Source: Qipengyuania sp. JC766
GTDB taxonomy: Bacteria; Pseudomonadota; Alphaproteobacteria; Sphingomonadales; Sphingomonadaceae
Reading direction: 5' to 3'
Length of the DNA: 64,000 nt
NCBI RefSeq assembly: GCF_040717445.1
Contig: NZ_JBFEFL010000001.1
Span: 372,001 to 436,000 of the forward strand
The notes below the pieces were generated by a model that saw only the letters and a list, made by a program, of their open reading frames with translations, had not been told where the DNA came from and made no database searches. This document shows, piece by piece, positions 1-64,000 of the stretch. A program made the translations under genes and the position numbers. The first letter of the stretch is position 1, and every line of letters begins with the position of its first letter.

Positions 1-255
1 GGCGCAGTTCACCAGGCAGCGCCAGTCGGCAAGCTCGTGCGACAGGCCTTCTACCATCGCTTCCGCAGCGTCCCCGTCGCGAAGGTCGCACTGGACGATG
101 CGGGCCGACGGCAGTTCGTCCGCCAGCTCGCGCGCCGCGTCTTCGCTGGTGCCGTAATGGATGACGATGTGCCACCCCTCGTCGGCAAAGGCGCGCGCCA
201 GCACCGCCCCGATTCGCTTCGCCCCGCCGGTCACTAGGACTGCCGGCCGGGTCAC
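1..255 (-). CDS. SDR-family oxidoreductase, N-terminal part (runs off the window)
   Basis: Eighty-five codons of a short-chain dehydrogenase/reductase are present, read leftwards from a GTG start and continuing past the window edge. The N-terminal Rossmann motif TGGAKRIG (residues 9-16) binds NAD(P)H, and the following IVQCDL and LVNCA stretches match the cofactor-binding strand and the NNAG-like strand of SDRs. The TGGxxRIG form is shared with pteridine/dihydromonapterin reductases (FolM type), but the catalytic YxxxK lies outside the window, so the substrate is open. A GGGAG Shine-Dalgarno sequence lies 8 nt before the GTG. Repeat element copy 1 ends just upstream, at 275. Confidence 0.85.
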   Translation of the reverse strand, partial: MTRPAVLVTGGAKRIGAVLARAFADEGWHIVIHYGTSEDAARELADELPSARIVQCDLRDGDAAEAMVEGLSHELADWRCLVNCA

Positions 256-274
256 GAAACCACTCCCGAAAGAC

Positions 275-322
275 GAGACATGGACCGCATGGACCACAGT
301 CCAGGAGCAAAAAAACCGGGCC
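275..322 (-). repeat. Three-copy leader element, copy 1 (upstream of SDR gene)
   Basis: Read on the minus strand this is a T7 tract, then CTGGAC-TGTG-GTCCA-TGCG-GTCCATGTCTC. It matches the copies at 48260-48307 and 63759-63804 almost base for base through the core. TGGAC/GTCCA can form a hairpin with a 4-nt loop, and a third GTCCA follows after another 4 nt. The ATG in the final GTCCATG begins 26 nt before the start codon of the SDR gene. The rest of 256-526 shows no gene and holds the divergent control region for this gene and the permease. Promoter, operator or RNA element are all possible. Confidence 0.8.
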
Positions 323-526
323 TCTCCGCGACCGGTGGTGCAATGTCGGGAAGGGTAGGCGCGCGGGTCATGCGCGACACTGGAGCATACCGGCGCGATG
401 TAGGAAAGGGCGAAGTCGGGAACACCTTCACGCTAACATCGGATAGGATGGCCGGTTCCACCGGAACAACGTCCGCTCGCTTTCCTTGCCAGCACGAGAG
501 TATCGGCATCAGCAGATGGGGAACAC

Positions 527-1753
527 ATGGGCCTCAAGCGTTCCATGGGGCTGGCGAGCCTTACCTTTTACGGCACCGGCACAATCCTTGGCGCAGGGAT
601 TTTCGTGGTGATCGGCGAAGTCATCGGAGAAGCAGGCACGCTCGCGCCGATCGCCTACCTCGCCGCGGCACTCGTCGCGTTCACCACCGCTCTCACCTTT
701 GCGGAACTCGGCGCACGCATACCCGATGCGGGCGGCGCTATGGAATATGCCGCGCGCGCATTCGGGGAAGGTTTCCTCGCCAGTGCCAGCGGCTGGCTGC
801 TGATAGTCGCCAACCTCGTGTCGGCGGCCACCATCGTCACCGGTTTCGTCAGCTATCTGGACAGTTTCGTGTCGATAGAAGGACAGATCGCGACGACGGT
901 TCTCGTCCTGCTGCTGGGCGCGGTGGCAACCGTCGGCATCAAGCAGAGCGCATGGTTCATGACGGTCACGACCCTTGTCGGCATAGGAACGCTGCTGTTC
1001 GTTCTGTGGGTCACGCGCGCGGACATGATTGCGGCACCGGCCGCCATCGCGAATGCCGATAGCTGGGGCGCGGGATCCGCGACTGCGATCCTCGCGGGCG
1101 CGTTCCTGGCCGTCTACAGCTTCATCGGGTTCGGCGACATGGGCCAGACGGCGGAAGAAGTCCGCGACGTGGAAAGGACCCTGCCGAGAGCCATCGTCTT
1201 CTCGCTGCTCATCGTGTTCGTCTTCTACCTCGCCGTCTCGGCCGCGCTGGTCGGAGGCAACGCGACGGAAGCGATTTCGGACGCACAAGCGCCTCTGGTG
1301 GAAGCGGTGGTGCGTAAGGGCTGGCCCGCCATGCCGGTCGCCATCGCCAGCCTGTTCGTCATCGTGAACGGCGCGCTGGCGCAGATGATCGCGTCGAGCC
1401 GCATGATGATGGACATGGCTCGCGACGGGCGCAGCGTGATGCCGCTGGCGATGGAGAGAGTGAACGAACGGACGAACACGCCTGTGCTGGCAACTCTGGT
1501 TTGCGCGGGCATCGTACTCGCGCTCGCCCTGTTCCTTCCACTGAAGACGCTGGCCAGCGGTACCAGCCTTGCCATCCTGTTGGTCTTCGTGATTGCGAAT
1601 GCCGCGCTGCACAGGTTGAAGAAGCAGGATCAGCCCGAAGGGGTCCCGAACGTGTGGCGGATCGTCCCGGTCCTGGGGATGATCTTCTGCGCGCTGGCGC
1701 TGGTCGGACAAGTGGTTCTGTGGGTGACCGGCATCGGAAGCGCGGGGCACTGA
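527..1753 (+). CDS. APC-superfamily amino acid permease
   Basis: A 408-residue integral membrane protein with about a dozen hydrophobic segments. The first segment carries the APC signature GTGTILGAGIF (residues 17-27), the unwound helix that contacts the substrate amine and carboxylate in this superfamily. Length and lack of a long C-terminal tail fit the bacterial amino acid/polyamine/organocation transporters; the substrate cannot be read from the sequence. The ATG is preceded by a GGGGA motif about 6 nt upstream. It stands alone, divergent from the SDR gene and convergent with the methyltransferase that follows. Confidence 0.85.
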   Translation: MGLKRSMGLASLTFYGTGTILGAGIFVVIGEVIGEAGTLAPIAYLAAALVAFTTALTFAELGARIPDAGGAMEYAARAFGEGFLASASGWLLIVANLVSAATIVTGFVSYLDSFVSIEGQIATTVLVLLLGAVATVGIKQSAWFMTVTTLVGIGTLLFVLWVTRADMIAAPAAIANADSWGAGSATAILAGAFLAVYSFIGFGDMGQTAEEVRDVERTLPRAIVFSLLIVFVFYLAVSAALVGGNATEAISDAQAPLVEAVVRKGWPAMPVAIASLFVIVNGALAQMIASSRMMMDMARDGRSVMPLAMERVNERTNTPVLATLVCAGIVLALALFLPLKTLASGTSLAILLVFVIANAALHRLKKQDQPEGVPNVWRIVPVLGMIFCALALVGQVVLWVTGIGSAGH

Positions 1754-1769
1754 GTACGGGCTTGCGCGC

Positions 1770-2375
1770 TCATTCCTTGCGGAGGGTCAGGGCGTACCAG
1801 TCACGCTGGACGCCGTCGGCGCCCTTGCCGGGGTAGCGCTCGGTCGCGGCGATGGCGAAGCCCGCTTTCCTGTAGGTGTCTTCCAGCCATGCCTCGTCGG
1901 GCAAATTGGTCAGGCGGCCGAGCGGATCGCGTCCCTCGTCTGGATGATCGGCATCGCCCAGCTTGTAGTTCGCGAAATGCCAGCCACCGGGTCGCAGCGC
2001 GCGGTGGATCCGCGCCAGCACCCCGGGAAGGTCGGCGCGTCCGACATGGAGCAGGCAGGCATGGGCCCAGACCGCATCGTACTGCTCGCGGGCATCGAGG
2101 TTGTCGAACAGCATCACGCGCGCGCCGACGTCGAACCGTTCGTTCGCCTTGCGCACCATGCCCGGCGTCCCGTCGGTCGCATCGAGACCGAAGCCGCGCC
2201 GTGCGATATGCGCCGAATCCCGTCCCCCGCCGCAGCCCAGTTCCATAATCCGTGCACCGGGCTCCAGCCTGTCGAGGAAAGCGTCCAAGTGCCGGCTGGG
2301 ACCCTGCGCAAAGCTCAGGACATAGTGCGGGGCGTTCTCCTGATAGTAACGAATGGTGGCCGGATCGGTGCTCAT
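1770..2375 (-). CDS. Class I SAM-dependent methyltransferase
   Basis: A 201-residue protein with the Rossmann-like SAM motif I MELGCGGGRDS (residues 44-54), an acidic strand-2 end (LDATDGT) and the post-motif LRPGGWHFANY. These define a small class I methyltransferase; the acceptor is unknown. Its ATG overlaps the stop codon of the upstream hydrolase gene (ATGA), so the two are translationally coupled and probably work in one process. It converges with the permease gene, 16 nt away. Confidence 0.8.
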   Translation of the reverse strand: MSTDPATIRYYQENAPHYVLSFAQGPSRHLDAFLDRLEPGARIMELGCGGGRDSAHIARRGFGLDATDGTPGMVRKANERFDVGARVMLFDNLDAREQYDAVWAHACLLHVGRADLPGVLARIHRALRPGGWHFANYKLGDADHPDEGRDPLGRLTNLPDEAWLEDTYRKAGFAIAATERYPGKGADGVQRDWYALTLRKE

Positions 2376-3358
2376 TCGCCCTTCAGGTGCCTGGCAAAGA
2401 AGGCGAGCGTGGCAGGCCAGATTTCCTGTTGCGCCGCCAACGAGGCTTCGTCGTACCGGAACGTGCCTTCGGTGCGCTGTACGCCACTGCCGGACAGGGC
2501 ATGGCCGGCGTCTGGATAGATCAAAGCGACGGTTCGCAGGTCCGGGTCCGCCTCGGCCCTTCGTTCAGCAATGTTCTGCGCCATCGCGCCGGAATTCCAT
2601 GTGTCGTCCGCGTCGCCGCCGGCGACCAGAACCGGCTCGTCGATATCCTCGACCCGGATGCGGGCCGCCGGCACCCTGCCGGGATTGGCGCGCCGTCCCG
2701 CATCCTGCGGTGTGCGCAGCCGGACGACCGCACCGGGAATGGCATATTTCCGGAACTCCTCCTCCATCCCCAGATAGGGGACGTAGGGCAGGGGTTCTCC
2801 ATTCCAGGAAAAGCTGCTGACTTCGTCCGGGCCAATGCCGGGACCCCAGCCTTCCCATACCACGTCGCTCGGCACGATGGCGGCCACTGCGGCGAATCCG
2901 TCGATTCTGCTCGAACCAGCAAGAGCGAATTCCGCTCCCTTCGACACGCCGTAAAGTCCGATCCCGTCCGCCTTCACGTCCTTGCGCGCGAGCAGCCAGT
3001 CGCGCGCGATAGCCAGCTTTTCGAGCGGTATGGCGTCGAATGCTTCGGGCAGGTCTGGCAATTGCCGTTCCGGAGGCAGGTAGCCGGGGGAATAATAAGG
3101 AATGCCAAGGACGGCGTAGCCTTCCGCCAGGAACCGCGGCGCCGCGCCGCGCGAGCCCATATCGCCCCCTTCGCTTCCGCCGAGCAGAATGATCACCGGG
3201 TACGGTCCGTCACCCTCGGGCGTCGCAAAATAGGCGTAGGGCAGCGTATCGCCGACCATGATTTCGTTGGCCGACACCGGTGGACCCGGTTCGGCGGCGG
3301 CTGGCGCTGCGAGGAGAAGGCCGAACGCCGCGAACGCAGTTGCAATATGTCTGAAAAT
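2372..3358 (-). CDS. Exported alpha/beta hydrolase, BAAT/acyl-CoA thioesterase C-terminal type; proposed ATT start
   Basis: The recognisable hydrolase begins at a GTG at 3277, but the same frame continues upstream into FRHIATAFAAFGLLLAAPAAA, an obvious signal peptide with an AAA cleavage site. The only start-like codon with a good Shine-Dalgarno (GAGGGAG, about 9 nt upstream) is an ATT at 3358, giving 328 residues. The nucleophile elbow is GVSKG (Ser139 in that numbering), with Asp near 249-252 (GGDADD) and His286 (DAGHA) completing the triad, as in the bile acid-CoA:amino acid acyltransferase/acyl-CoA thioesterase family. The periplasmic location makes a CoA substrate unlikely. If ATT is wrong, the fallback is GTG 3277, without export signal. 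Confidence 0.75.
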   Translation of the reverse strand: MFRHIATAFAAFGLLLAAPAAAEPGPPVSANEIMVGDTLPYAYFATPEGDGPYPVIILLGGSEGGDMGSRGAAPRFLAEGYAVLGIPYYSPGYLPPERQLPDLPEAFDAIPLEKLAIARDWLLARKDVKADGIGLYGVSKGAEFALAGSSRIDGFAAVAAIVPSDVVWEGWGPGIGPDEVSSFSWNGEPLPYVPYLGMEEEFRKYAIPGAVVRLRTPQDAGRRANPGRVPAARIRVEDIDEPVLVAGGDADDTWNSGAMAQNIAERRAEADPDLRTVALIYPDAGHALSGSGVQRTEGTFRYDEASLAAQQEIWPATLAFFARHLKGE

Positions 3359-3453
3359 GGCTCCGGTCTCCCTCTGGTGTATTAGAGAGGTATTACACTT
3401 GCCGGGCCGTCTTTCAAGTGCGGTCCTTCCAGCGCGGTATTAACGCCCGAATG

Positions 3454-4134
3454 CTACTGCCGGACGGCGAACCAGATCGTGTGGCGCGGGCCCTTGTTGT
3501 TGGGGCGGGCGCGGACGGTGCGTTCTTCCACGGCCATGCCGGTATCGCGCAGGCGGCGGGCGAAGGCGGGATCGGGCGCGGCGGACCACACGGCGAGAAT
3601 ACCGCCCGGATTGAGCGCGTCGCGCGCGCGGGCGAGACCGGTGCGGGTGTACAACCGGTCGTTCCCGTCGCGCACGATCCCGTCGGGGCCGTTGTCGACA
3701 TCGAGCAGGATTGCGTCCCAGAGCTTGCAGGTTCCGTCGATCGCATCGTCGATCAGGGCGGCGACATCCGCGATGACGATGTCTCCGCGCGGATCGTCCA
3801 GCGTATCGCCCGTCAGATGCGCGAGCGGGCCAGCGGCCCAGTCGAGGATTTCGGGCACGATTTCCGCCACGGTGACGCTGCCGCCTTCCGGAACGCGCGA
3901 GAGCGCGGCGCGGTAGGTGAAGCCGAGGCCGTAGCCGCCGATCAGCACGCGCGGGCGCGGCGCGGCAATCCGGTCGAGCGTCAGTTCGGCGAGCTGCTCT
4001 TCGGAAAACTGCATCCGCGTCCCCATCAGCTCGTCGCGCCCCAGCATCACGACAAAGTCGCGGCCATGGCTGACGAGGGTCAGGGTTTCGCCGCCGGGGA
4101 TGTCGGCGACGGCGAGGGTTTCGCGCGGCAGCAT
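3454..4134 (-). CDS. Spermidine-synthase-fold methyltransferase-like protein
   Basis: A 226-residue protein with a nucleotide-binding loop VLIGGYGLGFTY, the strand-2 acid VAEIVPEI, and AILLDVDNGPDG followed by LNPGGILAVWSA. This is the arrangement of spermidine-synthase-like aminopropyl/methyltransferase folds. The N-terminal beta domain and the gatekeeper loop of true spermidine synthases are reduced, so polyamine synthesis should not be assumed. The stop lies 13 nt from the rlmN stop-proximal region on the same strand, and co-transcription with rlmN upstream is likely. Confidence 0.7.
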   Translation of the reverse strand: MLPRETLAVADIPGGETLTLVSHGRDFVVMLGRDELMGTRMQFSEEQLAELTLDRIAAPRPRVLIGGYGLGFTYRAALSRVPEGGSVTVAEIVPEILDWAAGPLAHLTGDTLDDPRGDIVIADVAALIDDAIDGTCKLWDAILLDVDNGPDGIVRDGNDRLYTRTGLARARDALNPGGILAVWSAAPDPAFARRLRDTGMAVEERTVRARPNNKGPRHTIWFAVRQ

Positions 4135-4147
4135 GGGGCCAGCCGGA

Positions 4148-5392
4148 TCAGGCCGCCGGCGCGGCGGCGAGGGCGGCTTCGCGATCTCGGTCCGCGCGGC
4201 TCTTCTTTTCCGCGGCCGTCTTCAGCTGGCCGCAGGCGGCATCGATATCTCGGCCACGCGGCGTGCGTACGGGCGCGCTGATGCCGGCTTCGAAGACGAT
4301 TTCCGAAAAGCGCCGCACGCGCTCCGGCGTGGAGCAGGCGTAGGGCGCACCGGGCCAGGGGTTGAAGGGGATAAGGTTCACCTTGGCCGGCAGGTCGTAT
4401 TCGCGCAACAGGCGGACCAGTTCGCGTGCGTCCTCGTCGCTATCGTTGACGCCGTCCAGCATGACGTATTCGAAGGTGATGCGACGGGCGTTGCTGGCAC
4501 CGGGATAGTCGGCACAAGCCTGGAGCAGTTCCTCGATCCCGTACTTGCGATTGAGCGGCACGATCTCGTCGCGCACGTCCTTGGTCACAGCGTGGAGCGA
4601 GACGGCGAGGTTGACGCCGATTTCCTGCCCGCACCGTTCCATCATCGGCACCACGCCGCTGGTGGAAAGGGTGATGCGGCGCTTCGACAGGGCCAGTCCG
4701 TCGCCGTCCATCACCAGATTGAGTGCGCCCTTGACGTTGTCGAAATTGTAGAGCGGCTCGCCCATGCCCATCATCACGATGTTGGTCAGCAGGCGACCGT
4801 CGCTGGTATAGGCGGCTTCCGTTTCCTCGTCCGCGAAATCCATCTTGCCCTTGGGCCATTCGCCGAGCGCATCGCGCGCCAGCATGACCTGCCCGACGAT
4901 CTCGCCCGGCGTCAGGTTGCGCACCAGGCGCATCGTGCCGGTATGGCAGAACCGGCAATTGAGCGTGCAGCCGACCTGGCTGGACACGCACAGCGTGCCG
5001 CGGGTCTCGTCCGGGATGAAGACCATTTCGAATTCGTGCCCGTCGCTGGTGCGCAGCAGCCATTTGCGCGTGCCGTCCGTGCTGTGCTGCGCTTCGACCA
5101 CGTCCGGGCGGCCGATGACGAAACGTTCCGCCAGCCAGGGCCGCATGGTCTTGGCGATGTCGGTCATCGCCTCGAATTCGGTGACGCCGCGGTGGTAAAG
5201 CCAGTGGAATACCTGCTTGGCGCGCAGCTTTGCCTGTTTCGCGTCCAGTCCGGCTTCGGCAAACAGTTCGCGGATGCGGTCCTTCGGCAGGCCGATCAAG
5301 TCCACGCGGCCATCTTCGCGCGGCGTGATGTCGCGCGCGACGGGAACCGGGTCGATCTGACCCGGGATGGGCATGAGCGTCGTGTCGGGCAT
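4148..5392 (-). CDS. rlmN: Dual-specificity 23S rRNA A2503 / tRNA A37 C2-methyltransferase RlmN
   Basis: Radical-SAM methyltransferase of 414 residues that methylates C2 of A2503 in 23S rRNA (and A37 in some tRNAs). The 4Fe-4S cluster cysteines are C142, C146 and C149 in [12 protein letters not shown], an earlier methyl-transfer cysteine sits in LCVSSQ (C135 region), and the C-terminal resolving cysteine is in the [10 protein letters not shown] stretch. Length is normal for the alphaproteobacterial family. The ATG at 5392 faces the promoter region of the divergent outer-membrane protein gene. Confidence 0.95.
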
Positions 5393-5612
5393 GGGACGTC
5401 ATATAGCAGGCGGCCGCGCAAATTTCCATCCGTCGCATTCGGTTCCCGAGCAAGCGGCGAAACGTGCGTTCATCCGGATGACAGGATGTTGCGCGCGTGC
5501 AACAGTTTCTTGTTATGTGGTATTCATGAAACTGGATGCCGAATTGTCCATTTGGGTCTCACGAGCGGCGGTCGCCGCCCGGCCGCTGCTCACCTACAAT
5601 GGAGTTATTTCA

Positions 5613-6281
5613 ATGAAGTACATCGCAAGCCTGCTGGTCGCCGGTTCCGCCCTCGCGGTTTCGGCCCCGGCTTTCGCCCAGGACGCCAACCCCGCTTTCA
5701 CCGGTCCGCGCGTCGAAGCCAATATCGGTTACTCGACCACCGGTGCCGGCAGCGAAGCGGACGATGATGTCAATGACGACAACGATCAGGATATCGACGG
5801 TCTCGTCTACGGTGCGACGGTCGGCTTCGACTTCGCGGCCGGCGGCGCATTGGTCGGCGTTGAAGCGGAATACACTGACAGCAGTGCCGAAGTCGAATTC
5901 AACGACGACGGTGATTTCGAAGGTTTCGGCCTCGGCCGGGTTGAAGCGGGCCGTGACCTCTATGTCGGCGCGCGCGTCGGCACGGTGATCGGCGGCGACA
6001 CGCTGCTCTACGCCAAGGGCGGCTACACCAATGCCCGCTTCAATGTCGTCGACGCCGACGGTGACGACTTCGACACGAACTTCGACAGCGACGGTTACCG
6101 CATCGGTGCCGGTATCGAGCACGCCGTGAGTGAGCAGGCCTTCATCAAGGTCGAGTACCGCTACTCGAACTACTCCGAAGGCGAGATTAACTTCGACGAC
6201 AGCGACCTGCCCGATGGCGGCCGCGTCGATATCGACCTCGACCGCCACCAGATCATGGCCGGCGTCGGCGTCCGCTTCTAA
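5613..6281 (+). CDS. Outer-membrane beta-barrel protein, OmpA/opacity-like, very acidic
   Basis: The ATG at 5613 follows GGAG by 8 nt and opens a clear signal peptide cut after PAFAQ (about residue 23). The mature ~200 residues alternate in typical barrel fashion (YGATVGFDF, LYVGARVGTVI, RIGAGIEHAV, FIKVEYRYSNYS) and end in an aromatic residue (GVGVRF), the signal for Bam insertion. It fits the eight-stranded outer-membrane-protein beta-barrel family. The predicted loops are unusually rich in Asp: residues 48-62, about 147-161 and about 193-210, with DxDxDG-like stretches that resemble calcium-binding loops (inference). A strong terminator follows. Confidence 0.85.
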   Translation: MKYIASLLVAGSALAVSAPAFAQDANPAFTGPRVEANIGYSTTGAGSEADDDVNDDNDQDIDGLVYGATVGFDFAAGGALVGVEAEYTDSSAEVEFNDDGDFEGFGLGRVEAGRDLYVGARVGTVIGGDTLLYAKGGYTNARFNVVDADGDDFDTNFDSDGYRIGAGIEHAVSEQAFIKVEYRYSNYSEGEINFDDSDLPDGGRVDIDLDRHQIMAGVGVRF

Positions 6282-6301
6282 TCGGAGCGACGAGACAGGG
6301 A

Positions 6302-6329
6302 AGGGCGGGGCTTCGGCTCCGCCCTTTTT
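6302..6329 (+). terminator. Intrinsic terminator after the outer-membrane protein gene
   Basis: AGGGCGGgGC, TTCG loop, GCtCCGCCCTT stem followed by a T5 run; the T tract is only on the + strand side, so it serves the gene ending at 6281. Confidence 0.9.
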
Positions 6330-6347
6330 CTATGCGTCAATAGACAC

Positions 6348-6833
6348 CTAGAGCCGCGCGCAGCCAACTGTGGCGGCGTCCATCGCGGTGGCGGCGCCGG
6401 CGAGGTCGTAGGTGTTGCTGAACTGGCGGCCGCGCGTGTCGCGGGTGCTGACGGTCATGGTGCCGGCCGAGCGCATGGCCGCCACGATCGCTGCGTCCAT
6501 GGCGCGATTCTTCGCCCAGGCATTGCCCCGCGCGCCGGTCAGTTCGAAGCGCCGGTCCCCGATGCGCAGGGAGACGGTGGCATCGGCGCGCATCGCGCGC
6601 GACAGGCGGAAATGGATCTGGTTGCGCACCTTGCGTTCCGGCCAAGTGCCGACGCTGGCAAACGGTTCCAGTTCGCGCGCTGCACGGCTGGGTCGCGCCT
6701 TTGCGATCGCGTAGCACCGCGGCGTCTCCGTATCGCGAAAGGCGCCCCAGTCCGAAAAGACGCCGAGGCTCTCGCGCGCGGAAGCGGGTACCGCCAGCGT
6801 CGCCACGGCGAGGAGTATCGCAAGCCTACGCAT
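6348..6833 (-). CDS. Exported protein related to invasion-associated locus B (IalB)
   Basis: A 161-residue protein with a signal peptide (MRRLAILLAVATLAVPASA) and the family's N-terminal LGVFSDWGAFRD followed by RCYAIAKA. IalB-like proteins are exported alphaproteobacterial proteins of unclear biochemical role; the name comes from Bartonella and does not imply virulence here. The ATG at 6833 overlaps the end of greB by 8 nt, so it is the third member of the coupled slt-greB chain. A further in-frame start 22 codons upstream lies inside greB and would hide the signal peptide. Confidence 0.7.
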   Translation of the reverse strand: MRRLAILLAVATLAVPASARESLGVFSDWGAFRDTETPRCYAIAKARPSRAARELEPFASVGTWPERKVRNQIHFRLSRAMRADATVSLRIGDRRFELTGARGNAWAKNRAMDAAIVAAMRSAGTMTVSTRDTRGRQFSNTYDLAGAATAMDAATVGCARL

Positions 6834-7305
6834 AGCAGATCGCCATGATCTCCCATTCCCTGCTTCCGCCCGGTAGCGCAACGGTACGCAGGTCGCCAAG
6901 CCCGGCGCCGCGCAGCGCCCGCGCCATCGGGCTGGACCAGCCGATCCGGCCGGCGCCCGCGTCCTGCTCGTCGTCGCCGACCAGCGTTACCGTGCGGCGC
7001 TCGTCCTCTTCGTCCGCCAGCTCAACCGTCGCGCCGAAGAAGACACGCGTCGGATCGGGCTGCTGCGCCGGATCGATCACGCGCGCACGCTTCATCCGCC
7101 GCACCAGGTGCGCCAGTTCGCGATCGATCTCGCGCATGCGCTTGCGGCCGTAGAGGTAGTCGCCGTTCTCCGACCGGTCGCCATTGCCCGCCGCCCAGCT
7201 GACTATCTCGACGATTTCGGGCCGTTCCTTGCCCAGCAGATGATCGTAGCGCGCCTTGAGCGCGGCATATCCTGCCGGGGTGATCGGGTTCGTCCGCTCG
7301 GTCAG
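6826..7305 (-). CDS. greB: Transcription elongation factor GreB, probable CTG start overlapping the slt stop
   Basis: Full-length GreB of 159 residues, almost exactly the usual 158. The N-terminal coiled coil holds KERPEIVE and GDRSENGDYLYGRKR, the acidic-tip region that enters the RNA polymerase secondary channel and stimulates cleavage of backtracked transcripts; the C-terminal FKBP-like domain holds VFFGATVEL and SPMARAL. The first in-frame ATG (7137) would remove the coiled-coil tip. The family-length start is a CTG at 7303-7305, overlapping the TGA of slt (CTGA), so translation is probably reinitiated from slt. No ATG, GTG or TTG is available in that region. Confidence 0.85.
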   Translation of the reverse strand: MTERTNPITPAGYAALKARYDHLLGKERPEIVEIVSWAAGNGDRSENGDYLYGRKRMREIDRELAHLVRRMKRARVIDPAQQPDPTRVFFGATVELADEEDERRTVTLVGDDEQDAGAGRIGWSSPMARALRGAGLGDLRTVALPGGSREWEIMAICYA

Positions 7306-9248
7306 CGCAGGAAATCCACGGCCGTGCGCGGCGCGACGCGGCCGATCCGGTCGGGGTAGAGCTGCTCGTACACCGCCGCGTTCTCGATCACGCGCTGGAC
7401 GTAATTCTTGGTTTCGAAGATCGGGATCCGCTCGATCCAGGTCACCCAGTCGATCCCGCCGCGGCGCGGGTCGCCATTGGCGCGCAGCCAGCGGTTCACA
7501 TTGCCGGGCCCGGCATTGTAGGCCGCGATGGCGAGTGGGTAGCTGTTGTCGTAATAGCTCAGCATCCGGAAGAAATAGCCGTTGCCGAGCTGGATATTGT
7601 AGGTGGGGGACGCGATCAGGTCGTCGCGCGAATAGCTGAGGCCGAGCTTGCCCGCCTGTTCGTTGGCGGTTGCCGGCATCAGCTGCATCAGACCGCGCGC
7701 GCCGGCATGGCTGATCGCATTGTCGGCGAACTGGCTTTCCTGCCGGGCGATCGCATGGACCATCGTGAAGTCGGCCCCGGGCGGCAGCATCAGCAGGGGG
7801 AAGCCCTGCGCCACGAACTGGTCGTGCCCGTCCGCGCCGGCCGCTTCAGCGACATTGACCGCCAGGTCCCGCCGGCCGATCTCACGCGCCAGTTCGGTTA
7901 CCAGCATGTGTTCGGCCTCGGTGTCGGCCTGGTCGGCAATGGCCTGGTAGAACTGGATCCCCGTGCGCCAGGGCTTGCCCTTCGCCACCTCCTTTACCGC
8001 CAGGGTGAGCGGCGCGGTCGCGAATGCGGCCCGTTCCTGCGCGGAAGGTTCCTGCGCGTTCTTACCGCCGAGCGGGGGCACCGGGCGCATCAGCTTGGCG
8101 AGGGCGAGCTGCCCGTAGAAGCGATCGGGATATTGGGCTGCAAGCCCGTAATAGCGCTGCGCCTCGCCCTGGTTGCCCGCCCGTTCGCTGGCAAGGCCGG
8201 CCCAGTAGAATCCCTTCGAGCGTGTCTGGGGGGTCTGCGCCGCCGCACCGTAGCGGTAGAACAGCGGAGCAGCCGCCGTTCCGTTGCCGGTGTTCCAGAG
8301 CGCTTCCGTCCCGCCGAGCCACATGAGCGAGGTGTAATCGTCCCGCAGGCGATAGGATTCCTTGGAAATGTCCGCCCCGGTCGGGAACATGTCGTCCACC
8401 GATGCCGCGATGCGCGCAGCCGCGCTCGGACCCGCGGCGCGCGCCACGGTCAGCGTTTCGCCGATGAAATCCTCTGCATCGAACGGCAGCCCTGCGAATT
8501 GCGGGCGGCCGTCCATGACGGCGACGGCATTGCCGGAGATATCGTCCGTCGCGGTGTGGCGCACGAGATTGTAGGTGTAGTTCGCATCGTACTTGGCGGC
8601 GGCCGGCGGGTTCACGGGACGCTGGCCCTGGACCAGCATCAGCCGGGCCATCGCCATGTCGCGGAAGGATGGGGAAATGCGCGCCACCATACGCTGCGCC
8701 GCCGCCGCCTCTTCCTGCCACAGCAGGGCATCCATGCGCGCGTCATGGTCCTCGATCTGGAAGCGGTTGGCGAACAGCGCGTCGAGATAGCTTTCGGTCC
8801 CGGCCGACATTTCACCGCCGCGCCAGGCCGCGCGCGCCATCTCGAACGCCTCGTCGCGGCCGAGCGACTGCAGGGCGAGCGCATATTGCGCGCGGCCCTC
8901 GTTCGTCAGGGGCGGCTTGGCATCGAAGAAGGCGACGATGTTGCTTGCCGAGACCTGCTCGCGCGCCAGCGCCAGTTCCGCGCGGGTGCGAAGGCGTTCT
9001 TCCTGCGGGAAGTCGGGATAGGCGAGGATGAAGCTGGCGTAGGAATTGAACGGCAGTTCGCGCTGCCCGATCAGGAATTCCCAGCGTTCGACCGCCTGTT
9101 CCATGCCCGTAGGCGCGGAGGCGACAAGGTTGCGACGCGCTTGCTCCCATGCGCCGGGGTCCTGCGCGCACAGGGCGGTCGGGGCGGTGAGGGCAGTCAG
9201 GGCGAGAAGGGCAAGCGGCAGTTTCGTGATACGGTCCATGCTGGACAT
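7302..9248 (-). CDS. slt: Soluble lytic murein transglycosylase
   Basis: A 648-residue periplasmic enzyme, as long as E. coli Slt70 (645), cleaving the MurNAc-GlcNAc bond with 1,6-anhydro product. A signal peptide follows the start (LALLALTALTAPTALCAQ), then an alpha-superhelical U/L region, then the SLT catalytic domain with IARQESQF (Glu504 catalytic), GARGLMQLMP and AYNAGPGNVNRW. The ATG at 9248 follows an AAGGAG motif; a second ATG three codons later (9239) is also possible. It heads the slt-greB-ialB-like chain and is divergent from dapA. Confidence 0.92.
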   Translation of the reverse strand: MSSMDRITKLPLALLALTALTAPTALCAQDPGAWEQARRNLVASAPTGMEQAVERWEFLIGQRELPFNSYASFILAYPDFPQEERLRTRAELALAREQVSASNIVAFFDAKPPLTNEGRAQYALALQSLGRDEAFEMARAAWRGGEMSAGTESYLDALFANRFQIEDHDARMDALLWQEEAAAAQRMVARISPSFRDMAMARLMLVQGQRPVNPPAAAKYDANYTYNLVRHTATDDISGNAVAVMDGRPQFAGLPFDAEDFIGETLTVARAAGPSAAARIAASVDDMFPTGADISKESYRLRDDYTSLMWLGGTEALWNTGNGTAAAPLFYRYGAAAQTPQTRSKGFYWAGLASERAGNQGEAQRYYGLAAQYPDRFYGQLALAKLMRPVPPLGGKNAQEPSAQERAAFATAPLTLAVKEVAKGKPWRTGIQFYQAIADQADTEAEHMLVTELAREIGRRDLAVNVAEAAGADGHDQFVAQGFPLLMLPPGADFTMVHAIARQESQFADNAISHAGARGLMQLMPATANEQAGKLGLSYSRDDLIASPTYNIQLGNGYFFRMLSYYDNSYPLAIAAYNAGPGNVNRWLRANGDPRRGGIDWVTWIERIPIFETKNYVQRVIENAAVYEQLYPDRIGRVAPRTAVDFLR

Positions 9249-9352
9249 GATGGTGCGCGGCTCCTTATCAGGCGCTGAATAACGGACGGCATCGCGATGG
9301 AAATCCCCCAATGCCCCATGCGTCCCCATGACCATACGAAAGGCTCCCCACA

Positions 9353-10234
9353 ATGTTTTCCGGATCGATTCCCGCTCTGGTGACTCCTTTTCGCGACGGA
9401 TCGTTCGACGAAGCGGCATTCCGCCGGCTGGTCGACTGGCAGATCGAATCGGGCAGCAAGGGACTGGTGCCCTGCGGCACGACGGGGGAGGCTTCCACGC
9501 TGTCCAATGCCGAGCATCACCGGGTGATCGAGATCTGCATCGAACAGGCCGCCGGACGCGTTCCGGTGATTGCGGGATGCGGCAGCAACGACACGCAGAA
9601 CGCGCTGCTGCACATGCAGTTTTCGAAGAAGGCAGGCGCAGCCGCCGGACTGTGCGTCGCGCCCTATTACAACCGGCCGACCCAGGCGGGGCTGGTCGCC
9701 CATTTCAGCTATCTGTGCGAAAACAGCACCTTGCCGATCGTGCTTTACAACGTACCGAGCCGCACCGTGACCGACATAGAGGACGATACCGTCGTCCAGC
9801 TGGTTCGGAAGTATCCGGACCGGATCGTCGCGATCAAGGATGCGAGCGGGGACCTTTCACGCGTGGCGGACCACCGGATGGGGCTGGACCACGATTTCTG
9901 CCAGCTGTCGGGCAATGACGAGCTGTGGCTGCCGCATTCGGCCGCCGGGGGTTCCGGCTGCATTTCGGTGACTGCGAATGTCGCGCCCCAGCTGTGCGCG
10001 GAATTCCACGACGCGATCGCGGCGAACGACCTGGTCAAGGCGCGCGAGCTCAACGACCGGCTGTTCCCGCTGCACTACGCCATGTTCTCCGACGCGAGCC
10101 CCGCACCGGTCAAATACGCGCTCAGCCGGGTTCACGACTGGCTGGAATGCGACGTGCGCCTGCCGCTGGTCAATGCGAGCGAGGCCAGCCGCCGTGCCGT
10201 GGACGAGGCGCTGGAGCACGCCGGAATCCTGTAG
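9353..10234 (+). CDS. dapA: 4-hydroxy-tetrahydrodipicolinate synthase
   Basis: A 293-residue TIM-barrel aldolase condensing pyruvate with aspartate semialdehyde, the first committed step to diaminopimelate and lysine. The Schiff-base lysine is K162 (IKDAS), the catalytic tyrosine Y132 (LYNVPSR), the Thr pair T43-T44 (CGTTGE), and R137 lies in the substrate loop. Length is standard. The gene starts 104 nt from the slt start on the other strand and ends 3 nt before the stop of the convergent peptidase gene. Confidence 0.95.
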   Translation: MFSGSIPALVTPFRDGSFDEAAFRRLVDWQIESGSKGLVPCGTTGEASTLSNAEHHRVIEICIEQAAGRVPVIAGCGSNDTQNALLHMQFSKKAGAAAGLCVAPYYNRPTQAGLVAHFSYLCENSTLPIVLYNVPSRTVTDIEDDTVVQLVRKYPDRIVAIKDASGDLSRVADHRMGLDHDFCQLSGNDELWLPHSAAGGSGCISVTANVAPQLCAEFHDAIAANDLVKARELNDRLFPLHYAMFSDASPAPVKYALSRVHDWLECDVRLPLVNASEASRRAVDEALEHAGIL

Positions 10235-10237
10235 GGA

Positions 10238-12178
10238 TCAGTCTGGCGGGTTGTGCTTCTCGACGAAGGCGACTGCCGATTCCAGCATCTGGCGACGGGT
10301 TTCGGACAATGAGAGCCAATGATCCTCGCCCGCGAGCGTGACCAGCTCGTAGGACTTGCCCGCGTCCTTCAGCGCGTTGGCCATCTTGTGCGAATGGGAA
10401 TAGGGCACGACCGTGTCGTCGCGGCCATGGATCAGCAACACGGGCGCATCCGCCTGCCTGGCGAACCGCCGCGGCGAGACGTCGTCCCACCGATCCCGTG
10501 GGCCAAGCTGCTGCAGGAGGGCCGCTTTCGTGATGCGCTGGCTGCCCGAGCCGCGATAGTCCTCGTTGTACATGGCCTTGATGTCGCTGACCGGCGCCAC
10601 GGCGACCGCGCAGCGATAGAGGCCCTGCTGCAAGGTCACCCCGGCGAGCGCGGCATATCCGCCGTAGCTTGCACCAACGATGCAGGCCCGCTCGGGATCG
10701 ACGATCCCTTCCTTCGCGAGGGCTGCCAGCCCGTCGGAAATATCGGTCTGCATCTTGCGGCCCCATTCCCCGTATCCCGCCAGCTTGAAGGCCTGCGTGC
10801 GGTTGGTGGATCCGCGGAAGTTCGGCTGGAACACCGCGTATCCGCGCGCGGCATAGGCCTGCGCCCACCAATCGAACTGCTCGCTGTCGGCCCCATGCGG
10901 CCCGCCATGCGGCATCATCAGGACCGGCAGGTTCTTCGGCTCGCGGCCGGGCGGCAGGGTCAGGATACCGTCCATCTCCAGCCCGTCCGCCGCGGTATAG
11001 GCAAAGGTGCTGATCGGGCCGACCTGTTCGGGCGCGATCCGCGGGCGTTCCCAGGCGAAGCCTTCCGCCCTGAGGCTGGCAAGGTCCACGAAGAACCACG
11101 TGCCGCTGTTCTCATTGCCCGAAGTCCGCACGATGGCCGCGTCGAAATCGCCCGTCCAGTCGACCATCCGCATGTCGTACTTGGCAAAGGCCCTGCGGAT
11201 CTTTCGCGCGGCATCCTGGTGCGCGGGGTCGAGGAATACAGGGCCTTCCTCCGCGTCGAGGTAGCCCCGCAAATATCCCGTCTCGTCGTCCCAGAACAGG
11301 CGTTCCACGTCGGCATCCGCCAGAAACGGCTTTGCCGCGCCGCCCGCCAGCGGCAACTCGTACCACTGGGCGACGTTGTCGGCGTCCCGGTCGGAATAGA
11401 GCAGGCTCGTCCCGTCGTAATTTAGCCCAATCAGGGATGTCCGGCCCGACGGGCTGGTGCCCGTGCGGATGACCTTGCCGCCGGTGCCGCGGATTTCCCA
11501 TTCGCCCGACCGCGTGTTGATCTCGAACCGGGCGGCGATTTCCCCGTCCGCGCCGACGATCCAGTCGCGGTCGGTTCCTTCCGGTCCCGCGGGGCCCACC
11601 TGCCGTGCGTCGTTCGTTTCGAAATCGACGCGATAGAGATGCGGCCGGCCGTGATCGAACTCGTAGTCGTTACGATGATTGCGACGGAATTCCAGCGCTC
11701 CGAAATAGCCGCTGAGCTTCCCGTCGCGCTTGCGGATGCCGTATTGCCCGAAGATCGCATCCGGCACGCGCCGGTCGTCGGAGAAGATGATGTGCGGTTC
11801 GCTGTCCTTCGATGTCGGGACGATCGTGGCCGTGTGGAATTCGTGCTTGTCGGTGGTGAAACCGAACCCGAGGCTCTGGGTCTGGCTGGTGACGAGCAGG
11901 ACCCGTGCATCGTCGATCCAGTCGAAACTGCGGATTTTCAGCGCGCCCACCGCCATCCTGCGATGGACCGTCATGTCGCGCCCGAGGATCATCAGCACGC
12001 GCTGCCCGTCCATCGTCGCCAGCATCGCGATATACGAACCGCTGGGCGAAAGCGCGGCGTCCTCGACATCGGGGAGTTCGCCGTAATCGGCGATCGACGG
12101 CGGCTCGCCCGCCCAGGCCGCCGGTGTCATCGCGCTCAGCAACAGGCACGCGGCAAGCGTGCGAAGACGATTTCTCAT
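10238..12178 (-). CDS. Exported S9-family (prolyl oligopeptidase-like) serine peptidase
   Basis: A 646-residue protein with a signal peptide (LAACLLLSAMTPAAWA), an N-terminal beta-propeller-like region and a C-terminal alpha/beta-hydrolase domain. The catalytic triad reads Ser504 in GASYGGY, Asp587 in HGRDDT and His620 in EDHWL. DPP-IV/acylaminoacyl peptidase-type enzymes of this layout trim peptides in the periplasm; the exact specificity is not visible. The start at 12178 gives the clean signal peptide; an upstream in-frame start at 12271 adds 31 residues that do not look exported. Confidence 0.88.
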   Translation of the reverse strand: MRNRLRTLAACLLLSAMTPAAWAGEPPSIADYGELPDVEDAALSPSGSYIAMLATMDGQRVLMILGRDMTVHRRMAVGALKIRSFDWIDDARVLLVTSQTQSLGFGFTTDKHEFHTATIVPTSKDSEPHIIFSDDRRVPDAIFGQYGIRKRDGKLSGYFGALEFRRNHRNDYEFDHGRPHLYRVDFETNDARQVGPAGPEGTDRDWIVGADGEIAARFEINTRSGEWEIRGTGGKVIRTGTSPSGRTSLIGLNYDGTSLLYSDRDADNVAQWYELPLAGGAAKPFLADADVERLFWDDETGYLRGYLDAEEGPVFLDPAHQDAARKIRRAFAKYDMRMVDWTGDFDAAIVRTSGNENSGTWFFVDLASLRAEGFAWERPRIAPEQVGPISTFAYTAADGLEMDGILTLPPGREPKNLPVLMMPHGGPHGADSEQFDWWAQAYAARGYAVFQPNFRGSTNRTQAFKLAGYGEWGRKMQTDISDGLAALAKEGIVDPERACIVGASYGGYAALAGVTLQQGLYRCAVAVAPVSDIKAMYNEDYRGSGSQRITKAALLQQLGPRDRWDDVSPRRFARQADAPVLLIHGRDDTVVPYSHSHKMANALKDAGKSYELVTLAGEDHWLSLSETRRQMLESAVAFVEKHNPPD

Positions 12179-12292
12179 GATAGTCCGACCCCCCGGCAAA
12201 TCCTGTCGGCAAGAAAACCCCAGAATTGTCGCCAGATCAAGAGCGAAGGCCCCGACGCTGGATCGCGCCACGACGGTGCCTTTGGCGGTCTC

Positions 12293-13039
12293 TCAGTCGC
12301 CCCAGTCGGACTGGTCGTCGGTTTCGAGAAAATCTGACGTCGCGGCCTCTTCTGCTGCCCTTGCGGCGTCTTCGGCCATGTCCGCGGCTTGCGCGTGTTC
12401 GCCGTTCCATGTCTGCTCGCTACGGCGGTCTTCTTCCGCCTGCTCGCCATACTGGGCGAGGACCGCTTCGGCGGTGCGATCGAGCAGCCGGTCGGTCTCG
12501 GCGCGGGTCGACGGGATTTGCGATTTCCAGCTTGCAGGCAGGTCCTCGAAACGCCGTGCGACCGGGCGGTTCTCCAGCTTGGCGAGGATCCATTCGGTCG
12601 CCATCGCGTCGGCCAGCGCTGCCAGTGTCGCCTGGTCGCCGTCCTGCATGCCGGGCTGCATCGCCAGCCAGTTGGCGGGAACGTCGGCCTCGACGACGAG
12701 CCGCGTCCGTTCGGGGCCGACCGGCTCGATCGCCACCTCGATCGTGACCACCGTGTCCTCGAGAAAGCCGTATTCCGCGCGGTAGCGCGTCTCACCGACC
12801 GGGTAGGTCCGATAGAAGATCGTCCCGTCCCGCTCCTGCGTCACCTGGGGGAAGGTTTCGCGAAGGAAGAGTTCGAGCGAAAGATCGTCCAGGCGACGCT
12901 TCACCTCGTCCGGCGATTGATCGATGACCGGATCGGGCACCCCGGCGACATTCGCACCGGCAAAAATGTCCGGCTGGGCCGCATAAGTCGCAACGCCGGC
13001 AAAGCCGACGAGCGCGAGGGCGAGAGCAATCCTTTCCAT
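12293..13039 (-). CDS. Hypothetical exported or membrane-anchored protein, acidic Ala/Glu-rich tail
   Basis: A 248-residue protein with an N-terminal hydrophobic segment (IALALALVGFAGVATYAA) that could be a signal peptide or anchor. The middle (about residues 45-180) is globular, with no motif I recognise; the last ~60 residues are rich in Ala, Glu and Asp and end DDQSDWGD, suggesting a disordered or coiled tail. It is divergent from smpB, 88 nt apart. It reads as a lineage-specific gene; no function is proposed. Confidence 0.65.
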   Translation of the reverse strand: MERIALALALVGFAGVATYAAQPDIFAGANVAGVPDPVIDQSPDEVKRRLDDLSLELFLRETFPQVTQERDGTIFYRTYPVGETRYRAEYGFLEDTVVTIEVAIEPVGPERTRLVVEADVPANWLAMQPGMQDGDQATLAALADAMATEWILAKLENRPVARRFEDLPASWKSQIPSTRAETDRLLDRTAEAVLAQYGEQAEEDRRSEQTWNGEHAQAADMAEDAARAAEEAATSDFLETDDQSDWGD

Positions 13040-13127
13040 CGCGGTCCTTTAGCAGGAAGCCCACAAGCACTGGTTAATCGGCAGCCCTTTGCCTTTTCGA
13101 TCTCGCGGCCCTACATGCCGCCGCCTC

Positions 13128-13610
13128 ATGCCCCGTCCCAAGCCCGCTACCTTCGACAAGCAGAAAGTGGTCGCCGAGAACCGGCGGGCGCGGTTCGATT
13201 ATGCGGTGGAGGATACCTACGAGGCGGGAATCGCGCTGCAGGGGACCGAGGTAAAGGCGTTGCGCGCGGGCGAGGCGAGCATCGCGGAAAGCTACGCCGA
13301 AGTGCGCGACGGACAGGTCTGGCTCGTCAACTCGAATATCCCGGAATACAGCCACGGCAATCGCGAGAACCACGAGCCCAAGCGGCCGCGAAAACTGCTG
13401 CTGCACGAGCGCGAGATTGCGAAGCTCACCGGCGCGGTGGAGCGCAAGGGCATGACGCTGGTTCCGCTGAGCGTCTATTTCAACGCGAAAGGCCGCGCGA
13501 AGCTCGAACTGGCGCTCGCCAAGGGGCGCCAGTCGCAGGACAAGCGGGAATATATCAAGGATCGCGACTGGAAGCGCGACAAGGCGCGATTAATGCGCGA
13601 AAAGGGATAG
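13128..13610 (+). CDS. smpB: SsrA-binding protein SmpB
   Basis: A 160-residue protein that carries tmRNA into stalled ribosomes for trans-translation. Family landmarks are the OB-fold stretch [50 protein letters not shown] and the basic C-terminal helix [15 protein letters not shown] that enters the decoding channel. The start MPRPKP at 13128 gives the usual length; the 13 in-frame codons upstream do not belong. The ssrA gene is not in this window. Confidence 0.96.
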
Positions 13611-13659
13611 GCGTTTCCCTTGCGCGGGAGCCGCGCGATATCCAGTATCAGCAGGCGCG

Positions 13660-14250
13660 ATGAAATCCTCCCGTTCCAAGACTTTCCTGGCAGACCAGAT
13701 CCGCAAGCGAACGCCCTCGCGCGAGGAAATGGCGGAAAACCGCTGGCTGAAGCCGATCGCGCATCGCTTCCTCAGTCCCGAACTCTGGCGCTTCACGCGC
13801 CGCTCCGTTCCGCGCGGCGTGGCCCTCGGCCTGTTCGCGGCCTTCATCGTGCCGCTGGGTCAGATATTCCTCGCCGCCTTTCTCGCCCTCCCGGCGCGCG
13901 CCAATGTCCCGCTCGCGGCACTGACCACCTTCGTCACCAATCCCTTCACCCTGCCGTTCTGGCTCTGGGCGGCGAACCGGACCGGCAGCTTCGTGCTCGC
14001 CATCGATTCCGCGGCCGGCGGCGTGGCGAACGAGGAACTGGCGAGCGGGCGCTGGGGCTGGGTGACCGATGCATTCGAGGTCGCCGGCGTGACCGGCTTC
14101 GGGTTCCTCGTGCTGGCCATCGTATCTTCCGCAGTCGGATATCTCCTGTCCGGCGTCGTCTGGAGACAGGTCGTCGTGCAGAAGCGACGCAGGCGCCTGG
14201 CGCGCATGGAAGCGCGGCTGGATGAAAGATTGAACGGAGACGGTTCGTGA
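13660..14250 (+). CDS. DUF2062 membrane protein
   Basis: A 196-residue protein with SPELWRFTRRSVPRGVALGLFAAFIVPLGQ, split over a basic patch and the first membrane helix, typical of DUF2062. Hydrophobic stretches follow at about residues 85-115 and 145-170, then a basic tail. Its biochemical role is unknown. The stop overlaps the GTG start of cckA (GTGA at 14247-14250), so the two are translationally coupled, an arrangement that suggests co-regulation rather than a shared pathway. Confidence 0.8.
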   Translation: MKSSRSKTFLADQIRKRTPSREEMAENRWLKPIAHRFLSPELWRFTRRSVPRGVALGLFAAFIVPLGQIFLAAFLALPARANVPLAALTTFVTNPFTLPFWLWAANRTGSFVLAIDSAAGGVANEELASGRWGWVTDAFEVAGVTGFGFLVLAIVSSAVGYLLSGVVWRQVVVQKRRRRLARMEARLDERLNGDGS

Positions 14251-16679
14251 TCGCCGTCGACCGGCCCGAAGGCGCGCTGTCATGGCACTGGTTCGCGGCG
14301 GCCGCGCTGGCGCTGGTCGTCAGTCTGGCGGCCATCTGGTTCGTGACCGACAGCGTGCTGCTGGTCGTGGTGGCGCTGGGAGGGATGGGGGCCGTCGGGG
14401 CGGGGGCGTTCTTCGTCTCGCGCTACTCCGCACCGCCGGCGAGCGCCGAGATCGCGCCGCCCGACTGGGCAGTCACCGTCGCCGCGATCGAGGGCGAGGG
14501 CGATGCCATCGCGATTACCGACCGGGCCAACCGGATGGTGTGCGCGAACAGCCGCTACACCGACTGGTTCGGCGTGGGGACTGCGCCGCCCAACCTCCCA
14601 CTGCCGCGCGAATCGCTCGAGGAACTGGCGAAGACGGCGCGCCTCGCCTGGCGCGACGGAGATTCGACCAGCGCGGAACTGAAGGGCGAGGGCGTCCTGT
14701 GGCAGGCCCGGGTCCGGCGGGCGGGGCGGGGTCAGGACCACCTGGTGTGGCGGCTGACAGTGCGGTCGGAGGACGACCTGGCCAATTCGGCAGCCACCCT
14801 TGTCACCGGAGACTGGGGCGCGGCGCTGTCCCGCGCCGGCGTCGACAGCGCGCTCGTCGGGCCGGACGGTATCATCCGGGCGGCGGCGAGCGGCTTTGCC
14901 GAGCAGGCCTGCGGCGATCCGTCGGCCACGATGGCCGGTCTCGATTTCGCCGCCCAGTTCCGCAGCGACGAGCAGGACCGCATCGTGTTCGCGCGAGACG
15001 GTCGCAAGGGCGCGGCGCGCGCGCTGATCCAGGTGCCGCTCGGTGGCGATGACGGCGCGCCGGTGGACGAGCAACCGTCCCTCATCCTGGTGGTCGAAAG
15101 CGGCGTCGCCATCGGTGCCGGCATGGAAGCGGCCGGCGTGGCGTCCGCGCCGCAGCTGGAAGCGCTGCTCGGCGCGCTGCCGCTGGGCCTGGCGATGACC
15201 GACCGCGACGGGCGGTTCCTGTTCGGCAACGAGGCCTTCCTGCGCGCCATCGGGCGCGAGGACGGGACCATGCCGCAATACCCGTCGGACCTGGTGGTGA
15301 AGGAAGACAAGGGGCCGCTGGCGGACGCGGTACGGCGATACGGCAAGGGCCCGGCCAATAGCGGCGACATGGCCATTCGCCTGCGCGAATCTCCGGACGA
15401 CCCGGTTTCGCTCGGACTGTCCGGCGTGCGGGGCCTCGGCGATGCGGCGGTTCTCCTTTCGCTGCGCGACGGCAGCGAGGAAGCGCGGCTGAAGCGGCAA
15501 GTGGCGCAGGCGACGAAGATGCAGGCTGTCGGCCAACTCGCAGGCGGCGTCGCGCATGATTTCAACAACGTCCTGACCGCAATCATCGGTTACTGCGACC
15601 TGATGCTGCTGCGCCATACGCCCGGCGACAGCGACTATGACGACATCCAGCAGATCCGCGCGAATTCCAACCGCGCCGCCGCTCTGACCCGGCAACTGCT
15701 CGCCTTCAGCCGCCAGCAGACGCTGCGGCCGCAGGTCCTGCAGTTGCCCGATGTCGTGAGCGAAGTGGCGCAATTGCTAAAGAAGCTGTTGGGCGAAAAG
15801 GTCGAATTCAAGGTCCGGCACGACCGCGAACTGGGCCCGGTCCGCGCCGATCCGCAGCAACTGGAGCAGGTGATCGTGAACCTCGCGGTCAATGCGCGCG
15901 ACGCCATCCATTCTCGCGGCAACGGCAAGGGCAAGCTGTCGCTCGCGACGCGGCGCGTGACCGCGCGGGACGTGCGCGCCAGCGGATCGGACATCCTGCC
16001 GATCGCCGATTACACCGTGCTGGTCATGCAGGACACGGGCGGCGGCATCCCGCCGGAACTGCTGGGCAAGGTGTTCGACCCGTTCTTCACCACGAAGGAG
16101 CAGGGGAAGGGTACCGGGCTCGGCCTTTCGACCGTGTACGGTATCGTCAAGCAATCGGGCGGCTTCATCTTCGCGGAGAACGTCGCGGGATCGGGCGGGC
16201 GGCCGGAAGGCGCGCGGTTCACCGTCTACCTGCCCGTCTATTCCGGACCTGTCGTGGAGGCCGAGAGCAAGCCGTCGGCGCAGAAGGAGCCCGCAGCGAG
16301 CGATTGGTCGGGCGGTGGGCGCATCCTGCTGGTGGAAGACGAGGACATGGTCCGCGCGGTGGCGGAACGCGCGCTGACGCGCGCCGGCCATACCGTGACC
16401 ACTGCGAAGGACGGGGAAGAAGGCCTTGCCGCCATCGCGCGCGGGGACGAGTTCGACCTCGTCCTGTCCGACGTGGTGATGCCGGTGATGGACGGCCCTG
16501 CAATGGCGAAGGCGCTGCGCAAACTGCGGCCGGACCTGCCGGTGCTGTTCATGTCCGGCTACGCCGAGGAGCAGCTTCGAAACGAGATCGACATCGACGC
16601 GATGCACTTCATGCCCAAGCCGTTCAACGTGCAGCAGATCAGCGACAAGGTATCGCAGGTCCTTTCGACGAGCCGATAG
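14247..16679 (+). CDS. cckA: Hybrid sensor histidine kinase CckA
   Basis: An 810-residue hybrid kinase: two N-terminal membrane segments (about residues 10-55), PAS-like regions (about 75-400), a HisKA domain with phospho-acceptor His437 in GGVAHDFNN, an HATPase domain with NLAVNARDAI, GGGIP, FDPFFTTKE and GTGLGLS, and a receiver domain with Asp742 in LSDVVMPVMDG. In alphaproteobacteria CckA feeds phosphate through ChpT to CtrA and CpdR, controlling the cell cycle or motility. The HDFNN form of the H-box and the fused receiver identify it well. The GTG start overlaps the upstream stop. Its output partner CpdR is encoded at 30.4 kb. Confidence 0.93.
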   Translation: MIAVDRPEGALSWHWFAAAALALVVSLAAIWFVTDSVLLVVVALGGMGAVGAGAFFVSRYSAPPASAEIAPPDWAVTVAAIEGEGDAIAITDRANRMVCANSRYTDWFGVGTAPPNLPLPRESLEELAKTARLAWRDGDSTSAELKGEGVLWQARVRRAGRGQDHLVWRLTVRSEDDLANSAATLVTGDWGAALSRAGVDSALVGPDGIIRAAASGFAEQACGDPSATMAGLDFAAQFRSDEQDRIVFARDGRKGAARALIQVPLGGDDGAPVDEQPSLILVVESGVAIGAGMEAAGVASAPQLEALLGALPLGLAMTDRDGRFLFGNEAFLRAIGREDGTMPQYPSDLVVKEDKGPLADAVRRYGKGPANSGDMAIRLRESPDDPVSLGLSGVRGLGDAAVLLSLRDGSEEARLKRQVAQATKMQAVGQLAGGVAHDFNNVLTAIIGYCDLMLLRHTPGDSDYDDIQQIRANSNRAAALTRQLLAFSRQQTLRPQVLQLPDVVSEVAQLLKKLLGEKVEFKVRHDRELGPVRADPQQLEQVIVNLAVNARDAIHSRGNGKGKLSLATRRVTARDVRASGSDILPIADYTVLVMQDTGGGIPPELLGKVFDPFFTTKEQGKGTGLGLSTVYGIVKQSGGFIFAENVAGSGGRPEGARFTVYLPVYSGPVVEAESKPSAQKEPAASDWSGGGRILLVEDEDMVRAVAERALTRAGHTVTTAKDGEEGLAAIARGDEFDLVLSDVVMPVMDGPAMAKALRKLRPDLPVLFMSGYAEEQLRNEIDIDAMHFMPKPFNVQQISDKVSQVLSTSR

Positions 16680-16838
16680 GCCTTTCCCGCCGTACACGAA
16701 ATCGCCCGGCCCGGTTCGCATGTTAAGCTTGTGATAAGGCAGGGCGGGTGCAAAAGTGCCGCAGGGCCGCCGCGGCGGCACGGGGAACACGCGGATTCGC
16801 CCGGTTTCGGCAATTCGCCAACATTGAGGGGAAGGCGA

Positions 16839-18326
16839 ATGCGCAACACGGCAATGGTCCTGTTCGGTGCGGTCGGAGCAGTTCTTTCCACCGGGGCTCT
16901 GGCACAGGAGGTCGCGCCCGATACCGCGGCCGAAAGTGCGCAAGGCGATGTCGCCGTCACAATCTACCAGAACGGGCAGGCGCTGGTGCAGGACGTGCGG
17001 CAGCTGGACATCGCGCGTGGGCGCAGCCGCATCGTGTTTCCCGACGTGTCGGCGCAGATCCGCCCGGAAACGCTCAGCTTTGCAGCCCCCGGCACGGCCA
17101 TCGTCGAACAGAATTTCGACTTCGACCTGCTGACCCCGCAGAAGATGATGGAAAAGGCGATCGGTCAGACGATCACCCTGATCCGCACCAATCCTGCGAC
17201 CGGGGCCGAAACGCGCGAGCGCGCCGAGGTGCTGAGCACTGCCGGCGGCGTGGTCGTGCGCATCGGCGACCGGATCGAGGTGCTGCGCGACGACGGCCTG
17301 CCGGTCCGAGTGGTCTTCGACCGCGTTCCGCCGAACCTGCGCGCGCGCCCGACTCTCTCGGTAAATGTGGAAAGCGACCGGTCGGGAACGCGGCCGGCCT
17401 CCATCCGCTACCTCACGCCGGGCCTCGGCTGGAGCGCGGACTACGTCGCGCTCTACGACGAGCAGGTCGGCAGCATCGACATGCAGGGCTGGGTCACCCT
17501 GACCAACCGCACCGGCACCACATTCTTCGATGCGGACACGCTGCTGGTCGCCGGCAACCCGAATTATTCGGGACGCAACAACACGCGCAGCATCAGCCGC
17601 GTGGGCACCGAAAGCGCCGATCGCGAGCAGGTGGGCGAATACTATCTCTACCCGATCGACGGGCGCACGACGATCGCCAACCAGCAGACCAAGCAGGTCA
17701 GTTTCCTCGACGTGCAGGGCGTAGCCGCGAACAAGGTGTACAGCCGGACGGTGAACTGGCTGGCGAACGACAGCCAGCCGGTCAACGTATCGAGCGAGAT
17801 CGCCTTCTCGTCCTCGCGCGATGGCGGGCTGGGCGATGCGCTGCCTGCGGGAACGGTGCGCTTCTACCAGCGGGACCGCGAGGGGAACCCGCAATTCATC
17901 GGCGAGAATTCGATTGGCCACACGCCCATGGGCAGCGAAATGTCGCTGCGCACGGGTGACGCCTTCGACGTACTCGTCCAGGCCGAGGTCGAGAAGCGCG
18001 AACGCATCACCGCGGACGAATACGAACGGTCCTCGCGCTCGCGCATCATCCAGGACGGACAGGTGGTCGCGACGATCGAGAACGAGCGCGCCGTCACCTA
18101 CTGGCGCACGACGATGCGCTACACCTTCACCAATGCCAAATCGACGCCTGTCGAGGTGGAACTGCTGCAGGCCGGACTGGACCAGGGATGGTGGACGCGC
18201 GACTACCGCGTGGTGGCCGAGGACCTGACCGGGACGCAGATCAACACCGACGAGCGCAAATGGACTGTTCCGGTTCCCGCCAACGGGCGCCGGGAATTCC
18301 GCGTCATCTTCGAAACCAAGTACTGA
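16839..18326 (+). CDS. DUF4139 exported protein, first of a tandem pair
   Basis: A 495-residue protein with a signal peptide (MVLFGAVGAVLSTGALAQ) behind a GAGGGGAAGG ribosome site. The start of the mature part (VAVTIYQNGQALVQDVRQL) and the body (WSADYVALYD, VTLTNRTGTTFFDADTLLVAG) match DUF4139 proteins, which are beta-rich and exported; their biochemical role is not established. It is followed after 11 nt by a paralog of similar architecture, so the pair is probably one operon. In-frame codons before 16839 are not a plausible start. Confidence 0.82.
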   Translation: MRNTAMVLFGAVGAVLSTGALAQEVAPDTAAESAQGDVAVTIYQNGQALVQDVRQLDIARGRSRIVFPDVSAQIRPETLSFAAPGTAIVEQNFDFDLLTPQKMMEKAIGQTITLIRTNPATGAETRERAEVLSTAGGVVVRIGDRIEVLRDDGLPVRVVFDRVPPNLRARPTLSVNVESDRSGTRPASIRYLTPGLGWSADYVALYDEQVGSIDMQGWVTLTNRTGTTFFDADTLLVAGNPNYSGRNNTRSISRVGTESADREQVGEYYLYPIDGRTTIANQQTKQVSFLDVQGVAANKVYSRTVNWLANDSQPVNVSSEIAFSSSRDGGLGDALPAGTVRFYQRDREGNPQFIGENSIGHTPMGSEMSLRTGDAFDVLVQAEVEKRERITADEYERSSRSRIIQDGQVVATIENERAVTYWRTTMRYTFTNAKSTPVEVELLQAGLDQGWWTRDYRVVAEDLTGTQINTDERKWTVPVPANGRREFRVIFETKY

Positions 18327-18337
18327 GGCCGCGCGGC

Positions 18338-20014
18338 ATGCGCTGGCTGTCAGCCTCCCTCGTGCTCCCCATCGCGGCGTGCCTTGCCGCACCGGCGGCC
18401 GCGCAATCGCGGGCGGCGGTCGACGCTTCGGCACCGGACGATCTTTCGGTCACCGTCTATCGCGATCCGCAGCGTGGCGAGTTCGACGAGATGAATCGCG
18501 ACTGGCCCGAAGGGTTCGCGATGATCAGCGAGACGCGGACCGTCACCCTGCCGCCCGGGGAATCGACGATCCGCTTCGAAGGAGTGGCGGAAGGCATGGT
18601 CGCGGTGACCGCCATCGTCACCGGGCTTCCCGGCGGCACGATCGAGAAGAACCGCAACGCGGAACTGCTGAGCCCCGGCGCGCTGGTCAACGGGACGCTG
18701 GGCAACCGCGTGCGCATCACGCGGACCAACCCCGGCACGGGAGAGCAGGAGACAGAGCGTGCGATCGTGCGCACGCGGGCGGACGGCGGACTGGTGCTCC
18801 AGACGGACGCGGGTTTCGAAGCGGTGAGCTGTTCCGGACTGCCGGAAAAGCTCACGTTCGACCGGGTCCCGGCAGGGCTCTCCGCACGCCCGGTCTTTTC
18901 GATCGACACCCGCGATCCGGCCGGTGGCACCTATACCATCGTGCTGACCTACCTCGCCTGGGGCTTCGACTGGGACGCGCACTATGTCGCGCGGCTCGGC
19001 GACAGCGGGGCGAACGGCAAGACCTATTTCGACCTCCTGAGCTGGCTGACCATCCTCAACGACAACGGCCAGAGCTTCGAGGATGCGAACCTCATGGCGG
19101 TGGCCGGCACGCTCAACGTCGAGAGCGATTTCGAAGGACTGGCCGATCCGCCCGAGGCGCCGCCGCTCCGCCTGCTGTGCTATCCGCTGGGCAGTACGGC
19201 ACTGGGCACGCCGGTGAGCCAGCTCGTCCCGCCACCGCCGCCTCCTCCTCCGATGGCCATGGCGGCGCCGATGGCCGATTACTCGGACATGGAGCAATCG
19301 ATCGTCGTCACCGGTTCGCGCGTCTTGCGCGAGGAACTGGCCATGGTCGCGAGCGAGGAACAGCTCGGCGATCTCAAATTGTATCGCATCCCCGAGCGGG
19401 TGACGGTCAGCGCGCAGGGCCAGAAGCAGATCGCCTTTCTCAACCGCCAGCGGATCGAAGGCGAGTTCGTCTACGAACTGGGCTGCGATCTGGGCGGCTG
19501 GGTGGTCACGAACACGGACGACTGGGACGAGGACGACGACGGGCCGGAGCTCGAGTCCACCCGCCTGTTGCTGGAGACGGTCAATGATGAGGATCACGGC
19601 CTCGGCGTAGCTCTGCCACAGGGCGGGGTGACGGTATTCGAGCCGAGCTCGCGCGGTCCCCTGCTGATAGCCGAGGAGCGTTTCCGCGATTATGCCGTGA
19701 CACAGGACGTGGAACTGGAACTCGCCTCCGAGAGCTGGAGCGTGCGCGGGGTGTGCGGACTGGTGTCCGAAGCGGAAGGCGACCGGCTGGAAGAAGGCGA
19801 ATGGGCCGGCGCGCGGGCCCGCCTCGTGAACGTCGGCAGCCGTCCCGCGACGGTCAGGCTGCGGCTGGGCTGGGCCGGCGACTACGAATACCGGACCGGC
19901 CGACGCAAGCCGCGCCTGAAGGACGGCGAATACGTGATCGAGGTCGAGGTCGGGGCGGGGGAGACGCGGGATTTCGATTTTCGCGCGCGCGATTCGGACA
20001 CCGAGGACAGCTGA
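18338..20014 (+). CDS. DUF4139 exported protein, second of the pair, with poly-Pro and IVVTGSR insert
   Basis: A 558-residue paralog of the preceding protein (compare ITRTNPGTGEQETERA here with IRTNPATGAETRERA there, and the shared domain order). It has its own signal peptide (LVLPIAACLAAPAAAQ). The insert absent from the first copy has eight prolines (about residues 298-305), a Met/Ala-rich stretch, then SIVVTGSR (about 321-328), which resembles the TonB box and plug start of sphingomonad TonB-dependent receptors although this protein has no barrel. The C-terminal ~50 residues are charged. No function is assigned. Confidence 0.8.
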   Translation: MRWLSASLVLPIAACLAAPAAAQSRAAVDASAPDDLSVTVYRDPQRGEFDEMNRDWPEGFAMISETRTVTLPPGESTIRFEGVAEGMVAVTAIVTGLPGGTIEKNRNAELLSPGALVNGTLGNRVRITRTNPGTGEQETERAIVRTRADGGLVLQTDAGFEAVSCSGLPEKLTFDRVPAGLSARPVFSIDTRDPAGGTYTIVLTYLAWGFDWDAHYVARLGDSGANGKTYFDLLSWLTILNDNGQSFEDANLMAVAGTLNVESDFEGLADPPEAPPLRLLCYPLGSTALGTPVSQLVPPPPPPPPMAMAAPMADYSDMEQSIVVTGSRVLREELAMVASEEQLGDLKLYRIPERVTVSAQGQKQIAFLNRQRIEGEFVYELGCDLGGWVVTNTDDWDEDDDGPELESTRLLLETVNDEDHGLGVALPQGGVTVFEPSSRGPLLIAEERFRDYAVTQDVELELASESWSVRGVCGLVSEAEGDRLEEGEWAGARARLVNVGSRPATVRLRLGWAGDYEYRTGRRKPRLKDGEYVIEVEVGAGETRDFDFRARDSDTEDS

Positions 20015-20041
20015 CGCCCGCTTGCCCGGAAACTAATTTTC

Positions 20042-20056
20042 GTTCCCCTCTTGTTC
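20042..20056 (+). promoter_or_regulatory. SOS box (LexA operator) upstream of recA
   Basis: GTTC-CCCTCTT-GTTC is an exact match to the alphaproteobacterial LexA consensus GTTC-N7-GTTC. It lies 79 nt before the recA start, in the 120-nt gap after the DUF4139 gene, where a recA promoter must be. Confidence 0.85.
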
Positions 20057-20134
20057 CGAAAGAACAAAGCGGATACATACGCCACAGTTGATGATCGGGG
20101 CATCGCCCCTTGGCACAATGAGGAGGCGTGTGAC

Positions 20135-21193
20135 ATGGCGGCACAACTGAAGCTGGTAGACAAGGAATCCAACGTGGACCGTCAAAAGGCGCTCGACGCC
20201 GCACTCGCGCAGATTGACCGCGCATTCGGCAAGGGTTCGGCGATGAAGCTGGGCCAGAAGGAAGCGATGAATGTGGAGGCGATCTCCACCGGATCGCTCG
20301 GTCTCGATATTGCGCTCGGCGTGGGCGGGCTGCCCAAGGGTCGCGTGATCGAGGTGTACGGGCCGGAAAGCTCGGGGAAAACGACCCTGGCGCTGCACGC
20401 CATCGCCGAAGCGCAGAAGGCTGGCGGAACCGCAGCGTTCGTCGATGCCGAGCACGCGCTCGATCCGGTTTACGCCAAGGCGCTGGGCGTCGATATCGAC
20501 GAGCTTATCGTGTCCCAGCCCGACACCGGTGAGCAGGCGCTGGAAATCACCGACACGCTGGTTCGGTCCAATGCGATCGACATCCTGGTGGTCGACTCGG
20601 TCGCCGCACTGGTGCCGCGCGCCGAGATCGAGGGCGAGATGGGCGACAGCCATGTCGGCCTGCAGGCCCGCCTGATGAGCCAGAGCCTGCGCAAGCTGAC
20701 CGGCTCCATCAACCGCTCGAAGTGCATGGTCATCTTCATCAATCAGCTGCGCATGAAGATCGGCGTGATGTACGGTAACCCGGAGACGACGACCGGCGGC
20801 AACGCGCTGAAATTCTACGCTTCAGTACGCCTCGACATTCGCCGCACCGGCCAGATCAAGGATCGTGACGAAATCATCGGCAACTCGACCCGCGTCAAGG
20901 TGGTCAAGAACAAGGTGGCGCCCCCGTTCAAGCAGGTCGAATTCGACATCATGTACGGCGAAGGCATCAGCAAGATCGGCGAGATCCTCGACCTCGGCGT
21001 GAAGGCCGGGATCGTCGAGAAATCCGGTTCCTGGTTCTCCTACGACAGCATCCGCATCGGCCAGGGCCGCGAGAACGCGAAGGTCTGGCTGAAGGAAAAT
21101 CCAGAAATGTGCGACAAGCTGGAAGCCGCCATCCGCGGCCGGACCGACGAAGTCGCGGAGGAAATGATGACGGGTCCGGACGCGGAAGACTGA
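20135..21193 (+). CDS. recA: Recombinase RecA
   Basis: A 352-residue RecA: strand exchange, LexA co-protease and homologous recombination. Walker A is GPESSGKT (residues 76-83), Walker [11 protein letters not shown], and the L2 region is [22 protein letters not shown]. The start MAAQLKL at 20135 follows an ideal AGGAGG by about 9 nt; 28 in-frame codons upstream overlap the SOS box and are not coding. The SOS box and the strong terminator after the gene make it a separately regulated unit. Confidence 0.97.
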
Positions 21194-21260
21194 CATCCAT
21201 TACCTCGAGCGGGCCGTATCCGACCTCCGTCCCGATTTCGGGATGCGGCCCGGAACACGG

Positions 21261-21304
21261 AAAACCGGCGTGCCGCACTCGACCGCGGCGCGCCGGTTTT
21301 TCGT
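21261..21304 (+). terminator. Intrinsic terminator after recA
   Basis: The stem AAAACCGGCG / CGCCGGTTTT encloses an inner CCGC/GCGG helix and is followed by TTCGTTT. The symmetric A and T runs make it potentially bidirectional. Confidence 0.85.
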
Positions 21305-21402
21305 TTCCGCGAGAGGCGCCCGCGCCGGAGCGGTTCGGATATCAATGGTCAAACGCATCATCCTTGGCCATAGCGCGTCCTCCATCGGCGCAGGGGGGTG
21401 CA

Positions 21403-22233
21403 ATGACGGGACGAAACGAATGGCAGGGCCGTGTCGGCGAAAGCTGGGCGGATGAATGGCGCAGGACCGACCGGTCTTTCGGCGGACTGACGGACCGCTT
21501 GCTGGAGGTCGCGAATGCGAGACCTTTCCGGCAGGCGCTTGATATCGGATGCGGCGCAGGCGAGGTGTCCCTCGCTCTTGCCCGCGCCAATCCGCGCGCG
21601 AACGTGGTCGGCATCGATGTAAGCGAAAAGCTCATCGAAATGGCGCGCGATCGCGGCGCATCGCTCGGCAATCTGGAATTCGTATCGGGGGACGCAGCGC
21701 GCTGGGAGGCCGCATCCGACCCGGCCGACCTGCTGGTCTCGCGCCACGGCGTCATGTTCTTCGACGATCCATACGCGGCCTTCGGGCAGCTGGCGCGTGG
21801 TGCCCATCCGGACGCCCGCCTCGTATTTTCCTGCTTCCGTGCGCGCGGGCTCAACCCTTGGGCGAGCGAGATTTCGCGGCTTCTCGGTTCGGCCGATACC
21901 GCGCCCGATCCGGAAGCGCCGGGTCCCTTCGCCTTTGCCGATCCCGCCCACGTCACGGGTATCCTGCGCGCGGCCGGATGGATCGACATCGGCATGACCG
22001 AGATCGATTACGCCTACGTGGCCGGTGCCGGAGACAATCCGGTTGCGGATGCTCTGGGCTTCGTCACGCGGATCGGTCCGGCCGCGTCGGCGATTCGCGA
22101 TCTCGGGGAAGCAGAACGCGATCAGCTCATGATCCGGCTCCGGTCCCTGCTGGCCAGCTTCGCTGTGGAGGGCGTCGTGGCATTCCCTGCTGCCGCGTGG
22201 ATCGTGACCGCGCGGCCCGGGGGACGTCGCTGA
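21403..22233 (+). CDS. Class I SAM-dependent methyltransferase
   Basis: A 276-residue protein with [15 protein letters not shown] (SAM motif I), [15 protein letters not shown] (strand 2), FVSGDAARW (motif II) and a C-terminal domain found in UbiE-like small-molecule methyltransferases. The substrate is unknown. The start follows a G-rich ribosome site (GGGGGGTG) and lies downstream of the recA terminator, so it has its own promoter. alaS follows 49 nt later on the same strand. Confidence 0.78.
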
Positions 22234-22282
22234 TTGCCCATGCGTCTTGCCGCATCCGCGCGCAGGCCCTAATTCGCTGTCC

Positions 22283-24946
<2,664 letters not shown>

Positions 24947-24970
24947 GTTCTCGGCCCGACCGGGTACAGA

Positions 24971-25153
24971 CTACCTTGCGCCCTTGGTACCGCGCCTCGT
25001 GTCGCCGCTGCTGCCTTGCGGCAGATCCTTGCCACCCTGGTCGGCAGGACGGTTCGCATCGCGGCGTGCGGACGGATTTTGCTTGCCATCGCCCTGCACA
25101 TTCTGCGGCTTGAACTTTTCGTCGTTGGGGATCGGCTCGGTGGGGTCGGTCAT
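24971..25153 (-). CDS. Small hydrophilic protein, 60 residues
   Basis: MTDPTEPIPNDEKF followed by Asn/Gln/Lys/Arg-rich, low-complexity sequence and a basic end (RRGTKGAR). No hydrophobic core is visible, so it is probably disordered. A good Shine-Dalgarno (GGAGAG) lies 6 nt before the ATG, and the gene sits 53 nt after the antiporter stop on the same strand, which supports a real gene. Function unknown. Confidence 0.55.
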   Translation of the reverse strand: MTDPTEPIPNDEKFKPQNVQGDGKQNPSARRDANRPADQGGKDLPQGSSGDTRRGTKGAR

Positions 25154-25206
25154 GGTTTCTCTCCTTTCCTCCCCAACGTCCGGGAGCGGGGAGAGGTCCG
25201 AGAATA

Positions 25207-26964
25207 TCAGCCGTTAATCGTCGAGGTTCGCAGTTTGGGCTTGTAGTCGAGCGCACCCTTTTCCTCGATCTGCGCGCGGTATTCGTCGCGTTTCTCGTGG
25301 ATGGAAGCGATGACCGGTCCCATCGGAACGCCGATATCCACCAGCACCGCTTCCGAAAGCTGGAGTGAGCTTTCCAGCGTCTCGGGCACGGCATGGCTGG
25401 CGCCGGCCTTGTACAGTTCCGCGGCGTGCTGCGTGTCGCGCGCACGCGCGACGATGAGCAGGTCAGGGTTCGCCTTTCTCAGCTTGCGCGTCAGCCTTTC
25501 GGCGAGGGTGGGCGCGTCCATGGTGAGGACGACGGCCGGTGCCCGATCGATACCGAGCTTGTCCATCGAATCGGATCGCGATGCGTCGCCGAAACGTGCC
25601 CGGAACCCGCGCCGCTTCGCCCGCTCCACGAGATCCGGATCGGCGTCGATTGCGAGATACGGCTTCTCATGCGCATCCAGCATTTGCGCGACAAGCAACC
25701 CGACGCGTCCGGCGCCCACGATGATGACCGGTGCCTCGTCCACCTCGCGCGCGTCCAGCTCGGGCGCGGGTTCAACTTTCCGGGCAACGATGCGGCCCAG
25801 CCGCGCCAGCAGCGGGGTGATCGTCAGGCCGATTGCCGTCACGATCTGCCAGAACTGTGCCGTGCCGGGCTGGATCAGGAGAGCGGCGCTCGCCGCGCTC
25901 AGCACGATCAACGTCGTTTCCGACGGGCTGGCCATGAGGATGCCGGTTTCTGCGGCCGTGCTGCGCCGCGCGCCCATGGCGCGCAGCAGGATGCCGGTCA
26001 GCAGCGCCTTGAAAACGATGACGAGGACCACAGCCAGAAGGATCGGGATCGGGTTCGCGGCGATCGTGGCCAGATCGATGCTCATGCCGACAGTGATCAG
26101 GAAGATACCGAGCGCCAGCCCCTTGAAGGGCTCCATGATGGCTTCGACTTCGCCGTGGAATTCGGTCTCGGCGATCAGAAGCCCGGCGATGATCGCGCCG
26201 AAGATCGGCGAAAGGCCGACCGCCGCCGTCGCGAGGCTCGATACGATGACGACCAGAAGTGACGCGGCGAGAAACAGCTCGGGGCTCTTGGTCCTGGCGG
26301 CCTGCGCGAATAGGCGGGGCAGGGCGAAGCGACCCACCACCAGGAGGGCGATGACGACGAGTGCGCCTTGCCACAGGGTATCGACGAGACCGGCCCAGCC
26401 TTCCGACTGCGCGACGGGGGCCATCGCGCCCAGGAGGAAGATGATCGGGACGATCATGATGTCCTCGAACAGCAGCATGGAGAGCGCCGCGCGGCCGACG
26501 GGGGAATTCGTCCCGGATATCGGCAGCACGATCGCCGTGGAGGACAGGGCAAGGGCGAGACCCAGGCCGAGCGCGCCGGTCCAGTATTGCCCCATCATCC
26601 CGAGGACGATCGCAATCAGGCTCGCACCGATGAGAACCTCGAGCGAGCCGAGGCCGAATACGAGGCGGCGCAATTGCCACAATCGCTTGAAGCTGAGTTC
26701 GAGCCCGATGGTGAACAGAAGCAGGATTATGCCGAATTCGGCAAAGGGCTCGAGCGCCTCGGGGTCCGTTATCGTGACGTGGGTGAGCCAAGGGTATTCG
26801 TAGACGAACTTGCCGAGGCCATACGGGCCCACCGCTATGCCGATCAGGATGAACCCGATGACCGGAGTGATCCGGAACCGGGTGAATACCGGAATCACCA
26901 GACCTGCCGCGCCCAGGATAACCAGGGCGTCGCTCATCTGGGACAGGTCGAGTTCGGCAGCCAT
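25207..26964 (-). CDS. CPA2-family cation/proton antiporter with TrkA-N domain (KefB/KefC-like)
   Basis: A 585-residue protein: twelve or so membrane helices (residues ~10-385) including ITPVIGFILIGIAVGPYGLG and LLLFTIGLELSF, typical of the CPA2 fold, then a cytoplasmic Rossmann domain with VIIVGAGRVGLLVAQML and LAIDADPDLV (about residues 405-440), the TrkA-N NAD(H)/glutathione-gating domain. It exchanges K+ or Na+ for H+; the ion is not certain. The glutathione-gating residues of true KefB/C cannot be confirmed by eye. Confidence 0.88.
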   Translation of the reverse strand: MAAELDLSQMSDALVILGAAGLVIPVFTRFRITPVIGFILIGIAVGPYGLGKFVYEYPWLTHVTITDPEALEPFAEFGIILLLFTIGLELSFKRLWQLRRLVFGLGSLEVLIGASLIAIVLGMMGQYWTGALGLGLALALSSTAIVLPISGTNSPVGRAALSMLLFEDIMIVPIIFLLGAMAPVAQSEGWAGLVDTLWQGALVVIALLVVGRFALPRLFAQAARTKSPELFLAASLLVVIVSSLATAAVGLSPIFGAIIAGLLIAETEFHGEVEAIMEPFKGLALGIFLITVGMSIDLATIAANPIPILLAVVLVIVFKALLTGILLRAMGARRSTAAETGILMASPSETTLIVLSAASAALLIQPGTAQFWQIVTAIGLTITPLLARLGRIVARKVEPAPELDAREVDEAPVIIVGAGRVGLLVAQMLDAHEKPYLAIDADPDLVERAKRRGFRARFGDASRSDSMDKLGIDRAPAVVLTMDAPTLAERLTRKLRKANPDLLIVARARDTQHAAELYKAGASHAVPETLESSLQLSEAVLVDIGVPMGPVIASIHEKRDEYRAQIEEKGALDYKPKLRTSTING

Positions 26965-27013
26965 CGGGTTCGCCTACCGCGTGCGGCTCACCCTGTCACG
27001 CGCGGGCGTGTGC

Positions 27014-28666
27014 CTATCCGCCGCCGACGCCCGGCGGGCCGAGCGGTTCGGCGCGCGGCCTCGTCTTGCCCGGATGCTCGCCGGCTTCGTCCCACTCGAT
27101 GCGATAAAGGTCGAACCGCCGATCCGCGAGATTGCGGACGGTGCCCTCCGCGCGAGCCCAGCTCAGGTCGGCCAGGTTGATGTCGCTGATGGTGAGCGTT
27201 TCCACGTTCTCGCTCGCTTCGGCGGCGATGCCGTCGCGCGCGAAGGGGAAGTCGCACGGCGTCAGGATGCAGCTCTGCGCATACTGGATGTCCATGTTGG
27301 CGACATTGGGCAGGTTGCCGACATTGCCGCTCAGGACCACGAAGCACTGGTTCTCGATCGCACGCGCCTGCGCGCAATAGCGGACGCGCAGGTAACCCTG
27401 CCGGCTATCGGTGCAGAACGGCACGAAGATGATCCGGGCGCCTTCGTCTGCCAGGCGACGGCTCAGTTCCGGGAATTCGCTGTCGTAGCAGATCTGGACG
27501 CCGATCGGGCCGCAATCCGTCTGGATAACGTCGATCGTGTCGCCCCCGCGGATGTTCCACCAGTACCGTTCGTTGGGCGTCGGGTGGATCTTTTCCTGCT
27601 CGTGGACCGATCCGTCGCGCAAGCACACATAGGCGACGTTGTGAATGTCCCCGTCGTCCATGCGGGTGGGGTGCGATCCGGCGATGATGTTGATGTTGAA
27701 GCGCATCGCCATCTCGGCGATGTCTTCCTTCAGGCGCGGCGTGTATTCGGAAAGCCGTTCGATGGCTTCGAGCGGCGACAGTTCCTTCTCCTCGAAACTC
27801 AGCAGCATGAGCGTGAAGAGTTCGGGAAAGACTATGAAGTCGGCCTCGTAATCCGCTGCGACATCGATGAAATATCCGATGGCGCGCATGAACTCGTCAT
27901 AGTCGGCGACCGCTCTCGCCTGCAGCTGGCAGGTCGCCACGCGTACCGACTCGACACCGCGCGGCAGGCGCTTCTTCACCGGCTGGTCGCGTTCCACATA
28001 GGGGTTGCGCCAGACCATCTTGACCGCGTGCCCGCGCGACGCCTTGTCCTCGGGCAGGTACTTGCGCATCACGCCTTGCGGTTCGAAGCCGTTGGCCAGC
28101 TGGAAGCGAAGCACCGGGTCGTGCAGCTTCCCTGCCAGCACGCGTTCGAGATATTCCTCCGGGTCCTGCACCCGGTCGTTCTTGCGCCGCCGGGCCTTCG
28201 CATAACCGGGCATGCGCCCGCCGAAGACGATACCGGTCAGGTCGCGTTCTTCGGCCAGCGCGCGCCGCTCCTCGTAGAGACGGCGGCCGATGCGCACGCC
28301 GCGCACTGCCGGATCGACGCACATCTCGTAACCGTAGAGCCAGTCTCCCGTCGGATCGTGGCGGCTGCCATACCCGTTGCCGCTGATTTCGTCCCAGTCG
28401 TGCGGGGCGAAGACAACCGGCTCAGGCAACTGCATCGATGCGCAATATCCGACGACTTCGTCATCCAGCAGGGCGACGAAGCATCCTTCCGGGAAATTGT
28501 TGATTTGGCCGCGGATCTCGCCCTGCGTGTAGGCGGGAAGGTCGTCATAGGCACGGCGGATCAGCGCCGCGATGCCGCGCACATCCTTGATCATCGCCTG
28601 GCGTACCACGAGCCGGGCCTGGCCGATGGTTTCGTCTTTTTCGCGCTGCGACGGACGTTTCGCCAT
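27014..28666 (-). CDS. Bifunctional GNAT acetyltransferase / carbon-nitrogen hydrolase
   Basis: A 550-residue fusion. Residues ~20-235 form a GNAT domain (MCVDPAVRGVRIGRRLYEE is the acetyl-CoA loop). Residues ~245-530 form a nitrilase-superfamily amidohydrolase with the triad Glu in VFPELF, Lys in QEKIHPTPNE and Cys393 in QICYDSEFP. This fusion is a recognised family, but its substrate is not established. The ATG at 28666 is preferred to an upstream TTG at 28678, because AAGGA sits at a usable distance only from the ATG. The C-terminal 25 residues are Pro/Gly-rich and probably disordered. Confidence 0.87.
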   Translation of the reverse strand: MAKRPSQREKDETIGQARLVVRQAMIKDVRGIAALIRRAYDDLPAYTQGEIRGQINNFPEGCFVALLDDEVVGYCASMQLPEPVVFAPHDWDEISGNGYGSRHDPTGDWLYGYEMCVDPAVRGVRIGRRLYEERRALAEERDLTGIVFGGRMPGYAKARRRKNDRVQDPEEYLERVLAGKLHDPVLRFQLANGFEPQGVMRKYLPEDKASRGHAVKMVWRNPYVERDQPVKKRLPRGVESVRVATCQLQARAVADYDEFMRAIGYFIDVAADYEADFIVFPELFTLMLLSFEEKELSPLEAIERLSEYTPRLKEDIAEMAMRFNINIIAGSHPTRMDDGDIHNVAYVCLRDGSVHEQEKIHPTPNERYWWNIRGGDTIDVIQTDCGPIGVQICYDSEFPELSRRLADEGARIIFVPFCTDSRQGYLRVRYCAQARAIENQCFVVLSGNVGNLPNVANMDIQYAQSCILTPCDFPFARDGIAAEASENVETLTISDINLADLSWARAEGTVRNLADRRFDLYRIEWDEAGEHPGKTRPRAEPLGPPGVGGG

Positions 28667-28891
28667 GCTCGGGGTCAATCCTTGAAGGGGTTGTCGGTCG
28701 AAGGAATGGTATCGCCGCGATGCCGCGTCGTCAGCAGGTCGCTGTCACCTGCCGCTCGGAGTGGTTCGATCCGATTGGCGTGTCCGCCTCGCAGGGAAGG
28801 GCCAGCGGCCGCGGCGACAGGAGCGGTGAGGCAATCAGGAGAAAGGCGGGGCCGAGACATTTGCCTCAGCGCCCGCCGGCAATCCTGCCTG

Positions 28892-30112
28892 TCAGGCCCA
28901 ATTGGCCATTTCTTTCTCGAGATTGGATCGAATCGCCTCGAAGAACTGCTCGGTCGTCAGCCAATTCTGCTGCGGGCCGATGAGCAGGGCGAGGTCCTTC
29001 GTCATCTGGCCGTTCTCGACCGTCTGAATGCAGACCTGCTCAAGCGTTTCCGCAAACCGCACGACATCGGGCGTGTCGTCGAACTTGCCGCGATACATGA
29101 GGCCGCGGGTCCAGGCGAAGATGCTGGCGATCGGGTTCGTGCTGGTCGCCTTGCCTTCCTGGTGCTGGCGATAGTGGCGCGTGACCGTTCCGTGGGCCGC
29201 TTCCGCTTCGACGGTCTTGCCGTCGGGCGTCATCAGCACGGAGGTCATGAGGCCGAGCGAGCCGAAGCCCTGCGCCACGGTATCGGACTGGACGTCGCCG
29301 TCGTAGTTCTTGCAGGCCCAGACGAACTTGCCGTTCCACTTGAGCGCCGCGGCGACCATGTCGTCGATCAGGCGATGCTCATAAGTGATGCCGGCTGCCT
29401 TGAACTTGTCGGCAAATTCGGCGTCGAACACTTCCTGGAAAAGGTCCTTGAAACGGCCGTCATACTTCTTGAGGATCGTGTTCTTGGTCGAGAGATACAC
29501 CGGCCAGCCCCGGTCGAGACCGTAATTCATGCTGGCGCGTGCGAAGTCGCGGATCGATTCGTCGAGGTTGTACATCGCCATCGCGACGCCCGAGGACTGG
29601 AACTCGTAGACATCGAGATCGATCTTCTCGCCATCCTCGCCTTCGAACACGAGGCGCAGCTTGCCGGCGCCGGGGATCAGCGTGTCCTTTGCGCGATACT
29701 GGTCGCCGAAAGCGTGGCGGCCCACGACGATCGGATCGGTCCAGCCCGGCACGAGACGCGGGACGTTGTCGATGACGATCGGCTCGCGGAAGACGACGCC
29801 GCCGAGGATATTGCGGATCGTGCCGTTCGGGCTGACCCACATCTTCTTCAGGCCGAATTCCTCGACGCGCGCTTCGTCCGGCGTGATGGTCGCGCATTTG
29901 ACGCCGACGCCGTATTCTTTGATCGCGTTCGCCGCGTCGACCGTGATCTGGTCTTCGGTCTCGTCGCGCTTCTCGATCGAGAGGTCGTAATATTTGAGGT
30001 CGACATCGAGGTAAGGCAGGATCAGCCTTTCGCGGATCCACTGCCAGATGATTTTCGTCATTTCGTCGCCGTCGAGTTCGACGATCGGGTTCTTGACCTG
30101 GATTTTCTGCAT
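28892..30112 (-). CDS. icd: NADP-dependent isocitrate dehydrogenase
   Basis: A 406-residue enzyme of the monophyletic eukaryotic-like NADP-IDH type used by many alphaproteobacteria. It starts [21 protein letters not shown], carries the substrate loop KSPNGTIRN-equivalent [13 protein letters not shown], and the metal-site region [18 protein letters not shown]. It oxidatively decarboxylates isocitrate to 2-oxoglutarate in the TCA cycle. The ATG at 30112 gives the family length; 28 codons upstream in frame are not coding. Confidence 0.95.
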
Positions 30113-30195
30113 GAGTGCCTGTCGCCTTGCGTTCTGGGAATTGTTGGGGCGGGCCTTAGCAGAGGGACCGCGACACGCAAGCAATGCACCGGGCA

Positions 30196-30219
30196 AGAAA
30201 AAGCCCGCCAGTGGCGGGC
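30196..30219 (-). terminator. Intrinsic terminator downstream of tRNA-Val
   Basis: Read leftwards: GCCCGCC-ACT-GGCGGGC followed by TTTTTC. It lies 21 nt after the tRNA and before icd on the same strand, so it ends the tRNA transcript and separates it from icd. Confidence 0.85.
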
Positions 30220-30240
30220 CCGTTCTTCAAACCGGAACGA

Positions 30241-30315
30241 TGGTGGGCGTAGGAAGAGTTGAACTTCCGACCCCTGCGATGTCAACACAGTGCTCTACCA
30301 CTGAGCTATACGCCC
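30241..30315 (-). tRNA. tRNA-Val (anticodon GAC)
   Basis: Complete cloverleaf of 75 nt with encoded CCA. Acceptor GGGCGTA/TACGCCC, D stem GCTC/GAGC, anticodon stem CTGTG/CGCAG around loop TTGACAT (anticodon GAC), T stem GGAAG/CTTCC around TTCAACT. It decodes GUC and GUU. Confidence 0.96.
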
Positions 30316-30392
30316 GAACCATCGATCCCGCCGGTTGGACGGCGGACGCGCCACTTAGCCAATGGCCGCAGGGCGCGCAAGCAGGAAAGACG

Positions 30393-30782
30393 CTAAAGCG
30401 ACGCCTGTTTCCGATCTTCGAATATCCGGTCCACTTCCAGCACGAGGTCGCGCAGGTGGAACGGCTTCGACAGGACCTTGGCCTGCGGTTGCTCGCGGCT
30501 GGCCTTCAAAGTCACGGCGGCAAAGCCGGTGATGAACATGACACGCGTGGCCGGGCTGGTTTCGTTGCAGCGCTGCGCCAGTTCGATCCCGTCCATTTCG
30601 GGCATGACGATGTCCGACAGGAGGAGATCGAACCTCTCCGATTCGAGATACGGCACGGCGTCCGTGCCCCGTCCCACCGCGACCACTTCATATCCGGCCT
30701 TTTCGAGCGCGCGCGACAGGTACTGGCGCATGGCGTCTTCGTCTTCTGCGAGGAGTATGCGGGTGGGGTGGGTGTCGGTCAT
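30393..30782 (-). CDS. cpdR: Single-domain response regulator CpdR
   Basis: A 129-residue stand-alone receiver domain: acidic pair LLAEDED, phospho-acceptor Asp57 in LLSDIVMPEMDG, VMFITGFAAV, and the conserved Lys in KVLSKPFHLRDLV. This sequence is highly characteristic of CpdR, the adaptor that in its unphosphorylated form primes ClpXP for degradation of CtrA and other cell-cycle proteins and is phosphorylated by the CckA-ChpT relay. The start MTDTHP at 30782 gives the family length. It sits between N-formylglutamate amidohydrolase and tRNA-Val. Confidence 0.92.
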   Translation of the reverse strand: MTDTHPTRILLAEDEDAMRQYLSRALEKAGYEVVAVGRGTDAVPYLESERFDLLLSDIVMPEMDGIELAQRCNETSPATRVMFITGFAAVTLKASREQPQAKVLSKPFHLRDLVLEVDRIFEDRKQASL

Positions 30783-30876
30783 GGTGGCCGGGTAGCAGCA
30801 ATCGCTTAAAAAATCCTGCGTCCCGCGACCATTGCCCAGCTTTGACACAGGGGGACAAGCAGGGCAGCACGCTTGC

Positions 30877-31824
30877 ATGCGTCCGGACGCCTCACCGTTT
30901 GCCGATTCGAACATTCGTCATGGGGGCACGATTCCCGGCACCGGGAAGCCCGCCTTTTCGTTGCGGATGGCCAATCCTCCGGCAACGCCGATCCTTCTGG
31001 CCGCACCCCATGCGGGCCGTGCCTATCCCGATCGCGTCCTGCGCCGGATGCGGCAGCCCGATTGGGCCCGGCTGCGGCTGGAAGATCGGCTGACCGACAA
31101 GCTCGCCGGCGAAGTCGCCGCCCGAACCGGTGCCGCGCTTCTGGTGGCACACGCGCCGCGCGCCATGATCGATCTCAACCGGTGCGATACCGATATCGAC
31201 TGGAGCATGGTGGCTGAACCGGAGCGCCGATCGGCTCCCCGGCCCCACGGTGAATGCCGTGCGCGCAACGGGCTGGGGCTGGTGCCCCGAAGGCTGGCGG
31301 GGCTGGGAGAGATCTGGCGCGGGCCGATCTCGGGTTCCGATCTCGATGCGCGTATCGGGCAGATCCACGGACCCTACCATCGCGAACTGGACGGCGCCCT
31401 CGACACAATCCATCGCGACTGGGGTGGGGCCTTGCTGCTGGACCTGCATTCCATGCCGCCGATCGGGAAGCGGCATCCTTCGGACCGTCCGGCGCGGTTC
31501 ATCCTCGGAGACAGGTTCGGCACATCGTCCGACGATCGCCTGGTGGCAACTGCGCTCCGTTCCCTCGCCGGCGCAGGGGCGACCGTGGCGCATAACAGGC
31601 CTTATGCGGGCGGCTATATTCTCGAACGGCATGGCAAGGCATCGGAGGGCCGTCACGCAATCCAGCTGGAGATATGCCGGTCGCTCTATCTGGATGACGA
31701 GTGGAAGGGGCTGACCGATGGGTTCAGTGCCCTGGTGGACATCCTGGTCACGCTGGTGCGCAATCTGAGCGCCGAGATGCAGGCGATCACCGGGGACGAT
31801 CGTCTGCCCCAGGCCGCCGAATGA
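30877..31824 (+). CDS. N-formylglutamate amidohydrolase family protein
   Basis: A 315-residue FGase-family metallo-amidohydrolase: LAAPHAGRAYP near the N terminus, APRAMIDLNRCDTDIDW, GPYHRELD, LLLDLHSMPP (metal ligands) and RPYAGGYILERHG. Family members release formate from N-formylglutamate in one histidine-degradation route; no other hut genes are nearby, so another N-acyl substrate is possible. The exact start is uncertain: ATG 30877 is used, an ATG at 30967 would also keep the whole domain. It is divergent from cpdR. Confidence 0.82.
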   Translation: MRPDASPFADSNIRHGGTIPGTGKPAFSLRMANPPATPILLAAPHAGRAYPDRVLRRMRQPDWARLRLEDRLTDKLAGEVAARTGAALLVAHAPRAMIDLNRCDTDIDWSMVAEPERRSAPRPHGECRARNGLGLVPRRLAGLGEIWRGPISGSDLDARIGQIHGPYHRELDGALDTIHRDWGGALLLDLHSMPPIGKRHPSDRPARFILGDRFGTSSDDRLVATALRSLAGAGATVAHNRPYAGGYILERHGKASEGRHAIQLEICRSLYLDDEWKGLTDGFSALVDILVTLVRNLSAEMQAITGDDRLPQAAE

Positions 31825-31832
31825 ACCGCCCA

Positions 31833-31866
31833 TAAAAAACCACCTCGTGCGAGATGCACGAGGTGG
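31833..31866 (-). terminator. Intrinsic terminator for the sapC transcript
   Basis: A perfect 11-bp stem CCACCTCGTGC / GCACGAGGTGG with loop ATCTC, followed on the minus strand by TTTTTTAT. It ends transcription arriving from sapC, 123 nt after that gene's stop. Confidence 0.92.
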
Positions 31867-31988
31867 CCAAGGTTCAGGGAGGACGCACCATCGGGTGCGT
31901 CTGGAACCGGCGGCTTTGAGGGGGGAATTACCGCCGGTCCATGTAATTTGGGGGTCCGGCCTGGCCGGTTCAAGCCCCCTTGGAACCG
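31867..31988 (-). other. Structured 3' region of sapC, candidate 3'-UTR-derived small RNA
   Basis: The 122 nt between the sapC stop and its terminator hold several strong inverted repeats on the minus strand: CGGTTcCAAG/CTTGAACCG, CCGGCC/GGCCGG, CCGGCGG/CCGCCGG, and GACGCACC/GGTGCGTC. A CCAAGG near the 5' side can also pair with CCTTGG immediately before the terminator. Unpaired segments include C-rich stretches (TTCCCCCC, CCTCCCTG) complementary to Shine-Dalgarno sequences, as in several alphaproteobacterial sRNAs. I cannot name an RNA family. Confidence 0.5.
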
Positions 31989-32765
31989 TTATTCCGCGTT
32001 TTCCAGTTTCGGGCCCTTGCCCTGCTGGACCTGGCGGAAAAAGATGGTCCGCATGAGTTCGAGCGAGAACGTCTGCGCATGGATCAGAGCCATGAGGCCG
32101 TTCTTGTTCCACTGGTCGAGCACATCGGTCGGGACCTGCGACAGTTTCTCGCCATTGATCATCTGGAAGCCGCGATAGACGAACGGCTTGGCGCCTTCGC
32201 CGTTCTGCTGGATGGTCACTTCGCCGTCCATCAGCAGTTCGTACTTCTTCAGTTCGTCGATGAAAGCGCGCGTGCGCTGACCGGCCTGTTCGAACTTCTC
32301 GCAGAAGTCGAGAATGCCCTTGGTGTTGTCGGTCGGCTGGTTTTCGTCGTCGAAAAGCTTTTCGCCCTCGTCGAACTCGCCCACCGTTTCAGAAGTCGGG
32401 TCGAAGCACAGCGACAGGTCGTCCGTATCGGGCTTCAGCTTGGCGAGCATGAAGGGATAACGGCGGATATACGCCGGCAGATAGACGGCTTCCGTGACCT
32501 TGCCTTCGTCATCCACGAAGGTGTTCACGCCTTCGTTGATCCCCATCAGCGCCAGCGGCATCGGGTTTTCGCCGGAGGAGAAGATGATCGGGTAGTGGCG
32601 CTGCGCCTGCACGAATTCGTCGACCGTGAGCGGAATGGCGTGCTGGTTCTTCAACCACTCGGCCGAGTCCATCGCCCGGGTCCTGAAGGTTTTATGGTCC
32701 CGGCTGTTGAGGGGCATCAGGTCGTTGTAGAAGAGGGGAAGCTGCGGCTGCGGCGCACTGGCCAT
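31989..32765 (-). CDS. SapC-family protein
   Basis: A 258-residue protein of the SapC family (named after a Campylobacter S-layer locus): starts with PLFYNDLMPLNSRDH, then PLTVDEFVQAQRHYPIIFS, PLALMGINEGVN, YLPAYIRRYPFML and FVYRGFQMI. In sphingomonads and Caulobacter relatives such genes occur near TonB receptors and tryptophan-halogenase-like genes, but neither is here. There is no signal peptide; function is unknown. The transcript has a long structured 3' end with a strong terminator. Confidence 0.85.
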   Translation of the reverse strand: MASAPQPQLPLFYNDLMPLNSRDHKTFRTRAMDSAEWLKNQHAIPLTVDEFVQAQRHYPIIFSSGENPMPLALMGINEGVNTFVDDEGKVTEAVYLPAYIRRYPFMLAKLKPDTDDLSLCFDPTSETVGEFDEGEKLFDDENQPTDNTKGILDFCEKFEQAGQRTRAFIDELKKYELLMDGEVTIQQNGEGAKPFVYRGFQMINGEKLSQVPTDVLDQWNKNGLMALIHAQTFSLELMRTIFFRQVQQGKGPKLENAE

Positions 32766-32837
32766 GGGTAAACTCCGGATCGGATTGGTGATTGGGTGAC
32801 CCGCCCCGGAAACCCCGGTCGGGACGTGCGCAGGGCC

Positions 32838-34286
32838 TTAGTCGGTGGGGCCTTGCGGCGCAAGCGCGAGCAATTTGCCCGGATTGAGGAGGTTCTGAGG
32901 GTCGAGTGCGCGCTTGACGTTGCCCAGCAGCGAAAGCCGCGCCGGATCGGTGAGCCGCGCAAGCTCGTCCACCTTGATCTGCCCGATGCCGTGTTCGGCG
33001 CTGATCGATCCGTCCCATTGGGTCACCAGATCGTGCACGAAGGCGCTGGCGGCCTTTCCCTCGCCATCCTCCCACGTGCGCGCCTCGGCCCCTGCGGGGG
33101 CACGGACATGGAAATGAACGTTGCCGTCACCAAGATGGCCGAAGGCGACGCCCCTGGTCCCCGGGAACTGCTTTTCTACGGCGGGCACTGCCTCATCGAT
33201 GAAGTCGGCCATCCGCGCGACCGGTACCGACACGTCATGCTGCACGGCCGGGCCGACCCCGCGTTCCGCCGGCGCGATGGACTCGCGCAGCAGCCAGAGG
33301 TCCTCGGCCTGGCTCTCGTTTGCGGCGATCGTCGCATCCTGGATCAGGCCGTCTTCGAATGCCTCGCCGAGCACCGCCTCCGCCAAATCCTGCAGCATTT
33401 CGCCGTCGTCCTCGCCGCCGACGAGTTCGACCAGAACGGACCATGGATGGATCGCATCGAGCGGGTTTCTCGCATTCGGCAGGTAGTCGAGCACGGCTTC
33501 GAGGGAATGTTGCGGTACGACTTCGAACCCTTCTAGGTAGGCGTCGGCCTTGTCCTGAAAAGCCACCAGCAGCCGGCGTGCCGCCTTGATATCGTCCAGA
33601 CCTGCCCAGACGACCCGTCGCTCCGCGATGTCCGGGATCAGTGCCAGCGTGACGGCGGTCACGATGCCCAGCGTTCCCTCCGATCCGATGAAGAGCCGGT
33701 TGGGATCGAAGCCCCGGTTGTCCTTCTTCAGCGGCGATGTGCCATCCAGCACCGATCCGTCGGCAAGCACGACTTCCAGCCCGAGAACCTGCGCGCCCAT
33801 CGTCCCATGGCGCAGGACCTGCGTGCCGCCCGCATTGGTGGATACCAGGCCGCCGATCGTGGCGCTTCCTTTCCCTCCGAGCGTGAGAGGAAAACGCAAT
33901 CCCTGCTCGCGTACTTTCTCGTGGAGCGTCTGGAGAACCACGCCTGCCTCGCAGGTGATCTGGCGCTGCGCCGGATCGAATGCGCGGAACCGGTCCATCC
34001 GGCGCATGGACAGCAGCAGGGAATCGCCGCTCTCGTCCGGGGTCGCGCCGCCCGACATGCCGCTATTACCGCCTTGCGGGACGATCGGGACGCGGAACTC
34101 GGCACACAGTGCGACCAGCGCGGAGACTTCTTGCGTGGCGGAGGGCTGGGCCATCGCCATCGCCTTCCCGGTGTAGCGCCCGCGCCAGTCCGTAAGCCAC
34201 GGCGCGAGAAGCTCCGGGTCGGTCACCAGTCCGCGGTCGCCCAGTATCGCGCCGGCGCGACGGAGAAACTCTTCACGATTGTCCAT
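32838..34286 (-). CDS. FAD-linked D-2-hydroxyacid dehydrogenase (D-lactate/D-2-hydroxyglutarate type)
   Basis: A 482-residue flavoprotein: the FAD_binding_4 half holds PQGGNSGMSGGA, GKGSATIGGLVSTNAGG and SEGTLGIVTAV; the C-terminal FAD-oxidase half holds GHLGDGNVHFHV and EHGIGQIK, which include the metal/substrate histidines of the D-2-hydroxyglutarate and D-lactate dehydrogenase group. Which 2-hydroxy acid it oxidises cannot be told. The start MDNREEF at 34286 removes 20 non-homologous codons. Confidence 0.87.
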   Translation of the reverse strand: MDNREEFLRRAGAILGDRGLVTDPELLAPWLTDWRGRYTGKAMAMAQPSATQEVSALVALCAEFRVPIVPQGGNSGMSGGATPDESGDSLLLSMRRMDRFRAFDPAQRQITCEAGVVLQTLHEKVREQGLRFPLTLGGKGSATIGGLVSTNAGGTQVLRHGTMGAQVLGLEVVLADGSVLDGTSPLKKDNRGFDPNRLFIGSEGTLGIVTAVTLALIPDIAERRVVWAGLDDIKAARRLLVAFQDKADAYLEGFEVVPQHSLEAVLDYLPNARNPLDAIHPWSVLVELVGGEDDGEMLQDLAEAVLGEAFEDGLIQDATIAANESQAEDLWLLRESIAPAERGVGPAVQHDVSVPVARMADFIDEAVPAVEKQFPGTRGVAFGHLGDGNVHFHVRAPAGAEARTWEDGEGKAASAFVHDLVTQWDGSISAEHGIGQIKVDELARLTDPARLSLLGNVKRALDPQNLLNPGKLLALAPQGPTD

Positions 34287-34444
34287 GGCCGAACTATGCC
34301 AATCGCTGGCGCGATGTGCCAGCCATTTGAAAGTCGGGCGCGTCAATTAAGCGGGTATTCAACCGCAGGCCTTAGGTGCGGTAACCGGATTTCATTTCTG
34401 CCTGTCGGGACCAGGCGCAACACGCGGGGGCGAGACGCAAAATC

Positions 34445-34954
34445 ATGCACGGCATCGCACTGCTGTTTGCCCCGTTGCTGCTGCTCGGCTCGGCCGATTC
34501 CGCCGTCGAAACCGTCGATCAGTCACCCGTCGAAGCGACCGGAACCGGCTCGGATGATTATTATGCGCGGCTGCAGTCCGCGGCCGGGCAAACGCCGAAG
34601 CGGCAGCAGGTCCGGATCCGCCAGCGTGTCATCCTTCGAGTGACGCCCTACCGACGACTCAACGCCACCGTCCGGCCGCGCAACGTCGTGGAACGGAAGA
34701 TCGGCAAGTGCATCGACCTCAAGGAGATCGCCGGTGTGCAGCCCGATGTGGGGCGGCGGCTGATCTTCTATATGCGCGATCGCAGCATCGTGGCGGGGTC
34801 TTTGGAGAAGAGTTGCGCGGCCCGCAGTTTCTATAGCGGCTTCTATGTCGAGCCAGACGAGGATGGCAGGCTCTGCATCGACCGCGATCGTCTCCAGTCA
34901 CGGACTGGGGCCAAATGCAAGCTGGAGCGATTTCGAGAACTGGTCGCCGAATAG
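34445..34954 (+). CDS. Hypothetical exported protein
   Basis: A 169-residue protein with a short signal peptide (IALLFAPLLLLGSADSA), a basic middle (KRQQVRIRQRVILRVTPYRR) and conserved-looking Cys residues around KCIDLKEIAGVQPD, EKSCAARSFYSGFYVE, RLCIDRDRLQSRTGAKC. Four cysteines in an exported protein suggest disulfides. I do not recognise the family. A separate downstream gene, the DEAD-box helicase, begins 128 nt later. Confidence 0.6.
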   Translation: MHGIALLFAPLLLLGSADSAVETVDQSPVEATGTGSDDYYARLQSAAGQTPKRQQVRIRQRVILRVTPYRRLNATVRPRNVVERKIGKCIDLKEIAGVQPDVGRRLIFYMRDRSIVAGSLEKSCAARSFYSGFYVEPDEDGRLCIDRDRLQSRTGAKCKLERFRELVAE

Positions 34955-35082
34955 GCCGGATCGCGCCAGAATCTTGACTTTCCACCAAGGCGGGCGCAAG
35001 GCGCGCGACCTGTATCGATACGTCGCTCATCAGCGCTACGGATCGTGTCTTCCGCCTTAATCATGGATTTCGAACAAACCGC

Positions 35083-36405
35083 ATGACATTCGCCGATCTC
35101 GGCCTTTCACCCAAGCTGCTCGAAGCCGTCTCGACTGCCGGTTACACCGAGCCCACGCCGATTCAGGCCGAAGCCATTCCGACCGTGCTGATGATGCGCG
35201 ACCTCATTGGTATCGCTCAGACGGGGACGGGCAAGACGGCCAGCTTCGTGCTGCCGATGATCGACATCATGGCTTCGGGCCGACGCCGGGCGCTGATGCC
35301 GCGGTCGCTGATCCTCGAGCCGACCCGCGAACTTGCCGCGCAGGTCGCCGAGAACTTCGAGAAATACGGGGTGAACCACGACCTCAAGATGGCGCTGCTC
35401 ATCGGCGGTGTGCAGATGGGCGATCAACTAAAGGCGCTGGACGAGGGCGTCGACGTCCTTATCGCAACCCCAGGCCGGTTGATGGACCTGTTCGAACGGG
35501 GCAAGATCCTGCTGAGCGGCTGCGAACTGCTCGTGATCGACGAAGCCGACCGGATGCTCGACATGGGTTTCATCCCGGACATCGAGTTCATTTGCTCGAA
35601 GCTGCCCGAAGGGCGGCAGACCATGCTTTTCAGCGCGACCATGCCGCCGCCGATCGAGAAGCTGGCCAAGAAGTTCCTGAACAATCCCAAGCGGATCGAA
35701 GTGACTCGCGCGGCCAGCACGAATGCGAACATCACAGCGTTCAAGGTTCCGGTGAAGCCGCGCCAGAAACGCGACACGCTCGAATGGCTGCTGGGCAACG
35801 ATCTGGTCGAGACGGCGATCATATTCGCGAACCGCAAGACGACCGTCCGGGAACTCAATAAGCATTTGCAGCGGGCCGGTTTCGCCAGCGGCGAGATCCA
35901 CGGCGACATGGATCAGTCCAGTCGCATCAAGGAATTGCAGCGGTTCAAGGCGGGCGAAGTCAATATCCTCGTCGCCAGCGACGTCGCCGCGCGCGGTCTC
36001 GACATCAAGGGCGTCAGCCACGTCTTCAATTACGACACGCCTTGGCATCCCGACGATTATGTCCACCGCATCGGCCGGACAGGCCGTGCGGGGGCGAAGG
36101 GGCGAGCATTCACCTTCGTGACAGACGAGGACGCGGAAGCGATCGCGAATGTCGAGAAACTGACCGGCGGAGAGGTACAGGTCTTCGGCAAGAACGACGT
36201 GCGCGTCGAACTGCGCGAAGCGGAGCCGGCGAAGGAAGAGCCAAGGCGCTCGCGTCAGAAGTCGCAGCCGGAGAACGACGAGGCGCCTAAGGCGCCCCGT
36301 CGCGAGAAATCCTTTCGGAAGCGTAGCGACGACCGCGACGAGCCGTCCGCAGTGGGCGAATGGAACGGCCCGCAGCCGGACTTCCTGAGCGTCAGCGCAA
36401 TCTGA
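35083..36405 (+). CDS. DEAD-box ATP-dependent RNA helicase
   Basis: A 440-residue helicase with Q motif (TPIQAEAIP), motif I AQTGTGKT (45-52), Ia PTRELAAQ, motif II DEAD (153-156), motif III SATMP, motif V DVAARGLDI and motif VI HRIGRTGRAG, then a ~75-residue basic/acidic disordered tail ending FLSVSAI. This is the RhlE/RhlB-like group that unwinds short RNA duplexes in ribosome assembly or mRNA decay; the subgroup is not certain. The stop is 9 nt from that of the convergent GST gene. Confidence 0.93.
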   Translation: MTFADLGLSPKLLEAVSTAGYTEPTPIQAEAIPTVLMMRDLIGIAQTGTGKTASFVLPMIDIMASGRRRALMPRSLILEPTRELAAQVAENFEKYGVNHDLKMALLIGGVQMGDQLKALDEGVDVLIATPGRLMDLFERGKILLSGCELLVIDEADRMLDMGFIPDIEFICSKLPEGRQTMLFSATMPPPIEKLAKKFLNNPKRIEVTRAASTNANITAFKVPVKPRQKRDTLEWLLGNDLVETAIIFANRKTTVRELNKHLQRAGFASGEIHGDMDQSSRIKELQRFKAGEVNILVASDVAARGLDIKGVSHVFNYDTPWHPDDYVHRIGRTGRAGAKGRAFTFVTDEDAEAIANVEKLTGGEVQVFGKNDVRVELREAEPAKEEPRRSRQKSQPENDEAPKAPRREKSFRKRSDDRDEPSAVGEWNGPQPDFLSVSAI

Positions 36406-36414
36406 GCTGGTTCG

Positions 36415-37044
36415 TCAGGAACCCTGCGGTTCCATGTCCTGCCTGGCGAGCGCCTTGCGAACCCCGTCATCTGCTTCCATGCGATCGCGATGCGCTTTCA
36501 GGGAAGGATAATCGTCTAGCTTAATCGGCGTCTGGTCGAGCCAGCGAACGAGCACGTATAGAAACGCATCGGCGAACGACTTCTCGCCAAGGTACCATTG
36601 GCCGCCATTCTCTTCCAGATTGGCGTTCAGGCGTTCGTAGTGACCGGCTAGTGTTTCGTACGCCTTCTTCTTGACTTCCTCCTGCGCGCTCTCGCTCTCG
36701 GCAAAGGCCTGCGCGGCGAAGTGTGGACCGTAGCTGGCATGCACCTCGCTGGTCATGAAGGACAGGGCTTCCGCTTCGCGATAACCCAAGCGCTCGTCCC
36801 GCGCGTATCCCTGCGTTCCGTAAGTCGCGCCGAGATAGGCCAGGATCGCCGCGAGTTCTGTCAGGACATCGCCGTCATCGAACTGAAGGGCGGGAACCTT
36901 GCCCTTCGGATTGATCGAAAGGTACTCGTCCTTCTTGTGATCGCCATATTCCATGTTGGCGATTTCCACGGGGGCATCGAGCCAGGCCACCGCGATATTG
37001 GCTGCCAGCGAGCAGGTTCCGGGCATCGTGTAGAGTCTGGTCAT
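36415..37044 (-). CDS. Glutathione S-transferase
   Basis: A 209-residue cytosolic GST. The N-terminal thioredoxin-like domain has MPGTCSLAANIA, the Cys/Ser region of the beta-class active site (compare GACSLA in beta-class enzymes), with the cis-Pro GKVPAL and the SNAIL-like DGDVLTELAAIL; the C-terminal helical domain is ordinary. The start MTRLYTMP at 37044 puts the active-site motif at residues 8-14, as in beta-class GSTs. Confidence 0.88.
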   Translation of the reverse strand: MTRLYTMPGTCSLAANIAVAWLDAPVEIANMEYGDHKKDEYLSINPKGKVPALQFDDGDVLTELAAILAYLGATYGTQGYARDERLGYREAEALSFMTSEVHASYGPHFAAQAFAESESAQEEVKKKAYETLAGHYERLNANLEENGGQWYLGEKSFADAFLYVLVRWLDQTPIKLDDYPSLKAHRDRMEADDGVRKALARQDMEPQGS

Positions 37045-37103
37045 GGGCTTCTCCTTTGCCCGACCAATGCACCGCATTCCCGAATGTTTCGCCCGCTAAC
37101 GTT

Positions 37104-39410
37104 TCAGTCCGCGAGGCGTACGAAGCTGTCGATGACGCGCTTGATCCCGACATCTTCGAACTCGATCTCGAGCTTGTTGCCTTCCTGGTCCAGCACGATG
37201 CCGGCGCCAAAGCGGTCATGCATGACCTGTGCGCCAACTGCGATGTCCGTGCGCGGCTTGGCGGCGAAGCTGGCGGCACTTCGCCTGCTTTCCGCAACCC
37301 GTGCGGGAGCGGTCTCGTAACCGCTGGCGAGCGCCCTTTGCCAGCCGGGACCACGCGCATTGCTGCGATCAGGCCGCGCGGTGTTCACGTGAGCGAAGGG
37401 ATCCTCGGTTTCCGACCAGTTCGCGCGCCATAGCGAGGCGCCCCCTGTCAGCGTCGTCTCGGTCTCGATGTGATCGTCCGGAAGCTCGTCGACGAAGCGG
37501 CTCGGTATCGAGCTGTTCCAAGTGCCGTACACCCGGCGGTTTGCTGCGTGAAGGATGGTGCACCGCTTCCGCGCGCGCGTGATCCCGACATAGGCCAGCC
37601 TGCGTTCTTCCTCGAGGCTGGCAAGCCCTCCTTCGTCGAGCGCGCGCTGGCTGGGGAAGACGCCTTCCTCCCAGCCGGGAAGAAACACATTGTCGTATTC
37701 GAGCCCCTTGGCGGCGTGCATGGTCATGATCGTCACGGTCTCGACATCCTCGCCGCGATCCGTGTCCATCACCAGACTCACGTGCTCGAGGAAGTCGGGC
37801 AGCGTATCGTACTCTTCCATCGCCCGGGCGAGCTCGGCAAGGTTCTCGAGCCGGCCTTTCGCTTCGCTCGACTTCTCCTTCTCGAGCATCTCGTTGTAGC
37901 CCGTGTGATCGAGAACCTGGCGCAGCAATTCGGCCGGTGCCAGCGTTTCCGCCAGTTCGCGCCAGCCGAGGAAATCGCGCATTAGGGCGGCGATCGTGTT
38001 CCCGGCGCGCTTAGGAAGCTCATCGCTGTCGGCAAGCTGGAGCGAGGCCGCAGCGAGCGGCAGCCCGGTGCGCCGCGCGTGCTGGTGCATCTTCTCCAGC
38101 GTCTTGGCGCCCAGGCCTCTCTTCGGCGTATTGTAGATGCGCTCGAACGCGAGATCGTCCTGTGGCTGCGCGATGACGCGCAGATAGGCGAGGGCATCGC
38201 GGATTTCGGCGCGCTCGTAGAATCGGAAGCCGCCGATGATGCGGTAATTGAGGCCCAGCTGGATGAACCGGTCCTCGAATTCGCGCGTCTGGTATTGCGC
38301 GCGCACGAGGATGGCGATCTGGTCCAGGCTGGCACCCTGCCGCTCGAGCTGTTCGATCTCCTCACCGACGCGGCGCGCTTCCTCCGGCGCGTCCCAGACG
38401 CCGACGACGCGGACCTTGTCACCGCCGTTCGCCTCGGTCCAGAGTTCCTTGCCGAGGCGGGTCCGGTTGGCATCGATCAGCCCCGACGCGGCCGCAAGAA
38501 TGTGCGGCGTGGAGCGATAGTTCTGCTCCAGCTTGATAACCTTCGCGCCGGGAAAGTCCTTCTCGAAACGCAGGATATTGGCCACTTCAGCGCCGCGCCA
38601 GGAATAGATCGACTGGTCATCGTCCCCGACCACGCAGATGTTCTTGCGTTGCTGCGCGAGCAGACGAAGCCATAGATACTGGACCTGGTTGGTATCCTGG
38701 TATTCGTCCACCAGGATGTATTTGAAGCGCGCGTGATACTGGGCGAGGATTTCCGGCTCGTTCCGCAAAATGTTGAGCATGTGGAGCAGCAGGTCGCCGA
38801 AGTCGCAGGCGTTCAGCTTCTTCAGCCGGTTCTGGTAAGCTTCGTATAGCGCGCGCCCTTTCCCGTTGGCGAAGCTCTCGTTGTCCAGTTCGTCGAGGTC
38901 GGCGGGGTTCAGGCCGCGGTTTTTCCAGCGGTCGAGCAGGCCCGCAAGCTGCCGCGCGGGCCAGCGCTTCTCATCCAGATTGGCGTCCGCGATCAGTTGC
39001 TTCAGCAGGCGCAGCTGATCGTCGGTGTCGATGATGGTGAAATTCGGTTCCAGGCCGACGATCTCGGCATGGCGACGCAGCATCTTGGCGCAGATCGAAT
39101 GGAAGGTGCCGAGCCAGGGCATGCCTTCCACCGCGCCGCCAATGTGATGACCGACCCGCTCGCGCATCTCGCGCGCCGCCTTGTTCGTGAAAGTCACGCA
39201 CAGGATCTCGCTCGGCCAGGCGAGGCGCATGGCTACCAGGTGGGCGAGGCGGGCGGTCAGGGCGGCGGTCTTGCCGGTCCCGGCGCCGGCCAGCATCAGC
39301 ACGGGGCCTTCGGTTGTAAGGACTGCTTCGCGCTGGGGAGGGTTCAGTCGCGCCGCGTAGGGCGGAACCGGATCGGCGGATGCCGCGGGGAGATACGCTG
39401 GGTCTGCCAT
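37104..39410 (-). CDS. uvrD: UvrD/PcrA-type superfamily 1 DNA helicase
   Basis: A 768-residue 3'-5' helicase for nucleotide excision and mismatch repair. Motif Q/I: LNPPQREAV and AGAGTGKT (41-48); motif II VDEYQDTN; motif III GDDDQSIYSWRGA; motif IV EQNYRST; motif V MTMHAAKGLEYDNVFLPG; motif VI VGITRARKR. The C-terminal VMHDRFGAGIV...EFEDVG is the Tudor-like RNA-polymerase-binding domain of PcrA/UvrD. The ATG at 39410 is used. An SOS box lies directly upstream. Confidence 0.95.
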   Translation of the reverse strand: MADPAYLPAASADPVPPYAARLNPPQREAVLTTEGPVLMLAGAGTGKTAALTARLAHLVAMRLAWPSEILCVTFTNKAAREMRERVGHHIGGAVEGMPWLGTFHSICAKMLRRHAEIVGLEPNFTIIDTDDQLRLLKQLIADANLDEKRWPARQLAGLLDRWKNRGLNPADLDELDNESFANGKGRALYEAYQNRLKKLNACDFGDLLLHMLNILRNEPEILAQYHARFKYILVDEYQDTNQVQYLWLRLLAQQRKNICVVGDDDQSIYSWRGAEVANILRFEKDFPGAKVIKLEQNYRSTPHILAAASGLIDANRTRLGKELWTEANGGDKVRVVGVWDAPEEARRVGEEIEQLERQGASLDQIAILVRAQYQTREFEDRFIQLGLNYRIIGGFRFYERAEIRDALAYLRVIAQPQDDLAFERIYNTPKRGLGAKTLEKMHQHARRTGLPLAAASLQLADSDELPKRAGNTIAALMRDFLGWRELAETLAPAELLRQVLDHTGYNEMLEKEKSSEAKGRLENLAELARAMEEYDTLPDFLEHVSLVMDTDRGEDVETVTIMTMHAAKGLEYDNVFLPGWEEGVFPSQRALDEGGLASLEEERRLAYVGITRARKRCTILHAANRRVYGTWNSSIPSRFVDELPDDHIETETTLTGGASLWRANWSETEDPFAHVNTARPDRSNARGPGWQRALASGYETAPARVAESRRSAASFAAKPRTDIAVGAQVMHDRFGAGIVLDQEGNKLEIEFEDVGIKRVIDSFVRLAD

Positions 39411-39715
39411 GTCAGGCGAACAGGTAGGGAACAACGCAAATGCGCGCAACCGCTAAGCGGTGCGCCTGTGAAAAGCCGCTCGAACAAGCAGGCTGTCGGG
39501 ACGAAGGCGCTTGAAATCGATGAGAAATGGGCCGGTGCGGCGTCGCAGCGTCTTTAACCCGCTGATAATCAACCAAATCGGAGGTTCGTCGCTATTTCGC
39601 CACATTTGCCGGCGGTTTGCCCCCCGGCAGCGATGACCGGAGGAACCGCGCTGCGGTCCGGTCCATTTATTCTCCGACTGCCCGAGCAGGGGCAGAGCGA
39701 ATGAAAGGAAAGATC
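39411..39715. other. Divergent intergenic region between uvrD and a small exported protein
   Basis: About 305 nt with no convincing reading frame on either strand. It holds the uvrD SOS box at its left end (39418-39432) and the ribosome site (AAAGGA) of the rightward gene at its right end. No terminator or further repeat is apparent. Confidence 0.6.
39418..39432 (-). promoter_or_regulatory. SOS box upstream of uvrD
   Basis: On the minus strand GTTC-CCTACCT-GTTC, an exact GTTC-N7-GTTC match. It ends 7 nt before the ATG at 39410, so LexA bound here would cover the region around the transcription start or ribosome site. Confidence 0.8.
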
Positions 39716-40162
39716 ATGCGTACCTACAAGTTTGCGATTGCTGCCGTTGTCGGTTTCTCGATCGCTCCCGTGGCTGTCTCGGCCCAGGACGCACAGACGA
39801 CCGCCCCGGACACCATGGAGGCCCCGATGACCGCGGACACCATGTCCTCGATGACGCCGGAACAGCAGACGATCTATGATGGCTGGACTGCCGAACAGCA
39901 GGGGCAGTACGATGGTTGGCCCGCGACCACCCAGTCCTATTACTGGACGCTGACGCCGGACCAGCAGGAAACCTTCTGGACCCTTACCGATGAGAGCCGG
40001 ATGGCCCTGATGGCACTGTCCTCCGAAGACCGTGTCGCTGCCTGGGCCAGTGTTGCCGAGCAGCAGGCACAGGCCGAAGCTCAGGCGAATGGAACCACCA
40101 TGGAAGATGACGGCGTGACCGACGATGATACCATGGATGAAGGAACGGCCGAACCGATGTAA
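39716..40162 (+). CDS. Small exported protein with internal TPEQQ-type repeats
   Basis: A 148-residue protein with a signal peptide (MRTYKFAIAAVVGFSIAPVAVSAQ). Residues 47-90 contain three related units, TPEQQTIYDGW, TAEQQGQYDGW and TPDQQETFWTL, followed by a weaker SSEDRVAAW. The C-terminal 20 residues are acidic. ATG 39716 has AAAGGA at good spacing; an ATG five codons upstream is possible. Function unknown; the pattern suggests a small periplasmic helical-repeat protein. Confidence 0.65.
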   Translation: MRTYKFAIAAVVGFSIAPVAVSAQDAQTTAPDTMEAPMTADTMSSMTPEQQTIYDGWTAEQQGQYDGWPATTQSYYWTLTPDQQETFWTLTDESRMALMALSSEDRVAAWASVAEQQAQAEAQANGTTMEDDGVTDDDTMDEGTAEPM

Positions 40163-40174
40163 TCGGCCAGCCAA

Positions 40175-40717
40175 TTAGGCAAGGCGGAGCAAGGTAAGCT
40201 TCGCCTTGCCGACCTTGCGCTCGCTTTCGACTGCGAGCGTTTTTATGTCGGCATCCTCCGTACGCGACGTCTCCAGAGCGACCCAGCTGGCCGGCCCGAT
40301 CCAGCCCAGCCGCACCAGGCGGTCGAGCGCCACGGACCCCGCACCGGTGCCGTAGGGCGGATCCAGCAGGATCAGGTCGTGCGGAGCCTTTGCTGGCCCC
40401 AGCGACATGACCGACCCGCCGCTGACCGTCGCCCTGCGGTTGGCGTCCAGTCCGGCGACATTCTTGCGCAGCGCATCGAGCGCATCGGGGTCCTGCTCCA
40501 CGAACAGGCAGTGTGCGGCCCCTCTCGACAAGGCTTCGAGCCCCATCGCGCCCGACCCTGCGAACAGGTCCGCCACGCTCAGGTCCTCGAACGAGCCCAA
40601 TCGGCTTGCCAGCATGCTGAACAGGGTTTCGCGCGTCCGGTCCGCGGTGGGCCGGGTGGTTTCTCCCTTCGGAGCCATGAGTTTCCTGCCCCGCCAGTCG
40701 CCTGCGATGATCCTCAC
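40175..40717 (-). CDS. rsmD: 16S rRNA (guanine966-N2)-methyltransferase RsmD
   Basis: A 180-residue methyltransferase modifying G966 of 16S rRNA. Starts MRIIAGDWRGRKL (GTG at 40717), SAM motif VADLFAGSGAMGLEALSRG, catalytic motif IV LLDPPYGTG, as in N2-guanine methyltransferases. The GTG overlaps the stop of the rluB-like gene (GTGA), so the two rRNA-modification genes are translationally coupled. Confidence 0.93.
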   Translation of the reverse strand: MRIIAGDWRGRKLMAPKGETTRPTADRTRETLFSMLASRLGSFEDLSVADLFAGSGAMGLEALSRGAAHCLFVEQDPDALDALRKNVAGLDANRRATVSGGSVMSLGPAKAPHDLILLDPPYGTGAGSVALDRLVRLGWIGPASWVALETSRTEDADIKTLAVESERKVGKAKLTLLRLA

Positions 40718-41478
40718 CGGGCGGGATCCTGCTTCAAGCTGCTGCGGAACCGGTCGAGATCGCCCTTCCTGATCTCGGTCGCCTGTCCGCGTGGCAGGTC
40801 GTCCAAGTAGAACGGCCCGTACGCCGTCCGCATCAGGCGGTTCACCTTGAGGCCCAGATGTTCCAGCACGCGCCTGATCTCGCGGTTCTTGCCTTCCGTG
40901 ATGGTCATCTCGATCCACTGGTTCTTGCCGGTCCGGCGTTCCATGTTGGCATCGATGCGTCCGTAGCGGATCCCGTCGATGGTCACGCCCTCGATCAGCG
41001 CTTCGAGCTGTTCCTGCTTCACGTCGCCGAATGCACGGGCGCGGTAGGTGCGCGGAATGCCGTTGGCCGGCAGTTCCATCTGGCGCTTCAAGCCACCGTC
41101 ATTGGTCAGCAGCAGCAGGCCTTCCGTATTGAGGTCGAGCCTGCCCACCGGCATGACACGGCCCGCGTCCCGGGGAAGCGCATTGCGCAGTGCGGTGTAT
41201 ATGGTGGGGCGGCCCGCCGGATCGCGCTCTGCCGTGATGAGGCCCGTCGGCTTGTGGAACGCGAACAGGCGCGTGCGATCGGCCTTGCCGATCGGCTTCC
41301 CGTCGACCGACACTCCGCGCAGGTCCGGTATGATGGTGGCCGGCGTATCCAGAACCTTGCCGTCGATCGCCACGCGGCCGTCCGCGATCATCCGTTCGAC
41401 CTCGCGCCGGCTGGCGACCCCCGCACGGGCGAGCAGCTTGGCGATCCGGTGGCCGTCGGGTTTTGCGTCTTGGGGCAT
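40714..41478 (-). CDS. rluB: 23S rRNA pseudouridine synthase, RluB/RsuA family
   Basis: A 254-residue protein with an N-terminal S4 RNA-binding domain (RIAKLLARAGVASRREVERMI) and a catalytic domain with GRLDLNTEGLLLLTNDG, whose Asp (in RLDLNTEG) is the nucleophile, followed by GKNREIRRVLEHLGL. This is the RsuA/RluB/RluE/RluF group; RluB is the best match by layout, though target nucleotides are not decided by sequence. ATG 41478 is preferred to the TTG at 41496. Confidence 0.87.
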   Translation of the reverse strand: MPQDAKPDGHRIAKLLARAGVASRREVERMIADGRVAIDGKVLDTPATIIPDLRGVSVDGKPIGKADRTRLFAFHKPTGLITAERDPAGRPTIYTALRNALPRDAGRVMPVGRLDLNTEGLLLLTNDGGLKRQMELPANGIPRTYRARAFGDVKQEQLEALIEGVTIDGIRYGRIDANMERRTGKNQWIEMTITEGKNREIRRVLEHLGLKVNRLMRTAYGPFYLDDLPRGQATEIRKGDLDRFRSSLKQDPAR

Positions 41479-41529
41479 GGGGCGCGCCCTATCCAATCCG
41501 CCGGCTTCGCGATAGCCGCGATTTTGCGA

Positions 41530-42219
41530 TCAGACGCCGGCGTGCAGGAAGCAATTGAGCGTCAGCCGCCCGCTCGTCCGTGCGGTAGCCGGGTCCGGCG
41601 CCATGGGGATATGGCCGGAATGCAGCGTCCGGCCGCGATAGGCGATCAGGCGATCGCGCCTCGCTCCGATCTGCCCGATCATCCGATAGCTCTCGTCGTC
41701 GCCGTAGTGATACCGCGCGGGCGGAGGACCGAACTCTTCCACGTCCCGGCGGTGCAGCCGCGCGAATTCGTCCTCGCGTTCGGCAGTCACGGTTTCGAAG
41801 CCCGAGCGGCGGTGTTCGTAGAACGCCGTCCCGCCATCCCTCTCGTCGCCGAGAAAGTGAACCGTGGCCAGCAGGCCTGGTTCGGTCCCGTCGTAATGCG
41901 GCCGGCGCTGGCCGTCCTGCAAGCGGTCGGGCGGGATCGACACGATGCTGAAATCGCAACGTTCCGCCATGATCTCGCCGGAAAGTCCGAAGGCTTCTTC
42001 CACCAGCGACTGGAACAGCGGCGCGCCCAGCTGGAGATAGCGCGGATCGAAGGGAGCGCGGATGCCGGGATAGCCCTGCGCCGCTTCGTAACGCGCCGCG
42101 CGCCCCAGTCGCTCCAGCTCGTCTGCTTCCCGGCTGAAGCCGTCGATGACAACGACCGGCTCCCGTTCCCTGCCGAAGCGTTCTATGCGCCAGGTCCTGC
42201 CCTCGGCGTCACGCCCCAC
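41530..42219 (-). CDS. DUF6445 / 2-oxoglutarate-Fe(II) oxygenase-like protein
   Basis: A 229-residue protein with the arrangement of DUF6445 and prolyl-hydroxylase-like folds: HYD (H108, D110), a distal His in LHSGH (H200 or H203) and an Arg in SGRLTLNCF (R218) that could bind 2-oxoglutarate. The GTG start overlaps the last 11 nt of the Rieske oxygenase gene upstream, so both are made from one message. The substrate is unknown. Confidence 0.75.
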   Translation of the reverse strand: MGRDAEGRTWRIERFGREREPVVVIDGFSREADELERLGRAARYEAAQGYPGIRAPFDPRYLQLGAPLFQSLVEEAFGLSGEIMAERCDFSIVSIPPDRLQDGQRRPHYDGTEPGLLATVHFLGDERDGGTAFYEHRRSGFETVTAEREDEFARLHRRDVEEFGPPPARYHYGDDESYRMIGQIGARRDRLIAYRGRTLHSGHIPMAPDPATARTSGRLTLNCFLHAGV

Positions 42220-43381
42220 TACGCAGTGCCTCCTCCACCGTCTCGTGATAGCGGCGGATGCCGGTTTCCAGTGTCCCCAGCGTCAGGTGCCCGACCGCGC
42301 CGCTGGCTAGGCCCTGCTGTCCGAGCTCCGCCGCCCGGAAATCCTCGCTGGCGAAAACCCGGCTATCGAGCAGCTTCCAGCTCCGCTCCCAATGGTCGCG
42401 CGCCTTGTCGGTCTGCGGCTCTTCCGGGATCAGCATGAAATCCTCGACCAGCGTGCGATCGTGCGATTGCGGCATCATGACGAGGAGGTTGAGGTAGTCC
42501 GGGCTGGGAATGAGCAATGCGCCGGGCACCAGCTGGTAGGCATAGGTCACGACCCGGCGCAGTGCCGCCATGTCCGTGAGATCGAGTCCGTCCATGTCCT
42601 CCAGCCGTCCGACGGCAGAACGCGCATGCGGGCCGATCATGTCGCCGGCGGTCATCCCGTCCTTGAAGAACGGACCGATCGTCTTCGCATGCAGGCGCGT
42701 GACATGATAGCTTTCGAGGAAGGCATCCATGATCAGCTTCCAGTTGCCCGCGACATCGTGCGTCTTGCGGCGGAAGAGGACGTGGTCGGCCATGCCGAAC
42801 GCCGCCCAGTCTGCCGCGACTTCCTCGGTCGCGGACCAGTCGGGATCTGAGTCGTCTTCCGACACCGGACAGAGCCAGATCGCGCCGCCCATTTCCCGGC
42901 TGGGCAGTTCGACAAGGCCCATCGTGTCTTTCTCGAGGCCGGGAAATGTGTCGGGGCGGGGCAGGGCGAGGAGGCGGCCGTCCACCGCATAGGTCCACGC
43001 GTGATAGGGGCATACGAGCCGTTTCGCGCATTGCACATCCTGCCCTTCCACCAGCCGCGTACCGCGATGGCGACACACGTTCAGGAAGACATGGACGATG
43101 CCCTGCGCGTCGCGGGTCAGCAGCAGCGGCCGACCGGTGCCGTCATGCGGAACAGCCATTCCCGGTTCGGGCAATAGCGCGCCGGGTGCGATGACCTGCG
43201 GCATCCGGTCGAAGATCGCGGCCTTTTCGCGCTCCCAGTATGCCGGATCGGTATAGACCGAAGCCGGAACGGTCGTGATCGCGTCACCCTGCCGCGTCTC
43301 CTCGCGCGCGATGGCCTGCGCGAGGGCAAGCTGGCCTTGCGTCGGACGAAGCGGACGATTTTCTGTGCCAAGCTCGTTCAT
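42209..43381 (-). CDS. Rieske non-heme iron oxygenase, alpha subunit type
   Basis: A 390-residue aromatic-ring-hydroxylating-dioxygenase-like protein. The Rieske 2Fe-2S ligands are C103, H105, C124 and H127 (NVCRHRG and CPYHAW). The C-terminal SRPBCC domain carries the mononuclear iron site in FLESYHVTRLH. The length fits single-component-terminal oxygenases or demethylases; no ferredoxin or reductase gene is beside it. The substrate is unknown. It overlaps the DUF6445 gene by 11 nt. Confidence 0.88.
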   Translation of the reverse strand: MNELGTENRPLRPTQGQLALAQAIAREETRQGDAITTVPASVYTDPAYWEREKAAIFDRMPQVIAPGALLPEPGMAVPHDGTGRPLLLTRDAQGIVHVFLNVCRHRGTRLVEGQDVQCAKRLVCPYHAWTYAVDGRLLALPRPDTFPGLEKDTMGLVELPSREMGGAIWLCPVSEDDSDPDWSATEEVAADWAAFGMADHVLFRRKTHDVAGNWKLIMDAFLESYHVTRLHAKTIGPFFKDGMTAGDMIGPHARSAVGRLEDMDGLDLTDMAALRRVVTYAYQLVPGALLIPSPDYLNLLVMMPQSHDRTLVEDFMLIPEEPQTDKARDHWERSWKLLDSRVFASEDFRAAELGQQGLASGAVGHLTLGTLETGIRRYHETVEEALRSGA

Positions 43382-43450
43382 CTGCGCTTTCCTACACTCA
43401 CCTTACGCGTCTAGTGTCGCAGACTTTAACGGGTACGGGAAGAGAACCGA

Positions 43451-45304
43451 ATGGCAGAAGCGGCCGCGCAGGCGAAGAAGCCGGGCATGATCGATGCGGT
43501 CAGGTCGCTCGGCCATCCCAAGACCCTTTTCATGCTTCTGTTCGGCTTCGCAAGCGGCCTGCCCTTCGCGCTGTTCCTGGGGACGCTGTTCGCTTGGCTG
43601 ACGGAAGCCCAGATCGATCTGGAAACGATGGGCGTATTCTCGCTGATCGGGCTTGCCTACGCGTTCCAGTTCCTGTGGTCGCCGCTTATCGACAAGGTCG
43701 ATATCGCCGGGTTCAAGCGACTGGGCCGGCGCAAGCAGTGGATCGTCCCGGCGCAGATCCTGCTCGGCGTGATCCTGGTCGCGCTGAGCCTGACCAATCC
43801 GACCAACGACACGATGTGGTGGTTCTCGCTGCTGGCGGGGATCGGCGCGATTGCCAGTGCGACGCAGGACATCGCGATCAACGCATGGCGCATCGATGTC
43901 GCGGACGAAAAGGCGACGCTCGATATCCTCTCGACCGTCTACCAGATGGGGTACCGGTTGGCGGCGCTGGTTGGAGGGGCGCTGGCACTGATCATCGCGG
44001 CGCGTATCGGCTGGCCGCAGACTTACCTGATGCTGGGCGGCGTCCTGCTCGTAATCGGCGTCATCGGATTGTTCGCGCCCGACGGATCGGCCGAAGACGC
44101 GGACGAGGATGCCGCGAATTCGGCCGAAATACTCGCGCTGCGTTCGGCCGGCGAGCTTGATCCCGAAGTGCGGCGCAAGGGGCTGGCGATCACGCTCGTG
44201 CTGTGGGGCTGGGCGATCGTCTCGATCCTGATCTTCATGATGCGGGCGATGGGCGTCTACATTCCCCACCCGTCCTTCGATCTGGGCGGTACCGCGGTCC
44301 ATCCCGGCTGGCTGTTCGGAATGTTCGAACTGAACGAGGAAGGCCGGCCCGATCCGACCTTCTTCACCATCACCATGGGTCCGTTGATCATTGTGGCGAC
44401 GATCATCATCCCGTCGCTGATCGCCGGCTGGCTCGCCGGGCAGAAGAAGGCGGGCAGGAATGTCCTGACGCAGGATGCGGCGCCTGCCGCGAACAGGGGC
44501 GGCTTCGCGATGGATCACCTCTACCGCGCGCTGCTGCTGCCGCTGGTCGAATTCGTCGGACGCATGGGCTGGTCGCTGGTGCTGATCATCTCGCTGGTCC
44601 TCACCTACCGCATCTGCGACGCGATCTGGGGGACGTTTGCCTACCCGTTCTATCTCGGCGAACTGCAATACACGAACGACGACGTGGCCTTTGCTTCCAA
44701 GTTTTTCGGTGTGGGTGCCATCGTGCTGGGCCTCGCGCTCGGCGGGGCCATGATCACCATCATCGGCCGGATGGCGACGCTGACCATCGGGGCCGTGCTG
44801 GCGGCCGCGACGAACCTCCTCTACGCCGATCTTGCCGTGGGCGGGGCGAACATGCAGGCGGCCAGCGACGCGGTCGGTTTCACGGCGCTCATCGGGTTCC
44901 TCGCGCCATGGGGGTCGGAAGGGATCGCGAAGCTGACCTTCACGATCTTCTGGGAGAACCTGTCCATCGGGATCGCGGGTGCGGCCTACGTGGCGTGGCT
45001 CTCGTCCATCGTCTCCAAGAAGTTCAGCGCGGTGCAGTACGCGCTCCTGTCCTCGCTCACCCTGCTGGTGGGCACGTTGGGGCGCGGGGCGCTGGGCGAG
45101 ATGATCGAGAACCAGGGCTATTTCGACGTTTTCGTCCTGACCGCCGCCATCGGCATCATCGCCGTGGTGCTGTGCCTTGCGGAGTGGTTCCGGCAGGCCC
45201 GGATGGGCCGGCGCTCCGGCGTCGTGACGCCCGACCCGCAAGTGACCGATGAAACCGCCGGGGGCACGGTCTCCGCTACTCCGGCAGCGAGTTCGTCATC
45301 CTGA
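43451..45304 (+). CDS. AmpG-like MFS permease
   Basis: A 617-residue MFS transporter with 12-14 membrane segments. The N-terminal signature LLFGFASGLPFALFLGTLFAWLTE and ATQDIAINAWRIDV match the AmpG family, which imports anhydromuropeptides released by lytic transglycosylases during murein recycling. It is longer than E. coli AmpG (491 residues) because of large interhelical loops around residues 200-340. The last 29 nt overlap the 3' end of the convergent folC gene. Confidence 0.8.
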   Translation: MAEAAAQAKKPGMIDAVRSLGHPKTLFMLLFGFASGLPFALFLGTLFAWLTEAQIDLETMGVFSLIGLAYAFQFLWSPLIDKVDIAGFKRLGRRKQWIVPAQILLGVILVALSLTNPTNDTMWWFSLLAGIGAIASATQDIAINAWRIDVADEKATLDILSTVYQMGYRLAALVGGALALIIAARIGWPQTYLMLGGVLLVIGVIGLFAPDGSAEDADEDAANSAEILALRSAGELDPEVRRKGLAITLVLWGWAIVSILIFMMRAMGVYIPHPSFDLGGTAVHPGWLFGMFELNEEGRPDPTFFTITMGPLIIVATIIIPSLIAGWLAGQKKAGRNVLTQDAAPAANRGGFAMDHLYRALLLPLVEFVGRMGWSLVLIISLVLTYRICDAIWGTFAYPFYLGELQYTNDDVAFASKFFGVGAIVLGLALGGAMITIIGRMATLTIGAVLAAATNLLYADLAVGGANMQAASDAVGFTALIGFLAPWGSEGIAKLTFTIFWENLSIGIAGAAYVAWLSSIVSKKFSAVQYALLSSLTLLVGTLGRGALGEMIENQGYFDVFVLTAAIGIIAVVLCLAEWFRQARMGRRSGVVTPDPQVTDETAGGTVSATPAASSSS

Positions 45305-46562
45305 GCACGTTCCCGGCAAGGTAGAGCGAGCCGGCGACAAGCACCGGGAGACCGTCTGCCGGAAGCGCGTCCATGGCCTCCGCGACGGAATTTGCCTTCG
45401 TGGCACCGTCCCGGACTTCCGGCCCGTGGGTTTCGTAGCCGGCGATCGGCACCGTGGTAAGCGTCGCGATGTTGCGGGTAAGCGGTTCGACGATGCCCTG
45501 CGCGTCCTTCACCTTCTGCATCCCGAGGATCAGGTGGAGACGCGCGTCGCCGAAATGCGCAGCCAGCGCCTCGCCCGCCGACCGGTTGTGCCCGCCATCC
45601 AGCCAGACGACCCGGTCGCGCGTCAGCGGACCTGCCGGCAGGCGCTGCAGCCGCGCGGGCCACTCGGCCTCGCGCAGTCCGGCCGCCATCGCGTCCGGCT
45701 GCACCTCGACGAAATCCTGGTGCCGCAACATTGCGATCGCGAGTGCCGCATTGTCCGCCTGGTGGGGGCCCGGCAAAGTCGGGACGGGCAAGGCGAGTTC
45801 GCCATGCCGGTCGGAATAATGCAGGCCGGTTCCGGTGACGCCGGCGTCCCAGTCGCGGCCGCGCATTGCGAGCGGTGCACCTGAAGTCGCAGCGGCGCGT
45901 TCGATCTCCAGTTCCGCGTCGGGCCCATAGCGCTGGGTGACGAGCGAGCAACCCGGCTTCACAATCCCGGCCTTCTCGAATGCGATCCGAGCGATGGGTA
46001 CGTCCGGCGCGCCTTCCTCCGGCGCGAGCAGCCATTGCTCGTGATCGATGCCGAGCGCCGCGATGCCGCTGGCCGCGACATGGTCCAGCACGTTCGTCGC
46101 GTCGAAACGTCCGCCGAGCCCGACCTCGATCACGCAGGCATCGGCCGGTTCGCGGGCGAAGGCGAGGAAGCTGGCGGCGATGGTGACTTCGAAGAAGCTC
46201 GGCCCCAGACCGTCGCTCGCGTCCAGCACCTCTTCCAGCAGACCGGCGAGCGCATCGTCCCCGATCAGTCGTCCGGCGACGCGGATCCGCTCGTTATAGC
46301 GCACGAGGTGCGGGCTGGTGGTCGCGTGGACGCGCTTGCCGTCCGCTTCCAGCATCGCGCGCAGGAACGCGCAGGTCGATCCCTTGCCGTTGGTGCCGGC
46401 GACATGGAACACGGGCGGCAGGCGCTTGTGCGGGTCGCCCAGCCGTTCCATCAGCGCCCGGATGGTCAGGAGACCGATCCGCCCCTGGGGCAGCGACAGC
46501 TTCGCCAGCCGGTCCAGCTGCGCCTGCACCGCCGGATTGTCGGAGCGACCGAAGTCGCGCAT
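45276..46562 (-). CDS. folC: Dihydrofolate synthase / folylpolyglutamate synthase
   Basis: A 428-residue Mur-ligase-family enzyme that adds glutamate to dihydropteroate and folates. P-loop GTNGKGSTCAFLRAML near residue 50, omega-loop region TSPHLVRYNERIRV, the metal site EVGLGGRFDATNVLD, and the Mur-like DGGHNRSAGEAL in the C-terminal domain. Last gene of the trp-accD-folC cluster; the gap to accD is 5 nt, so it is co-transcribed. Its 3' end overlaps the AmpG gene from the other strand by 29 nt. Confidence 0.95.
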   Translation of the reverse strand: MRDFGRSDNPAVQAQLDRLAKLSLPQGRIGLLTIRALMERLGDPHKRLPPVFHVAGTNGKGSTCAFLRAMLEADGKRVHATTSPHLVRYNERIRVAGRLIGDDALAGLLEEVLDASDGLGPSFFEVTIAASFLAFAREPADACVIEVGLGGRFDATNVLDHVAASGIAALGIDHEQWLLAPEEGAPDVPIARIAFEKAGIVKPGCSLVTQRYGPDAELEIERAAATSGAPLAMRGRDWDAGVTGTGLHYSDRHGELALPVPTLPGPHQADNAALAIAMLRHQDFVEVQPDAMAAGLREAEWPARLQRLPAGPLTRDRVVWLDGGHNRSAGEALAAHFGDARLHLILGMQKVKDAQGIVEPLTRNIATLTTVPIAGYETHGPEVRDGATKANSVAEAMDALPADGLPVLVAGSLYLAGNVLRMTNSLPE

Positions 46563-46567
46563 GGGGC

Positions 46568-47416
46568 CTAAGCCGCCTCGGCCGGACGCAGGTAGTCTAT
46601 AATCTGCGCGAGCGTGGCGCGCAGGTCGTGCCGATGGGTCACCATGTCCACCATGCCGTGCTCCTTCAGGTACTCGGCCCGCTGGAATCCGTCGGGCAGC
46701 TTCTCCCGGATGGTGTCCTGGATCACGCGCTGGCCGGCAAAGCCGATGAGCGCGCCCGGCTCCGCGATCTGGATGTCCCCCAGCATGGCGTAGCTGGCGG
46801 TCACGCCGCCGGTGGTCGGATCGGCCAGCACCACGATGTAGGGCAGGCCCGCCTCCTTCAGTCGCCGCGTCATCACGGTCGCCTTGGGCATCTGCATCAG
46901 GCTGAGAATGCCTTCCTGCATCCGTGCGCCTCCGGCCGCGGTCACAACGACATAGGGTGCCCCCAGCCGCAGGGCATGCTCCGCGCCGACGCAGAAGGCC
47001 GTGCCGACCGCCATGCCCATGCTGCCGCCCATGAAGCCGAAATCCTGCACGCCGACGACTGCCGGATGACCCTCGATCTGGCCCTGCGCCACGGTGAACG
47101 CATCGGGTCGCGGGTTCTTTGCGCGCGCTTGCTTCAGCCGGTCGGTGTACTTCTTCGTGTCCCGGAAATTGAGCGGGTCCTCGCGCACTTCGGGAGCGGG
47201 GAGGACGGAATACCCCTCGTCCAGGATCTGCGCGATGCGTTCATCCGCCGACAGGCGACCGTGATGGTCGCAGCGTGGGCAGACCTTCTGGTTCTCGTGA
47301 TACTCCTTGGCGAAGATCATCTCGTTGCAGGACGGGCACTTCACCCACAGATTGTCGGGCGTATCGCGCTTGGCGATGAAGGGCAGCGAGTTGCGGACGC
47401 GGGTAAGCCAGTTCAT
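46568..47416 (-). CDS. accD: Acetyl-CoA carboxylase carboxyltransferase subunit beta
   Basis: A 282-residue subunit with the zinc ribbon C27-C30-C46-C49 (KCPSC, VCPRC), and [17 protein letters not shown] and [15 protein letters not shown] of the crotonase-fold carboxyltransferase core. It transfers carboxyl from biotin to acetyl-CoA to make malonyl-CoA for fatty acid synthesis. The ATG overlaps the stop of trpA by 4 nt (ATGA). The trpA-accD-folC order is conserved in alphaproteobacteria. Confidence 0.96.
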
Positions 47417-48240
47417 GCGGTTCCTTCTTTCCGCGGTGCCCTTGCCGCAGAATGCACCGCTTGGGCAAGCGATGCGGTGAGTTCGCGGATGTGGGACGGG
47501 GCGTCGGCCCCGTGTTTCTCCACCAGTTCGACGAGGGCGGAGCCGACCACGACCCCGTCGGCGACCTGCGCGATTTCAGCGGCTTGCTCTGGCGTCCTCA
47601 CACCGAATCCCACGGCGACGGGAATGTCCGTCGCCTGCTTGATGCGCGAAACGTTCGCCTCGATCGATTCGATCGCCGCCTGCTGCATCCCGGTGATGCC
47701 CGCCACCGCGACATAATAAAGGAAGCCCTCGCTCCCCGCGACGACCTGCGGCAGGCGCCTGTCGTCGGTGGTCGGCGTAGCGAGGCGGATGGGCGCGATG
47801 CCGCGCGCGCGAAGTGCCGGCCCCAGCGCTTCGTCCTCTTCCGGCGGGATGTCGACGCAGATGACGCCGTCCACGCCCGCCGCGCTGGCCGCTTCCGCAA
47901 ACCAGTCCGCCCCGCGCCGGACCATCGGGTTGGCATATCCCATCAGCACCAGCGGCACGTCCGGGTGGCGCTGCCGGAATGCAGTGGCCATCGCGAGGAC
48001 GTCAGCCGTGGTGGTGCCGCGCCCGAGCGAACGGATATTGGCCTGCTGGATCGCGGGCCCGTCCGCCATCGGGTCGGTGAAGGGCATGCCGAGCTCGATG
48101 ACGTCGGCGCCGCCTTCGACCAGCGCGTCGAGATTGGCCGCCGTGTCGCCATCGCCTGCTGTCAGGAAGCAGACGAGGGCAGGACTGGGCGTGGCGAAGG
48201 CACCGGCGAGGCGACGCGTGGGTTGGGGTGATTCGGTCAT
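47413..48240 (-). CDS. trpA: Tryptophan synthase alpha subunit
   Basis: A 275-residue TIM barrel that cleaves indole-3-glycerol phosphate to indole and G3P. Catalytic residues are Glu49 (VIELGMPF) and Asp60 (DPMAD), at exactly the positions of the Salmonella enzyme; [15 protein letters not shown] and [10 protein letters not shown] close the phosphate site. The start MTESPQ at 48240 is preceded by repeat copy 2. Unlike the usual layout, it is separated from trpB by about 435 nt. Confidence 0.96.
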
Positions 48241-48259
48241 GGTCGGACGCCTCTTACCG

Positions 48260-48307
48260 GAGACATGGACCGCATGGACCACTGTCCAGGACAAAAAAAT
48301 TCGGGCC
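48260..48307 (-). repeat. Three-copy leader element, copy 2 (upstream of trpA)
   Basis: On the minus strand: GGCCCGA then T7, G, TCCTGGAC-AGTG-GTCCA-TGCG-GTCCATGTCTC. Compared with copy 1 the main core difference is the first loop base (A for T). The ATG of the last GTCCATG lies 26 nt before the trpA start, the same distance as in copy 1. It lies in a 271-nt non-coding gap (48241-48511) that otherwise shows no gene. Confidence 0.8.
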
Positions 48308-48511
48308 CGCACAAAGGTTCGTGACTTGGGAAGGAATGATGCGGGTCCGGATTATCATCACACCTTAATGCCACGTCCGTCCGAATGTAGGACAGAAGAT
48401 TCGGGTATCGGCAAAACGCGACAATCTGATCGACTAAGCCGCTGCGAATAGCGCTTAGCAAATAACGAGGCCTTCTTTGAGTTCAGCGATGTCAAAGGAA
48501 ACGCGAAACCG

Positions 48512-48679
48512 TTAAAGGATTTGTCCAAGGCCGAAACCTATAAGAATTCCGGCTATTAGATAGATTGGAATAGCGAAAAGGTAGGGGCGGAAACCGACCC
48601 AAAAACCTTTTCTGAAATCAGGATCTTGCCAATCGCGCCTCAGTCCGCGGAGTTCGTCAAGAAAGCTTGCTATCTTCAC
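48512..48679 (-). CDS. Small membrane protein between trpB and trpA, 55 residues
   Basis: Starting at a GTG that overlaps the trpB stop codon (GTGA at 48676-48679), this frame encodes an amphipathic charged half ([27 protein letters not shown]) and one membrane helix ([19 protein letters not shown]). Translational coupling to trpB supports real expression. The DNA here is noticeably less GC-rich than the flanks. Function unknown; no family recognised. Confidence 0.6.
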
Positions 48680-49926
48680 ATCTCCACGCCCAGCCGCTCG
48701 GCCACGGTGAAGATGTCCTTGTCGCCGCGGCCGCACAAATTCGCGAGGATGATCGCGTCCTTGTCCATTTCCTTCGCCCGCTTGGCGACTGCCGCGATGG
48801 CGTGACTGGGCTCCAGCGCGGGGATGATTCCTTCGGTTCGGCAGAGGAGCTGGAAGGCTTCCAGCGCCTCCTCGTCGGTGATGGCGGTGTATTCCACGCG
48901 CCCGCTGTCCTTAAGCCAGGCGTGTTCCGGGCCGATGCCGGGATAGTCGAGGCCGGCGCTGATCGAGTGGCCTTCGGTGATCTGGCCGTCATCGTCCTGC
49001 AGCAGGTAGGTGCGGTTGCCGTGCAGAACGCCGGGGAAACCGCCGAGCAGGCTGGCGGCGTGTTCGTCCCCGTCGAGGCCGTGGCCCGCCGCTTCGACGC
49101 CCAGCATCTTCACGTCCGGATCGTCGAGGAATGGGTGGAACAGGCCGAGCGCGTTGGACCCGCCGCCGATCGCGGCGACCAGCAGGTCCGGCAGGCGGCC
49201 GGTGCGGTCCTGCATCTGCGCTCTCGCTTCCTTGCCGATCACGCTCTGGAAATCGCGCACAAGCTCAGGGTAGGGATGGGGGCCGGCAGCGGTGCCGATG
49301 ATGTAGAAGGTATCCTCCACATTTGCGACCCAGTCGCGCAGCGCCTCGTTCATGGCATCCTTCAGCGTGCCGCGCCCGCTGGTAACGGGGCGAACTTCGG
49401 CGCCGAGCAGCTTCATGCGGAACACATTGGGCGACTGGCGGCGCACATCCTCCGCACCCATGAAGACGACGCAGGGCAGGCCGAAGCGCGCGCAGACCGT
49501 GGCCGTGGCGACCCCGTGCTGGCCCGCGCCGGTTTCCGCGATGATGCGGGACTTGCCCATGCGGATGGCGAGCAGGATCTGCCCGATGCAATTGTTGATC
49601 TTGTGCGCGCCGGTATGGTTCAGCTCGTCCCGCTTGAACCAGATCCGCGCGCCGCCCAGCGCGTCGGTCAGCCGTTCCGCGAAATAGAGCGGGCTGGGGC
49701 GGCCCACGTAATGTTCCAGCAGGTCGTCGAACTGCGCGGCGAATGCGGGGTCGGCCTGCGCAGCGCGGTATTCGCGTTCCAGGTCCAGCACCAGCGGCAT
49801 TAGCGTTTCGGCGACATAGCGCCCGCCGTAATCGCCGAAATGGCCGCGCGAATCCGGCATCTGCCGATAGCTGTTCGCCTTGGCGGGGGGAGGGGTCATC
49901 TGGGAAGGGCTGGCTTGATCTGTCAT
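48676..49926 (-). CDS. trpB: Tryptophan synthase beta subunit
   Basis: A 416-residue PLP enzyme that joins indole to serine. The PLP lysine is K109 in [11 protein letters not shown], with [14 protein letters not shown], the phosphate loop GGGSNALG and [14 protein letters not shown]. The ATG at 49926 overlaps the trpF stop (ATGA). An N-terminal extension of about 20 Pro/Ser/Gln-rich residues precedes the conserved start [13 protein letters not shown]. Confidence 0.97.
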
Positions 49927-50555
49927 ACGGACCGTGCCGCTTCGCAGAACGCCGCAATCCTGTCCACGTCCTTCACGCCGGGCGCGCTTTCGACCCCGCT
50001 GGACGTGTCGACCAGCTCCGCGCCCGTGGCCGCTATGGCAGCTGCCACGTTGTCGGGGGTCAGGCCGCCGGCGAGGCCCCAGGGAATGGTATGGTCGAAA
50101 TCGGCCAGCAGCCGCCAGTCGAATGCCTCGCCATTGCCGCCCGGAAGCTTGCGCGCCGGGGCGTCGAACAGCAACCGGTCCACATGGCCTTCGAAGCGGC
50201 GCGATTTTGCGAGCGTTTCGGCGTCCTTGACTCCCAGCGCCTTCCACACCTCCACCTTCGCGCGCTGCCGGATGAGGCCGGACCATTCGGGGGTCTCGTT
50301 GCCGTGGAACTGGATCACGTCGGGTTTGACCGCCTCGATCGCCCTTACGGTGGTCTCTAGGTCCGCGGTGACCAGCAGCAACACCGCCTTCGCCCGTCCG
50401 CGCGCGAGCGCGCGCAGGCGGCCCGCGTCTTCCAGCGAGACATGGCGAGGGCTGGGTTCGAAATGGACGAAGCCGACATGGCTGGCGTCCGCATCCAGCG
50501 CCGCGCCCAGAGTGGCTTCGTCCCGCAGGCCGCAAATCTTGATCGAAGGTGACAT
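49923..50555 (-). CDS. trpF: Phosphoribosylanthranilate isomerase
   Basis: A 210-residue TIM barrel converting phosphoribosylanthranilate to CdRP. The conserved start [12 protein letters not shown] holds the catalytic Cys, [10 protein letters not shown] is the family motif, and [15 protein letters not shown] holds the catalytic Asp and phosphate site. First gene of the trpF-trpB-(small ORF)-trpA-accD-folC cluster; no other trp genes are in the window. Confidence 0.95.
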
Positions 50556-50648
50556 CGGGCCGAACTAGGGTGCGCGGCGCCGGATCGCAAAGACTTACGT
50601 GTTGCGGCCGTGAGACGGGACAGGCAGGATGGAAGGGAAGGGGACGCA

Positions 50649-51113
50649 ATGATGCGACGAATGCGATATCTTGCGGTCTTGCTGGGGGCCGTGATCGTCA
50701 TGGCGTGCAACCCGATCGAGCGCGCAGACGAGGCGAGCGAGAAAATCGAGAGGTTTCATGCCGATTACAACGCGCAGCGCGACGATGCGATCTGGCAGAG
50801 GACAGGTCAGGAATTCAAGGACTCAGCGTCGCGGGAAGATCTACAGCAGCTCATCGACATGGTGCGTCGCAATCTCGGGCAGATGGAAGAGTCCGAGCAG
50901 ATCGGCATCAACATGAACAGCAACCTCAACGGCAGCTTCACCGTAGTCACGACGAAATCCCATTTCGAGAAAGGACTGGCGAACGAAGTCTTTACCTTCA
51001 TCGCGCGGGACGACGAACTGGAATTGGTCGGATGGAATGTCCGGTCTGACGATCTCATGAGGGGGGTAATGGAGGATGCTGCACGGGCCGCAGAGTCCGA
51101 AGGCGCGATGTAA
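50649..51113 (+). CDS. Small lipoprotein of unknown function
   Basis: A 154-residue protein with a lipoprotein signal peptide ending in VIVMAC (lipobox cysteine about residue 20), then a mostly alpha/beta small domain ([51 protein letters not shown]) resembling DUF4019-like lipoproteins in layout. It is divergent from trpF and convergent with the SIMPL gene, separating trpF from pyrF. Confidence 0.65.
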
Positions 51114-51128
51114 GTAAATTCGGAGATG

Positions 51129-52013
51129 TCAGAGCGGTTCGAGTTCGAACATGACTCCGACGGATGCCGTGATCGTCAGTTCGCCGGGTGAGACGCTGGT
51201 AGAGGCCAGTGCGGGTAAGGACACCGCCATATCGGCGAAACCCATATTATAGTCGTAGTCATATCCCGTGCCGAGCCCCGAAATCCGACCTTCGTCCATC
51301 GCCACGATCCGCTTGATCCTGAGGCCGGCGGCGGCGGCGTAGATTTCGGCACGGCGGCGGGCATCGGCAATCGCGAGAAGGCGGACCTCCTCCTCGATCG
51401 CGGACGAATCTTCGATTTGGAAGGCCGGGCCTCCGATCGAGTTTGCGCCGGCTGCGATCACCCGGTCAATCAGCGCGCCGTAACCGTCGGTATCGGACTG
51501 GCGCACGCGCAGGACGTTGCTCGCCTGATAGCCGACGATCCTTGGTGCCGCATATTCATCGAGCGCAGCAGCGGCTGCCGCATCTGCAACTGCATCGCCT
51601 GCCATCGCGGCTTCAGCATCTGCCGCCACCGTCTCTGCAAGCGAGTTCGATGCGAGGGTCATAGCGTAGGGATTGCCGTAGTCCGTGTTCATCACCGGTG
51701 TGATGGAAAGCGCGCTGGTCTGGATATCGCGTTCCGCGATGCCCTGTGCCTTCAACTCAGCTATCACGCGCGCCATCTTCTGCGCATTGTCGCGCGCCGC
51801 ATCCTGCGCGCTGGCCGCCGTGGTGGCGACGCCGATGGTGGAAATGGCAAGGTCGGGCGCACGCCGGACTTCGGCCTTGCCGTCCACTGTCAAAATCGCA
51901 TTGCCGGTGGACGCCGGATCGAGCGCGAACATGCTGAGCCCGCGCGTATCCTGCGCCTGTGCCGGCACCGTCAGAAAGAGGCCCAGCGCCGCCGTGATGA
52001 AAACTCCCCGCAT
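51129..52013 (-). CDS. SIMPL-domain (DUF541) exported protein
   Basis: A 294-residue protein with signal peptide (ITAALGLFLTVPAQAQ), then ILTVDGKAEVRRAPDLAISTIGVATTA, DAARDNAQKMARVIAELKAQGIAERDIQT, and ARRRAEIYAAAAGLRIKRI, the three landmarks of the SIMPL domain. Family members are periplasmic; their biochemical role is unclear. An Ala-rich insert of about 25 residues (VAADAEAAMAGDAVADAA region) follows the second landmark. It converges with the lipoprotein gene. Confidence 0.88.
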   Translation of the reverse strand: MRGVFITAALGLFLTVPAQAQDTRGLSMFALDPASTGNAILTVDGKAEVRRAPDLAISTIGVATTAASAQDAARDNAQKMARVIAELKAQGIAERDIQTSALSITPVMNTDYGNPYAMTLASNSLAETVAADAEAAMAGDAVADAAAAAALDEYAAPRIVGYQASNVLRVRQSDTDGYGALIDRVIAAGANSIGGPAFQIEDSSAIEEEVRLLAIADARRRAEIYAAAAGLRIKRIVAMDEGRISGLGTGYDYDYNMGFADMAVSLPALASTSVSPGELTITASVGVMFELEPL

Positions 52014-52052
52014 GACTTGAACCCTTCCCAGTGGTGGATTTGAAAATGGAAC

Positions 52053-52727
52053 CTAGAGCGTCGCCTCGATATCGCGGGCGGCCTGCAGCGGGTCTTCCGC
52101 GCGGCTGATGGGACGGCCGATGACGAGTACGCTGGCCCCGTCGTCGCGCGCCTGGCGCGGGGTCACCACGCGTTTCTGGTCGCCGGTCGCCTTGCCGTCC
52201 GGGCGCAGGCCGGGGACGACGAAGAAACCGTTCTTCCATTGGTCCTTGACCGCGCCGACTTCCTGTCCGGAGCATACGATCCCGTCGAGGCCAGCGCTCT
52301 GGGCGAGGTCTGCGAGCCGCATGACCTGGTCGTGCGGTGAGCCGCCGACGCCGGTACGCGCCATGTCGCGCTCGTCGAGGCTGGTGAGCATGGTCACGGC
52401 GACGACCCTCGTGCCTTCCGCAGCGGCCGCCTTCGCGTCTTCCATCATGGCGCGTCCCCCGCTGGCGTGGACGGTCACGATGGCTGGCTCCAGGACGTGG
52501 ATCGCCTGCATCGCGCCTGCGACGGTATTGGGAATGTCGTGCAGCTTGAGGTCGAGGAAGATCGGCAAGCCGACCTGCGCCAGTTCGTGCACCCCGTGGC
52601 TGCCGTGGGCGTAGAAGAACTCCAGCCCCAGCTTCAGGCCGCCGACATGTGCCTTCACCTTCTGCGCCAGCGCCTTGGCCGCGTCGATCCGCGGGACGTC
52701 GAGCGCGAGGTAGACGGGGTTGCTCAC
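52053..52727 (-). CDS. pyrF: Orotidine 5'-phosphate decarboxylase
   Basis: A 224-residue TIM-barrel enzyme forming UMP from OMP. The catalytic DxKxxD motif is D59-K61-D64 in LDLKLHDIPNTV; VTMLTS and VVPGLRP (phosphate region) follow. The GTG start at 52727 overlaps the stop of the LapA-like gene (GTGA), so translation is coupled to that membrane protein, an arrangement seen in other alphaproteobacteria. Confidence 0.95.
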   Translation of the reverse strand: MSNPVYLALDVPRIDAAKALAQKVKAHVGGLKLGLEFFYAHGSHGVHELAQVGLPIFLDLKLHDIPNTVAGAMQAIHVLEPAIVTVHASGGRAMMEDAKAAAAEGTRVVAVTMLTSLDERDMARTGVGGSPHDQVMRLADLAQSAGLDGIVCSGQEVGAVKDQWKNGFFVVPGLRPDGKATGDQKRVVTPRQARDDGASVLVIGRPISRAEDPLQAARDIEATL

Positions 52728-53086
52728 GAGTGCGGGCGATCCTCGGGGGCGAGGGTGCGGCCGTCCTCGCTGCTGGGCCGGTCGATCACCGGCTCCCGGA
52801 CGACGGGTTCGGCAGGGGCCGCAGCCGTTGCGCGCGCGGCGCTTTCGAGCGCGCGGATCCGGCGTTTGAGGTTCCACTTGATGCCGCGATAATACAGCCA
52901 GGTCGGCACGAGGCCGAGCAGGAAAAAGGCGATCGCGATGAAGCCGACCGGCCATTCGAAGAGGAAATACTGCCCGTTGCCCTGCGGCCAGATGCGCACG
53001 TCCTGCGGTTCGCTCCAGTTCATGAACACGAACAGGCAGACAGCGACGGTCAGCAGGACCCAGAACACGGTACGGACGATATTCAT
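52724..53086 (-). CDS. LapA-domain (DUF1049) membrane protein
   Basis: A 120-residue protein with two membrane helices (TVFWVLLTVAVCLFVFMNW and GFIAIAFFLLGLVPTWLYY) followed by a cytoplasmic helix and a Pro/Glu-rich disordered tail. This is the layout of lipopolysaccharide assembly protein A. Upstream of pyrF and overlapping it by 4 nt. Confidence 0.78.
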   Translation of the reverse strand: MNIVRTVFWVLLTVAVCLFVFMNWSEPQDVRIWPQGNGQYFLFEWPVGFIAIAFFLLGLVPTWLYYRGIKWNLKRRIRALESAARATAAAPAEPVVREPVIDRPSSEDGRTLAPEDRPHS

Positions 53087-53164
53087 CGGCAGCTCTCCTC
53101 AGCGCCCGTTTCTAGGACGGCGGGCGTAAAAAGCAAAACCATCCGGAGAGGTTCCCCGCAACGG

Positions 53165-54475
53165 TCAGCCGAAGACCCGCTCGAAAATCGTGTCGACCTG
53201 CCGGAAGTGATAGTCGAGATCGAACTTGGCATCGATTTCCTCGGCCGACAGCGCGGCGGTCACTTCCCCGTCCTGCTTCAGCAGGTCGCGCAATTGCAGC
53301 TTGCCGTCCGATTCCCACACCTTCATCGCGTTGCGCTGAACCAGCCGGTAGGCATCCTCTCGGCTCACCCCGGCCTGGGTGAGGGCGAGCAGCACGCGCT
53401 GCGAGTGGATGAGACCGCCCATCCGGTCCATGTTCGCCTGCATCCTCTCGGGATAGACCAGCAGCTTGTCGACCACGCCGGTCAGCCGGGCGAGCGAGAA
53501 GTCGAGCGTGATGGTCGCGTCGGGGCCGATGAAGCGCTCGACGCTGGAATGGCTGATGTCCCGTTCGTGCCACAGGGCCACGTTTTCCAGCGCGGGCAGG
53601 GCGTAGGCGCGGATCATCCGGGCCTGGCCGGTCAGGTTCTCGGTCAGGATCGGGTTGCGCTTGTGCGGCATCGCGCTCGAACCCTTCTGGCCGGGGGAGA
53701 AATACTCCTCCGCTTCCAGCACCTCGGTACGCTGGAGATGGCGGATCTCGACCGCGAGCCGCTCGATGCAACTGGCGATGACGGCCAGCGTCGCGAAATA
53801 CATCGCGTGACGGTCGCGCGGGATGACCTGGGTGCTGACCGGCTCGACCTTCAGGCCGAGGCGCTCCGCCACGTGCTCTTCCACCTCGGGTGCGATGTTG
53901 GCGAAGGTGCCGACCGCGCCGCTGATCGCGCAGGTCGCGATTTCCTCGCGCGCGGCGACCAGCCGCTTACGGCAGCGGGCGAACTCGGCATACGCCTGCG
54001 CCAGCTTGAGGCCGAACGTGGTCGGTTCCGCATGGATGCCGTGGCTGCGCCCGATGGTGGGCGTGTACTTGTGTTCTTCCGCCCGCCGCCGCAGCGCCGC
54101 CAGCAGCAGGTCCAGGTCTTCCAGAAGCATGTCGGACGCGCGCGCCAACTGCACGGCCAGCGTCGTGTCCAGCACGTCGGAACTGGTCATGCCCTGGTGC
54201 ATGAAGCGCGCTTCCTCGCCGACCTGTTCGGAAACCCAGGTCAGGAAGGCGATGACGTCGTGCTTGGTCACGGCCTCGATCGCGTCGATCGCAGCAACGT
54301 CGATCTTCGGGTCGTTCTCCCACCAGTCCCACAGCGCCTTGGCCGCGCTGTCCGGTACCACGCCGAGCTCGCCCAGCTTCTGGGTCGCATGGGCCTCAAT
54401 CTCGAACCAGATGCGGTATTTCGCTTCCGGCTCCCAGAGAGCGGTCATGGCGGGACGGGCGTAGCGGGGGACCAT
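53165..54475 (-). CDS. purB: Adenylosuccinate lyase
   Basis: A 436-residue lyase working twice in purine synthesis (SAICAR to AICAR, adenylosuccinate to AMP). The fumarase-superfamily signature is [20 protein letters not shown] and [12 protein letters not shown] hold other active-site residues. It starts [14 protein letters not shown], the typical family start. Upstream of the lapA-pyrF pair, with a 78-nt gap. Confidence 0.96.
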
Positions 54476-54650
54476 CGAAGACTCCGGTAGATGCGTTGCA
54501 GCGACGCAGGAGCGGCTAGGGGCTGGCCGTGGTCATGGCAAGGTGCCCGGTTCGCGCATCGCCTCACATGTTAATTGCTTTGCATCGACCCGGCGCCATT
54601 GTACTGTCCAAACTGCCGTTTTCGGCTGAAAACTTTGCTTCGGAGTCTCA

Positions 54651-57437
54651 ATGGTCCGTCTGATCGGTTCGTCTGCCATCGCTCTTGTTCTCGCAACGCC
54701 CGCCCTTGCCGGGGACGAGGTCCGCTATGCCCCGGCACCCGACTGGGTGGAGGTGGCGCAGATCGATGCCGGATCGATCGAGGATGGCCCCAGCGAAGTG
54801 CTGTACGACTGGCAGCACCGGCTGGAGGACGGGGTGGTCCGGTCCTATTTCGACAGGGCCGTGCGGATCGACAATCCTGAAATGCTGACGAGCGAGGGCA
54901 CGGTCCAGGTCGAATGGCTGCCGGACAAGGGCGACATCACCGTCCACCGCTTTTCCATCATTCGCGACGGCAAGGAAATCGATCTCGCCGGACAGGGCGT
55001 CGCGTTCGATGTCCTGCGGCGCGAGCGCAATCTCGAAAGCCGCCTGCTCGACGGAGCCCTGACCGCGGCGGTTTCCGTGCCCGACCTGAGGCAGGGGGAC
55101 ATGCTGCGCTTCGCCTACAGCACGACGCTGGCCGACCAGGCGCTGGGCGACGAGATGCAGGTGGTGCAGTACCTGCCCGCCAAGCCGTGGCGGGTCGCGC
55201 AGGGACGCGCCATCGTCTCATGGCCGACCGGCAGCGGGGTGAGCTATCGCGCGGGACCGGACATCGCCATCGGCAGTCCGACGCGCGCCAACGGATACAA
55301 CCGCGTCAGCGTCTCGCTCCCGATCGATAAGCGCGACGAGATGCCTTATGACGCGCCCTCGCGCTTCAATCGCTTCCCGCTGCTCCAGGTGGGTACGTTC
55401 GACAGTTACGATGAACTGTCGCGCGTGATGGCACCGCATTACGCCGAAGCTGCGCAGCTTCCGGAAAGCGGCGCGGTCGCGGCTATCGTGGCCCGGATCA
55501 TGGCGGACACATCCGATCCGCTGGAGCGGACCGCCATGGCGACCCGCATCGTGCAGGACCAGGTCAGCTACCTGATGGACGGCCTGAACGGTGGCAACTA
55601 CCTGCCGCAGGACGCGGAAGACACCTGGGCCAAGCGGTACGGGGACTGCAAGGCCAAGTCGGTCCTGTTGAATGCGATGCTGCAGAAGATGGGCATCGAT
55701 TCGCAAGTCGTGCTGGTCACCACGCAAGGCGGGGATGCCTTGCCGGAGATGCTGCCGCTGCCGGCCAATTTCGACCATATGATCGTACGCGCCCGGATCG
55801 ACGGAGAGAATTACTGGCTGGACGGCACCAGCACGGCGACCCGCCTCAACAATCTGTCGCAGGTGCCGCCGTTCTTCTACGCGCTGCCGGTCGTGGCGGC
55901 GGGTTCGGACCTGGTCGCGATGGACAAGCGCCTGCCTTCGCTGGCCGACGCAATGATGACCGCGACATACGATCAGTCCGCAGGTGCCGACCTTCCCATC
56001 ATGTTCGAACTCGAGATGCAGCTGACCGGCGCCTCCGGTGCGCGGCTGCAAAGCGTGGTCGACGAGAACGATCCGGAAATGAAGAAGGCCATCGCGCAGA
56101 GTTTCGGGGCAGGGCAGGTGTCCGGCGGACAGGTGACCGATGTCGACCTGTCCTACGATGCGACGACCGCGATCGGCACGGTGCGGGTTGTCGGGGTGGG
56201 CGATTCGCGTTTCGGATACGAAAACGGCCGCTTCCAGGCGACGCTTGCGAACGGGGGCGGGCAGGTCTTCCGGCCCAACCGCGTGCGTCCGGCGTGGCGC
56301 GAGATCCCGGTCATGACCTACGGACCCCAGAGGTCGGATTCGGTCATGCGGATAAAGCTTCCCGCCGGAGGGGAAGGTTTCCGGCTGGAAGGCGACACTA
56401 CTCTGGAGGAGACCTACGCCAACACGACCATAGCGCGATCGGCCAAGATCGAAGGCGACACGGTCGTGATGAAAGAATCGGTGTCCAACCTGCTCGGCGA
56501 AGTCGAACCCGACGAGATCGGGGACGAGCGCCGCCGGGCGCTGAAGGTTTCGAAGTCCCGCATCGTGCTGCGGGCGCCGGACGACACGGTCTGGCGCTGG
56601 GATCTCGAACCCGCCGAACTCACTCGCAGGACGCAGGAGGCCCGCGCCGCCTACGACCTAGCGGTGGCGAATGCGGACGAGGATGATTTCGGACCGCTGC
56701 AGGCGCGTGCCAACTTCTTCGCGCACACCTTCGCCTACGACCTGGCCGCGCAGGACATCAGCCGCATCATTGCGGAAGAGCCGTCGGCGGACCTCCTCCT
56801 GACCCGCGCCACACTGCTGAACTCGCTCGGCCGGCATGACGATGCGATCGCGGATATCGCGCTCGCCTACGAACTGGACGGGGCCGCCAGCACGGCGACG
56901 TGGCAGGCGACCATGCTGGCGCAGACCGGCCGGACCGACGAGGCGCTCGAACTGCTCGACCTGTTGCCCGTCGACGAGGATGACATGGACAATTACGCCG
57001 AGGCGCGGTCTTTCGTGCTGGGCATCTCGGGCGACACCGATGCCGCGCGCGCGGTCCTGGAAGAACGGCTGGCCGAACGGGAGAACAGCGCGGATGTCCT
57101 CAACGCCGACTGCTGGCTGCGTGGGACGCTTGAAGTCGACCTCGACGGCGCGATGGAGCGCTGCACCCGGGCCGTGGAGCGCGCAGCCTATCCCGCCAAC
57201 GCCCTCGATAGCAGGGCGCTCGTCCGGTATCGCATGGGCGATGCGGCGGGGGCTCTGGCGGATCTGGACGCGGCGCTCAAGCTGGCGCCCGACCTTTCGG
57301 CGTCGCGTTACCTTAAGGGCATCATCCTGCAGGAGCAGGGCGATGTGGCCGGGGATGCGCTCGTGGCCAGCGCGCTGCGCCAGTCGCCCGAACTGAAGGC
57401 CTACTATAATCTCTACGGGATCGCGCCGGTCGGCTGA
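54651..57437 (+). CDS. Exported DUF3857 / transglutaminase-like / TPR protein
   Basis: A 928-residue protein with signal peptide (IGSSAIALVLATPALAG). Residues ~60-250 are DUF3857; a transglutaminase-like domain follows with Cys in RYGDCKAKSVLLNAML, His in FDHMIV and Asp in YWLDGTS; the C-terminal ~220 residues are TPR-like alpha repeats (LLLTRATLLNSLGRHDDAIADIALAYEL, ALDSRALVRYRMGDAAGALADLDAALKL). Such proteins are common in Bacteroidetes and sphingomonads, usually without known substrate. Its 3' end abuts radC on the opposite strand, 6 nt away. Confidence 0.85.
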   Translation: MVRLIGSSAIALVLATPALAGDEVRYAPAPDWVEVAQIDAGSIEDGPSEVLYDWQHRLEDGVVRSYFDRAVRIDNPEMLTSEGTVQVEWLPDKGDITVHRFSIIRDGKEIDLAGQGVAFDVLRRERNLESRLLDGALTAAVSVPDLRQGDMLRFAYSTTLADQALGDEMQVVQYLPAKPWRVAQGRAIVSWPTGSGVSYRAGPDIAIGSPTRANGYNRVSVSLPIDKRDEMPYDAPSRFNRFPLLQVGTFDSYDELSRVMAPHYAEAAQLPESGAVAAIVARIMADTSDPLERTAMATRIVQDQVSYLMDGLNGGNYLPQDAEDTWAKRYGDCKAKSVLLNAMLQKMGIDSQVVLVTTQGGDALPEMLPLPANFDHMIVRARIDGENYWLDGTSTATRLNNLSQVPPFFYALPVVAAGSDLVAMDKRLPSLADAMMTATYDQSAGADLPIMFELEMQLTGASGARLQSVVDENDPEMKKAIAQSFGAGQVSGGQVTDVDLSYDATTAIGTVRVVGVGDSRFGYENGRFQATLANGGGQVFRPNRVRPAWREIPVMTYGPQRSDSVMRIKLPAGGEGFRLEGDTTLEETYANTTIARSAKIEGDTVVMKESVSNLLGEVEPDEIGDERRRALKVSKSRIVLRAPDDTVWRWDLEPAELTRRTQEARAAYDLAVANADEDDFGPLQARANFFAHTFAYDLAAQDISRIIAEEPSADLLLTRATLLNSLGRHDDAIADIALAYELDGAASTATWQATMLAQTGRTDEALELLDLLPVDEDDMDNYAEARSFVLGISGDTDAARAVLEERLAERENSADVLNADCWLRGTLEVDLDGAMERCTRAVERAAYPANALDSRALVRYRMGDAAGALADLDAALKLAPDLSASRYLKGIILQEQGDVAGDALVASALRQSPELKAYYNLYGIAPVG

Positions 57438-57443
57438 TGCCGG

Positions 57444-58142
57444 TCAGATAAGGCCCTTGGACCGGAGCGAAACGTGGCCCTGCCGTCCCACGATCACGTG
57501 ATCGTGGACGGTGATGCCCAGCAACCTACCGGCTTCGGCGATGCGATTGGTAATCTGGATGTCGGCCCTGCTCGGCTCCGGATTGCCGCTGGGATGGTTG
57601 TGGACGAGGATCAGGGCGGTGGCGCCCAGGTCCAGTCCGCGCCGGATGACTTCGCGCGGATGGATCGCCGCCTCGTCGATCGAACCGTCGCCGACATGGT
57701 GGTCCTGGATCAGGCGGTTCTGCGTGTCGAGATAGAGCACGCGCACGCGCTCCACGGTCAGGTGCGCCATGTCTATCGCGAGATAGTCCAGCAGCGCCTG
57801 CCAGCTGCCGAGGACCGGCTTGTCCTGCACTTCATTGCGCGCCATGCGCCGTGCAGCCGTCGCCACCGCCTTCAGCGCCGCAGCCGTCGTCTCGCCCACG
57901 CCGTCCACCGCCTGCAGCGCGCCGGGTTCGGCATTGAGGACCTTCGACAAAGAGCCGAACCGGTCGATCAGCCGCTTGGCAATCGGCTTGGTGTCGCCTT
58001 GCCGGATCGCCGCGAACAGCAGATATTCGAGCACTTCGTAATCCGCGAGCGCTTCCGCCCCGCCATGCAGCAGGCGCTGGCGAAGGCGCGCGCGGTGGCC
58101 GCTTCCGTCATGGGGTTTCCTCGAAGCGCGATCGTCGGCCAT
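57444..58142 (-). CDS. radC: RadC-family JAMM/MPN-domain protein
   Basis: A 232-residue protein with an N-terminal HhH region (EYLLFAAIRQGDTKPIAKRLI, VDGVGETTAAALKAV) and a C-terminal JAMM metallopeptidase-like domain carrying H181-x-H183-x10-D194 in HNHPSGNPEPSRAD. Despite the name, a role in recombinational repair is not established for this family. No SOS box is seen upstream. Confidence 0.93.
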   Translation of the reverse strand: MADDRASRKPHDGSGHRARLRQRLLHGGAEALADYEVLEYLLFAAIRQGDTKPIAKRLIDRFGSLSKVLNAEPGALQAVDGVGETTAAALKAVATAARRMARNEVQDKPVLGSWQALLDYLAIDMAHLTVERVRVLYLDTQNRLIQDHHVGDGSIDEAAIHPREVIRRGLDLGATALILVHNHPSGNPEPSRADIQITNRIAEAGRLLGITVHDHVIVGRQGHVSLRSKGLI

Positions 58143-58329
58143 CGGCGGGGCTTGTCAGCGTATTCGACGCGACTTGCAAGAACTGCACGCCGGCTTGATG
58201 TCTTTGACGAACGGGGCAGGGCAGGAAAACAGCCATTCGGTTGACTCGGAATCATGCGCCGCCTAAGGGGTGCGCGCCCTCGGCGGGTGCCTCTTGCCCG
58301 TGTCTCGCATTCCCTTCAAGGAGGCTGGC

Positions 58330-58692
58330 ATGAGCGACGAGAAACCTGCACGGGAACCCATCGGTGAGGATGCGCGGATCGACGCGCTCGAGGGGCGGTT
58401 GAAAGCCGCACGCGAGCGGGAAGATACGCGCAGACGCCAGCAGGCCAAGAAGCCCGACGCGAGCTATCGCAGCGGCAACCGGGCCCTGGCGGACCTTCTC
58501 GGCGGGTTGATCGGCGGCACGTTGCTGGGCGTTGGCGTGGATGCGCTGGCCGGCACGTCGCCGTGGGGTCTGTTGGTGGGGCTGTTCCTCGGAATAGTCG
58601 TGGCTTTCAGGAACATTCTCCGGATGGCGAAGTCGCCATCGCCGGCCTCGTCCGACGAGGATGGCGCTTCGGACGGAATTACTCGGGATTAA
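58330..58692 (+). CDS. atpI: F0F1 ATP synthase assembly protein I (AtpI)
   Basis: A 120-residue protein starting MSDEKPARE after an ideal AAGGAGG; two membrane helices (LADLLGGLIGGTLLGVGVDAL and PWGLLVGLFLGIVVAF) with the AtpI-like GDxxxGTSPWG(L) turn between them. It helps assemble the c-ring and may conduct Mg2+. First gene of the F0 operon, 14 nt before atpB. Confidence 0.87.
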   Translation: MSDEKPAREPIGEDARIDALEGRLKAAREREDTRRRQQAKKPDASYRSGNRALADLLGGLIGGTLLGVGVDALAGTSPWGLLVGLFLGIVVAFRNILRMAKSPSPASSDEDGASDGITRD

Positions 58693-58706
58693 GGGCTTAG
58701 GCAGAC

Positions 58707-59507
58707 GTGGCAACCGAAGGCGAACCGGCCAAGGTCGATCCGATGTACCAGTTCACCATCAAGCCGCTCGGTGGGACCGAGGCTTGGGAACTGGGCGGCA
58801 GCGGCATCAACATCGCATTCACCAACAGCGCGTTGTGGATGGCGATCACCACTGTCGTGCTCATCGCCTTCGTCTGGGGCGGCATGAAGCGGCAACTGGT
58901 GCCCGGCCGCTGGCAGATGGCGGTGGAAAGCTTCACCGGTTTCATCGACGACATGCTGGAAGTGAACATCGGCAAGGCGGGGAAGAAGTACGTTCCCTAC
59001 GTCTTCAGCCTGTTCATGTTCATCCTCTTCGCCAACCTGCTCGGCCTGATGCCGGTCGGGATTTTCGGCATCCATCCCTTTACCTTCACCAGCCATTTCA
59101 CGGTGACGGGCGTCCTGGCGGCGATCAGCTTCTCGATCGTCCTGCTGGTCGGCTTCTTCAAGCACGGCTTCAAGTTCTTCGGCCTGTTCGTGCCGCACGG
59201 CACGCCGCTGCCCATGATCCCCATCATCTTCCCGATCGAGCTGGTCTCGTTCATGGTGCGCCCCTTCAGCCTCGCGCTGCGCCTTTTCGTGGCGATGATG
59301 GCCGGACACCTTCTTCTCAAGGTGCTGTCGTCCTTCGTGATCGACGGGACCAATGCCGGCGCGATCTTCGGCCTTATTGCCGGGCTTCCCAGCTTCCTGC
59401 TCATGATCGCGATCAGCGCGCTGGAAATCCTCGTCGCCGGCGTTCAGGCATATGTCTTCGCCCTGCTGACCGCATTGTACATCAACGACGCGGAAAACCT
59501 TCACTAA
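58707..59507 (+). CDS. atpB: ATP synthase F0 subunit a
   Basis: A 266-residue membrane subunit forming the proton half-channels. The essential Arg is R192 in SLALRLFVAMMAGH, with the preceding ELVSFMVRPFS on the same helix bundle and the late helix ALEILVAGVQAYVFALLTALYIND. The start is GTG at 58707, with a weak ribosome site; the next in-frame ATG (codon 13) is downstream and would also keep all helices. Confidence 0.96.
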   Translation: MATEGEPAKVDPMYQFTIKPLGGTEAWELGGSGINIAFTNSALWMAITTVVLIAFVWGGMKRQLVPGRWQMAVESFTGFIDDMLEVNIGKAGKKYVPYVFSLFMFILFANLLGLMPVGIFGIHPFTFTSHFTVTGVLAAISFSIVLLVGFFKHGFKFFGLFVPHGTPLPMIPIIFPIELVSFMVRPFSLALRLFVAMMAGHLLLKVLSSFVIDGTNAGAIFGLIAGLPSFLLMIAISALEILVAGVQAYVFALLTALYINDAENLH

Positions 59508-59566
59508 GGGCGCCCGAATTCGCGCCCGTTCTTTCTCAAATCACGGATCATCAAGGAGTAATCGAA

Positions 59567-59794
59567 ATGGAAGCAGAAGCAGCACGGATGCTCGGCGCGG
59601 GCCTCGCAGCTATCGGAGCCGGTCTGGCCGCTCTGGGCGTGGGTAACGTCTTCGCATCGTATCTCTCGGGCGCGCTGCGCAACCCGGGTGCCGCAGACGG
59701 CCAGCAGGGCCGCCTGTTCATCGGCTTCGCCGCAGCCGAACTTCTCGGCCTGCTGGCGTTCGTGATCGCGGCGCTGCTGATCTTCGTCGCCTGA
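59567..59794 (+). CDS. atpE: ATP synthase F0 subunit c
   Basis: A 75-residue hairpin: helix 1 glycine-rich (LGAGLAAIGAGLAALGVG), polar loop RNPGA at residues 38-42, helix 2 with the proton-carrying Glu58 (AAAELLGLLAF). No Na+-site glutamine/serine pattern is evident, so it is taken as a proton ring. AAGGAG lies 8-9 nt before the ATG. Confidence 0.95.
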   Translation: MEAEAARMLGAGLAAIGAGLAALGVGNVFASYLSGALRNPGAADGQQGRLFIGFAAAELLGLLAFVIAALLIFVA

Positions 59795-59857
59795 TCACAG
59801 CCCGCCGGGCCCGGTTGATCCGGGCCCGGCGACTGTCGGCCGACCGAAGGACACGCA

Positions 59858-60352
59858 ATGCCACAGATCGATCAGCTAGCCGAAACGTTCACCAGCCAGG
59901 TATTCTGGCTGCTCGTCTTCTTCGGCATCACCTTCTTCGTCGTCGGGCGGGGCATGGTTCCGCGCGTGATGCAGACCATCGGCGACCGCGACAGCAAGAT
60001 CGCGGACGACCTCGCCGCGGCGCAAGCCGCCCGCGATCAGGCCGATGCGGAAGAAGAAGCTTGGCGCCAGCGCGAGAACGAGAACCGTACCGCCGCCCAG
60101 GCGGTCGTCGCCGAAGCGAAGGCCAAGGCTGCCGCCGAAAGCGAGACCAAGCTGTCCGCGGCCCAGGAACGGATCGACGCAAAGCTGACCGCGGCGGAGG
60201 CCGAGATCGCGCAGGCGCGCGGTTCGGCCCTGGCCGAGATCGAGGATGTGGCCGCGGAAGCGGCACAGGACATCGTCAAGCAGCTCGCCCGCGTTTCGGT
60301 GACCAAGCCGGCCGCCAAGGCCGCCGTGAAGGAGGCCATGCATCATGGCTAA
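59858..60352 (+). CDS. atpF': ATP synthase F0 subunit b'
   Basis: A 164-residue stalk subunit with an N-terminal membrane helix (SQVFWLLVFFGITFFVVGRGMVP) and a long Ala/Glu/Lys/Gln coiled coil (residues 40-150). The b' form (shorter, MPQIDQLAETFTSQVFW start) pairs with b in photosynthetic and related alphaproteobacteria. It overlaps the start of atpF by 8 nt. Confidence 0.93.
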   Translation: MPQIDQLAETFTSQVFWLLVFFGITFFVVGRGMVPRVMQTIGDRDSKIADDLAAAQAARDQADAEEEAWRQRENENRTAAQAVVAEAKAKAAAESETKLSAAQERIDAKLTAAEAEIAQARGSALAEIEDVAAEAAQDIVKQLARVSVTKPAAKAAVKEAMHHG

Positions 60353-60911
60353 CCCGCCCGCAGTTTTCGCCACCGACGAGGCCGAAACCATCGTCGAGAT
60401 CGACGGCGGCGCCGGCAAGCATGTCGAACCCGAGCTGTGGGGCCTTGCGCCCTACCAGTGGGTTTCGGTTGCCATGCTGGTACTGCTCGTCATCGCGTTT
60501 GCCGTCGCTAAGGTCCACAAGACCATCGGCGGCGGGCTCGATGCGCGCATCCAGGCGATCCGCGACCAGCTCGACGAAGCCAAGCAGCTCCGGGCCGAGG
60601 CCGAGGCGTTGCGCGACGAGTACACCAAGAAGATCGCCGATGCCGAGGTCGATGCCGCCACGATGCGCGAGAACGCACAGCGCGAAGCCGACGCCATCCT
60701 CGCCAAGGCGGAAGCGGACAGCACCGAGATGGTGGAACGCCGCCAGCGTATGGCGGAAGACAAGATCGCTGCTGCCGAGCGCGACGCGGTTGACGATGTC
60801 CGCAAGCGCGCCGCGACCGCTGCGGCCGCGGCAGCCAGGACTCTGATCGCCAGCAAGCACGACGCCGAGGCGGATCGCAAGCTGGCCGACGAGGTCATCG
60901 CCGGCCTGTAA
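60345..60911 (+). CDS. atpF: ATP synthase F0 subunit b
   Basis: A 188-residue b subunit: acidic N-terminal extension (~40 residues), one membrane helix (VAMLVLLVIAFAVAKVHKTI), then a charged coiled coil with the LDARIQAIRDQLDEA and KTKIADAE-like heptads of the peripheral stalk. Last gene of the F0 operon here; the F1 genes (atpHAGDC) are not in this window. Confidence 0.93.
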   Translation: MANPPAVFATDEAETIVEIDGGAGKHVEPELWGLAPYQWVSVAMLVLLVIAFAVAKVHKTIGGGLDARIQAIRDQLDEAKQLRAEAEALRDEYTKKIADAEVDAATMRENAQREADAILAKAEADSTEMVERRQRMAEDKIAAAERDAVDDVRKRAATAAAAAARTLIASKHDAEADRKLADEVIAGL

Positions 60912-60931
60912 GGGCCGGCACCACCTTCACT

Positions 60932-61699
60932 TCAGAACGAGTCCTTCGCTTCCCTCAGGGCAGCGAAGGTTTCGGCTGGCGTTTCACCGCCCCATCGCTC
61001 GCGCATGTCGGGGGCGTCCGCACGCAGGAACGGGTTGGTCGCCAGCTCGCGTTCCAGGCCCGTCGGCACGGTCGGCTCGCCTCGCTCGCGTCGCTTCTCG
61101 ACTTCCTTCGCATAGTCCTGCAGCGCCGCGTTGTCCGGATCGGCATGGAGCGCGAACCTGGCGTTGGCGGCCGTGTATTCGTGCGCGCAATAGAGCGTCG
61201 TCTCGGGCGGCAGGGCCTTGATGCGCTGCAGGCTCTGCCAGAACTGTTCCGGATCGCCTTCGAACATCCGTCCGCAACCTAGCGCGAAGACGCTGTCGCC
61301 GACAAAGGCGATATTGTCCGCGGGCAAGTGATAGGCGATATGGCCGAGCGTGTGCCCGCCCACGTCGAGGACGCGCGCTTCGTGGCGGCCCAGCGTCACC
61401 GTATCGCCGTGCGACAGGGTCCGGTCGATCCCGGTGATCTTGCCGGCCTCCGCTTCGGGCGCGACGATCGTGCATCCCGTTTCGGCCTTGATCGCCTCGT
61501 TGCCGCCGGCGTGGTCGGGGTGCCAGTGCGTGTTCCAGATCTGGGTGATCCGCCAGCCTTTTGTCTCCGCCTCTCGCAGGATGACGGGCGCTTCGGGCGT
61601 GTCGATGCAGGCGGTTTCGTCGCTATCGGGATCGTGGACGAGGAAGCCATAATTGTCCGACAGGCAAGGGAACTGGTGGATCTGGAGGGTCGTGGTCAT
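60932..61699 (-). CDS. gloB: Hydroxyacylglutathione hydrolase (glyoxalase II)
   Basis: A 255-residue metallo-beta-lactamase-fold enzyme releasing D-lactate and glutathione from S-lactoylglutathione. The binuclear metal motif is H58-x-H60-x-D62-H63 in THWHPDHAGGN, with further ligands in GHTLGHIAYHL, FVGDSVFALGCGRMFEG and YCAHEYT. Standard length. It is convergent with atpF. Confidence 0.94.
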   Translation of the reverse strand: MTTTLQIHQFPCLSDNYGFLVHDPDSDETACIDTPEAPVILREAETKGWRITQIWNTHWHPDHAGGNEAIKAETGCTIVAPEAEAGKITGIDRTLSHGDTVTLGRHEARVLDVGGHTLGHIAYHLPADNIAFVGDSVFALGCGRMFEGDPEQFWQSLQRIKALPPETTLYCAHEYTAANARFALHADPDNAALQDYAKEVEKRRERGEPTVPTGLERELATNPFLRADAPDMRERWGGETPAETFAALREAKDSF

Positions 61700-61732
61700 G
61701 GGCCCAACCTAGGTACCGGCGCCCCAATAGGA

Positions 61733-61770
61733 AAGGCCCGCCCTCCCGGATGGGGAGAGCGGGCCTTGCC
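61733..61770 (-). terminator. Intrinsic terminator after rpsA
   Basis: Read leftwards: AAGGCCCGCTCTCCCC, ATCC loop, GGGAGGGCGGGCCTT, then a short TTTCC. The long GC stem is strong but the U run is short. It lies 46 nt beyond the rpsA stop. Confidence 0.75.
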
Positions 61771-61780
61771 GTAGCAGATG

Positions 61781-61805
61781 GCCGGACCGCCACGAGCGGT
61801 CCGGC
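61781..61805 (-). other. Hairpin between rpsA stop and terminator
   Basis: A perfect 10-bp stem GCCGGACCGC / GCGGTCCGGC with a 5-nt loop and no U tract, 11 nt after the rpsA stop. It may protect the 3' end of the message. Confidence 0.7.
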
Positions 61806-61815
61806 ACAATGCCGT

Positions 61816-63522
61816 TTAGTCGTTCTTCTTCAGAGCTTCGCCCAGGATGTCGCCCAGCGAGGCGCCGGAGTCGGCTGAGCCGTACTGTTCCACGGCCTGC
61901 TTCTCTTCGGCGATCTGATAGGCCTTGATCGAGAAGTTCGGCTTCTTCGAACGGTCGAAGCCGATGACCTTGGCATCGACCTTCTGGCCGACCTGGAAGC
62001 GGTCCGGACGCTGTTCGTCGCGGTCGCGGCCGAGGTCGCTGCGCTTGATGAAGCCGGTCTCGCCGTCGTCGCCGACCTGCACTTCGAGCCCGCCATCGCG
62101 AACTTCGAGCACGGTCACGGTGACGACCTGGCCACGCTTCACGCCGTCGCCGGCGGCGGCCACGCCCGGAGCACCCTTTTCAAGCTGCTTCATGCCGAGG
62201 CTGATGCGTTCCTTCTCGACATCGACGTCGAGCACGACCGCATCGACCTGCTCGCCCTTGCGGTGCAGGGCCAGCGCGTCCTCGCCCGAGATGCCCCAGG
62301 CGATGTCGGACATGTGGACCATGCCGTCCACGTCGCCTTCGAGGCCGATGAACAGACCGAACTCGGTGGCGTTCTTGACTTCGCCGCTGACGGTCGAGCC
62401 GACCGGATGCTTGTCGGCGAAATCTTCCCACGGATTGCCCTGCGCCTGCTTGAGGCCGAGGCTGATGCGGCGCTTTTCCGAATCGACTTCGAGCACCACC
62501 ACGTCGACTTCCTGCGACGTGCTGACGATCTTGCCCGGGTGGACGTTCTTCTTCGTCCAGCTCATTTCGGACACGTGGACCAGGCCTTCGATGCCCGGCT
62601 CCAGCTCCACGAAGGCGCCGTATTCGGTGATGTTGGTCACCTGGCCGGTCAGCTTCGCGCCGACCGGGTACTTGGCGCCGACGCCGTCCCACGGATCGCT
62701 TTCCAGCTGCTTCATGCCCAGGCTGATGCGCTGGGTTTCGGCGTTGATGCGGATGATCTGCACGCTGACCGTGTCACCGATATTGATGACTTCGCTCGGG
62801 TGGTTGACCCGCTTGTAGCTCATGTCGGTGACGTGGAGCAGGCCGTCGATGCCGCCCAAGTCGACGAACGCACCGTAATCGGTGATGTTCTTGACCACGC
62901 CGTCAATGATCTGGCCTTCGGCCAGCTGGTCGATCAGCTCGCTGCGCTGTTCGGCGCGCGTTTCCTCGAGGATCGAGCGACGCGAGACGACGATGTTGCC
63001 GCGGCGACGGTCCATCTTGAGGATCTGGAACGGCTGCGGCACGTCCATCAGCGGGGTGATGTCGCGCACCGGGCGGATGTCCACCTGGCTGCCGGGCAGG
63101 AAGGCCACGGCGCCGTCCAGGTCGACGGTGAAGCCACCCTTGACGCGGCCGAAGATGCGGCCTTCCACGCGGGCGCTTTCGCCGAACTCGTTTTCCAGCT
63201 TGTCCCAGGCGGCTTCGCGGCGGGCGCGGTCGCGGCTGAGCATGGCTTCGCCGTCGGCGTTCTCGACCCGGTCGACGAACACTTCGACTTCGCTGCCGAC
63301 TTCGAGGCCGTGATCGTCCTCGCCGTCGCCGCGCATGAATTCCTTGAGATCGATGCGGCCTTCGCTCTTGAGGCCCACATCGACGACGGCCTTGCCGCCT
63401 TCGATCGCAGTCACGGTGCCCTTGACGACGCGGCCTTCGAAGCCGCCGTCTTCCGCACCGCCGAGTTGTTCGTTGAGAAGCGCTTCGAAGTCGTCGCGCG
63501 TCGGCATTTCCTGGGTTGCCAT
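61816..63522 (-). CDS. rpsA: 30S ribosomal protein S1
   Basis: A 568-residue six-repeat S1 protein. The OB-fold repeats are visible as recurring GxVxxxxxFGxFVxL-type cores: KGTVTAIEGGKAVVDVG, IDGVVKNITDYGAFVDLGG, TGQVTNITEYGAFVELEPG, SGEVKNATEFGLFIGLEG and two weaker copies. It brings mRNA to the 30S subunit. The message has a long leader (about 230 nt to the repeat element) and a weak Shine-Dalgarno (AGGA about 12 nt upstream), in line with S1 autoregulation of its own translation in other bacteria (known, not shown here). Confidence 0.97.
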   Translation of the reverse strand: MATQEMPTRDDFEALLNEQLGGAEDGGFEGRVVKGTVTAIEGGKAVVDVGLKSEGRIDLKEFMRGDGEDDHGLEVGSEVEVFVDRVENADGEAMLSRDRARREAAWDKLENEFGESARVEGRIFGRVKGGFTVDLDGAVAFLPGSQVDIRPVRDITPLMDVPQPFQILKMDRRRGNIVVSRRSILEETRAEQRSELIDQLAEGQIIDGVVKNITDYGAFVDLGGIDGLLHVTDMSYKRVNHPSEVINIGDTVSVQIIRINAETQRISLGMKQLESDPWDGVGAKYPVGAKLTGQVTNITEYGAFVELEPGIEGLVHVSEMSWTKKNVHPGKIVSTSQEVDVVVLEVDSEKRRISLGLKQAQGNPWEDFADKHPVGSTVSGEVKNATEFGLFIGLEGDVDGMVHMSDIAWGISGEDALALHRKGEQVDAVVLDVDVEKERISLGMKQLEKGAPGVAAAGDGVKRGQVVTVTVLEVRDGGLEVQVGDDGETGFIKRSDLGRDRDEQRPDRFQVGQKVDAKVIGFDRSKKPNFSIKAYQIAEEKQAVEQYGSADSGASLGDILGEALKKND

Positions 63523-63934
63523 AAGGTCAGTCAGTCCTGTTCAATCGTTTTGCTACCGGCCACCGGTTTTTCCGGAGGTCTTGGGCCCGTCTCCCGCACC
63601 ATTGCGGGGGCAAACGGGGCAAGAGGGCCGTTGCCGCACGGGGCCGCATGCCGTCGTACGGGTCCATCGAATCCAACGGGTATCGAGAACGGTCGCGCGC
63701 CTATGCCCAAATGCGGCGAAAAGCAAGCAGAACCGCCCCGGGGAAGGACGAACTGACCGAGACATGGACCGCCTGGACCACCGTCCAGGGCGAAAAAAAC
63801 GGTGGCTTTCGTGCGACGGTGTCCCGGACGTGGAAACTTCGCGCAGGGAGCGCGGAAGAAGGGCAGGCGGGAAAGGCGATAACCGGTCATCCCCGGACGG
63901 ATGGCATAATGCGCCGCCTGTAGGACAGGGTTTT
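63523..63934. other. rpsA leader / intergenic region
   Basis: A 412-nt non-coding stretch between the presumed cmk stop and rpsA. It contains repeat copy 3 (63759-63804), several inverted repeats on the rpsA-leader side (CCCGCA-CCAT-TGCGGG near 63594; CCGGTTTTTCCGG-type at about 63562) and no convincing gene. The minus-strand frame that runs through it has no ribosome site. Confidence 0.7.
63759..63804 (-). repeat. Three-copy leader element, copy 3 (upstream of rpsA)
   Basis: On the minus strand: CCACCG-T7-CGCCCTGGAC-GGTG-GTCCA-GGCG-GTCCATGTCTC. The loop base is G, and one change (T to G after the middle GTCCA) extends the hairpin to CTGGAC/GTCCAG. It lies about 243 nt before the rpsA start, much farther than copies 1 and 2, so here the distance to the coding region is not conserved. 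Confidence 0.8.
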
Positions 63935-64000
63935 CTAGTCCTGGTGGCCACTATCGTCCGCGGCCCGCTCGGTCGCCTCGATCGCGGCGGCAATCGCCGC
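63935..64000 (-). CDS. C-terminal end of the gene upstream of rpsA, probably cytidylate kinase
   Basis: The last 21 codons of a minus-strand gene (Ala/Ile-rich AAIAAAIEATERAADD, stop TAG at 63935-63937) that enters from beyond the window. Position directly upstream of rpsA is where cmk usually lies in proteobacteria; the visible part is too short to confirm this by itself. Confidence 0.5.
   Translation of the reverse strand, partial: AAIAAAIEATERAADDSGHQD

Follow-up and report, generated by a model that had tools for sequence, protein, structure and literature searches.

A predicted alpha-r8-type small RNA gene with a conserved promoter-like site between sapC and an N-formylglutamate amidohydrolase gene in Qipengyuania sp. 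JC766

In the window, i.e., the whole 64,000-nt stretch of Qipengyuania sp. JC766 DNA analysed here, sapC and a gene for N-formylglutamate amidohydrolase (FGase) are convergent neighbors; beyond them lie a response regulator gene, a tRNA-Val gene and a gene of the isocitrate/isopropylmalate dehydrogenase family. At curated thresholds, the only Rfam match in the whole window was a tRNA. The 156 nt 3′ of the sapC stop (TAA, 31991–31989, minus strand) fold at −81.5 kcal/mol (z = −6.6), a stability reached by none of 200 dinucleotide shuffles, and without the terminator the region still gives z = −4.6 in the same kind of comparison. An earlier note on this DNA had described the region as strongly structured, and this is borne out by the fold and by compensatory changes in homologues (see below). 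The features of the locus are collected in Table 1.

Table 1. Features of the predicted sRNA gene and its neighbors (window positions)
Feature	Position	Strand	Basis and remarks
FGase gene	30832–31824	+	PF05013, E = 3.1e-60; convergent neighbor; coordinates are those of the longest frame, and the true start may be farther downstream
sapC	31989–32765	−	PF07277, E = 9.8e-70; upstream same-strand neighbor, outside the RNA
−35 box CTTGAA	31969–31974	−	Pattern search; matrix from 50 homologues, TTG in 50/50
−10 box CCCAAAT	31946–31952	−	16 nt after the −35 box; consensus CCTATCT/CCTAGAT
Predicted sRNA, ~107 nt	31834–31940	−	R1 match 31942–31836, fold and terminator scan; 5′ end set 6–8 nt downstream of the −10 box; final T of T6 taken as the 3′ end
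Hairpin 1	31902–31941	−	10/10 modelled pairs with double changes, 91.7% of cells paired (50 sequences)
C-rich loop of hairpin 1, CCCCCCTCA	31917–31925	−	Possible second anti-Shine-Dalgarno site
Hairpin 2	31882–31901	−	7/7 modelled pairs with double changes, 98.8% of cells paired (50 sequences)
Seed CCTCCCTGAACCTTGG, anti-Shine-Dalgarno	31867–31882	−	First 12–14 nt unpaired
Intrinsic terminator	31834–31866	−	11 perfect pairs, 5-nt loop ATCTC, T6

The minus-strand fold leaves an anti-Shine-Dalgarno stretch, CCUCCCUGAACC, unpaired between hairpin 2 and the terminator. The perfect 11-bp terminator stem with T6 that had been pointed out before was recovered (CCACCTCGTGC/GCACGAGGTGG, 31866–31840; T6, 31839–31834, minus strand); a terminator scan counts 13 pairs by including two G-T pairs. 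The inverted repeats noted previously correspond to hairpin 1, hairpin 2 and the terminator stem, plus CCGGCCAGGCCGG, which falls within the spacer of the sRNA promoter. Both C-rich segments named in the earlier note, TTCCCCCC and CCTCCCTG, are present in the sequence, and the C-rich stretches are predicted to be exposed, with a mean unpaired probability above 0.5 for the seed in 50/50 homologues and for the C-run of hairpin 1 in 49/50. The U-tail together with the exposed seed would be compatible with an Hfq-dependent trans-acting sRNA. The predicted length is shorter than the ~150-nt species once expected here, and the match of the covariance model R1 to the window copy spans contig positions 403836–403942.

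A closing pair, CCAAGG/CCTTGG, had also been suggested. It exists in the window, where the upstream-to-seed duplex reaches −15.8 kcal/mol, but it is not conserved: CCAAGG (31983–31978) precedes the −35 box and is present in 2/50 homologues only, and the mean duplex among homologues (−9.0) is no better than that of shuffled sequences (−9.6). The closing pair was thus rejected as part of the conserved RNA and is placed outside it.

We examined whether the structure is maintained among homologous loci with two alignments. Thirteen sequences were aligned with MAFFT, unfitted to any model; in this alignment, from which the structure itself was derived, double changes were observed in 18 of 30 pairs and 92.3% of cells were paired, against 36.5–44.1% when slid. 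The covariance model R1 was built from this alignment and used to align 50 Sphingomonadaceae loci; the resulting alignment, whose fitting to the model favors the structure, contains double changes in 24 of 30 pairs, with 96.9% of cells paired against 34.3–48.6% when slid, and in it the compensatory changes proposed as a check are found. The terminator contributes double changes in 7 of its 13 pairs (99.7% of cells paired; 50 sequences). The seed CCTCCCTGAACCTTGG is identical in 47 of the 50 homologues, and the loop of hairpin 1 reads CCCTCA in 39 and CCCTTT in 10. Conservation is highest in the unpaired seed, not in the stems. Varying stems together with constant unpaired stretches are the pattern expected for a base-pairing RNA. 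A coding reading was checked by frame count, and closed frames of at least 15 codons are found in 16/50 homologues.

The RNA is widespread in the family. At the DNA level, 26 of 59 genomes searched (the own genome among them) had matches, which in most of these genomes cover the 3′ third alone, i.e., TCCTCCCTGAACCTTGGCCACCTCGTGC and the terminator. Three of the 29 loci were set aside (L028 and L029, which have no core, and L027, an antisense duplicate of L007), and the remaining 26 comprise 25 from Sphingomonadaceae and one from another family of the same order (L026). FGase lies within 1.5 kb in 25/26 of these loci and sapC in 23/26. R1 matches 246 of 298 Sphingomonadaceae genomes, with a single match per genome among the matches listed. 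Across the class, 12/289 genomes match, which are 3 in Sphingomonadaceae and 9 weaker matches, 6 of them adjoined by FGase; scans of more than 40 genomes ran with stricter filters, at which weak matches are lost. No sRNA match was found in the plasmids searched.

An exact search with a 21-nt core in named genomes returned at least 120 stretches, of which the 80 listed ones were examined; the genera among the matches listed include Sphingomonas, Novosphingobium, Erythrobacter, Sphingobium and Qipengyuania. FGase stands beside the RNA in 71/80 of these records, always convergent and at most 400 nt away. No FGase is seen in the other nine, in five of which the sequence on that side extends for at most 541 bases. 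The remaining four, all from Sphingobium (L245, L280, L299, L306), have enough sequence on the FGase side, so the FGase link is broken there. By comparison, sapC is present in 70/80 records, in 56 of them at a distance of no more than 700 nt, and it invariably precedes the RNA on its strand. FGase is the more constant neighbor. An exact core also occurs in a record titled Actinobacteria bacterium 21-64-8 (L276), which is probably a misbinned contig.

To which family does this RNA belong? The Rfam model RF00519 (suhB/MmgR) scores the window copy at 22.7 bits, a match that is not significant alone (E = 0.58; gathering cut-off 41). At relaxed thresholds, full-length matches were found in 10 of 12 Sphingomonadaceae loci (21.1–30.3 bits, none above 41), and L012 and L018 gave none. 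Other sequences bridge the gap. The FGase-adjacent locus from another family of the order (L026) scores 55.6 bits, and the cut-off is exceeded by 7 of 8 class-level R1 matches tested (L109 scores 36.4; L108, of the same genus as L107, was left out). Within Sphingomonadaceae, five loci were taken at which the RF00519-search match coincides with an R1 match (L352–L356). All five adjoin FGase and have the core, the hairpin 1 loop type and the promoter in common; L353 (43.6) and L352 (42.0) pass the cut-off, and L354–L356 score 32.4–34.6.

RNAs of the alpha-r8 family are described, in the part of the source available, from all Alphaproteobacteria except Rickettsiales, in the majority of species as a single copy next to FGase, and with the core UUUCCUCCCU (PMC12559287). 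The window core, CGUCCUCCCU, shares 8 of 10 bases with it, and orthologues such as L352, L353, L355 and L356 carry it exactly. The window locus has the FGase adjacency, the weak hairpin before the core and the Rho-independent terminator after it. Judging by the FGase neighborhood and the bridging sequences, the predicted RNA is a divergent orthologue of alpha-r8 (MmgR/SisA); since it scores below the cut-off, it is not classed as a member of RF00519. Among literature titles and abstract openings, no FGase-linked sRNA in Sphingomonadaceae was found; such copies in Sphingomonadales may be covered by the papers on alpha-r8 distribution, MmgR and TFA SuhB.

Hairpin 1, with its C-rich loop, is an addition to the canonical core that is not peculiar to the family. 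In L153, L165, L167 and L178, which belong to another family of the order, a CCCCCC-loop hairpin precedes a canonical alpha-r8 core, which suggests that the extra hairpin is older than Sphingomonadaceae. Another trait was seen in alpha-r8 genes of another family of the order (L151, L152, L154, L155, L157–L162, L164, L168, L171, L177): they have in common a 5′ segment that includes TTCTTGGTGTAGGA, and most have a CTTGATT...CCTAAATATAG-like upstream region.

The FGase-linked gene is accompanied by relatives elsewhere in the genome. Matches to RF00519 were found in 103 of 119 Sphingomonadaceae genomes, with 1–7 matches per matching genome; in a small number of these genomes, the FGase-linked copy is counted too. 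In the own genome, the sole match is another gene (C1:2579262–2579336, L052) with the core TCCTCTCCCAAGACTTT. Neither FGase nor sapC was found within 1.5 kb at any of 30 SuhB-type loci. As these matches have it, Sphingomonadaceae carry the predicted FGase-linked orthologue plus separate SuhB-type siblings. Sphingopyxis granuli TFA is a related bacterium, and the likely counterpart of its SuhB in the window genome, going by name and length, is L052. Many of the siblings (L052:1420–1575 and others among L040–L068) have an upstream TTGCA-N-TGCAA-like dyad and a TTTTCGCACTTGCACAAAA-like stretch, which we take to resemble sites of PhaR/AniA-type regulators; regulators of this type control mmgR in Sinorhizobium.

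A putative promoter precedes the RNA. In the window, CTTGAA-N16-CCCAAAT (31974–31946) begins 14 nt past the sapC stop, and all 50 homologues have, upstream of the R1 match, a six-base −35 box containing TTG, followed after 15–17 nt by a seven-base −10 box. A matrix was learnt from the 50 homologue promoters and then scored on other genes; with leave-one-out, the window promoter scores 19.6. Among the 80 listed records, 53 reach 17 and 73 reach 10, compared with 0 and 1 for shuffled sequences. Within 250 nt upstream of IbpA-like HSP20 genes, scores of 14.9–24.8 were obtained in 17/17 cases, 16 of which reach 17 (rounded), and groES gives 10.5–21.5 in 15/15, of which only four reach 17; other HSP20 genes score below 8 in 7/7. 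A score of at least 17 was reached by none of the gene controls (sapC 0/56, FGase 0/63, response regulator 0/58, SuhB siblings 0/20, and RNase P, scored in 80-nt windows, 0/17) and by 2/2978 random stretches; the 20 SuhB siblings are those of 30 whose strand was assignable, 10 being dropped. At a threshold of 10, the counts are 3/56 for sapC, 1/63 for FGase, 0/58 for the response regulator, 73/2978 for random stretches, 4/20 for SuhB siblings and 5/17 for RNase P. With a score of 16.1 for its SuhB sibling, the own genome does not show a clean contrast. A further candidate of the same promoter class was noticed in the own genome at C1:174422–174449, minus strand (L030), where CTTGAA-N15-GCTATCT stands 37 nt upstream of a lipoprotein gene whose product is presumably LemA-like.

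The presence of the same motif before IbpA-like HSP20 genes and, more weakly, before groES points to RpoH as the likely sigma factor, and from this likeness we consider it fairly probable that a sigma-32 type RpoH transcribes the sRNA. The competing reading, in which the same sRNA is made from a housekeeping sigma-70 promoter and hence is not a heat-shock RNA, seems to us rather unlikely, the separation of IbpA-like HSP20 genes from gene controls and random stretches at 17 being what speaks against it. It gains weight from several sides. TTGAAA-N17-TATCTT in several relatives resembles a sigma-70 promoter too; the two kinds of motif overlap in alphaproteobacteria, as the available part of one source describes for sigma-70 and sigma-H in Sinorhizobium (PMC3616915); some control regions that are not heat-shock genes, e.g., RNase P and the SuhB siblings, reach 10. 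Furthermore, alpha-r8 loci across the order, mostly of other families, have similar sites that score at least 17 in 11 of 27, which suggests that the promoter type may predate Sphingomonadaceae. A strict RpoH pattern matches the own genome 10 times against 11 for a control; it proves nothing alone, and the matrix comparison was used instead. Given the motif overlap and this unremarkable count, the RpoH assignment stays an inference, and both it and the heat-shock reading of the ancestral gene given below are rated slightly lower for the order-wide scores and the own SuhB sibling.

As to the origin of the RNA, the earlier note suggested a small RNA possibly released from the 3′ region of sapC; the structured sRNA is supported, the release is not. 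In that account, the RNA would be cut from the sapC 3′ UTR, e.g., by RNase E, and would have no promoter of its own. It fits the place of sapC, upstream on the same strand with its stop 14 nt before the −35 box and keeping this side in most listed records, and a read-through transcript of sapC would contain the RNA. However, the promoter-like site lies directly upstream of hairpin 1 in 50/50 homologues, and the RNA and its promoter are kept at loci without a nearby sapC, both in L017 and L018, where none lies within 1.5 kb, and in three of the five further stretches (L352, L355, L356), where none was found; the closing pair, which needs the sapC-proximal segment, is not conserved. Release from the sapC mRNA is not needed to account for the RNA, and promoter conservation and the loci lacking a nearby sapC make it very improbable. 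A further alternative, that the region serves solely as a strong terminator separating two convergent genes and makes no functional RNA, accords with its position between sapC and FGase and with the excellent terminator at its end, yet it is scarcely credible when the part most conserved is the unpaired seed and when hairpins 1 and 2, preceded by a promoter-like site, are held by compensatory change. We therefore regard the locus as very probably an alpha-r8-derived sRNA gene with its own promoter, encoding a trans-acting base-pairing RNA of about 107 nt.

For such an RNA, the following course of events may be proposed. A sigma-32 (RpoH) type holoenzyme would transcribe the sRNA, the level of which would rise with heat or protein-folding stress. 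Hfq would bind the U-tail, and the seed CCUCCCUGAACC would cover ribosome-binding sites of the GGGAGG type and so reduce translation of a group of mRNAs, perhaps aided by the C-rich hairpin 1 loop as a second pairing site. Hfq binding, expression and targets are here inferred from alpha-r8 relatives. The only place in the own genome with the exact 12-nt complement GTTCAGGGAGGA of part of the seed is the strand opposite the sRNA, and the six exact matches in 12 relatives likewise all fall at the sRNA locus; one-mismatch sites number 16 in the own genome against 8 for a control pattern. The best ribosome-binding-site candidate belongs to a gene for an SPFH/Band 7 protein, found in 13 of 19 genomes, and was rejected as a conserved target, long complementarity being present only in the own genome (judged by eye). 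The search of the own genome and relatives gave no conserved target.

If these predictions hold, an sRNA has been missed by Rfam's own threshold in this genome and, seemingly, in most of Sphingomonadaceae, including Sphingomonas, Novosphingobium, Erythrobacter, Sphingobium and other genera, and its origin is corrected from release out of sapC to a promoter of its own. The RpoH assignment would connect, in a way that can be tested, heat-shock control with an sRNA family hitherto associated with carbon storage and starvation; if it holds, the alpha-r8 neighborhood and seed have stayed fixed while the input signal changed. More tentatively, and in our view falling a little short of an even chance, the ancestral FGase-linked alpha-r8 gene would act in Sphingomonadales as a heat-shock sRNA with two separate anti-Shine-Dalgarno sites (the hairpin 1 loop and the linear seed), and the dispersed SuhB-type siblings of Sphingomonadaceae would keep the older metabolic role. 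This would amount to a division of labor within one ancient sRNA family, through promoter change and a second pairing site.

Among known systems, the closest are the alpha-r8 RNAs SisA–D of Caulobacter, which, according to the available part of the source, repress mRNAs at ribosome-binding sites together with Hfq (PMC12559287). Like SisA as described there, the window gene is FGase-adjacent and has a single-stranded anti-Shine-Dalgarno core, a weak hairpin before it and a Rho-independent terminator (PMC12559287). Unlike SisA–D, whose core is given as TTTCCTCCCT, it has the core CGTCCTCCCT and, near its 5′ end, an additional hairpin whose loop is C-rich, and whereas the portion of that paper at hand (PMC12559287) reports no common motif in the sisA–D upstream regions, the window lineage has a conserved heat-shock-like promoter. 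MmgR of Sinorhizobium meliloti is alike in that the RF00519 model aligns in full to the window RNA. MmgR is described, in the section of the source seen, as a 77-nt RNA controlled by NtrC and AniA that limits polyhydroxybutyrate (PMC8401924), and the window RNA, at ~107 nt predicted, does not reach the RF00519 cut-off, and its promoter is of another type. The 61-nt SuhB of Sphingopyxis granuli TFA represses in an Hfq-dependent manner at the 5′ region of an mRNA, going by the accessible portion of PMC6563040, and the same mechanism would be expected here. Finally, SmelA075 and SmelA099, the CCUCCUCCC-loop sRNAs of Rhizobiales, are characterized in the available text of PMC3927594 by anti-Shine-Dalgarno hairpin loops on variable stems, as in hairpin 1; they carry three or four such loops (PMC3927594).
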